From: a virus
IMG/VR virus record: IMGVR_UViG_3300005515_000037
Coordinates: 1 to 32,046 of that record
Strand: one strand, 5' to 3'
Length of the DNA stretch: 32,046 nucleotides
Below are positions 1-32,046 of the stretch, one piece after another; the first letter of the stretch is position 1, and each line of letters opens with the position of its first letter. The position numbers and the translations under genes are program-made. The notes below the pieces were generated by a model. The model saw only the letters and a list, made by a program, of their open reading frames with translations, ran no database searches and had not been told where the DNA came from.

Positions 1-51
1 GCGTGGACCACCGGCACCCCCGGCATCCACGTCACCATCAGGAGCCTGTGA
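1..51 (+). CDS. C-terminal end of an upstream gene (partial, unidentified)
   Basis: Frame 1 is open from the window edge and stops at TGA 49-51, encoding 16 residues that end in VTIRSL. Its stop overlaps the GTG start of the lysozyme gene as GTGA, a coupling seen repeatedly in this genome, which is the main reason to treat it as real. In T7 the gene before lysozyme is endonuclease I (gene 3), but too little is present to say whether this is that protein. Confidence 0.5.
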   Translation, partial: AWTTGTPGIHVTIRSL

Positions 52-518
52 ACTACAAGCCCATGACCCGCATCGGGTTCATCGCGATCCACTGCTCGGC
101 CACGCCGGGCGACAAGGCTCACGAGAACATCGGCGCGTCCGACATCCGCCAGTGGCACCGCAAGCAGGGCTGGCGCGACATCGGTTATCACTACGTCATC
201 AAGCGCGACGGCACCATCGAGAAGGGCCGTCCCGACGACATGCCGGGCGCTCACGAGCCCCGGATCAACTCCCAGTCCCTCGCAATCTGCCTCGTCGGCG
301 GCGCTCCGCCGCTCGGCTCGGAAGCCGCGAAGAAGGGCCTGGGCGAGAACAACTTCACCCCGCCCCAGTGGGCCTCCCTGAAGCAGCTCGTCACCACCCT
401 GCACGCCAAACACCCCGCCGCCGTCGTCCTCGGACACCGCGACGTCCCCGGCGTCCGCAAGGCGTGCCCGAGCTTCGACGCGAAGGCGTGGTGGGCGGAG
501 GTTCACCCCAACAAGTAA
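48..518 (+). CDS. N-acetylmuramoyl-L-alanine amidase (T7 lysozyme, gp3.5-like)
   Basis: Zinc amidase that cuts the amide bond between MurNAc and L-alanine in peptidoglycan; in T7 the same protein also binds and inhibits the phage RNA polymerase. The 156-residue product matches T7 lysozyme (151 aa) along its length. The zinc ligands are visible as H15 (in IHCSAT), H130 (in GHRDVPG) and C140 (in KACPSFD). The catalytic pair is Y47 (GYHYVIKRDG) and K138. I chose GTG 48 because AGGAG at 40-44 precedes it and it overlaps the upstream stop (GTGA). ATG 63 is a possible alternative, and the longer frame from GTG 3 would add only low-complexity HPRHP sequence. RNA polymerase inhibition cannot be judged because no polymerase gene is in the window. 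Confidence 0.96.
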   Translation: MNYKPMTRIGFIAIHCSATPGDKAHENIGASDIRQWHRKQGWRDIGYHYVIKRDGTIEKGRPDDMPGAHEPRINSQSLAICLVGGAPPLGSEAAKKGLGENNFTPPQWASLKQLVTTLHAKHPAAVVLGHRDVPGVRKACPSFDAKAWWAEVHPNK

Positions 519-535
519 TCCCCAAGGAGACCCGA

Positions 536-775
536 ATGTCCCGCGACGAAAACAAGGCGGTGCTTGTCGCCAAGCACCTGATCCGGTTCGGCAAGATCAC
601 TCAAGTCAGCGCCCAGGCCGAGTACGGCAGCTTCCGACTGTCGGACGCCATCCTGCGCCTCCGCAACGAGGACGCGGACCTGATCCCGGCTGGCAAGACG
701 ATCAAGACGGTCATGAAGCGGGACGCTTCGGGCCACCCCTACGGCGAGTACCAGCTCGTCGCGAAGGCCGCGTAA
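536..775 (+). CDS. Small helix-turn-helix domain protein
   Basis: A 79-residue protein preceded by AAGGAGA at 524-530. Residues 7-45 read as a winged-helix/HTH unit: a helix with VAKHLIRFG, then KITQVSAQAEYG, then a recognition-like helix FRLSDAILRLRNE. This resembles the compact phage HTH family (Pfam HTH_39 type) in which ITxxxAxxxYGxxRLxxxIxxLR is typical. Its target is unknown; a role in regulating phage or host transcription is inference. It lies 17 bases after the lysozyme stop, and its stop overlaps the next start (TAATG), so it is part of the same operon. Confidence 0.75.
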   Translation: MSRDENKAVLVAKHLIRFGKITQVSAQAEYGSFRLSDAILRLRNEDADLIPAGKTIKTVMKRDASGHPYGEYQLVAKAA

Positions 776-951
776 TGGCGAAGCCGCAGCGCAAGCCGTC
801 TACGCCGCATCAGCCGCGTGAGCTGGTCCGCCGCACCACGGCCATGACCGATGCCTTCCTCTCGATGATGTCCGATCAGGGCATCGACACGACCAATGCT
901 CGGGTCCCCCTGAAGCGCGAGCCCATATGGCGCGTGACGCGGAAGGGCTGA
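775..951 (+). CDS. Small basic protein of unknown function (58 aa)
   Basis: ATG 775 overlaps the preceding TAA as TAATG, and the frame runs 58 codons to TGA 949-951, ending 25 bases inside the primase-helicase gene. The product is rich in K, R and P at its N-terminus (MAKPQRKPSTPHQPREL) and ends in WRVTRKG. I do not recognise it. The stop/start coupling on the upstream side and the overlap with the next gene argue that it is translated, possibly to couple primase translation. No catalytic motif or membrane segment is visible. Confidence 0.55.
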   Translation: MAKPQRKPSTPHQPRELVRRTTAMTDAFLSMMSDQGIDTTNARVPLKREPIWRVTRKG

Positions 952-2609
952 CCGAGAGCAGCCTCCTCTACAAGACATCCTGCGACGCTTGCGGATCGAG
1001 CGATGGGAACGCCGTCTATGACGACGGCCACACCTATTGCTTCGTCTGCGAGCGTTTCGGGCGTGCCGATGGCGAGGAGGGTCCCCAATCCCCTCCCGCC
1101 AAAGGACCCCGCATGGAAGGCCTCTTGAGAGGAAGCGTGGAGGCGATCCCGAGCCGCAAGCTCGATGACCGCGTCTGTGCCAAGTACAACTACCAAGTCG
1201 GCACCTTCAACGGCCAGAAGTGCCACATCGCCCCGCTCGTTGACGAGACGGGCACCGTGGTCGCCCAGAAGGTCCGCCTCCCCGGCAAAGATTTCACGGT
1301 ACTCGGCGACATCAAGAAGGCGCTGCCGCTGTTCGGCCAGCACCTCTGCCGCGACGGCGGCAAGATGATCGTCGTGACGGAGGGGGAGATCGACGCGCTG
1401 TCCGTTTGTCAGGCGATGGGCCTGTCCTGGCCAGCGGTGTCGGTCCCCCAAGGAGCCCCGTCAGCCCGCAAGTTCATCACCAAGGCGCTCGGCTTCCTCG
1501 AACGGTTCGACAAGGTCGTCTTCTGTTTCGACGAGGACGAGGTCGGTCGCGAGGCGCTCGCCGACTGTCTCCCGCTTCTCTCGCCCGGCAAGGCCTATGT
1601 GGCTGCGCTCCCGGCGGGGATGAAGGACGCCAACGACATGGTGAAGGCAGGCCGCTCCAAGGAGCTGGTCGACGCCATTTGGGGAGCGCGCAAGTTCGTC
1701 CCCGAGGTCCTCAACGACATCGACGACGACCTCATCGACGACGCCTGTGAAGAACAGGGGTGGGGCCTGCCTTGGCCGTGGATCACCATGACCAAGGCCA
1801 CCTACGGCATCCACCGCAGCGCGCTCTATACGTGGGGCGCGGGCACCGGCTCCGGAAAGACCACGCTGATGAAGCAGCTCATGCTCACGGCGATGCGTCC
1901 TGACCTGGGCGAGGATCACTCCTCGTTCATGCCGATGCCCGAGCCCCGGCCCGTGGCCTGCATCCTCTACGAGGAGCCGCTGAAGCGGACCCTCAAGACG
2001 CTTGCGGGCATGGTCATGGGCAAGCGCATCCACGTCCCCGGCACCGAGTACGACAAGGACGAGGCCCGTCAGATCATGCGGTCCTTGCGCCCGCTCCTGA
2101 AGTCGGTGTCGCTCAAGGGCGCGCGCAACTGGGAGACGGTCAAGGGCACGATCCGCTACCTCGCGCTGGCGGAGGGTGTCCGCGACTTCGTCGTCGACCC
2201 GATGACCGCCCTGACGGCTGGCGATGAGAATGAACGCCAGACCCTGGACGGCATCATGTCCGAGCTGGCCGAGCTGGCCGAAGACTTGGACATCACGATC
2301 CACCTCGTGTTCCACCTCGCCACCCCCGAGGGGAAGAGCCACGAGGACGGCGGGCGCGTCCAAGAAAAGCACTTCCGAGGCTCCCGCGCGGTCGCGTTCT
2401 GGTCCCACTTCCTGATGGGCCTGGAGCGCAACAAGCAGGACCCCGACTGCCCCACCATCATCCGAGGCCTCAAGGACCGCCCCACGGGCGACGCCGTCGG
2501 ACCCTTCATCGCACTCACCTACGACAAGGACACCGGCCACATGGTCGAGGTCCCGATGCCGGAGGGCGATGGCAAACCCTTCAAGGACGAGACCGACAAT
2601 GAACTCTAA
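927..2609 (+). CDS. DNA primase-helicase (T7 gp4-like, full-length form)
   Basis: Bifunctional replication protein: the N-terminal primase makes RNA primers and the C-terminal RecA-like ring helicase unwinds the fork using nucleotide hydrolysis. The 560 aa compare with 566 in T7. In order: a zinc-binding domain with C19, C22, C38 and C41 (CDAC...CFVC); a TOPRIM core with E152 (TEGEIDAL) and D202/D204 (FCFDEDEVG); and a helicase domain with the Walker A motif GTGSGKTT (K311). These are followed by a Walker B-like DFVVDPMTAL, an H-loop VFHL and an arginine-finger segment RGSRAVAFW ahead of LERNKQ. ATG 927 keeps the whole zinc domain. Its Shine-Dalgarno sequence is weak, and it overlaps the preceding small gene by 25 bases. 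Confidence 0.97.
   Translation: MARDAEGLTESSLLYKTSCDACGSSDGNAVYDDGHTYCFVCERFGRADGEEGPQSPPAKGPRMEGLLRGSVEAIPSRKLDDRVCAKYNYQVGTFNGQKCHIAPLVDETGTVVAQKVRLPGKDFTVLGDIKKALPLFGQHLCRDGGKMIVVTEGEIDALSVCQAMGLSWPAVSVPQGAPSARKFITKALGFLERFDKVVFCFDEDEVGREALADCLPLLSPGKAYVAALPAGMKDANDMVKAGRSKELVDAIWGARKFVPEVLNDIDDDLIDDACEEQGWGLPWPWITMTKATYGIHRSALYTWGAGTGSGKTTLMKQLMLTAMRPDLGEDHSSFMPMPEPRPVACILYEEPLKRTLKTLAGMVMGKRIHVPGTEYDKDEARQIMRSLRPLLKSVSLKGARNWETVKGTIRYLALAEGVRDFVVDPMTALTAGDENERQTLDGIMSELAELAEDLDITIHLVFHLATPEGKSHEDGGRVQEKHFRGSRAVAFWSHFLMGLERNKQDPDCPTIIRGLKDRPTGDAVGPFIALTYDKDTGHMVEVPMPEGDGKPFKDETDNEL
1113..2609 (+). CDS. Predicted helicase-only short form (T7 gp4B-like internal start)
   Basis: Within the primase-helicase gene, codon 63 is an in-frame ATG at 1113 preceded by AAAGGA (1101-1106) with a six-base spacer, a better ribosome binding site than that of the full-length start. 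It falls just after the zinc-binding domain. T7 gene 4 makes its 4B helicase from an internal start at Met64, essentially the same place. The predicted 498-residue product would keep the TOPRIM-like and helicase domains but could not recognise priming sites. That it is made here is inference from the RBS and from T7. Confidence 0.65.
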   Translation: MEGLLRGSVEAIPSRKLDDRVCAKYNYQVGTFNGQKCHIAPLVDETGTVVAQKVRLPGKDFTVLGDIKKALPLFGQHLCRDGGKMIVVTEGEIDALSVCQAMGLSWPAVSVPQGAPSARKFITKALGFLERFDKVVFCFDEDEVGREALADCLPLLSPGKAYVAALPAGMKDANDMVKAGRSKELVDAIWGARKFVPEVLNDIDDDLIDDACEEQGWGLPWPWITMTKATYGIHRSALYTWGAGTGSGKTTLMKQLMLTAMRPDLGEDHSSFMPMPEPRPVACILYEEPLKRTLKTLAGMVMGKRIHVPGTEYDKDEARQIMRSLRPLLKSVSLKGARNWETVKGTIRYLALAEGVRDFVVDPMTALTAGDENERQTLDGIMSELAELAEDLDITIHLVFHLATPEGKSHEDGGRVQEKHFRGSRAVAFWSHFLMGLERNKQDPDCPTIIRGLKDRPTGDAVGPFIALTYDKDTGHMVEVPMPEGDGKPFKDETDNEL

Positions 2610-3195
2610 GCTGCCGCCGCTGATCGGCCTCTGCTCGCCCGCAATGTTCTCGGGCAAGACCACCGTGGCGAACTCCCTGGTGGAGAACCACGGGTTCACC
2701 CGGCTCCGGCTGGCGGGGACCCTCAAGGCAATGACGCGGGCCTTCCTGTCTGGCCTCGGGCTCCCTTGGGAGGTCGTGGAAGACATGGTCGACGGCGAGC
2801 TGAAGGAGCAGGAGATCCCTGTCCTCGGCGGAGTCACCCCGCGCCACCTGATGCAGACCATCGGGACCGAGTGGGGCCGCGCATGCGTCCACCCGGAGGT
2901 CTGGGTCAACGTCGCTATGAACCAAGCCCGCATGATGCGCGGGGACGGCGCTGCCGTCGTGTTCGACGACGTCCGCTACCGGAACGAAGCCGACGCCATC
3001 GTTGCCGCTGGCGGCGTGATCGTCCGCATCGTCCGCCCCGAAGCCGTTGTCACCCGCACGCACTCCTCGGAGGGCGAGATGGACGACTACCCGGTCACCT
3101 ACGAGCTGCTCAACGACGGCGGCTTTGCGGGTGTCCCCGAGCGCACCGCGAGGATGCTCTCAGCCCTCAACATCCCCACCAGCACTGGAGCCTGA
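2599..3195 (+). CDS. Deoxynucleoside monophosphate kinase-like protein
   Basis: A 198-residue P-loop protein resembling phage dNMP kinases such as T4 gp1, which phosphorylate dNMPs to feed DNA synthesis. Visible signatures are the loop SPAMFSGKTT (K20), the substrate-side RHLMQTIGTEWGR, WVNVAM, and the typical DVRYRNEADAI followed by GGVIVRIVRP. The first P-loop residue is proline rather than the usual glycine. ATG 2599 overlaps the end of the primase-helicase gene by 11 bases, implying translational coupling. An upstream in-frame start at 2569 would add only ten residues overlapping the helicase gene. Substrate specificity cannot be told from sequence. Confidence 0.8.
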   Translation: MNSKLPPLIGLCSPAMFSGKTTVANSLVENHGFTRLRLAGTLKAMTRAFLSGLGLPWEVVEDMVDGELKEQEIPVLGGVTPRHLMQTIGTEWGRACVHPEVWVNVAMNQARMMRGDGAAVVFDDVRYRNEADAIVAAGGVIVRIVRPEAVVTRTHSSEGEMDDYPVTYELLNDGGFAGVPERTARMLSALNIPTSTGA

Positions 3196-3200
3196 TCCCC

Positions 3201-3479
3201 ATGTTCACCTTCCTGCGTCTCTATCTCATCGACACCGCGATGGCCGCCATCTCGTTCCTCCGCCGCGACCTCGACAGCGTCGTGGGCAGCCTGGATCGCA
3301 CCGTCGGTCGTCTCGATGCCATCGTCGAGCGCGAGCAGGCCGCCCGCGCCGCGAGCCGCACCCGCGAGACCGCGCTGCGCAACAAGCTCGCCAGCGAGGT
3401 CAGCCTTCGCAGCGCGAGCTTCGACACCAGCGAGCGCGCCCAGCGCGTCCGCGAGCGCATCGCCGCGCTCCTCGCCTAA
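3201..3479 (+). CDS. Coiled-coil protein with hydrophobic N-terminus, unknown function
   Basis: A 92-residue protein starting at ATG 3201, six bases after the kinase stop. Residues 1-20 (FTFLRLYLIDTAMAAISFL) are hydrophobic or amphipathic and may touch the membrane. From about residue 25 the chain is a charged heptad-like helix (LDRTVGRLDAIVEREQ, then R/E/A-rich to the end). I do not recognise the family. It is the last gene before the terminator at 3511-3537, so it closes the first transcription block. Confidence 0.7.
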   Translation: MFTFLRLYLIDTAMAAISFLRRDLDSVVGSLDRTVGRLDAIVEREQAARAASRTRETALRNKLASEVSLRSASFDTSERAQRVRERIAALLA

Positions 3480-3510
3480 CCGGCGCACAGCCGCATCCGG
3501 CTGACCCACA

Positions 3511-3541
3511 GGGGGTCCCTTCGGGGGCCCCCTTTTTCTTT
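3511..3541 (+). terminator. Rho-independent terminator with UUCG tetraloop
   Basis: A nine-pair stem (3511-3519 with 3524-3532, one G-U pair) closed by a TTCG loop and followed by TTTTT at 3533-3537, then CTTT. The GGAG of the DNA polymerase gene begins four bases after the T run, so transcription of the polymerase depends on readthrough or on a promoter I cannot see. A smaller hairpin (AGCCG/CGGCT, 3489-3502) lies just upstream. Confidence 0.93.
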
Positions 3542-3552
3542 GGAGCGGCTCT

Positions 3553-5565
3553 TTGAAGATATTCGACATCGAGACGAACGGGCTGCTCGACGAGCTGACC
3601 GTCGTCCACACCCTGCACATCCTCGACAAGGCGACCGGCGAGCGCCGCCGTTACAATGACGGCTTCTTCGCCGACGGTTCGCCAGCTCCCCGCGACGGGA
3701 GCATCGTGGATGGCCTGATGGTGCTGGCTGAAGCGGACGAGGTCTGCGGCCACAACATCATCAAGTTCGACATCCCCGCGATCACCAAGGTCTACCCTTG
3801 GTTCAAGCTGAAGCCGAGCTGCGTGGTCCACGACACGATGGTCTACGCGCCGCTTATCTGGCCTCACATCAAGCAGATCGACGCTGACGCCATCAAGAAG
3901 GGCAAGCGGCCCTTCGACTTCGCCAAGCAGAAGCTGGTCGGCAAGCACTCGCTCAAGGCCTGGGGCATCCGCCTCGGCGTCCTAAAGGCCGACTACGAGG
4001 GCGAGTGGCACAGCTTCACCCAGGAGATGGAGGAGTACGCGGCCCAGGACCCGGTCACCACCGAGGCTCTCTGGGACAAGTGCGCCGAGAAGCAGTTCCA
4101 CTTCGAGGCCGTCCGCCTCGAACACGACGTCCAGTTCATCATCCATCTACAGGAGCGTTTCGGCTTCCTGTTCGACCGCGAGGCGGCGGAGGCCCTTGAG
4201 GGCATCCTGCGTGCCCGAAAGGCTGAGCTGGAGGACCAGCTCCGCGCCACCTTCAGGCCGTGGGTCGAGCCCGTCCGGTACAAGGGTCAGGCCGTCGTCG
4301 TCACCGCCGGTCGTCGCACGAAGGTGCGCCGCTGGGACGAGAACGGCGAGGAGTACATCGTCGAGTTCGCCAAGGGCGAGACCTACGAGAAGCTCAAGCT
4401 CGTCTCGTTCAACCCCGGCAGCCGTCAGCAAATCGCTGACCGGCTGAAGACGCTCTACGACTGGATACCCGTCGAGTTCACCGAGAAGGGGCACCCCAAG
4501 GTCGACGAAACGACGCTGGGCTCGCTGGATCACATCCCGGCGGCCCGGCTCCTTGTCGACTACCTGACGGTCGACAAGCGGATCGGTCAGCTCGCCGATG
4601 GCGACAACGCCTGGTTGAAGAAGATCGCCGCCGACGGGCGCATCCACGGCAAGGTCAGCACCCTCGGCGCGATCACCCGCCGGATGACGCACTGGGACCC
4701 GAACATGGCCCAGGTGCCGTCGCTGGTGAACGCCCGTGGCGTCGTCCCGTATGGCCGCGAGTGCCGCGCTCTCTTCATCGTCGCCGTGGGCATGATGCTC
4801 TGCGGCTGCGACGCCGAGGGCTTGGAGCTGCGCATGCTCGGCCACTACATGGCCAAGTACGACGGCGGCGCTTACGTCGACACGGTCGTCAACGGCGTCA
4901 AGGAAGACGGCACCGACGTCCACACGGTCAATCAGCGGCTGATCCGGCTCAACAGCCGCAACTCCGCGAAGACCTGGATTTACGCCTACCTCTACGGCGC
5001 TGGCCTGCTCAAGCTGGGCATGGTCATCTACGAAGACTTCACTGCTGCGCAGCGCGAGGCGTTCAACGCCAAGCATCCTGCAGGGCAGAAGAGGGAGCGG
5101 GCCATCGCCCTGCTCGGTAAGCGCGCCCGCATGCGCGTCGAGGAAGGCCTCCCGGCTCTCGGCGAGCTGCAGCGCAAGGTCCAGCGTCTGGCGAAGAGCG
5201 GCTTCCTGCCGACGGTCGACGGGTCGAAGCTGCGCGTCCGCTCAGCTCACTCGGCGCTGAACACCCTGCTGCAAGGCGGCGGTGCCATCGTCATGAAGAA
5301 GGCGCTCGTCATCCTCTTCAACCGGCTGCTCGAACAGGGGTGGGTCCCAGACCTAGTCACTGGTGAGCTGCGGCGCGGGGACGACGTGATGGGCTTCGTC
5401 GCGAACATTCACGACGAGTTCCAGATGGAGGTGCCGGAGCATCTCGCCGAGGAAATCGGCCAGATGGGCAAGGACGCGATCCGCGATGCGGGCGTGGCCT
5501 TCAACCTCCGCTGCCCGCTCGCTGGGTCCTTCGACAAGGGCCACAATTGGGCCGACAGCCACTGA
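3553..5565 (+). CDS. DNA polymerase, T7 gp5 family A with 3'-5' exonuclease
   Basis: Replicative polymerase, 670 aa (T7: 704). The proofreading exonuclease has D5/E7 (FDIETNG), D73 (HNIIKFD) and D166 (YAAQDPVTT). The polymerase domain has motif A with D420 (CDAEGLELR), motif B (RNSAKTWIYAYLYGAG) and motif C with H620-D621 (NIHDEFQ). It ends in NWADSH, close to the T7 C-terminus. The thumb carries a basic insertion before VSFNPGSRQQ at the place of the T7 thioredoxin-binding loop but shorter; whether it binds host thioredoxin is unknown. The start is TTG 3553, just before the exonuclease motif, with GGAG at 3542-3545. The stop overlaps the next start (TGATG). Confidence 0.97.
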   Translation: MKIFDIETNGLLDELTVVHTLHILDKATGERRRYNDGFFADGSPAPRDGSIVDGLMVLAEADEVCGHNIIKFDIPAITKVYPWFKLKPSCVVHDTMVYAPLIWPHIKQIDADAIKKGKRPFDFAKQKLVGKHSLKAWGIRLGVLKADYEGEWHSFTQEMEEYAAQDPVTTEALWDKCAEKQFHFEAVRLEHDVQFIIHLQERFGFLFDREAAEALEGILRARKAELEDQLRATFRPWVEPVRYKGQAVVVTAGRRTKVRRWDENGEEYIVEFAKGETYEKLKLVSFNPGSRQQIADRLKTLYDWIPVEFTEKGHPKVDETTLGSLDHIPAARLLVDYLTVDKRIGQLADGDNAWLKKIAADGRIHGKVSTLGAITRRMTHWDPNMAQVPSLVNARGVVPYGRECRALFIVAVGMMLCGCDAEGLELRMLGHYMAKYDGGAYVDTVVNGVKEDGTDVHTVNQRLIRLNSRNSAKTWIYAYLYGAGLLKLGMVIYEDFTAAQREAFNAKHPAGQKRERAIALLGKRARMRVEEGLPALGELQRKVQRLAKSGFLPTVDGSKLRVRSAHSALNTLLQGGGAIVMKKALVILFNRLLEQGWVPDLVTGELRRGDDVMGFVANIHDEFQMEVPEHLAEEIGQMGKDAIRDAGVAFNLRCPLAGSFDKGHNWADSH

Positions 5566-5915
5566 TGACCGACCGCGTGAAGCGGGTTCCGTTGTCACCA
5601 AGTCCCGAGAAGGCACTCCTTTCCGCCGCCCGATACCGGGCCAAGCGGAAGGGGGTGCCCTTCAACCTGACCTTCAGGGACATCGTGATCCCCGAGCGGT
5701 GCCCGATCCTAGGCATCGTGCTGCAGCGGGGCCTCGAAGGGGGCCTCGACAACTCCCCCTCGCTAGACCGCATCGTCCCCCGGCGCGGCTACGTGCGGGG
5801 CAACGTCCGCGTCATCTCGAACCGGGCGAACCGCATCAAGTCGGACAGCACCCCCGAGGAGCTGGCCCGCATCCTCACCTACGTCCTCGCCAACTCCCTT
5901 CAGGAGACCTCATGA
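5565..5915 (+). CDS. HNH-like (treble-clef) endonuclease
   Basis: A 116-residue basic protein beginning at ATG 5565, coupled to the polymerase stop (TGATG). The pattern CPILGI (C46), then SPSLDRIVPRRGYVRGNV, then ISNRANRIKSD matches a recurrent phage HNH/treble-clef nuclease family in which the LDRI...GYxxGNVxxIS segment is diagnostic. Some members of this group keep few metal-binding cysteines, and only one is seen here. T7 gene 5.3, next to its polymerase, is also HNH-like. A free-standing homing enzyme or a DNA-processing nuclease are both possible. The next start overlaps its stop as ATGA. Confidence 0.72.
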   Translation: MTDRVKRVPLSPSPEKALLSAARYRAKRKGVPFNLTFRDIVIPERCPILGIVLQRGLEGGLDNSPSLDRIVPRRGYVRGNVRVISNRANRIKSDSTPEELARILTYVLANSLQETS

Positions 5916-6157
5916 AGATCATCCAAGCCACCGGCTCGTGGCTGCGTCGGCTCCTTACGGGGAGCGACAACCACACGCCCGACATCGTCCGCATCCTGGG
6001 GGCCCTCATGGGCATCCAGTTCATCGTCAACTCGGGGTGGGCCCTGGTCCACCTTGAGCAGGCGTGGGACCCCACCGCCTACGGGACTGGTGCTGGTCTC
6101 GTGCTGGCTGCCATCGGCGCGGCGCTGGGCATGAAGGCGCTGACCGAGCCCAAGTGA
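5912..6157 (+). CDS. Small two-helix membrane protein (holin-like candidate)
   Basis: An 81-residue protein with SD AGGAG just before ATG 5912, which overlaps the HNH stop (ATGA). It has a basic amphipathic N-terminus (WLRRLLTG), a first membrane helix at about residues 25-47 (VRILGALMGIQFIVNSGWAL), a short linker with DPTAYG and a second helix GTGAGLVLAAIGAALGMKAL. The layout resembles a widespread group of small phage membrane proteins found beside endolysins. A holin role is plausible because the spanin pair lies 600 bases downstream, but two other small membrane proteins (29867, 29955) sit at the T7 holin position. Confidence 0.7.
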   Translation: MKIIQATGSWLRRLLTGSDNHTPDIVRILGALMGIQFIVNSGWALVHLEQAWDPTAYGTGAGLVLAAIGAALGMKALTEPK

Positions 6158-6339
6158 CCAAGCTCACCCATGACGTGATCGACGGGGATCGCGGCGGCTT
6201 TCGCTACCGCATCCTCGCCGGTCGCAAGGTGCTGCTGACTTCGGGCACGCTCCTCCTGTGGGAGGACGCCGACAAGCTCGGCAAGCACTTCGCCGCCGAC
6301 CCCACCGGCACCCTCGACTTCATCGAACGGAAACGCTGA
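6154..6339 (+). CDS. Small protein of unknown function (61 aa)
   Basis: GTG 6154 overlaps the preceding TGA (GTGA), giving a 61-residue product with YRILAGRKVLLTSGTLLL in its middle and FIERKR at the end. I do not recognise it. The exact stop/start overlaps on both sides (GTGA before, TGATG after) make it part of the coupled chain of small genes. There is no clear membrane helix or metal site; the middle looks like a beta hairpin. Confidence 0.6.
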   Translation: MTKLTHDVIDGDRGGFRYRILAGRKVLLTSGTLLLWEDADKLGKHFAADPTGTLDFIERKR

Positions 6340-6548
6340 TGCGCTCGTCATCGCTAGCAATCGACTTGGAGGACCAAGCGTCGGTCCTTCGGCGGATGGC
6401 CGCTGGCATTCGCAAATCCGGTCGGCCCATCGACGTGCCCTGGAAGGGCGGACGCAAGGACCTTCACCAGCTCACCAGCTCGGACGTGGAGGCCTTCGCG
6501 ACGGACCTCGAACGGGACGCTCATAAACTCAGGAGCCTCTACCAATGA
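6339..6548 (+). CDS. Small protein of unknown function (69 aa)
   Basis: ATG 6339 overlaps the previous stop (TGATG), and the next gene overlaps its stop (ATGA). The product has an acidic, helical N-terminus (LAIDLEDQASVLRRMAAGIRKS) and a helical C-terminus (VEAFATDLERDAHKLRSLY), with PWKGGRKD between. Two amphipathic helices of this kind suggest a small helical-bundle or dimerising protein, but no family is recognised. Confidence 0.6.
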   Translation: MRSSSLAIDLEDQASVLRRMAAGIRKSGRPIDVPWKGGRKDLHQLTSSDVEAFATDLERDAHKLRSLYQ

Positions 6549-6733
6549 GCGTGCAGCGCTACGTCTTTCGCTACCACGACGCGACCCACGGCCTCTACGA
6601 GAAGGAAGGCGGGTGGCGGACCAACGAGCTTCAGGAAGCCAAGCTGATCGGCTGGGGTTCCAAGCGGTTCGTGAACCCGCGCAACCCAAGGACCGACGGT
6701 GAGCTGGTCCCGGCGCGGATCGTCATCGCATGA
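6545..6733 (+). CDS. Small protein of unknown function (62 aa)
   Basis: ATG 6545 overlaps the previous stop as ATGA and is preceded by AGGAG at 6531-6535. The product is aromatic and basic (QRYVFRYHDATHGLYEKEGGWR, shortened here to its first part QRYVFRYHDATHG) with KLIGWGSKRFVNP further on and a hydrophobic end (ARIVIA). No known motif is seen. The next gene, the i-spanin, again overlaps by ATGA. Confidence 0.6.
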   Translation: MSVQRYVFRYHDATHGLYEKEGGWRTNELQEAKLIGWGSKRFVNPRNPRTDGELVPARIVIA

Positions 6734-7131
6734 TCCGCAACATCCTGATCGGCCTCGCGGCGCTCGCCGCCGTTCTCGCCGCCTACTGGTTCCTCACGGC
6801 CCCCTCGCGGGCCCGGAAGGAAACCGCCGTGGCCACCGCCACCGCCGCCACTGCCGAGGCCTCGAAGGCCGCCGCGCAGGACACCGTCAAGATCGTCGTC
6901 GACACCCAGGCCGCCCACGGTCGGATCGACGTCGTCACTCAAGGAAACCGCGATGCGATCCTCGCCGCTTCTGGAGCGACTGCTCCGGTCGATGTTGATC
7001 TTCATAACACCGGCCTTCGCGCTATCTGCCTGCGCAACGCATATCGTCTACAACCGTCCTGCCAGCGACTGCTCGACCCTGGTGCCGAAGTCGTTGGTGG
7101 ACCCGACGCCGGGGGCGCAGCTCCCCGCTGA
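6730..7131 (+). CDS. i-spanin (Rz-like inner-membrane lysis protein)
   Basis: A 133-residue protein with one N-terminal membrane helix (residues 3-24, ILIGLAALAAVLAAYWFLTA) followed by a charged, alanine-rich periplasmic helix. The C-terminal half overlaps the o-spanin reading frame by 179 bases in the +1 frame. Single-TM proteins that overlap a lipoprotein gene are the hallmark of two-component spanins, which fuse inner and outer membranes at the last step of lysis. Beyond about residue 100 the sequence is compositionally odd (PDAGGAAPR), as expected where it is constrained by the overlapping gene. Confidence 0.82.
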   Translation: MIRNILIGLAALAAVLAAYWFLTAPSRARKETAVATATAATAEASKAAAQDTVKIVVDTQAAHGRIDVVTQGNRDAILAASGATAPVDVDLHNTGLRAICLRNAYRLQPSCQRLLDPGAEVVGGPDAGGAAPR

Positions 7132-7297
7132 CGGCTCCGCCGGATCGTGGGTCGTCTTCGCCGACGCCCAGACCGGCCAGCTCGACAAGGCCAACGTCGA
7201 CAAGCGGGCCCAGTACGACATCGTCACGGCCTGCGAGAAGCGGGACCGCGAGGCTGAGAAGAAGGTCACCAAGAAGCCTTGGTGGGCGATCTTCTGA
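6953..7297 (+). CDS. o-spanin (Rz1-like outer-membrane lipoprotein)
   Basis: A 114-residue lipoprotein that begins inside the i-spanin gene. SD AAGGA (6943-6947) precedes ATG 6953. The signal has a basic n-region (LERLLRS), a hydrophobic core MLIFITPAFA and the lipobox LSAC, with lipidation expected at C27. The mature part has a proline/alanine-rich stretch (DPTPGAQLPADGS) and a charged end (EAEKKVTKKPWW). It is longer than lambda Rz1. It would bridge to the i-spanin across the periplasm. Its stop overlaps the next start (TGATG). Confidence 0.85.
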   Translation: MRSSPLLERLLRSMLIFITPAFALSACATHIVYNRPASDCSTLVPKSLVDPTPGAQLPADGSAGSWVVFADAQTGQLDKANVDKRAQYDIVTACEKRDREAEKKVTKKPWWAIF

Positions 7298-7488
7298 TGG
7301 ACGAAGCAATCAAGGAACTTCGCGCTCGCCTGACCGTGGTCGAGGACGAGCGGAAGCGCCTGCAGGCTGCGATCCGCGCCCTGCAGAGCGTTTGTCCGCA
7401 CGACTGGAAGGAGACCGGGTACGATCCCCGAGGCTCCTCCACGACCTACTACGAGTGCGCAAAGTGCCGGGCGGAGAAGACGACATGA
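7297..7488 (+). CDS. Small coiled-coil/zinc-ribbon protein
   Basis: A 63-residue protein coupled to the o-spanin stop (TGATG). Residues 3-30 form a charged heptad helix (IKELRARLTVVEDERKRLQ). The C-terminal half carries C33 and H35 (CPHDW) and C54 and C57 (YECAKCRAEK), a short zinc-ribbon arrangement seen in many small phage proteins. Zinc binding is inferred from spacing alone; partner and function are unknown. An upstream in-frame start at 7279 would run into the o-spanin end and has no better RBS. Confidence 0.65.
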   Translation: MDEAIKELRARLTVVEDERKRLQAAIRALQSVCPHDWKETGYDPRGSSTTYYECAKCRAEKTT

Positions 7489-7700
7489 TCCGCTTCGCTG
7501 TAATGATCCCACCTGACCAGGGCGCGTCACCGCAGTGGCTCGGCAACAACCGAGGCCACGATTACCGAACCGGAAAGCCAGGGTACGACCTTACGGACCA
7601 GCGTCACGCCCGGCTCTGGATCATGAAGGCTCATGCGACCCGCGCCGCCCGCGAGAACGGCGGAATCGTCGTGGAGGTGGCGCTGGGGTTCCCAGCGTGA
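7485..7700 (+). CDS. Small protein of unknown function (71 aa), last of the coupled chain
   Basis: ATG 7485 overlaps the zinc-ribbon stop as ATGA. The product is 71 residues (MIRFAVMIPPDQGASPQW at the start, GGIVVEVALGFPA at the end). No family is recognised and there is no membrane helix. It closes the run of overlapping small genes that begins after the polymerase; the 328-base stretch without a protein gene follows its stop. Confidence 0.6.
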   Translation: MIRFAVMIPPDQGASPQWLGNNRGHDYRTGKPGYDLTDQRHARLWIMKAHATRAARENGGIVVEVALGFPA

Positions 7701-7732
7701 CCTCACTCGGCTGGCTCTTGGGGCCAGAAGTC

Positions 7733-7831
7733 GCAGGAGACGGTCGGACAACGACGGGATTCGAACCCGCAACCTCTCGATCTCGGAACCGAGGCTCGAT
7801 CCAGTCGAGCTGCGCGGTCGCCGTCTCCTGC
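7733..7831 (-). repeat. 11-bp perfect inverted repeat flanking the tRNA-like gene
   Basis: GCAGGAGACGG at 7733-7743 is the exact reverse complement of CCGTCTCCTGC at 7821-7831. The arms lie just outside the predicted tRNA-like body (7746-7819), so in a minus-strand transcript the leader would pair with the trailer. This would clamp the cloverleaf inside a long stem, leaving only a few unpaired bases between clamp and acceptor stem. Confidence 0.85.
7746..7819 (-). tRNA. tRNA-like gene, possible tRNA-Arg(CCG), degenerate anticodon arm
   Basis: Read on the minus strand, the region gives a T arm GCGGG-TTCGAAT-CCCGT, a D arm GCTC-GACTGGATC-GAGC with the GG pair, and an acceptor GACCGCG/CGTTGTC with one mismatch and one G-U. 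The discriminator is C and no CCA is encoded. The anticodon arm is odd. The best stem, CTCGG/TCGAG, leaves an eight-base loop TTCCGAGA and no base 26; anticodon CCG (Arg) follows if TT are positions 32-33. Forcing a seven-base loop gives CGA but breaks the stem and lacks U33. It may be a working phage tRNA, a decaying one, or a tRNA-mimicking RNA. Confidence 0.55.
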
Positions 7832-7841
7832 AGACGAGCGG

Positions 7842-7870
7842 GTTATACGGACGATTCACGCCTCCGTCAA
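7842..7870 (-). promoter_or_regulatory. Sigma70-type promoter for the tRNA-like gene
   Basis: On the minus strand, TTGACG (7865-7870) and TATAAC (7842-7847) are separated by exactly 17 bases, each differing from consensus at one position. Transcription would begin near 7835, about 16 bases before the tRNA-like body and just outside the clamp repeat. It is the best host-type promoter I find in the window, and it points against all the flanking protein genes. Confidence 0.75.
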
Positions 7871-7894
7871 GAACTCGTGTAGTCACTTCGTCTA

Positions 7895-7934
7895 TTTCAA
7901 CCAAATGTTGAAACAATTTCAACTTCTGGTTGAA
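7895..7934. promoter_or_regulatory. Two tandem operator-like palindromes TTCAAC-N5-GTTGAA
   Basis: TTCAAC-N5-GTTGAA occurs at 7896-7912 (extended by one pair to 7895-7913) and again at 7918-7934. The six-base arms are identical in the two copies and the five-base centres differ. The centres are 22 bp apart, about two helical turns, which suits cooperative binding of a dimeric regulator. They lie 25-64 bp upstream of the minus-strand promoter and about 100 bp before the lipoprotein gene. A single half-site-like TTCAAC recurs at 8012-8017. No known regulator is identified. Confidence 0.65.
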
Positions 7935-7936
7935 CT

Positions 7937-7989
7937 ATATCCGGCTTTATTCCGGGTATTAACTTTATACCCGGCTTTATTCCGGATAT
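7937..7989. repeat. 53-bp nested palindrome array with 15-bp period
   Basis: Four 8-bp arms alternate with 7-bp spacers: ATATCCGG (7937-7944), CCGGGTAT (7952-7959), ATACCCGG (7967-7974), CCGGATAT (7982-7989). The outer two are perfect reverse complements, as are the inner two, and every arm contains CCGG, so several alternative hairpins are possible. Spacers one and three are identical (CTTTATT); the middle one is TAACTTT. It can also be read as two 30-bp imperfect direct repeats starting at 7937 and 7967. It may be a binding array, a replication origin element or a structured leader of the lipoprotein gene. Confidence 0.8.
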
Positions 7990-8028
7990 TAAACACTACA
8001 AACAATAGATATTCAACTGGAGCAAATC

Positions 8029-8253
8029 ATGAATCGTATCCTGATTGCGGCCACCTTGGCCGTCTCGACCCTCCTCAGCGCGTGCGGCGAGACCCTGCAG
8101 GACCAGTGCGCCAACGCCAAGAACCCCACCGAGTGCGTCCAGGTTGGGCAGGTGCCCGACGCCGCTGGTTACCTCCTCGCCGTCCTCGGCGGCGTGGGGG
8201 CGGCTCTTATCGGACTGGCGATCCTCGCCTGGGTCATCGACAGCACCGATTGA
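8029..8253 (+). CDS. Small lipoprotein with C-terminal membrane helix
   Basis: A 74-residue protein with SD GGAG (8019-8022) and ATG 8029. The signal peptide ILIAATLAVSTLLSAC ends in a lipobox LSAC with lipidation expected at C19. The short mature part has three more cysteines/charged patches (DQCANAKNPTECVQ), then a hydrophobic helix at about residues 47-69 (YLLAVLGGVGAALIGLAI). A lipid anchor plus a membrane helix is unusual. A second o-spanin, an envelope-altering or superinfection-exclusion protein are possible; none is shown. It follows the palindromic island and its stop overlaps the exonuclease start (TTGA). Confidence 0.72.
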   Translation: MNRILIAATLAVSTLLSACGETLQDQCANAKNPTECVQVGQVPDAAGYLLAVLGGVGAALIGLAILAWVIDSTD

Positions 8254-9083
8254 GCCGCACGCTTCTCATCGACGCCGACATCATCGCCTATCGGGCATCG
8301 GCGTCGAACGAGCAGCGGATCGACTGGGGCGACGGCGTTCAATCTTGCGCGGCTGACTTCGACGCCGCCAAGAAGCACGCCCGAGAACAGATCGACGCGC
8401 TCGTTTCCGACCTGTCCGCCACAGACTTCATCGTCTGCCTGTCGGACGACTTCAGCAACTTCCGGAAGGATTTCTACCCGGCCTACAAGGGCAACCGGGC
8501 CGACACCGTCCGACCTGAACACCTCTACGACGTGAAGGAGTGGCTTCAGGCCACCTATCCGACCCAGCTCCGGGCCCGCCTGGAGGCCGACGACGTGATG
8601 GGCATCCTGTCCACCGAACCCCACGCGGGGGACCGCATCATCGTCTCGCAGGACAAGGACATGCAGACTGTCCCCGGCCTGCTGTTCAACCCGAACCGGG
8701 ACAAGAAAGTCCGCACGATCGAGCCCGAGGCTGCGGAGCGCTTCATGCTCTGGCAGGCCATCTGCGGTGACCAGACCGACGGCTACCCTGGGTGCCCCGG
8801 CGCGGGCCCGAAGGCTGCGGACGAAGTCCTCGACCACCGATACTGGTTCCAGTGGGCCCGCGAGTTCAAGCGCGGGCCGCGCAAGGGCCAGATCGTGATG
8901 GAGTGGGATCACCGCGACGACGGCGACGAGACCCGCTGGCAGCGGATCGTGGCGCTCTACGAGAAGTCAGGCCTGACCGAGGACGACGCGGTCGTTCAGG
9001 TCAACCTCGCCCGCATCCTGAAGCACTCCGACATGGACGGCTCGCGGATCAGGCGTTGGACTCCTGCCGCGCTCGGCGGCTGA
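8250..9083 (+). CDS. 5'-3' exonuclease (T7 gp6-like, FEN/PIN fold)
   Basis: A 277-residue match to T7 gp6 (300 aa), which degrades host DNA, removes RNA primers and acts in recombination. Metal-binding acids are visible at D8 and D10 (LLIDADIIAYRA), in LEADDVMG, in VSQDKDM and in GDQTDGYPGCPG. YPAYKGNRAD matches the T7 YKANR region, and the C-terminal LARILKHSDMD matches its MARILRFNEY. The start is TTG 8250, overlapping the lipoprotein TGA, because it places the DAD motif at residue 8. The frame stays open far upstream through the non-coding island, but that part does not look like protein. Confidence 0.95.
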   Translation: MSRTLLIDADIIAYRASASNEQRIDWGDGVQSCAADFDAAKKHAREQIDALVSDLSATDFIVCLSDDFSNFRKDFYPAYKGNRADTVRPEHLYDVKEWLQATYPTQLRARLEADDVMGILSTEPHAGDRIIVSQDKDMQTVPGLLFNPNRDKKVRTIEPEAAERFMLWQAICGDQTDGYPGCPGAGPKAADEVLDHRYWFQWAREFKRGPRKGQIVMEWDHRDDGDETRWQRIVALYEKSGLTEDDAVVQVNLARILKHSDMDGSRIRRWTPAALGG

Positions 9084-9318
9084 GCCGCGCGGCGTCTACG
9101 GCGTACCATAGTGCGGTCGGAAGGCCGTACAGGAGGTAGCCTGACCACACGAACGGGCCGCCGTCGGCTGCCCCGAAGCCGTACAGCGTACCGGCCACAA
9201 CCAGTGCGCCACCATGAGAGATGGTCAGCCTTTCCGGGCTGGTCATCTTTCTGGTCGCCCAGAGGCCCAGCCTCGTCAGCAAGAACGAGCCGATCAGCGC
9301 CCCAACGATTTCCCCCAT
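9049..9318 (-). CDS. Antisense small membrane protein (three helices), moron-like
   Basis: The only protein gene on the minus strand that I support. ATG at 9316-9318 has a strong SD (GGGAGG) five bases upstream, and the 89-residue product has convincing membrane helices at residues 3-20 (EIVGALIGSFLLTRLGLW), 35-50 (HGGALVVAGTLYGFGA) and 54-74 (GPFVWSGYLLYGLPTALWYAV) with a basic tail RLSRRARQ. No plus-strand gene competes between 9084 and 9318. Its last 35 bases overlap the 3' end of the exonuclease gene tail to tail. No convincing promoter is seen upstream on its strand. The family is not recognised; an envelope-protective or host-modifying moron is inference. Confidence 0.75.
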   Translation of the reverse strand: MGEIVGALIGSFLLTRLGLWATRKMTSPERLTISHGGALVVAGTLYGFGAADGGPFVWSGYLLYGLPTALWYAVDAARLSRRARQESNA

Positions 9319-9424
9319 GCGTGCCTCCCAGTCGAAGGGGCCAATTAGTCAGGACTCTTGGAGCAGGGAAACCTTTTTTCAGGGTTACCTGACGGAGATC
9401 CTCTGCACCTCCTTTGGTTCCTTC
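9319..9424. other. Intergenic segment between the antisense gene and the terminator
   Basis: It contains a 6-bp inverted repeat GTCAGG (9349-9354)/CCTGAC (9387-9392 region) and two near-identical ten-mers, AGGGAAACCT (9365-9374) and AGGGTTACCT (9381-9390), split by a T run. A plus-strand stretch AATTAGTCAGGACTCTTGGAG (9343 onward) loosely recalls single-subunit phage polymerase promoters but has no second copy that I can find. No gene is supported. Confidence 0.5.
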
Positions 9425-9477
9425 AGGGGCCGCTCGCTGAACGCCCCGCGCGTCGGCTTGAGCGGCCCCTATTTTTT
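9425..9477 (+). terminator. Rho-independent terminator before the virion genes
   Basis: A perfect 11-bp stem (AGGGGCCGCTC 9425-9435 with 9460-9470) with a 24-base loop is followed by A and TTTTTT (9472-9477). No T run exists in the opposite direction, so it works on the plus strand. It separates the replication block from the structural genes. GGAG for the next gene starts three bases after the T run. Confidence 0.88.
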
Positions 9478-9496
9478 CGCGGAGCGCCACCCCTTC

Positions 9497-9688
9497 ATGA
9501 AATTCCCAGACTCAGCCGTCGCGCTGGTCGACGAGCTGAACCGTCTGGTCCCCGAGCGGGTGCCGGAAGCCGGGGAAAGCATGGAGTCGATCCAGCGGCA
9601 GGCGGGCAAGCGTGAGCTTGTCCTGTTCCTCAATCATTGGCGGGACGCAGCTAAGCGCGATGTCGTCCGCAAGGAGCGGCGGCGCTGA
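9497..9688 (+). CDS. Small acidic/basic helical protein preceding portal operon (63 aa)
   Basis: A 63-residue product with SD GGAG at 9481-9484, twelve bases before ATG 9497. It starts FPDSAVALVDELNRLVPERV and ends with LFLNHWRDAAKRDVVRKERRR (last residues basic). Similar short proteins with an FLxxWR segment occur just before the portal gene in several podoviruses, but their role is not known to me. Its stop overlaps the next ATG (TGATG), coupling it to the virion operon. An upstream extension of the frame runs through the terminator and is rejected. Confidence 0.65.
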   Translation: MKFPDSAVALVDELNRLVPERVPEAGESMESIQRQAGKRELVLFLNHWRDAAKRDVVRKERRR

Positions 9689-10002
9689 TGTGCATCGTCA
9701 AGACCCCCAAAGTTTCCACGACGGACGCGACGGCGAAGACGCCTGACCCCGCCATCATCCGCAACCCGTACCTCGACGGCGTTGATCCAGTTACCAAGGC
9801 TCTGCGCAAGGGCCGCTCCAGCCTGCGCATCGAGCGCGCGGGGAGTGGGGCCGCTTCGGTGGCTCCCCCCGCGACCGCTCCGACACCTTATACCTTCGGC
9901 GCGGCGCTGCCTCCTGTGCAGCCCGTCATCCAGAAGATCACGCCCGTTGGGGGCGGGGGTGTCGGCTCGGGCGGTCGGATCAGTAAGTCGACGGCCTACT
10001 AA
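9688..10002 (+). CDS. Virion-assembly-associated small protein (T7 gp6.7/7.3 position)
   Basis: A 104-residue protein starting MCIVKTPKV, a podovirus-style N-terminus, with GRSSLRIERAGSG in the middle and a proline/glycine-rich second half (PPATAPTPYTFGAALPP, GGGGVGSGG). By position just before the portal gene and by the RSSLRI-GSG element, it resembles the small virion/tail assembly proteins encoded there in T7-like phages (gp6.7, gp7.3). The similarity is weak and low-complexity, so the role is inferred. Confidence 0.6.
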   Translation: MCIVKTPKVSTTDATAKTPDPAIIRNPYLDGVDPVTKALRKGRSSLRIERAGSGAASVAPPATAPTPYTFGAALPPVQPVIQKITPVGGGGVGSGGRISKSTAY

Positions 10003-10011
10003 GGGACCTCA

Positions 10012-11586
10012 GTGGCCTCCACAGATACGAAGCTGGAGCCCGTCGCCAAGGCGCGGTACACCCAGCTCTCGACCTCGCGCCAAACGGCGCTGGAGCGTGC
10101 GCGCTCCAACTCTGCCCTGACGATCCCCGGCCTAATTCCCGAGGACGGTCAGGACTCCAACAGCACCTTCTCGCAGCCCTACCAGTCCCTCGGGGCCCGC
10201 TGCGTGAACAACCTCGCTGCTTGGCTTCTCGTCACCCTGTTCCCACCCGACCAGCACTTCGCGCGTCTCTCGATCCACGAGGACACCGCGCGCGAGCTTG
10301 GGGAGAACCTCTCGGGCGCTGAAGAAGCGCTCAACCGGATCAGCGCCAAGGCGCACCTCCTAGTCGAGACCTCGGCTTCCCGCCCGGTCTTCATGGAGGC
10401 GCTTCGCCATCTGGTCGTCGCAGGCAATGCCCTGGTCTACTTCCCGCTCGACGGCGGGCCTCCCCGGATGTTCCGGATGGACCAATACGTCGTCCTGCGG
10501 GACGAGCGCGGCGGCCTGATCGAAGGGGTCATCAAGGAGCGGGTCTACCCCTCCGCCCTCGCCGAGGATGTTCGCGCGGCCTGCAAGGTCGAGGTCGAGC
10601 CCGGCAAGGAGAACGAGAAGCTCGTCGACCTGTACACGCACATCAAGCGCAACGGCGACGACACGGTCCACTATCAGGAAATCAACGGCATCATCGTGCC
10701 CGGTTCCGAGGGCAAGGCTCCTCGGGAAAGCGCGGGCTGGATGGCGTTGCGCTGGCAGGCGATCCCCGGCTCCGATTGGGGACGCGCGCATGTCTCCGAG
10801 TACGTCGGCGACCTGATGTCCCTGGAGGACCTCTCCAAGGCGATCATCCAGTTCGCTGCGGTGGCCTCACGGATCGTCAATATCGTCGACCCCAATGCGA
10901 TGATCGACATCGAAGAGCTCAATGCTGCGGAGACCGGCGATTACGTCACCGGCTACGTCGACAAGATCAAGGCGCTGCAGCTCGACAAGAGCATGGACTT
11001 CTCGGTCGCCAACACCGTGGCCGACCGGCTTGAGATGCGCCTGTCGCATGCCTTCATGCTCCAATCGGGCACCGTTCGGAACGCCGAGCGCGTCACTGCC
11101 GAGGAAATTCGGGCAATGGCGCAGGAGCTGGAGAACGTCCTCGGTGGCGTCTACACCGTCCTCTCGGCGGAGTTCCAGCTCCCCTTGATCCGCCGCATCC
11201 TCTACATCCTGATCCGCAACGGCGAAGCGCCGGAGCTGCCCAAGACGGTCCAGCCGACCGTCGTCACGGGCTTCGAGGCAATGGGCCGCAACGCGGCTGC
11301 CAACAAGCTGAAGATGTGGATGGCGGAGATGTCGGCAGCCTTCGGGCCCGCCGTCATCGCGCAGATCACGGACCCCTCCGAGGTCGGTAAGCGCTTCGCT
11401 TCCGCCTTCGGGATCGAGGACGTGGGCTCGCTTATCAAGGGTGCCGATCAGGTCGCCCAGGAGAGGCAGGCCGAGATGGCGAACCAAGCCGCCCAGGCCG
11501 CTGCCCCGCAGATCGCCAAGGGCGTCGCCGACAGCATGAACCAACCCCAGGCCGCCCCGGAGCAGGGCGCGGTCCCACCCATGTAA
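10012..11586 (+). CDS. Portal / head-tail connector protein (T7 gp8-like)
   Basis: Forms the dodecameric ring through which DNA enters the procapsid and to which the tail attaches. The 524 aa (T7: 536) align throughout: ALTIPGLIPEDG, QSLGARCVNNLAAWL, RHLVVAGNALVYFP, YVGDLMSLEDLSKAI, ETGDYVTG, RLSHAFMLQSG, ERVTAEEIRAMAQELE and LGGVYTVLSAEFQLPL all have direct T7 counterparts. The C-terminus is alanine/glutamine-rich. GTG 10012 is preceded by AAGGGA at 10001-10006 and no ATG near it gives a complete N-terminus. Confidence 0.97.
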   Translation: MASTDTKLEPVAKARYTQLSTSRQTALERARSNSALTIPGLIPEDGQDSNSTFSQPYQSLGARCVNNLAAWLLVTLFPPDQHFARLSIHEDTARELGENLSGAEEALNRISAKAHLLVETSASRPVFMEALRHLVVAGNALVYFPLDGGPPRMFRMDQYVVLRDERGGLIEGVIKERVYPSALAEDVRAACKVEVEPGKENEKLVDLYTHIKRNGDDTVHYQEINGIIVPGSEGKAPRESAGWMALRWQAIPGSDWGRAHVSEYVGDLMSLEDLSKAIIQFAAVASRIVNIVDPNAMIDIEELNAAETGDYVTGYVDKIKALQLDKSMDFSVANTVADRLEMRLSHAFMLQSGTVRNAERVTAEEIRAMAQELENVLGGVYTVLSAEFQLPLIRRILYILIRNGEAPELPKTVQPTVVTGFEAMGRNAAANKLKMWMAEMSAAFGPAVIAQITDPSEVGKRFASAFGIEDVGSLIKGADQVAQERQAEMANQAAQAAAPQIAKGVADSMNQPQAAPEQGAVPPM

Positions 11587-11595
11587 GGAGCCGCA

Positions 11596-11778
11596 ATGGC
11601 TGACACGAAGACCCCGAAGGCAGCCCCGGCGGCTGCCCCTGCGACCACGAGCATGACCGTCGAACACGCCAAGTTCGAGCTGGTCGACAACACTGCCGCT
11701 CCGGCGGTGGTCGAGACTCCGCCCTCGGAGGAGACCGTCGAGCTGCTCGCCGGGTTCTCGCAGGTGAACTACCTCTAA
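11596..11778 (+). CDS. Small alanine/proline-rich protein between portal and scaffold (60 aa)
   Basis: ATG 11596 has an excellent SD (AAGGAG, six-base spacer). The 60-residue product begins with a low-complexity ADTKTPKAAPAAAPATT stretch and ends in VELLAGFSQVNYL. It is not recognised. The acidic, A/P-rich composition resembles the N-terminus of the following scaffold protein, so an assembly-related role or an origin by partial duplication is possible but unproven. The scaffold start follows its stop by one base. Confidence 0.65.
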   Translation: MADTKTPKAAPAAAPATTSMTVEHAKFELVDNTAAPAVVETPPSEETVELLAGFSQVNYL

Positions 11779-11779
11779 C

Positions 11780-12664
11780 ATGACGACCCCCGCAGAGACC
11801 CCGGCGACCGAAACCACGGAGACGCCGGGTCTCTCCCCCGCTGAGCAGACCTCAGTCGAGGTCGGCCAGCGCGGCCTGTCGGAACCGACGGGCGTCAACG
11901 AGCTGAAGCCGGAAGGCCCGCAGCGGCCCGACTGGTGCCCGGAGCAGTTCTGGAAGGACGGCAAGGCGGACACCGAAGGCCTCGCCAAGAGCTACGCCGA
12001 GCTGCGGACCAAGATGGACACCGCGCCGAAGGCCCCCGAGACCCCCGCCGAGACCCCGAAGGTCGACGCGAACGGCAAGATCGAGAAGCCGAAGGTCGAC
12101 GAAGCTCCGGCTGCCGCGCCCCTCGCGAGCGCGATGGAGAAGGCTCGCACCGAATATGCTTCGGGGCAGGCTGTCTCGGACGAGACCGTCGCCGAGCTGG
12201 AGAAGGCTGGCATCCCGAAGGAAATCTTCGCGGTCTACCTTCAGGGCCTCGACGCCCTCTCGAAGCAGACGATGGGCGAAATCCACTCGTTCGCGGGTGG
12301 CGCTGACCAGTACAACGCGATGGCGACCTGGGCTGCCTCGGCTCTGACCGAGAAGGAACTTGAGGCCTACAACGAGGCGCTCGACAACCCGACGCTGCGC
12401 GAGACCGCCGTGCGTGGTCTCTACGCCCGCTATGCGGAGAAGCGTCCGTCCGAGGGCAACCTCCTGACCCCGGCTGGCACCCCGTCCGCTGCCGGCGACG
12501 TCTACACGTCACGCGATCAGCTCGTCGCGGATCAGAAGGACCCGCGCTACGCGAAGGACCCGGCGTTCCGCCAGTCGGTCATCGAGAAGCTCCAGCGCTC
12601 GCAGCGCGGCGGCTTCCAGATCGTCCAGCGGTCGGCCTTCGAGCGGCAGATCATCACCCACTAA
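11780..12664 (+). CDS. Capsid assembly scaffolding protein (T7 gp9-like)
   Basis: A 294-residue acidic protein (T7 gp9: 307) lying between portal and capsid genes as in T7. It has an intrinsically disordered, T/P/E-rich N-terminus, a WCPEQFWKDGKADTEGLAKSYAEL segment typical of podovirus scaffolds (first part WCPEQFWKDGKAD), an acidic middle and a basic helical C-terminus (FRQSVIEKLQRSQRGGFQ), the part that binds capsid in related systems. It directs procapsid assembly and is then lost. The RBS is weak, so translation is probably coupled to the small gene just upstream. Confidence 0.9.
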   Translation: MTTPAETPATETTETPGLSPAEQTSVEVGQRGLSEPTGVNELKPEGPQRPDWCPEQFWKDGKADTEGLAKSYAELRTKMDTAPKAPETPAETPKVDANGKIEKPKVDEAPAAAPLASAMEKARTEYASGQAVSDETVAELEKAGIPKEIFAVYLQGLDALSKQTMGEIHSFAGGADQYNAMATWAASALTEKELEAYNEALDNPTLRETAVRGLYARYAEKRPSEGNLLTPAGTPSAAGDVYTSRDQLVADQKDPRYAKDPAFRQSVIEKLQRSQRGGFQIVQRSAFERQIITH

Positions 12665-12868
12665 TCCACCAAGGACCCTGCCGAGCCCGATCAGCTCCGC
12701 AGGGCGGCCTTGGATCACCCCCGGCCTGATCCGCCGGGGGCCTTTCCCGATCCCCGAAAGACGACCGTGAACGCCCCTGGGCCCGCAAGGACAACCCAGT
12801 AACTGGCAACGGCGATCCAGAGGTGAGCGGTCAACCCCGTACCTCAACCCCAGTCATTCAAGGAAACA
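12665..12868. other. 204-bp structured intergenic region before the capsid gene
   Basis: A compound hairpin pairs CCAAGG with CCTTGG and CCCTGC with GCAGGG (12669-12713). Next is a strong hairpin CCCCCGGC/GCCGGGGG with a seven-base loop (12718-12740) followed by CCTTTCCC, too poor in T for a confident terminator. A small palindrome CCAGT-A-ACTGG lies at 12796-12806. T7 has its strongest late promoter here; a promoter or an RNA-processing element is plausible, but no motif is shared with other gaps. Confidence 0.55.
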
Positions 12869-13858
12869 GTGGCCAACTCCACTCCCAACCGCCCCGGCAT
12901 GGACCAGGGTGCAGGCGATCCGCGCGCTCTCATGCTCGACCTCTTCGGAGGCGAGATTATCGGCGCGTTCGAGACTGCCACGGTGCTTCGCGACAAGCAC
13001 CAGACCAAGACCCTGTCGAAGGGCAAGTCGTTCAAGTTCCCGGCCATCTGGCGCGCGGGCGGCGGCTACCACACCCCCGGCGTCGAGCTGACGGGCCGCC
13101 AGATCAAGCACACCGAAATCACCGTCGATCCCGACGACAAGCTGATTTCGGACATCTTCGTCGCGGACGTCGACGAGCTGCTCAACCACTTCGACGTGCG
13201 CCAGCCGTACACGAAGGAGATGGGCGAGTTCCTCGCGCGTCACTATGACGCGAACATCCTTCGCACCATCCTCAAGGCCTCGCGCTCGGGCGCGCTCTTC
13301 GCGGGTGACCAGGGCGGCTCGGCCATCGTCAACGCGACCCTCGCGACCGACGGCGCGGCCCTGATCGACGCCTTCTCGGCGGCGAAGCAGGCGATGGACG
13401 AGAAGGACGTCCCGGTGAACTCGATGCCGGTCTACGGCCTCCTGAAGGCGGCCCAGTGGTATCTGGCGGCTCGCACCGACAAGAACCTCAACCGCGACAC
13501 CAACGGTGGCGGCGCGTCGATCCGCTCGATGCAGCTCAACACCATCGACGACATCACGATCATGAAGTCGAACATCGCGAACGAGGTCTTCGGCGTGGAC
13601 AACACCGTCGCTCCGTACAGCACGGACAACGACGAGAAGTTCATCCCGGCCTACTACCGCGCCAAGTTCGGTACGACCGTGGGTGCCGTCTGGACGCCGA
13701 TGGCGGCCTGCTCGGCCCTCGTGAAGGACGTATCCTTCCAGATCGTCGATCAGCCCGAGAAGCAGGGCACCCTGCTGATCGCGGGCCTGATGACCGGCAC
13801 GCGGACGCTGCGCAGCAAGTGCGCGGTCGAGCTGCGTACGGGCGCGATCCCGGCGTAA
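12869..13858 (+). CDS. Major capsid protein (T7 gp10-like)
   Basis: HK97-fold coat protein, 329 aa (T7 gp10A: 345). Recognisable segments are LFGGEIIGAFETATVL, KGKSFKFPAIWRA, HTEITVDPDDKLISDIFVADVDE (core ITVDPDDKLIS), YTKEMGEFLARHYD and the C-terminal AVWTPMAACSALVKDVSF. GTG 12869 is preceded by AAGGAAA, and no closer ATG exists. I looked for a T7-style frameshift site giving a longer minor form and saw none near the stop. It is followed by a strong terminator, as in T7. Confidence 0.96.
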   Translation: MANSTPNRPGMDQGAGDPRALMLDLFGGEIIGAFETATVLRDKHQTKTLSKGKSFKFPAIWRAGGGYHTPGVELTGRQIKHTEITVDPDDKLISDIFVADVDELLNHFDVRQPYTKEMGEFLARHYDANILRTILKASRSGALFAGDQGGSAIVNATLATDGAALIDAFSAAKQAMDEKDVPVNSMPVYGLLKAAQWYLAARTDKNLNRDTNGGGASIRSMQLNTIDDITIMKSNIANEVFGVDNTVAPYSTDNDEKFIPAYYRAKFGTTVGAVWTPMAACSALVKDVSFQIVDQPEKQGTLLIAGLMTGTRTLRSKCAVELRTGAIPA

Positions 13859-13867
13859 GCCAACCCC

Positions 13868-13902
13868 AGGGGGGTCCCTTTCGAGGGGCTCCCCTATTTT
13901 TT
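13868..13902 (+). terminator. Rho-independent terminator after the capsid gene (T-phi position)
   Basis: A 12-pair stem (13868-13879 with 13884-13895, two G-U pairs) with a TTCG loop, followed by A and TTTTTT (13897-13902). It sits where T7 has its main late terminator and would raise capsid message over downstream tail genes. Its core resembles the terminator at 3511-3537. GGAG of the next gene begins five bases after the T run. Confidence 0.94.
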
Positions 13903-13919
13903 CCCCTGGAGCTTCACCA

Positions 13920-14510
13920 ATGCCCATGATTTCCGTTCAGACGGAGCTGGAGGCCGTCAACGAGATGCTCATGAGCATCGGTCAGGCCCCAGTGAACACC
14001 TTGACCGTCACCGGCATCAAGGACGTCAACATCGCGCGCGCTCGCCTGAAGAGCATGACCCGTCGGGTCCTGACGCGCGGTTTCAATTTCAACACCGACG
14101 AGAACTATCCGCTGCAGCCCGACACCGATGGGATCATTCTGGTCCCCGAGGGCTGCCTCAAGATCGAGTCGATGGACCAGAACGAGCTGACGCAGCGCCG
14201 CCACGCAAAGGGCATGGCGCTCTTCAACAAGGCTGACCTGACCTTCGTGTTCACCGCTCCGGTGTCAGTGAAGATCGTCTGGGCCTATCAGTTCGAGGAC
14301 CTTCCCGAGACCGCCCGCTGCTACATCGCAACGGCTGCCGGTCGCCGGTTCCAGTCCAAGGCCATCGGCTCCGAGGTTCTCGACCGCTTCGAGGAAGAGG
14401 ACGAGATGAAGGCTTGGCTGCTGTTGGAGCGCGACGAGCGCGGCTCCCGCAAGACCAATATGTTCCGTGGCAACGCCACGCTCGCCGGGTTCGGCTCCCG
14501 CCAGTATTAA
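13920..14510 (+). CDS. Tail tubular protein A (T7 gp11-like)
   Basis: Adaptor that joins portal to tail nozzle; 196 aa, the same length as T7 gp11. Matching features include the N-terminal TELEAVNEMLMSIGQAPVNTL, RRVLTRGFNFNTDENYPL (core RGFNFNTDE), a C-terminal YIATAAGRRFQSKAIGS and ERDERGSRKTNM. SD GGAG (13908-13911) lies eight bases before ATG 13920, right after the terminator. The stop overlaps the tail tubular B start (TAATG). Confidence 0.95.
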   Translation: MPMISVQTELEAVNEMLMSIGQAPVNTLTVTGIKDVNIARARLKSMTRRVLTRGFNFNTDENYPLQPDTDGIILVPEGCLKIESMDQNELTQRRHAKGMALFNKADLTFVFTAPVSVKIVWAYQFEDLPETARCYIATAAGRRFQSKAIGSEVLDRFEEEDEMKAWLLLERDERGSRKTNMFRGNATLAGFGSRQY

Positions 14511-16684
14511 TGGCCCTCCGCAACAGGGTCATCCCGGCCCTCTACAACGGCGTCTCGCAGCAGCCGCCGATCCTCCGGTCGTCCGACCAGAACGAGGATG
14601 AGCTGAACACCTGGGCGTCGCTCGCCGAAGGTGTGGGCAAGCGCCCGCCGACCGAGATGGTCGCCGTGGTCACCGCCACCATCTCCGACGACGCCTTCAT
14701 CCACCACATCAACCGCGACGCCACCGAGCGCTACATCGTAATCATCGACGGCGGCTACATCGACGTCTTCGACCACGAGACCGGCGAACGGAAGTCGGTC
14801 AACGCGCCGGGCGGCCTCGGCTATCTGGCTGGCGGCAAGTTCCGCGCGGTCACCGTGGCCGACTACACGTTCATCGTGAACACCGAGAAGGTGTGCCAGA
14901 TGCGCGACGCGATCAACGATCCGACCGCCGACCCCGACTTCTACCGTTGGCTGAACAAGCAGGCCCCTGCCGAGTACCCGACGTGGGCCGCCGGAGTGGT
15001 CAAAAAGATCACTGGCGGTGCCGCTCAGTACCCCGCCTCCTATCCGGCGGGCACGTACATGGGTGAGGTCGCGAGCGTCGAGAAGCTCCCTGAGACCGCC
15101 GCGAACGGCGCGATGTACAAGATCACCGGTTCGGTCGAGAGCGGCTTTGTCTCCTACTACGTGCGCCGCAACGGGGCCATCTGGGACGAGACGGTCGCCA
15201 ACGGGCTCCGCAACTGGCTGGACGCCACCTCCATGCCGCACTGTCTGGTGCGCGAGGAGGACGGATCGTTCACCTTCGCCCCGTTCTCGTGGGCCGCGCG
15301 GCGCGTCGGCGACGAGTCGACCAACCCGCAGCCGACCTTCATTGGCCGCACGATCCGCGACGTGTTCTTCTACCAGAACCGCCTGGGCTTCCTCGTGGAC
15401 GAGAACGTCGTGTTCTCCTGCGCGGGCGACTTCGGCAACTACTGGCGCAACACCGTCCTCGACTACGTCGATAGCGACGTGATCGACATCGCGGTGACGA
15501 CGACCAGCGTCTCGTTGCTCAACTACGCGCTGACCTTCAACGACGGCGTGATGGCCTTCGCCGACCAGACGCAGTTCTCGATCACCAATGGTGAGAACGG
15601 CGTGACCCCCAGCTCCCTCGCGGTGTCCCCTGTGACCCGCTACGAGATGAACACGCGGGTCCGCCCGGTCACCATCGGGACCGAGGTCTACTTCTGCGGC
15701 GACCAGAACGGCTCGAGTATCGTGTGGGAGTACACGCGGCTCTCCGACGGCGACAGCCTGACGGCGGCCGAGGTGACCGCGCACGTCCCGACGCTGCTGC
15801 CGAGCCAAATCCGCGGTTTGATCGCTGCGCCGAACCTAAAGGCCCTGTTCGCGCTAACCGGCGACAACCGGGTCTACGTCTACCAGTTCTATTGGAACGG
15901 CAACGAGAAGGTGCAGAGCGCGTGGCGTCCCTGGACGTTCTCGGCCCCGGTCATCGGCGGCGAGTTTATCGACGGCAACCTCTACCTCCTCTTCAAGCGG
16001 AGCTACGCGGTGACGCTGGAGAAGGTGGACCTTGAGCCGAAGGCGAAGCCCGCCGAGCAGACCCATCAGGTCTTCCTCGACCGGCGCACCACGGCGAGCG
16101 GCACGTACAACCCGACGTTCAACCGGACGGAGTTCCCTCTGCCCTACGAGGTCGACCAGACCGCGTTCCGGCTGATCCGCCCGAAGACCCACCCGACGCG
16201 CCCAGGGTCCCTCATCGACCCCTCACAGTACCTGTGGCAAGCGCCTGATCGCGTGGCGGTCCTCGGTAACGAGACCGGCTTGGCGACGTGCGGCGAGGTC
16301 TATCCGATGCGCCTGACGTTCTCCCGGCAGTTCCCCCAGGACTACCAGGGGCGACCGCTGTCGACCGGGAGGCTGCAGCTCCGGACCTTCACGGTCTACT
16401 TCACGGGCACCGCCTTCTTCCGAACCGAGGTCAGCCCCTACGGGCAGGCCATGCCAGCCGACGTCGAGGACATCGTCCCGGCCAAGCTGGCCGACTTCAC
16501 CGGCAAGGTGGTCGGCGCGGACGACCTCAAACTGAACCGCCCTGTGTTCCACACCGGGAGCTACTCCTTCCAAATCTACGGTGACGCCGCGCAGGCGACG
16601 ATCACGCTGTCCAATGACACGCACGTCGCCTCGACGTTCGTCTCTGCGGAGTGGGAGGGGCTCTACACCAACCGAGCGAGCTGA
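14510..16684 (+). CDS. Tail tubular protein B / nozzle (T7 gp12-like)
   Basis: Forms the tail nozzle; 724 aa (T7: 794). Conserved elements are the N-terminal YNGVSQQPPILRSSDQ, EGVGKRPPTEM, HHINRDATERY, VTVADYTFIVN, WDETVANGL, TMPHCLV-like SMPHCLV, FIGRTIRDVFFYQNRLGFL, DVIDIAVTTTSVSLL, SDGDSLTAAEVTAHVP, WRPWTF and the end WEGLYTNRAS. ATG 14510 is coupled to tail tubular A by TAATG, and its stop overlaps the next ATG. Confidence 0.96.
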   Translation: MALRNRVIPALYNGVSQQPPILRSSDQNEDELNTWASLAEGVGKRPPTEMVAVVTATISDDAFIHHINRDATERYIVIIDGGYIDVFDHETGERKSVNAPGGLGYLAGGKFRAVTVADYTFIVNTEKVCQMRDAINDPTADPDFYRWLNKQAPAEYPTWAAGVVKKITGGAAQYPASYPAGTYMGEVASVEKLPETAANGAMYKITGSVESGFVSYYVRRNGAIWDETVANGLRNWLDATSMPHCLVREEDGSFTFAPFSWAARRVGDESTNPQPTFIGRTIRDVFFYQNRLGFLVDENVVFSCAGDFGNYWRNTVLDYVDSDVIDIAVTTTSVSLLNYALTFNDGVMAFADQTQFSITNGENGVTPSSLAVSPVTRYEMNTRVRPVTIGTEVYFCGDQNGSSIVWEYTRLSDGDSLTAAEVTAHVPTLLPSQIRGLIAAPNLKALFALTGDNRVYVYQFYWNGNEKVQSAWRPWTFSAPVIGGEFIDGNLYLLFKRSYAVTLEKVDLEPKAKPAEQTHQVFLDRRTTASGTYNPTFNRTEFPLPYEVDQTAFRLIRPKTHPTRPGSLIDPSQYLWQAPDRVAVLGNETGLATCGEVYPMRLTFSRQFPQDYQGRPLSTGRLQLRTFTVYFTGTAFFRTEVSPYGQAMPADVEDIVPAKLADFTGKVVGADDLKLNRPVFHTGSYSFQIYGDAAQATITLSNDTHVASTFVSAEWEGLYTNRAS

Positions 16685-17163
16685 TGATCCAAGTCCATGA
16701 CCTCCGTCACGTCGAAGCCGATGTGGCGGGGGCGTGGGCGGACCACATCTCCAACAATCTCCGGCGCTGCGACCTCGACGAAATCGAGGCGATGGGTGCC
16801 ACCACGGCAGGGGAGGCCCTCAAGGTCTCCCTGTCGCTCTCCTCGCACGCCTATGCGGTGATCGGGGGGGACGGACAGCCCTGCGCCATCTTCGGCGCGG
16901 CTCCCCACGCTCTTCCCGGCGTCGGCATCGTTTGGATGCTCGGCACCGACGGCATCCTGACGAACTCGTTCGGGATCGCGCGCGCCACCCGGCGCTACTT
17001 CGACGAGCTGAACGACGCCTACATCGTCCTCTGGAACTACATCGACGCCCGCAACACCGTGTCTCTGCGGTGGCTTCGCTGGGGCGGCTTCAAGCTCCTG
17101 AAGGACGTGTCGTTCGGTCCTCACCAATTCCACATCTTCGCAAGGACGAACCTCCATGTGTGA
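16684..17163 (+). CDS. Internal virion/assembly protein (T7 gp13-like)
   Basis: A 159-residue protein in the T7 gene 13 position (T7: 138 aa), between tail tubular B and the gp14-like protein. Its shape (a segment with VIGGDGQPCAIFGAAP, then IVWMLGTDGI, and IDARNTVSLRWLRWGGFKLL near the end) recalls the acetyltransferase-like phage proteins often annotated there. T7 gp13 is needed for correct virion assembly. Function here is inferred from order and this resemblance. ATG 16684 overlaps the upstream stop (TGATG), and its end overlaps the gp14-like start by eight bases. Confidence 0.78.
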   Translation: MIQVHDLRHVEADVAGAWADHISNNLRRCDLDEIEAMGATTAGEALKVSLSLSSHAYAVIGGDGQPCAIFGAAPHALPGVGIVWMLGTDGILTNSFGIARATRRYFDELNDAYIVLWNYIDARNTVSLRWLRWGGFKLLKDVSFGPHQFHIFARTNLHV

Positions 17164-17635
17164 TCCCGTCACCGCAGCTATTGTGGTCGGCGTGACGGCG
17201 GTCGCCGGAACGACCGCGAACGTCATCGGGCAGGCCCAGGCGGCCAAGGCCCAGACCAAGGCGATCAACGCCCAGCGCGCAGTCGTGCGAGAAGAGAACC
17301 GCCAGCAGGCTACCGGCGAGCTGTTCGATCAGATGCGCGCCGCGCGTCGCGAGCAGGCCTCGATCCGCACCGCCGCAGGCGAGGCGGGCCTCGGGCTCAA
17401 CTCCGGGTCGGTCGAGAGCCTGCTGGACGACAGCGCCATGCAGATGGAGCTTCAGGGCTCCCGCACCATCGCGAACATGGAGAGCAAGCACCGCGCCAAC
17501 GAGGCCGATGCAGACTCCATGCTCTCCCGCATTTCCTCGCCCACGCTGCTGGGCGCTGGCCTCCAGATTGCCTCGGCGGGCGCTTCGGCGTGGTCGGGCA
17601 TCTCGGACGCCAAGATCAAAGCGAAGGCATCCTAA
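17156..17635 (+). CDS. Internal virion protein B (T7 gp14-like)
   Basis: A 159-residue protein (T7: 196) that in T7 enters the outer membrane during DNA ejection. It has an N-terminal hydrophobic helix after CDPVTA (residues 6-28, AAIVVGVTAVAGTTANVIG), a long alanine/glutamine-rich helix (QAQAAKAQTKAINAQRAVV), GLGLNSGSVESLLDD, and a second hydrophobic stretch near the end (LLGAGLQIASAGASAW). The pattern MCxPxTA followed by a hydrophobic helix and the gene order support the assignment. Confidence 0.85.
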   Translation: MCDPVTAAIVVGVTAVAGTTANVIGQAQAAKAQTKAINAQRAVVREENRQQATGELFDQMRAARREQASIRTAAGEAGLGLNSGSVESLLDDSAMQMELQGSRTIANMESKHRANEADADSMLSRISSPTLLGAGLQIASAGASAWSGISDAKIKAKAS

Positions 17636-17638
17636 CGT

Positions 17639-19873
17639 ATGGTCGACATCACGACCCTCAAGACCCGCCAGTCGCAGCAGGATCGCATCACCGATCACCG
17701 CGAAGGGATCATCGAGTCCCGCCGTAACACCCGCGCTCCTGAGTTCCGGCCCAGCGGCGATATGCGCTCGGCGGCACGCGGCGACGCGGGGGCCGAGGAG
17801 CTGATGCGGACGCTCGGCATGGTCAACAACGCGGCCAAGAGCTTCCAGGGCTATGCCGAGACGAAGCACGCAAGGGACGAAGAGCGTAATGCGGCGCGTG
17901 GCTCAACCGACGAGCTGACCGGCAACGTCGATCCCGAGCTGATGCAGAAGAGCGCTGGCTACAAGAACGCCGTGTCGCTCGGACGCACCTCGACCAGTTG
18001 GAACGAGGGCTACCGTCAGTTCGACAAGGACCTCCGCGAGTTCATCGAGCAGCAGGACGACGAGAACCTCGAAGTTCGGCTCTCTCAGGTCCAGGGCCGG
18101 ATCGAGGAGTTCTACAAGAGCTTCGCGGTCGACGGCGAGACCGGCAAGCTCAAGGACTTCCTCTCGACCCCCGGCGCAATGCGCTACCTGTCGGAGCAGA
18201 TGCGCAACTCGCGCACGCAGCTCACGGCGGCAGCCCGCGCGCGGATTGAGGAGCGCTTCAACGTGGAGGCGGTCGGGCACTACACCCAGAACCTCCGCGA
18301 TCAGTTCCAGGCCAGCAATGGCGCAGGCATCGACCTGAAGTCCGCGATGGCCCTCGTGCCGCCCACGGTCCCCAAGGAGACCCTGCGGAAGGCCACGCTG
18401 GAAACCGTGACCGCCCTGTCGATCGAGCTGGAGGCGAAGGGCCAGAAGTCCGACGCAATCCGCATCCTCGACCAGATCATCGGCACCCAGAAGGGCGTCG
18501 CCCCCGGCACCATCGTGCCCATCGACATCCCGCCGTCCTCGTCGGCTGCGGACGCCCCAAAGGCGGCCTCTGCGGCCTCTGCGGTCGGCAAGCCGGTGCG
18601 CGTGGCGTTCGACACCCTCGCGGCTGCCGTGAAGCACGTCGAGAGCCGTGGCAACGACAACGCCGTGTCCCCCAAGGGCGCGGTGGGTTCGATGCAGACG
18701 ATGCCGTTCACGCTGGCCGACCCCGGCTTCGGCGTGAAGCCTGCCCAGAACGACAGCCCTGCCGAGCGCGAGCGCGTGGGCCGGGACTACCTCCGGGCGA
18801 TGCTCAAGCGCTACAACGGGAGCTACCCGAAGGCGCTCGCTGCGTACAACGCCGGGCCCGGTCGGGTCGACGAATGGCTGGCCCGTATGGGCAAGGTGAC
18901 GGACGCCGAGTTCGCCCGCCTGATCCCGTTCGAGGAGACCCGCTCCTATGTCGGCAAGGTTATGGGTCGAGCTGGTGTGCAGGGCTACGAAGGCGCGTCT
19001 GCGCCGGGCGATCCCGTCGCGGCCGATCCGGATTTCCGGATGGACGACGAGCCACTCGATCCCGTCGCGGAAGCTGAGCGGAACCCCGGCTTGGCGCTGT
19101 TCCCGCAGATGACTGGCGAGATGGAGCTGCGCCCGGAAGAGCGAACCCGCCTGATCGAGACCCGCAACACGCTGGCGAACCGCATCAAGGCCGACTACGA
19201 GCGCGAGCGGCGCGACGGCCAGGATGAGGCGGCGGGGCAGATGCTCCTCCGGCTCAATGGCCAAGGCGCTCCGCTCACCTCTCAGGAGGTCGCTGAGCTG
19301 GCGCGCAAGCGTGGCATCCGGCCCGAGCAGGCGCAGAGCTTGTTCAACCTGATCCGGCAGAACGCCAACGACGCCGAGAACGAGGTCGACCGGGCCACCG
19401 CCCGCGCCGACCGGGAAGAGGCTCGCCGCCAGGAGCGCGACACGGACACCATCGTGTCGAATTACCTTGGCAGCATCGTCAGTGGGCGTGAGAGCCCGCA
19501 GGCGGCCCGTACCCGGCTCCTGATCGAGGCGGCCAAGATCGAGGACCCGAAGGTCCGCCGCGCGGTCATCGACCAAGTCGGCTCCTTCGCGAACTCCTAC
19601 GAGAGCCTCCGGAACAGCAGCGAGCCCGTGCGCAACGCAATGGGCCAGCTCGACGACCTTGAAATCCGTCAACGCGACGAGCTGGCTAAGGCCACTCTTG
19701 GCGGACGACGAGCAGCCGTGGCGGCCCAGTGGGCTGCCCAGGTCGACGTCGCGCGCTCCCGACTGGCTCGCCGCGTCCTCGCCGGAGAGGACCCCACCAA
19801 GGTCTACGAGGATGAGCGCAAGCGCCTCGCGGGCTTCTACGCCCAGATCACGGCGAAGCCGACCCACCGTTAA
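17639..19873 (+). CDS. Internal virion protein (T7 gp15-like) with embedded lytic transglycosylase domain
   Basis: A 744-residue protein, almost the length of T7 gp15 (747), in the gp15 position. T7 gp15 itself has no cell-wall enzyme, but residues about 322-445 here form a soluble lytic transglycosylase (SLT) domain: AVKHVESRGND with probable catalytic E335, then GAVGSMQTMP, and AYNAGPGRVDEWL (Y403). This would open peptidoglycan for the ejection channel. The flanks are long charged helices, with an A/S-rich linker (residues 300-315) before the domain. The next protein, gp16-like, has no such domain. ATG 17639 follows GAAGG inside the gp14-like gene end. Confidence 0.9.
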   Translation: MVDITTLKTRQSQQDRITDHREGIIESRRNTRAPEFRPSGDMRSAARGDAGAEELMRTLGMVNNAAKSFQGYAETKHARDEERNAARGSTDELTGNVDPELMQKSAGYKNAVSLGRTSTSWNEGYRQFDKDLREFIEQQDDENLEVRLSQVQGRIEEFYKSFAVDGETGKLKDFLSTPGAMRYLSEQMRNSRTQLTAAARARIEERFNVEAVGHYTQNLRDQFQASNGAGIDLKSAMALVPPTVPKETLRKATLETVTALSIELEAKGQKSDAIRILDQIIGTQKGVAPGTIVPIDIPPSSSAADAPKAASAASAVGKPVRVAFDTLAAAVKHVESRGNDNAVSPKGAVGSMQTMPFTLADPGFGVKPAQNDSPAERERVGRDYLRAMLKRYNGSYPKALAAYNAGPGRVDEWLARMGKVTDAEFARLIPFEETRSYVGKVMGRAGVQGYEGASAPGDPVAADPDFRMDDEPLDPVAEAERNPGLALFPQMTGEMELRPEERTRLIETRNTLANRIKADYERERRDGQDEAAGQMLLRLNGQGAPLTSQEVAELARKRGIRPEQAQSLFNLIRQNANDAENEVDRATARADREEARRQERDTDTIVSNYLGSIVSGRESPQAARTRLLIEAAKIEDPKVRRAVIDQVGSFANSYESLRNSSEPVRNAMGQLDDLEIRQRDELAKATLGGRRAAVAAQWAAQVDVARSRLARRVLAGEDPTKVYEDERKRLAGFYAQITAKPTHR

Positions 19874-19885
19874 CAAGGAACCCCC

Positions 19886-22800
19886 ATGTCCCCCGACGAC
19901 TTTTCAGACTTCGACCGTGAGGTCGCCGCAGCGCGCACCGACGGCGATGTGCGGACGACCCCGTCGCCCGACACTCCTGATTATGATCGGGGGGCTGGGG
20001 CCCCTCGTTCGCGCATCAAGGTTGGTGCCTTCGAGGCCGCTGTGTTCGGCCTGGAGGACACCGTCACCTTCGGCTACCTCGACGAGTTCGTGGCGTGGGG
20101 CGACAGCCTCCCCTGGTATCTCGGCGGCAAGGGCACGCCCTACGAAGAGAACCTCCGCTTCCAGCGTGACCTGATGAAGGCCGCGCAGGAGCAGCATCCC
20201 TACCTGTTCGGCGGCGCACAGATCGCTGGTGCGTTCGTTCCCGGCCTCGGCTGGGGTGGCCGTGCGAAGCAGATCGTCGAGGGCAAGAAGGCTCTCGACC
20301 TCGTCTCCGTCGTCCGCACTGGCGCAGTCCAGGGCGCACTCTATGGCTCCGGTAGCGCCGACGGCGACACATGGACCGACCGCTTCCTCGGCGCTGCGGG
20401 GGGTGCCGCCGTGGGCGGCGCGGGTGGCTTCATCCTCGGGGCCGTCGTGGCCCCTGTCGCGCGCGGCGCGATCAACAAGGCGACCGCCGTGTTCCGCTGG
20501 GGCAAGCCCGTGCGGATCGCACCCGAGTTCAAGTTCGAGCCCGCGAAGGCGGACAACATCATCGGCAAGGAGAGCGGCGAGGTCGCTGCGATCCGGCAGG
20601 AGACCAGCGCGGCCCCCAAGCGGGCCCCCGAGGTCACGCCTGCGCCCCTCAAGCCGGTCGACGAGGGCTCGGCCCTCTGGAACGACGTCACCGGCACCGC
20701 CGCACACGCGCTTGAGAAGGACGCCGTGGTCTCCGGCAAGGAGCTGTTCGGGATGACCCGACAGGCCGCCAAGGTCGCGATCCTCGACCGCATCAGCAAG
20801 CTCACGCCGCAGCAGGCGGCGCGCATGGCCAAGAGCCTGGAGAAGGCCGAGGCCTCCGGCGACCTCCTGTCCGACCCCCAGTACCGCTCGATCCTCGGGA
20901 TCGACATCAGCGGCTCCGGCATTACCGAGGAGGCGATCCACGCCGCCGCCGTCACGCTTGAGGAGGCCACCGAGGCTCTCGTCGCGCGCGCCGGGCTCGG
21001 CAAGCAGACCAGCAAGTCCATCGACGCCCAGTTCCGGCAATACTACGGGACCGTCAGCCACGAGGGCGACCTCGACGCGGCCATTGAGCGCGCAGCGCGC
21101 GGCGTCACCGACACCCGCCTGGGCAACATGCACATGGCGATGGCGGCGATGCAGTTCCAGCGCGCGAAGGCGAAGTACCTCCCGCTCGTCCTAAAGGGCG
21201 ACAAGGAGGCCCGCGAGAAGCTCGCCGAAGAGCTGTCAACCGCGATCCGCGTGTCGGCCAAGGGCCGCATCATCGTCAGCGCTGCTGGCCGCGCCCTGGG
21301 TGACCTCTCGCGTGCCAAGAAGCTGGCCTTCACGGAGATGAAGGACGGCGTCGCTCAGATCGAGGACCCGGCTGCCATCAAGGCGCGCGTCGACACGGCT
21401 CTCAAGGAGCTGGGCGACAGCGACCTCGCGGAGCTGCTGGGCCGCGTGCGGGGCACGGACGCACTCGACCAAATCGAGGAGGTCCTCCTCAATCCTGCGC
21501 ACGCCAAGAACCTCTCGAACTACCGCCGGGCGATGAACTCGCTCGGGCTCTACCTGAAGTCCAACTCCCTGACGCCCGCCTCGGGCCTCTTCAACACCGT
21601 CGGCTTTGTCATGCACGACGCCTTCCGCAATGGATGGGCGAAGCGCTGGGCGGCTGCCGGGCTGGAGCGGGCCGGGAAGGCGAACGAGGCGGCGATCCTC
21701 CGCTTCGAGATCGCGGCGGGCAACCGGGTCTACTGGGAGGCGCACCGACGTGGCCTGAAGGCCATGCTCAACCGCATCCAGTGGGAGTGGTGGGACAGCG
21801 TCGAGAAGATCGCAGGCGTGTCGTCGGCGGAGAGTAAAATGGCTCTCAAGGCGACCACCTCAAAGCAGGCCCTGATGGCCAACGGCTTCGAGGCTCCGCC
21901 GATCCGCGAGTTCGACCGCGCCGGGCGCGCGGCGGTTACCGACATCAAGGCGTTCAACGAGCGCATCGCCGCCACCCAGGCCGAGGGCGGCGCGTTCGCC
22001 AACCTTGTCGGCAACCTTCAGCGGGCCGGAGCGGCCACCCTCAACACCGTCGATGCTCTGGGCACCGCCACCGCGCGGATCGTCTCGGGCGCGCTCGACG
22101 ATTGGGGGTCGAACTTCGTCCGCGTCAAGGAGACCTACGCCCTGGCTGCACGACAGGCCATGCGCGAGGCGCTGGAGACTGGGCTGCCCGAGGCGGAGAT
22201 GGCCGAGTTCGCGACGAAGCGTTCCAAGGCGCTCGCCGAGATGCCGACCTCGCAAATCCTTGAGGAGGTCGAAGAGAAGCTGATGAGGCACGAGGCGCTC
22301 AGCGATGCTGACCACTTCCTGCTTCGCCTGCGCGACAACACCGACAAGGAAGCCAGCGCCGTCCTGTTCACGGACGGGCCGCAGACCGAACTCGGGCGTC
22401 AGGTCGCCTCGCTGGCCACCAGGGTCGACAAGGCGGTCTCTCTCGGGACCGTTGAGGGCCTCCTGTTCCGATACATCCGCACGCCGACCCGCATCTTCGA
22501 GCGCGGGCTGGTCTCCTACACGCCCTGGGCCGGGAAGGCCGAGGAGGTGCAGAAGATCCTCGCCAAGGGCGGGGTCGAGGCGGAAATCGAAAAGGCCCGC
22601 ATGGAAATCGGCGCGTTCGTCATGGGCGTGGGGGCAATCGCCGCCGCGTCCGGTGCGATCACGATGACCAATGGTGGCTGGCAGAACTCCGAGAACCTCA
22701 AGGGCGCTCCGCCTGATCGGCTCAATCTACCGGGCGGCGGGCACATCGAGCTGGGTCGTCTCGACCCGTTCGCGCTGACCCTCGCCCTGGGCGGCTTCAT

Positions 22801-23653
22801 AGGCCAGGCCATTCACTCCTACCGCAAGGACAAGGACGATGGCTACGAGGCCGAAGAGGCGCTCCACACCGCGTTCAACATCGCGTGGCTCTCCGTGCGG
22901 GAGTCCGTGCTGGAGAAGAGCTACCTCACCGGCCTTCGGGACATGATGAAGGGAGCCTTCGCGGACGACGGTGACGGCATGGTCGGAGCCTACGCGAAGA
23001 TGTTCGAGGGCGCTGTGACGAACCTCACGCCCTTCTCGGGCACGGTGCGTCAGGTCCAAGACACGATCCACGGCACCGCGCCGGAGTCGGTCACTTGGAT
23101 CGACAAGATGCTCCGGACGGTCCCCGGCCTCGGCCTCGGGCTTCCGGCGCGCATCGACGCGATGGGTGACCCCGTGGACGGTCGGTTCATGGGCATCAAC
23201 GCGGACCTCGTGGGCGACCAGCTCGATCCTGTGAAGGCCCAACTGGCCGACCTTGGGATCGACATCACCCAGCTCCAGAAGGCAGACCCGGCGGGCTTCA
23301 AGCTCAACTCCGAGGAGCTGTCGGAGCTGCGCCGCATCCGGGGTCACGAAGCGACCAACTCGGACGGGCTGACCATGCGCGAAGCGCTGGCCGACCTGTT
23401 CGCGGACCCGGCGTTCAAGGCCCTGCGCTCGCGGGACCAAAAGCACGACGCGGTCTCCGAGGTCCTCTCGGGCTTCAACGAGAGCGCCCGCTTGATCTTC
23501 GAGGAGCGCAACGTCGCCTACCTGTCCGACCGGACGGCCAACAAGTCCCTCGCGGACTACATGGAGGAAGGGCTCAGCCGCGACGACGCCAAGCGCGCCG
23601 CCGTGGGAGACGCCCTTGCGGCAGGACTGCCTGAACCAACCCGACTACCGTAA
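19886..23653 (+). CDS. Large internal virion protein D (T7 gp16-like, without transglycosylase)
   Basis: A 1255-residue protein (T7 gp16: 1318) that should form the inner-membrane part of the ejection channel. SD AAGGAA precedes ATG 19886. Hydrophobic stretches that could insert in membranes occur near residues 166-200 (FLGAAGGAAVGGAGGFILGA) and 906-927 (GAFVMGVGAIAAASGAI). The rest is long helical sequence, with a near-C-terminal ADPAGFKLNSEELSELRRIRG (core NSEELSELRRI) typical of gp16 relatives. The N-terminal lytic transglycosylase of T7 gp16 is absent; the 17639 protein carries it instead. Confidence 0.88.
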   Translation: MSPDDFSDFDREVAAARTDGDVRTTPSPDTPDYDRGAGAPRSRIKVGAFEAAVFGLEDTVTFGYLDEFVAWGDSLPWYLGGKGTPYEENLRFQRDLMKAAQEQHPYLFGGAQIAGAFVPGLGWGGRAKQIVEGKKALDLVSVVRTGAVQGALYGSGSADGDTWTDRFLGAAGGAAVGGAGGFILGAVVAPVARGAINKATAVFRWGKPVRIAPEFKFEPAKADNIIGKESGEVAAIRQETSAAPKRAPEVTPAPLKPVDEGSALWNDVTGTAAHALEKDAVVSGKELFGMTRQAAKVAILDRISKLTPQQAARMAKSLEKAEASGDLLSDPQYRSILGIDISGSGITEEAIHAAAVTLEEATEALVARAGLGKQTSKSIDAQFRQYYGTVSHEGDLDAAIERAARGVTDTRLGNMHMAMAAMQFQRAKAKYLPLVLKGDKEAREKLAEELSTAIRVSAKGRIIVSAAGRALGDLSRAKKLAFTEMKDGVAQIEDPAAIKARVDTALKELGDSDLAELLGRVRGTDALDQIEEVLLNPAHAKNLSNYRRAMNSLGLYLKSNSLTPASGLFNTVGFVMHDAFRNGWAKRWAAAGLERAGKANEAAILRFEIAAGNRVYWEAHRRGLKAMLNRIQWEWWDSVEKIAGVSSAESKMALKATTSKQALMANGFEAPPIREFDRAGRAAVTDIKAFNERIAATQAEGGAFANLVGNLQRAGAATLNTVDALGTATARIVSGALDDWGSNFVRVKETYALAARQAMREALETGLPEAEMAEFATKRSKALAEMPTSQILEEVEEKLMRHEALSDADHFLLRLRDNTDKEASAVLFTDGPQTELGRQVASLATRVDKAVSLGTVEGLLFRYIRTPTRIFERGLVSYTPWAGKAEEVQKILAKGGVEAEIEKARMEIGAFVMGVGAIAAASGAITMTNGGWQNSENLKGAPPDRLNLPGGGHIELGRLDPFALTLALGGFIGQAIHSYRKDKDDGYEAEEALHTAFNIAWLSVRESVLEKSYLTGLRDMMKGAFADDGDGMVGAYAKMFEGAVTNLTPFSGTVRQVQDTIHGTAPESVTWIDKMLRTVPGLGLGLPARIDAMGDPVDGRFMGINADLVGDQLDPVKAQLADLGIDITQLQKADPAGFKLNSEELSELRRIRGHEATNSDGLTMREALADLFADPAFKALRSRDQKHDAVSEVLSGFNESARLIFEERNVAYLSDRTANKSLADYMEEGLSRDDAKRAAVGDALAAGLPEPTRLP

Positions 23654-23661
23654 GGAGACCC

Positions 23662-25587
23662 TTGACCATCCCAGCCGTCGCTTACGTGGCGACTGCGGGG
23701 CAGACGGACTTTGACGTTCCGTTTCCCTACATCGAACAGCGCCACGTCGAGGTGCTGGTCAACGGAAGCTCGACCTTCGTGCTGGAGTGGGTGAACGACG
23801 CGCGGCTGCGCATCGACACCCCTCTGGCCGGAGGCGAGAGCGTGGTCGTTCAGCGCACCACGCCCATCGACCAACAGCTCGTACGCTTTCAGGACGGTGC
23901 GATCCTCACCCAAGAGGACCTCAACCTCGCCGTCCTGCAGCTACTCTACAAGGCCCAAGAGATCGACGCCCTCTACGGGCGGGTGATCGGCGGCTTCTTC
24001 GGGAAGCCCGAAACGGACCCCCAGGCCGCCGTGGAGGAGATTGCCAATCTCGTCCTCGAAGAGGAGGTCCTGAACAATTTCCGTCAGCGCATCGCTGACA
24101 TCGACCTGACGGCGGCAGCGCTCGCTCAGCAGGCCACCATCATCACCGAGCAGGGCGATAAGCTCGTCGAGCAGGCGACCAACACGGACGCCATCGTCGG
24201 CCAGCTCACGGACCTCGCGCAGCAGCTCACGGGCCTTCAGGGCATTGTGGATGGGCTCGCGAACCTTGAGGACGGCACCGGCCTCGCGACCATCATCCAG
24301 CAGGAGCAGGACGCCCGCGTCAGCGGAGACACCGCTCTCGCCGCCCTGGTCGCCTTGATCGGTGCCAAGAGCGGCACCAGCAGCGCCTTCCTGCTCAATC
24401 TCGACAACGTCAAGGTGAGCCCGACGGAGAGCCTCGCCCAGCGCCTAACCGCCATCAAGGCGGCGACCGACGGCGCGACAGCCGCGATCCAGACGGAAGC
24501 CACAACTCGAGCAAATGCGGACAGCGCCGAGGCGACCGCCCGGCAGACCTTGGGAGCGACCGTGGCCCAGCAGGGCGCGGCCATTGAGACCGAGCGTCAG
24601 GCCCGGATCGCTGGCGACAGCGCCGAGGCGACCGCGCGGGAGACCCTGGCGGCCACGCTGCGGGGCGAGACGGACACCAAGGTCAGCGCTGCGATCACGT
24701 CCGAGAGGAACGCGCGCGTCTCTGGCGACGAAGCCGAGGCGAACGCCCGGAACAACCTCGCAGCCACCCTGCGGGGCGAGACGGACACCAAGGTCAGCGC
24801 CGCGATCCAGACGGAGCAGCAGGCGCGCGCCAACGCCATCTCGGCGGAGGCCACCGCTCGCACGACCCTCGCCACCACCCTGCGGGGTGAGATGGCGGCG
24901 TCGATCCAAACCGAGGCCACCGCTCGCACCAACGCCGATGGCGTGTTCACGAACCTCTTCACACTCCTCGGCGCGAAGAACTCGGCGGGCAACGCCTTCG
25001 TCCTGAACGAGGACACGGTGAAGCTGGCCAATGGCACCGCTCTCGGCACCCGCCTGTCGGGCATCGACACGGCCATCGGCGCGAACTCCTCGGCCATCGT
25101 CAACGAGCAGACCGCCCGCACCAATGCGGACAGCGCGCTCTCGCAGAGTATCCAAGTCGTCAGCTCCCAGGTCGGCCCGCTTCAGTCGACGGTCTCGACC
25201 CTGTCGGAAGCCGTCAACGGCGTGAAGGCGCGCTACGGCGTGTCGCTCGACGTCAACGGCTACGTGACCGGCTTCGTCCAGAACAACGACGGCAAGACCG
25301 GCAGCTTCGTCATCGTCGCGAACCGCTTCGCCATCGTCGATCCGAACGGCGGTAACCCTACGGTGCCTTTCGAGGTGTCGAACGGGAACGTCTACATCAA
25401 CGGCCAGCGGATCAGCCCCGGCTCGATCAGCGCCGACCGGCTGTCGGTCACCTCGCTCTCGGCCCTCACGGCCAACATCGGCTTCCTCGTCTCGTACAAC
25501 GGGCAGGGCGGTCGCGTTGAGCGGGACGGCAACGGCACGCGGGTGTTCGACAACAACGGCGTAAAGCGCGTGCAGATCGGCTTCTGA
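23662..25587 (+). CDS. Tail fibre: T7 gp17-type N-terminus with lambda J-like C-terminus
   Basis: A 641-residue fibre. Residues 1-130 match the T7 fibre tail-attachment domain (FDVPFPYIEQRHVEVLVNG, LRIDTPLAGGESVVVQRTT, EDLNLAVLQLLYKAQE). A long coiled coil follows with repeats of the type ETERQARIAGDSAEATARETLAATL (core DSAEATARETLA). The end (GSFVIVANRFAIVDPNG, PFEVSNGNVYINGQRI, GSISADRLSVTSLSAL) resembles the central/tip part of lambda-type J proteins (DUF1983-like). A GAK-AF-LN-D-VK unit occurs at residue 234 and again at 437. TTG 23662 has SD AAGGAGA and starts exactly at the conserved domain. It should attach to the tail and reach, or hand over to, the host receptor. Confidence 0.9.
   Translation: MTIPAVAYVATAGQTDFDVPFPYIEQRHVEVLVNGSSTFVLEWVNDARLRIDTPLAGGESVVVQRTTPIDQQLVRFQDGAILTQEDLNLAVLQLLYKAQEIDALYGRVIGGFFGKPETDPQAAVEEIANLVLEEEVLNNFRQRIADIDLTAAALAQQATIITEQGDKLVEQATNTDAIVGQLTDLAQQLTGLQGIVDGLANLEDGTGLATIIQQEQDARVSGDTALAALVALIGAKSGTSSAFLLNLDNVKVSPTESLAQRLTAIKAATDGATAAIQTEATTRANADSAEATARQTLGATVAQQGAAIETERQARIAGDSAEATARETLAATLRGETDTKVSAAITSERNARVSGDEAEANARNNLAATLRGETDTKVSAAIQTEQQARANAISAEATARTTLATTLRGEMAASIQTEATARTNADGVFTNLFTLLGAKNSAGNAFVLNEDTVKLANGTALGTRLSGIDTAIGANSSAIVNEQTARTNADSALSQSIQVVSSQVGPLQSTVSTLSEAVNGVKARYGVSLDVNGYVTGFVQNNDGKTGSFVIVANRFAIVDPNGGNPTVPFEVSNGNVYINGQRISPGSISADRLSVTSLSALTANIGFLVSYNGQGGRVERDGNGTRVFDNNGVKRVQIGF
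24658..24800 (+). repeat. 32-bp exact direct repeat inside the fibre gene, 111-bp period
   Basis: The 32 bases at 24658-24689 recur exactly at 24769-24800, 111 bp (37 codons) apart, encoding LRGETDTKVSAA both times. Flanking AEATAR/AEANAR motifs extend the period on either side with divergence. It marks recent tandem duplication of the coiled-coil module, which lets fibre length change by recombination. Confidence 0.85.
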
Positions 25588-25889
25588 TGGCGGGCTTGCA
25601 GACCTTCGGGCCTGACGGCTCGCTCATCGTCGACGCCGGGAGCAACGTCGCCTGCGTCCTCGGGATCGTCACCATCGGCGGCTCCAATCAAGCGCAGACC
25701 GGGAGCCTCACGGACACCCGGCTGCTCCTTGGCCGCCCCTTCGCGCGGGTGGTGACGTTGGAGGTGAACAGCTTCATCGGCTATTCGCCCACCGTCCGCT
25801 TCAACGGGACCCAGGTGACTTGGTCCTGGCCCCCCAACTACGGCGGACTGGCCTACCCGGTGGCCCGCTTCATCTATGGATTAAAATGA
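25587..25889 (+). CDS. Small tail-associated protein with PDG motif (100 aa)
   Basis: ATG 25587 overlaps the last base of the fibre stop (TGATG). The 100-residue product begins AGLQTFGPDGSLIVDAGSNV, the same pattern (xFxPDGxLxxDA) as the next protein, and is mostly beta-type (RFNGTQVTWSWPPNYGG). It resembles the small proteins of unknown function (DUF6453 type) found beside fibre genes of many phages. A fibre accessory or tip role is inferred from position. Confidence 0.68.
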   Translation: MAGLQTFGPDGSLIVDAGSNVACVLGIVTIGGSNQAQTGSLTDTRLLLGRPFARVVTLEVNSFIGYSPTVRFNGTQVTWSWPPNYGGLAYPVARFIYGLK

Positions 25890-26665
25890 CCGACGGCGTC
25901 TTCCGGGTGTTCCGCCCGGACGGCATGTTGCAATTCGACGCGACCGCCGCGACGCTGGTGTTCCACTCCAAGGGGACCGTGACGACCGTCTCGACGACGG
26001 GCTTCACGCCCCACTGGAGCAACAGCTCACCCAGCTCCGCCCTGATCCCGATGGACCGCAACAGCAACGAGCTGTTCGCGCTCTACATGCCGGGATACGG
26101 CTACGCTCGATATGCCAACGTGCAGCACCCCACGACGGGTGTGTGGTATCACGTCTATCATACGATGGCCCCGCCGGGGTCGACCGTGACGTGGTACAGG
26201 TTCCTGCCAGCGACTGAGCTGGCCGCCCCTGGCTCAGGTTGGGGCCCAGGCCTTGCCCTATACAACGAGAGCGGCCAGCTCACCTTCCACTCGGACATGC
26301 GACCTATGATCGCCCCCGCAGCCCTCACGGGCGTGGGAGCGTCCACCCAGCTCCCTGCCGGGCGCTCCTATGCGTCCCTCGTTCAGACCCTTGCGGGGCA
26401 CGAGCGGTACACCTGGGACGGCACGCAGGAGGTGGTCGAGAACGATAAAGGCCAAGTCATCGCGCGCCTCTGGAACGGGGTCGCCGACGGCAAGCTCTAC
26501 GGCGTGAAGTGGAACAGCCCCACGAACCCCTCGCTGGTCGAGGTGTCGTTCAACGACCAGATCATCCAGCAGGATGTGAACACTTCGCCCACTGTCCCGG
26601 CGAACAGCACCTTCTATTCCATCCCTATCGAGGACGTCCTCTTCGTGGACGTCACCGGCCTCTAA
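25886..26665 (+). CDS. Tail-associated beta-rich protein sharing the PDG N-terminus (259 aa)
   Basis: ATG 25886 overlaps the previous stop (ATGA). The N-terminus TDGVFRVFRPDGMLQFDATAAT repeats the PDG motif of the upstream protein, followed by aromatic, beta-rich sequence (FALYMPGYGYARYANV, GVWYHVYHTM) and a C-terminal region with WDGTQEVVENDKGQVIAR and FYSIPIEDVLFVDVTGL. It looks like a trimeric or tip protein of the receptor-binding apparatus, but no fold can be assigned from sequence. The pair 25587/25886 probably arose by duplication and extension. Confidence 0.65.
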   Translation: MTDGVFRVFRPDGMLQFDATAATLVFHSKGTVTTVSTTGFTPHWSNSSPSSALIPMDRNSNELFALYMPGYGYARYANVQHPTTGVWYHVYHTMAPPGSTVTWYRFLPATELAAPGSGWGPGLALYNESGQLTFHSDMRPMIAPAALTGVGASTQLPAGRSYASLVQTLAGHERYTWDGTQEVVENDKGQVIARLWNGVADGKLYGVKWNSPTNPSLVEVSFNDQIIQQDVNTSPTVPANSTFYSIPIEDVLFVDVTGL

Positions 26666-26682
26666 CCTTCAGGACACCTTCA

Positions 26683-26853
26683 TTGGACATCGAACAGCTC
26701 AAGACCCAGCAGCTCCAGCTCCTGGCGCAGAAGGCGCTCAAGCAGGACGAAATCAAGCAGATCGAGACGGCCCTCGGCCAGATCGGCGCGATCCTCCAGT
26801 ACCATGACCAGCAGCAGGCTGCCGCTCCCCAGGGCGAGCCCCAGGCCGCCTAA
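26683..26853 (+). CDS. Short helical protein between tail genes (56 aa)
   Basis: TTG 26683 has AGGA at 26671-26674 at normal spacing. The 56-residue product is one amphipathic helix (DIEQLKTQQLQLLAQKALKQ, then EIKQIETALGQIGAILQY) and a Q/A/P-rich tail. It is not recognised by name; short QIExALGQxxAxL proteins recur in phage tail and lysis regions. Coiled-coil partner, fibre chaperone or lysis accessory are all open. An upstream extension of the frame overlaps the 25886 gene and is rejected. Confidence 0.6.
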   Translation: MDIEQLKTQQLQLLAQKALKQDEIKQIETALGQIGAILQYHDQQQAAAPQGEPQAA

Positions 26854-26862
26854 AGGACCCCT

Positions 26863-29436
26863 ATGACCCAGCCGACCAACGCGCAGCTCGCAGCGCAGAT
26901 CACCAGCTTGCTTGCCAACTGGAACGCCCGCGAGGCGGAGTTCCGCGATTGGTTGGCGGGCACCGTGACCGGAGGCCCCAACGGCGACGGTCGCTACCCA
27001 CTCTCGAACTCCGGCGGTCAGTCCTTCCTGATCGAATGCCCGGCCAAGCTGGCCAGCGAGGTTGACGGCCCAGCCTCCCTCGCGCGCGCCGCGCAGCTCC
27101 TCGCGGAGCAGGCCCGAGACGAGAGCAACAGTTTCAAGCTCACCGCCGAGCAGGCCCGTGTCGTGGCCGAGGCCGCGAAGGCCGAGGCGGTCGACGCGCG
27201 AGACCTTGCGAAGCTCTACCGCGACGACGCGGCGGCCCATGCGGCCAACCTTCAGGCAACCCGCACGGCTGTCGCCAGCGACCGTGAGACCACCCAGCTC
27301 GCCCGCGACGAGGCCGTGGACGCCCGCGACGACGCTGTGGTCGCCAAGAGCGACACGCTGGTCGCCCGTTCGGAGGCGGTGACCGCCCGCGATCAGGCCG
27401 AGCAGTTCGCTGCCTCGATCAACCCGGCGACGCTCGCCACCAAGGCCGACCTCTCGACCGAAGTCGCGCGGATCGTCGGCCAGTCGCCTGAGACCATGAA
27501 CGCGCTCGACGAGCTAGCGGCGGCGCTCGGCAACGACCCCAACTTCGCCACGACGATCACCAACCAGATCGCGAGCAAGGCAGCGCTGGTTCACACGCAC
27601 GGCCTCGCGGACATCATCGGGCTCCAAACGGCGCTCGACGGGAAGCAGCCAGTGGGCAGCTACGTGACCTCTGCGGGCTTCACCTGGGCGAACCTTGGCG
27701 GCAAGCCGACGACCTTTACGCCGTCCGCGCACACCCACTCCATCGGCGACGTGACGGGCCTGCAGTCTGCGCTCGACGCGAAGCAGCCCGCTGGGTCGTA
27801 CGCGCCAGCGAACCACCAGCACGTCTTCATCGCTATCGAGGACACGCGGAGCGGCTACCGCACGCCGAACGACAGCATGTACCAATCGGTCACCGCTGAG
27901 TTCACGAACCAAATCCCCGGCCTGTCCGACTGGCGCTCGCTGCTCAACGTCAAGGGCTGGACTAGCGGTTATCGGTCCTGGCAGCTCATCGGCCCGTCTT
28001 CGACGACCGAGAGCGAGGACCTCTACTTCCGCACCGGCAACAACACGACGTGGGGATCGCCGCGCAAGGTCTGGCACGAGGGCAACTTCAACGCGACCAA
28101 CGCAGTACAGTACTCCTCCGGCGCCGACATCCGCATCGCCGGGCAAATTCGCGCCACCGGCTGGTACAGCAGCGAGCGCGGCAACATTGAGGGCATGGGC
28201 GTGGAAATGGGCGTGTCCAGCGGGACAGGCTATATCTACGGCTATAATCGCAGCTCCGCCGCCTATGGTCCGCTCAACATCAAGGGCAGCACCATCCGGT
28301 TGGACTCCGAGACGTCGGTGAACGGCTTTCTGTCGGCGACCCGCATGACCGCCACGGGCGGCTTCAACTTCATCAATACCGACTACGCCGAGTCTGGCGT
28401 TCCTTGGTACGGCATGGGGTTTGGTGCCAGTCAGGTGGTCCACCTGACGGGCTACTACGGTGTCCAGATCAGGTCCGAGGGCGCTATCGTCAAGCTGCGC
28501 AGCCCGCAGGGGATGCACGTACAGGCGGCCAACGGCGACAGTCGGGGCTACCTCTGGCACGACACCAGCGGCTTCGGCTTGCTGGACGGCGCGGGAAACT
28601 GGAAGGTCCAGGTCACGACCGGCGGCGTCAACTTCTATGGCGCGGCTTACGCGCAGAGCAGTCTCGACGTCCTGGGCACGTTCACGCCGCGCAAGGGCCT
28701 GCGACCCTACGGCGTCGGAACCGACAGCGGAGCGGTCCCCGAGCTTTACACATGGGGCTACCAGCAGGCGGGCCCCTGGGCGCACCCTTACCCGGACCTG
28801 ATCATCGGGTATTACACCGGCATCAAGATCGGCGGCAGCGTTAGCTACGGCGGGACGCGGTTCTACGGCGACCACCCTGACGCAGCGGGGGCCCAAGAGC
28901 TTATGAGCGTGGGCAACACGGACGGCCATGTCCGCGTGACCAACAGCCTGTTCGTGGGCACTGAGCTTTTCCTCAAGGGCAACACGGCGCAGCCCATCCG
29001 CCCTAGCCGCTTGTACCGGCGAGACGATGCTTCCGCCTATAGCCTCCAGCACCACTGGACCGGCACGCACTGGTATCTGCGCGGCTATGCCGAGGAGACC
29101 TTCCATGCGGAGTGCCGGGTTGGCTACGCGGACAGCGCAGGCAATGCCACCACTCTCGGAGGCTATGCCGTGGCCGAAGGCGCTGGCAGCAGCACGATCC
29201 CCGTGCGAACCGGCGCTGGCTACCTGAACGCAGTCTATTTCCACCAAGGGTCTCCCAACAACGAGAACTCGACTGTCAGTCAGGTATTTGTCTGCAACGG
29301 GAACGATGGCTACTTGCGAAAAGCGGGGATCGACCATCTCGCCAACAACGTCGCGCAGCAGCCTGGGCACCGCCGCACCATCAGCACCGCCGCCCCCTCG
29401 GGCGGCTCTTCAGGGGACCTCTGGTTTAAGGTCTAA
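26863..29436 (+). CDS. Second large tail fibre / receptor-binding protein
   Basis: An 857-residue protein with SD AAAGGA before ATG 26863. The N-terminus (AQLAAQITSLLANWNAREAEFRDWLAG, core LLANWNAREAEF) probably docks on the virion. Residues 65-190 are an alanine-rich coiled coil (DARDLAKLYRDDAAAHA). Two phage-fibre repeats of the HTH-x-D-x-x-GLQ-ALD-KQP type begin at residues 244 and 290, followed by a glycine/tyrosine-rich shaft and tip. The end, GHRRTISTAAPSGGSSGDLWFKV (core APSGGSSGDLWFKV), is common at tips of such fibres. No S74 self-cleaving chaperone is seen. It is the best candidate for host recognition. Confidence 0.88.
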   Translation: MTQPTNAQLAAQITSLLANWNAREAEFRDWLAGTVTGGPNGDGRYPLSNSGGQSFLIECPAKLASEVDGPASLARAAQLLAEQARDESNSFKLTAEQARVVAEAAKAEAVDARDLAKLYRDDAAAHAANLQATRTAVASDRETTQLARDEAVDARDDAVVAKSDTLVARSEAVTARDQAEQFAASINPATLATKADLSTEVARIVGQSPETMNALDELAAALGNDPNFATTITNQIASKAALVHTHGLADIIGLQTALDGKQPVGSYVTSAGFTWANLGGKPTTFTPSAHTHSIGDVTGLQSALDAKQPAGSYAPANHQHVFIAIEDTRSGYRTPNDSMYQSVTAEFTNQIPGLSDWRSLLNVKGWTSGYRSWQLIGPSSTTESEDLYFRTGNNTTWGSPRKVWHEGNFNATNAVQYSSGADIRIAGQIRATGWYSSERGNIEGMGVEMGVSSGTGYIYGYNRSSAAYGPLNIKGSTIRLDSETSVNGFLSATRMTATGGFNFINTDYAESGVPWYGMGFGASQVVHLTGYYGVQIRSEGAIVKLRSPQGMHVQAANGDSRGYLWHDTSGFGLLDGAGNWKVQVTTGGVNFYGAAYAQSSLDVLGTFTPRKGLRPYGVGTDSGAVPELYTWGYQQAGPWAHPYPDLIIGYYTGIKIGGSVSYGGTRFYGDHPDAAGAQELMSVGNTDGHVRVTNSLFVGTELFLKGNTAQPIRPSRLYRRDDASAYSLQHHWTGTHWYLRGYAEETFHAECRVGYADSAGNATTLGGYAVAEGAGSSTIPVRTGAGYLNAVYFHQGSPNNENSTVSQVFVCNGNDGYLRKAGIDHLANNVAQQPGHRRTISTAAPSGGSSGDLWFKV

Positions 29437-29850
29437 GTGACACTCCACGTCAACGACGGGGGGACGTGGAAATCCGCGACCCCCTGGGTGAATGACGGCG
29501 GCACTTGGAAGCCGGTACAGGAAGTCTGGGTCAACAACGGGGGGACGTGGGTCCGCGCCTATAGCGCGGTCACCTTCACGCCCCCTGCGGGCTCCTATGA
29601 GGCCGAAGGCTACTATCAGGTCCAGTATACACTGGCCTGCTCGCTGGCCACGACCTGGACCTTCTCCTTGCCTAGCGGCGTCACTGCCTCGGTAGCCAAC
29701 GGCGGCTCCGCGACCGCCGTGTCCTTCACGCTCACGAGCGGCTCGGCCAGTAAGCCCTTGGCTCGCACCGTCCAGTTCGCTGTGACCGGCACCGCAAACG
29801 GCGTCACCGCCAACTTCACCATCACGCTCATCGCGCTTTCCGACTTCTAA
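29437..29850 (+). CDS. Small tail protein with triple VN(D/N)GGTW repeat and Ig-like end (137 aa)
   Basis: GTG 29437 directly follows the fibre stop. The N-terminal 40 residues carry VNDGGTWK, VNDGGTWK and VNNGGTWV at residues 5, 18 and 32, a motif seen in phage tail proteins where short beta repeats expose aromatic residues. Residues 45-137 look like an Ig-like beta domain (VTFTPPAGSYEAEGYYQVQY, TVQFAVTGTANGVTANFTIT). It may decorate the fibre or bind surface glycans; this is inference. Confidence 0.7.
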   Translation: MTLHVNDGGTWKSATPWVNDGGTWKPVQEVWVNNGGTWVRAYSAVTFTPPAGSYEAEGYYQVQYTLACSLATTWTFSLPSGVTASVANGGSATAVSFTLTSGSASKPLARTVQFAVTGTANGVTANFTITLIALSDF

Positions 29851-29866
29851 CCCTCAAGGATCATTC

Positions 29867-29950
29867 GTGACCTACATCCTCACCTTCGCGGCCCTGATCG
29901 GGGCCGTGGGGCTCCTGCTGCTCGCGCTCCGCGCGCGCGGCGAGACCTGA
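29867..29950 (+). CDS. 27-residue single-helix membrane micropeptide
   Basis: GTG 29867 is preceded by AAGGA with a perfect six-base spacer (29856-29866). The 27-codon frame encodes TYILTFAALIGAVGLLLLAL followed by a basic end RARGET, one membrane helix with a positive inside tail. Despite its size, the RBS quality, composition and position (just before the holin-position gene) make translation likely. It could be an antiholin or pinholin-like element, which is inference. Confidence 0.6.
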   Translation: MTYILTFAALIGAVGLLLLALRARGET

Positions 29951-29954
29951 GTTC

Positions 29955-30179
29955 GTGTCCATCAAGGACCTCATCAAGGAACACCTCGTGTTCCCCGTGG
30001 TGACCGCAGTCACCTTGGGCGGTGGCGCAGCCATCGTCCAGAACCGCGTCGAGCTGGCCCAGCACGACGTCCGCATCAACCGCATCGAGAAGCTCGATGA
30101 GAGCATGAGCAAGCTCTCCGACAAGCTCGACGAGACCCGCGAGACCCTCGCGACGGTCAAGGCCCGACAGGAGAAGTGA
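29955..30179 (+). CDS. Membrane-anchored coiled-coil protein, holin candidate (T7 gp17.5 position)
   Basis: A 74-residue protein from GTG 29955, four bases after the micropeptide stop. It has one hydrophobic segment (residues 11-29, LVFPVVTAVTLGGGAAIVQ) and then a charged coiled coil (HDVRINRIEKLDESMSKLSDKL to the end). In T7 the holin gene 17.5 lies here, just before the small terminase gene. A single-helix (class III-like) holin or a haemolysin XhlA-like partner fits the pattern; sequence alone does not decide. Confidence 0.65.
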   Translation: MSIKDLIKEHLVFPVVTAVTLGGGAAIVQNRVELAQHDVRINRIEKLDESMSKLSDKLDETRETLATVKARQEK

Positions 30180-30180
30180 C

Positions 30181-30441
30181 ATGAGCCGCGCAGGCTCCGA
30201 CCTCATGGACATGCTGCACGGCATGGTCGCCGACGGTCTCCGCCAGGAGCTGGAGCGCGCGGCCAACGCCAAGGACGAGGACGGCAACCCCGTCCCGATC
30301 AACCCGCAGCTCTTCGACAAGGCCATGAAGTTCCTCAAGGACAACGGCATCGACGCCCCTAAGTCGAGCCCCAAGGTCGACGCCCTGGCTGGCGTGCTGA
30401 CTGACCTCGACCTCGATCAGGAGGCGGCCCTCCGCCACTGA
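30181..30441 (+). CDS. Small terminase subunit (T7 gp18-like)
   Basis: An 86-residue protein (T7 gp18: 89) directly before the large terminase gene, with which its stop overlaps (TGATG). It shows the podovirus pattern MLHGMVADGLRQELERA, INPQLFDKAMKFLKDNGID and VDALAGVLTDLDLD. It recognises the concatemer and regulates cutting by the large subunit. ATG 30181 lies one base after the previous stop. The assignment rests on order, length and the PQL...KFLKxN element. Confidence 0.87.
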   Translation: MSRAGSDLMDMLHGMVADGLRQELERAANAKDEDGNPVPINPQLFDKAMKFLKDNGIDAPKSSPKVDALAGVLTDLDLDQEAALRH

Positions 30442-32046
30442 TGACCTCGAAGGACATTCTCCAGGGGGACTTCCTCAAGTTCCTCTGGTACGTCTGGACT
30501 CGGCTGCTGCTTCTGCCGCCGCCGACCCGCGTACAGCTCGACATCGCCCGGTTCCTGCAAGGCGGGGGCCGCAGGCGGTTCATCCAGGCCTTCCGAGGGG
30601 TCGGCAAGACCTTCCTCACGGCGGCCTATGTGGTCTGGCGGCTCTGGAAGAACCCCGACCTCAAGATCATGATCGTGTCGGCGAACGAAGCGTTCGCGAC
30701 CGAAATCGCCCAGTTCATCAAGCAGATCATCGAGCATGAGGCTGGCGACGACCTGTGGGCCGAGCTTCGGCCCCGCCCTGGTCAGCGCACCTCCGCCCTG
30801 ATCTTCGACGTCGGCCCCGCAAAGGCCGACAAGTCGCCCTCGGTCAAAGCCGTGGGCATCACCGGCCAGCTCACCGGCTCGCGCGCCGACATCGTCCTCT
30901 TCGACGACGTCGAGGTCCCGAAGAACTCCGAGACGGAGACCATGCGGGAGAAGCTCGAAGCCAAGACTCAGGAGGGCGCGGCGATCCTCAAGCCCGGCGG
31001 CGAAATCCTCTACCTGGGGACCCCGCAGTCGGAGCAGTCGATCTACCGCAAGCTCCCCGAGAAGGGCTACGAGGTCCGCATCTGGCCCGCCCGGTATCCG
31101 CTGCTGTCCAAGCTCGCGAACTATGGGGACCATCTGGCTCCCATGCTGCGCGCGGACATCGAGACCGATGCGGAGCTGTGCCGGTCCCTAGCGTCGACCG
31201 TCGGCGGTGCCCCTACGGACCCCAAGCGGTTCACCGACCTCGACCTGATCGAGCGCGAGACCGAGTACCGGCAGGCGGGCTTCCTGCTCCAGTACCAGCT
31301 CGACACCGCCCTGTCGGACGCCGAGCGGTTCCCGCTGAAGACCCGCGACCTGATCGTGACCGACATCGACGGCAAGGTCGCCCCGGCACGCCTCGTGTGG
31401 GGCAGCTCTCCGGAGCTGGCGCACAAGGACATGGAGAACGTCGGGTTCGACGGCGACCGCCTGTTCCGCCCGATGCACTGCTCGCCCGAGTTCCTCCCCT
31501 TCACCGGGGCCGCGATGCACATCGACCCCTCGGGTCGTGGTCGCGACCGGACGACCTACTGCATCACCAAGTTCCTCTGCGGGTACATCTTCGTGGTGGC
31601 CTGGGGCGGCTTCCAAGACGGCTATGGTCCTCAGACCCTCGCCGCCCTGGCGCAGCTCGCCAAGGACCATGAGGTCAACATCATCGTCCCCGAGGACAAC
31701 TTCGGCGACGGCATGTTCGGCAAGCTGCTGGAGCCCTACGTCAACGCCCTCCGGCCCTGCCGGATCGAGGGCATCCGGGCGAAGGGTCAGAAGGAGGCGC
31801 GGATCGTCGGAGCCCTGGAGCCCGTCATGCGTCAGCACCGGCTGGTCATCGACACGGACGTCCTTCGGGCCGACCTGAAGCAGCCCGTGGTTCACTCCGG
31901 GCTCTATCAGATCACCCATATGAGCGCCGCCAAGGGCGCGCTGAAGCACGACGACATGGCCGACGTCCTCGCGATGGCGGTGACCCACTGGGTCGAATAC
32001 CTCAACGCCGACGCGAAGAAGGCGGAGGAGGATCGCAAGCGGAAGG
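30441..32046 (+). CDS. Large terminase subunit (T7 gp19-like), truncated by window end
   Basis: DNA packaging motor and nuclease; 535 codons are present, open at the window edge (T7: 586 aa). Nearly every T7 block is there: Walker A RGVGKT (K56), the adjacent VVWRLWKNPDLKIMIVSA, RPRPGQRTSALIFDVGPAK, SPSVKAVGITGQLTGSRADI and Walker B VLFDDVE (D155/D156/E158). Motif III is LYLGTPQSE. The RNase H-like nuclease has HIDPSGRGRD, EDNFGDGMFG and HDDMADVLA. ATG 30441 is coupled to the small subunit. Only the last part of the C-terminal tail, which contacts the portal in T7, is missing. Confidence 0.97.
   Translation, partial: MTSKDILQGDFLKFLWYVWTRLLLLPPPTRVQLDIARFLQGGGRRRFIQAFRGVGKTFLTAAYVVWRLWKNPDLKIMIVSANEAFATEIAQFIKQIIEHEAGDDLWAELRPRPGQRTSALIFDVGPAKADKSPSVKAVGITGQLTGSRADIVLFDDVEVPKNSETETMREKLEAKTQEGAAILKPGGEILYLGTPQSEQSIYRKLPEKGYEVRIWPARYPLLSKLANYGDHLAPMLRADIETDAELCRSLASTVGGAPTDPKRFTDLDLIERETEYRQAGFLLQYQLDTALSDAERFPLKTRDLIVTDIDGKVAPARLVWGSSPELAHKDMENVGFDGDRLFRPMHCSPEFLPFTGAAMHIDPSGRGRDRTTYCITKFLCGYIFVVAWGGFQDGYGPQTLAALAQLAKDHEVNIIVPEDNFGDGMFGKLLEPYVNALRPCRIEGIRAKGQKEARIVGALEPVMRQHRLVIDTDVLRADLKQPVVHSGLYQITHMSAAKGALKHDDMADVLAMAVTHWVEYLNADAKKAEEDRKRK

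What the first reader, a model, noticed from the sequence alone, without database searches (positions are those of the whole stretch)
7937..7989. 53-bp nested palindrome array in an AT-rich island
Arms ATATCCGG, CCGGGTAT, ATACCCGG, CCGGATAT alternate with 7-bp spacers at a strict 15-bp period. The outer and inner pairs are perfect reverse complements, two spacers are identical, and neighbouring arms share CCGG, so at least two mutually exclusive folds exist. Chance is very unlikely in a GC-rich genome. It could be a replication origin element, a cruciform, a regulator array or an RNA switch ahead of the lipoprotein and exonuclease genes.
Basis: seen in the sequence. Interest (0 to 1): 0.75.

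Follow-up and report, generated by a model that had tools for sequence, protein, structure and literature searches.

The report
Leftward promoter-operator array before tRNA-like gene
The odd repeated palindrome is real, but it is best read as two copies of a symmetric protein-binding site sitting inside back-to-back promoters that appear to drive a small tRNA-like RNA gene on the opposite strand, all within a piece of DNA that this T7-like phage has and its close relatives lack.

Summary
Arms, spacers and coordinates are as described. The array is a tandem direct duplication of one dyad (25/27 identical, 30 bp apart). Duplicating a palindrome gives nested arms and a 15-bp period automatically, so the "two folds" are mostly a by-product. 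A second, unrelated tandem dyad lies beside it (7895-7935). Both sit in the window's main AT-rich island, inside a 515-bp segment that a relative with 97%-identical flanks lacks. No recognisable relative turned up in IMG/VR or 84,980 genomes.

In both strands of the window, the only five strong sigma70-like -35/-10 pairs are all leftward, all in this island, and all with 17-bp spacers. Each CCGG dyad is exactly centred in one such spacer. The array points at a 106-nt RNA gene (7835-7730, minus): a tRNA-Arg-like cloverleaf with an 8-nt anticodon loop, sealed by an 11-bp leader/trailer helix whose 5' end falls at the predicted start of the best promoter (TTGACG-17-TATAAC).

Best reading: a moron-like cassette whose promoter/operator array controls leftward transcription of that RNA. 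Origin, RNA-switch and "ahead of lipoprotein/exonuclease" readings are weakened. The binding protein, the RNA's role and any in vivo activity are unproven.

The parts
7937..7989 (.). array B: tandem CCGG dyads B1 (7937-7959) and B2 (7967-7989), 30 bp centre to centre; direct repeat 7936-7962 / 7966-7992
7895..7935 (.). array A: tandem dyads TTTCAAC-N5-GTTGAAA (7895-7913) and TTTCAAC-N5-GTTGAAC (7917-7935), 22 bp centre to centre
   Evidence: the only other nested palindrome in the window
7842..7870 (-). best sigma70-like promoter TTGACG-17-TATAAC, predicted start about 7835
   Evidence: TTGACGG also fits the Caulobacter RpoD -35 consensus TTGaCgS (PMC8144410)
7934..7962 (-). promoter-like TTAATA-17-TATAGT whose 17-bp spacer is centred on dyad B1
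7964..7992 (-). promoter-like TTAATA-17-TATAAA whose 17-bp spacer is centred on dyad B2
7894..7922 (-). promoter-like TTGAAA-17-TGAAAT made from arms of array A (weak -10)
7988..8016 (-). promoter-like TTGAAT-17-TTTAAT
7730..7835 (-). predicted 106-nt structured RNA: cloverleaf 7746-7819 closed by a perfect 11-bp leader/trailer helix (7821-7831 with 7733-7743)
   Evidence: ARAGORN; RF00005 23.7 bits, below gathering 29; folds; inverted repeat I3; closest tRNAs Arg(CCG)/Trp
7841..8065 (.). main AT-rich island of the window (up to 72% AT in 60 bp, in a 66% GC genome)
7499..8013 (.). lineage-specific segment: relative L002 has 275 unrelated bases here between 97%-identical flanks
8029..8253 (+). 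small lipoprotein-like gene; present in relatives that lack the island
8250..9083 (+). 5'-3' exonuclease gene (TTG start overlapping the lipoprotein stop)

Best explanation
The palindromes act as DNA. They are tandem operator-like dyads built into a row of leftward sigma70-type promoters, in a cassette that the phage acquired at a variable spot between the DNA polymerase and exonuclease genes. Host RNA polymerase would start leftward, most strongly at TTGACG-17-TATAAC, and make a 106-nt tRNA-Arg-like RNA whose 5' and 3' ends pair. A dimeric regulator binding the CCGG dyads, each centred in a 17-bp promoter spacer, would block or tune the upstream promoters; the TTTCAAC dyads would be a second input. 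Shown by sequence: the duplicated dyads, the promoter matches with their strand and spacer bias, the centring, the predicted RNA fold, and absence of the segment in a close relative. Inferred: that the promoters fire, that a protein binds, that the RNA is made, and that they form one regulatory unit.
For: The five -35/-10 pairs scoring at least 8.6 are the only ones in the window on either strand. All are on the minus strand in this island with 17-bp spacers, and a spacer-blind scan of the island (12-22) still gives only 17 on that strand. Island shuffles average 0.3 sites per strand, and none of 2,000 reach five. The 27-bp repeat unit spans nearly a whole -35 to -10 element, and both dyad centres (7948, 7978) equal the spacer centres. 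B spacers are identical in direct orientation (CTTTATT), as duplication of a site predicts and a selected long hairpin does not. The RNA predicted from the best promoter begins where its closing helix begins. The whole unit is missing from L002 with intact flanks.
Against: All promoter evidence is consensus matching, with weights approximated from the E. coli consensus; the host is unknown. AT-rich DNA attracts such matches, although shuffles of the same island do not reproduce the pattern. Two of the five sites share one duplicated unit, and the 7922 site has a poor -10. AT islands of relatives, a rough positive control, gave only zero or one such site each. No regulator gene was identified, and the record is probably an incomplete genome. 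No independent relative carries the element, so nothing can be tested by conservation or covariation. The nested arms pair slightly better than duplication alone would need.
Confidence: 0.5

Rival explanations
1. RNA element: in rightward read-through mRNA the two arrays fold into double-stem hairpins in the 5' region of the lipoprotein-exonuclease message and act as a processing, stability or attenuation element.
For: The island RNA folds far better than shuffles (z -7.05). The nested fold of B is favoured over two local hairpins (-23.8 vs -13.5 kcal/mol). The two unit differences keep both nested pairs perfect. The inner hairpin scores as terminator-like.
Against: Any DNA palindrome gives the same fold. 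The 7x7 internal loop is a direct, not complementary, repeat. Minus-strand RNA folds slightly better than plus. The phage's own terminators near 3500, 9450 and 13880 are GC hairpins followed by T-runs and look different. Relatives carry the same genes without it.
Confidence: 0.2
2. DNA-structure site: cruciform or folded single strand used in replication or in site-specific recombination that brought in the cassette. Array A has an attC-like layout (YYYYAAC-N5-GTTRRRR-N3-YYYYAAC-N5-GTTRRRY).
For: It is the window's only extended AT-rich island with nested dyads; single-strand DNA folds are stable (-13.0 and -11.1 kcal/mol); it sits in a segment absent from a relative.
Against: The attC resemblance is a recalled layout only; it lacks the asymmetric extrahelical base and array B shows no AAC/GTT cores. 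Absent from L002 and other relatives, so not a group-wide origin. No copies in IMG/VR or 84,980 genomes.
Confidence: 0.1
3. By-product: chance palindromic AT-rich DNA was tandemly duplicated by replication slippage and made more perfect by template switching; it has no function and came along with the cassette.
For: One duplication explains most of the regularity; the element is confined to one lineage; quasi-palindrome correction would explain the symmetric differences.
Against: Two unrelated tandem dyads lie side by side, and an all-leftward 17-bp-spacer promoter series coincides with them.
Confidence: 0.15

Closest known systems
Repressor operators placed in the -35/-10 spacer of bacterial promoters (TetR-type arrangement; general knowledge)
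   Same: 15-23 bp dyad centred between the promoter hexamers, tandem copies on neighbouring promoters
   Different: no regulator identified; CCGG-N7-CCGG dyad matches no operator known to me; two dyad types in one island
Phage moron or auxiliary cassette with its own host promoter
   Same: extra segment between conserved phage genes, absent from a near-identical relative, different base composition, own sigma70-like promoter, opposite to phage transcription
   Different: the product seems to be a structured RNA rather than a protein; the segment also replaces a small ORF
Phage-encoded tRNAs with altered anticodon loops (PMC10264068) and tRNA-dependent lysogeny (PMC10865867)
   Same: tRNA-Arg-like cloverleaf with an extra anticodon-loop base; integrase-bearing relatives
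   Different: leader and trailer are sealed by 11 bp, one acceptor mismatch, no encoded CCA; the presence of an integrase in this phage is unknown
Bacterial Y RNAs (YrlA; described in PMC8394870)
   Same: 90-150 nt, long stem of 5' and 3' ends plus a tRNA-like domain
   Different: no YrlA match in Rfam and only a chance-level Deinococcus_Y_RNA match (17.3 bits, gathering 80)

Membership tests
sigma70-type promoter array | -35 and -10 hexamers 16-18 bp apart, more than composition predicts | tested here: met
   five minus-strand sites, all 17 bp; island shuffles average 0.3 per strand, none of 2,000 reach five
sigma70-type promoter array | transcription starts mapped downstream | not testable with these tools
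   no transcriptome for this uncultured phage
Operator-regulated promoter | dyad-symmetric site at a fixed place relative to the promoter | tested here: met
   dyad centres 7948 and 7978 equal the spacer centres of the 7962 and 7992 promoters
Operator-regulated promoter | a cognate DNA-binding protein | not tested
   a sample of proteins, mostly around the site, was scanned and none was a regulator; the record is probably an incomplete genome
Conserved replication origin of this phage group | present in close relatives | tested here: not met
   absent from L002 (97% flanks) and from L092-L110; only the near-identical contig L111 carries it
RNA regulatory structure | compensatory changes across relatives | tested here: inconclusive
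   no independent homologue found; one within-element symmetric change only
Intrinsic terminator | GC stem followed directly by a U-run | tested here: inconclusive
   inner hairpin is followed by CTTTATT; the phage's clear terminators have long T-runs
tRNA gene | covariance model score at or above the Rfam gathering score | tested here: not met
   RF00005 23.7 bits vs 29; 8-nt anticodon loop
YrlA / bacterial Y RNA | match to a Y RNA family model | tested here: not met
   only RF01053 at 17.3 bits, E 1.5
attP in a host tRNA | long exact identity to a host tRNA 3' half | tested here: inconclusive
   398 genomes of one phylum: best 81% over 56 nt or 96% over 27 nt; host unknown
Integron attC | R and L boxes with asymmetric extrahelical base in the folded strand | tested here: not met
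   array A inner arms pair perfectly and array B lacks AAC/GTT cores

The most novel reading that the evidence does not exclude
A phage-borne RNA module: a sealed, tRNA-Arg(CCG)-like decoy RNA with an extra anticodon-loop base, made from its own regulated promoter array, which protects the phage or its lysogen against tRNA-cleaving defences or replaces a disrupted host tRNA.
Probability: 0.12. Interest if true: 0.7.

Novelty: new member of a known kind. Interest (0 to 1): 0.37.

Why it matters
It shows that a striking nested palindrome can be the ordinary consequence of duplicating one symmetric binding site, and it redirects attention to what that array probably controls: an unusual sealed tRNA-like RNA in a T7-like phage, transcribed against the phage's own genes. 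If the RNA is real it would be a compact test of why phages carry odd tRNA genes.

Tried and rejected
Replication origin: rejected as a group-wide feature, since close relatives lack it. Mobile palindromic repeat: no copies found; the three genome hits appear to lie in uvrA-like and nusA-like coding sequence (my reading of the flanks), and the single-dyad IMG/VR hits look like chance matches. Terminator: weak next to the phage's own terminators. Coding repeat: the ORF 7905-9083 reads through the island (LYPALFRVLT LYPALFRILN), but there is no ribosome-binding site before 7905 and it overlaps the lipoprotein gene in another frame. attP: no long identity to tRNAs in 398 genomes. T7-like promoter motif shared with relatives: the GAAAAAAATGCAGGG motif seen in AT-rich islands of three relatives is absent from the window. 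One search used a mistyped pattern and is void. Rfam at gathering threshold: nothing.

Full report
WHAT IS THERE. The 53-bp element is exactly as described. A scan for nested exact arms finds two places in the window, this one and a neighbour at 7896-7934. Arms of 8 bp never arise in 20 whole-window shuffles, and arms of 7 bp never arise in 2,000 shuffles of the island. Both lie in the window's main AT-rich island, between an opposite-strand tRNA-like gene and a small lipoprotein gene.

WHY IT IS NESTED. Array B is a direct tandem repeat: 7936-7962 and 7966-7992 are identical at 25 of 27 positions, including the non-symmetric spacer CTTTATT and the flanking TAA. If a palindrome is duplicated, arm 1 is complementary to arms 2 and 4 and arm 3 likewise, so nesting, a 15-bp period and alternative folds follow automatically. 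Array A is built the same way with a 22-bp period, although its two units are less alike in direct orientation (13 of 19) than inverted (16 of 19). What is left over for B is small: the two differences between the B units fall on one symmetric arm position and leave both nested pairs perfect. About 1% of random pairs of arm substitutions would do this, or one in three if only that position tolerates change. Template-switch correction of a quasi-palindrome is another possible cause (inference).

RELATIVES. The window is an IMG/VR record of an Autographiviridae-type phage; the nearest named phages are Caulobacter phage S2B, 'Mycobacterium phage jiawei' and Mesorhizobium phage Lo5R7ANS, all with an integrase gene. 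L002 matches the window at 97% on both sides, 4968-7498 and 8148-11753 with a weaker stretch from 8014, but has 275 unrelated bases in place of 7499-8013. L092 and L093 carry the lipoprotein, and L003-L010 the exonuclease, with no palindrome. The only other carrier found is a contig identical to the window over 8.4 kb (L048/L111, also seen as L012, L090, L091). Pattern searches of IMG/VR and of 84,980 genomes found only what look like chance matches. The element is therefore confined, as far as these collections show, to one lineage.

PROMOTERS. A -35/-10 weight scan (weights approximated from the E. coli sigma70 consensus) of both strands of all 32 kb gives five sites at or above 8.6. All five are in this island, all point left, and all have 17-bp spacers; in the island without any spacer preference (12-22 allowed) the leftward sites are still all 17. 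Shuffles of the island average 0.3 sites per strand and none of 2,000 gives five. Two of the five are the B units themselves: TTAATA-[17]-TATAAA and TTAATA-[17]-TATAGT, with the CCGG dyad exactly centred in the spacer. The strongest, TTGACG-17-TATAAC at 7870-7842, also fits the Caulobacter RpoD -35 consensus (PMC8144410). The plus strand of the island has nothing above 7.3 with a normal spacer. Caveats: two of the sites come from one duplication, one has a poor -10, and AT islands of relatives gave zero or one such site each.

THE RNA GENE. ARAGORN finds a cloverleaf at 7746-7819 on the minus strand with an 8-nt anticodon loop. Rfam's tRNA model gives 23.7 bits, below its cut-off of 29, with one mismatch in the acceptor as aligned. 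The nearest tRNAs among matches in 398 genomes are mostly Arg(CCG) and Trp, without long identity. Leader and trailer form a perfect 11-bp helix; folding from the predicted start at 7835 pairs from the first base. The layout resembles a bacterial Y RNA as described in PMC8394870, but no Y RNA family model matches beyond chance.

MECHANISM. The most economical account is a moron-like cassette with host-type promoters reading leftward into the tRNA-like RNA, whose upstream promoters carry dyads placed to bind a regulator between -35 and -10. Steps shown by sequence: duplication, promoter bias, centring, predicted RNA fold, and absence in L002. Steps inferred: transcription, regulator binding, and a shared function. 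The promoters inside array B would start leftward transcripts within it, so the full hairpin would not be in those RNAs, which favours action as DNA. The RNA-hairpin rival remains open because rightward read-through would include the whole fold, and the nested fold is the most stable one.

VERDICT. Its strangeness is largely explained by tandem duplication of a dyad. The likely role is regulatory DNA for the opposite strand rather than an origin or a switch ahead of lipoprotein and exonuclease. The remaining interest lies in the sealed tRNA-like RNA and in the unidentified binding protein.

Noticed in passing
window 7730-7835, minus strand: Sealed tRNA-Arg-like RNA gene with an 8-nt anticodon loop and an 11-bp leader/trailer helix; Y-RNA-like layout but no Y-RNA family match.
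   Followed up: partly
window 7499-8013 versus L002 2533-2807: Variable spot between DNA polymerase and exonuclease: near-identical phages carry unrelated small ORFs or this cassette.
   Followed up: partly
window 6730-7297: Overlapping pair of ORFs: the inner one (6953-7297) weakly matches an Rz-like spanin family; the outer one (6730-7131) could be its partner.
   Followed up: no
L106 15126-15197: In a related phage, a 5'-truncated tRNA-Trp lies beside a T-run terminator in what appears to be the post-capsid region; it looks like an attP made from a host tRNA 3' half.
   Followed up: no
L119 41486, L102 8499, L105 15049: Motif GAAAAAAATGCAGGG shared by AT-rich islands of three relatives; possible phage RNA polymerase promoter or packaging-related site; absent from the window.
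   Followed up: no
window 9049-9318, minus strand: A membrane-protein-like ORF (weak Transgly_assoc match) opposite to the phage genes, just after the exonuclease.
   Followed up: no
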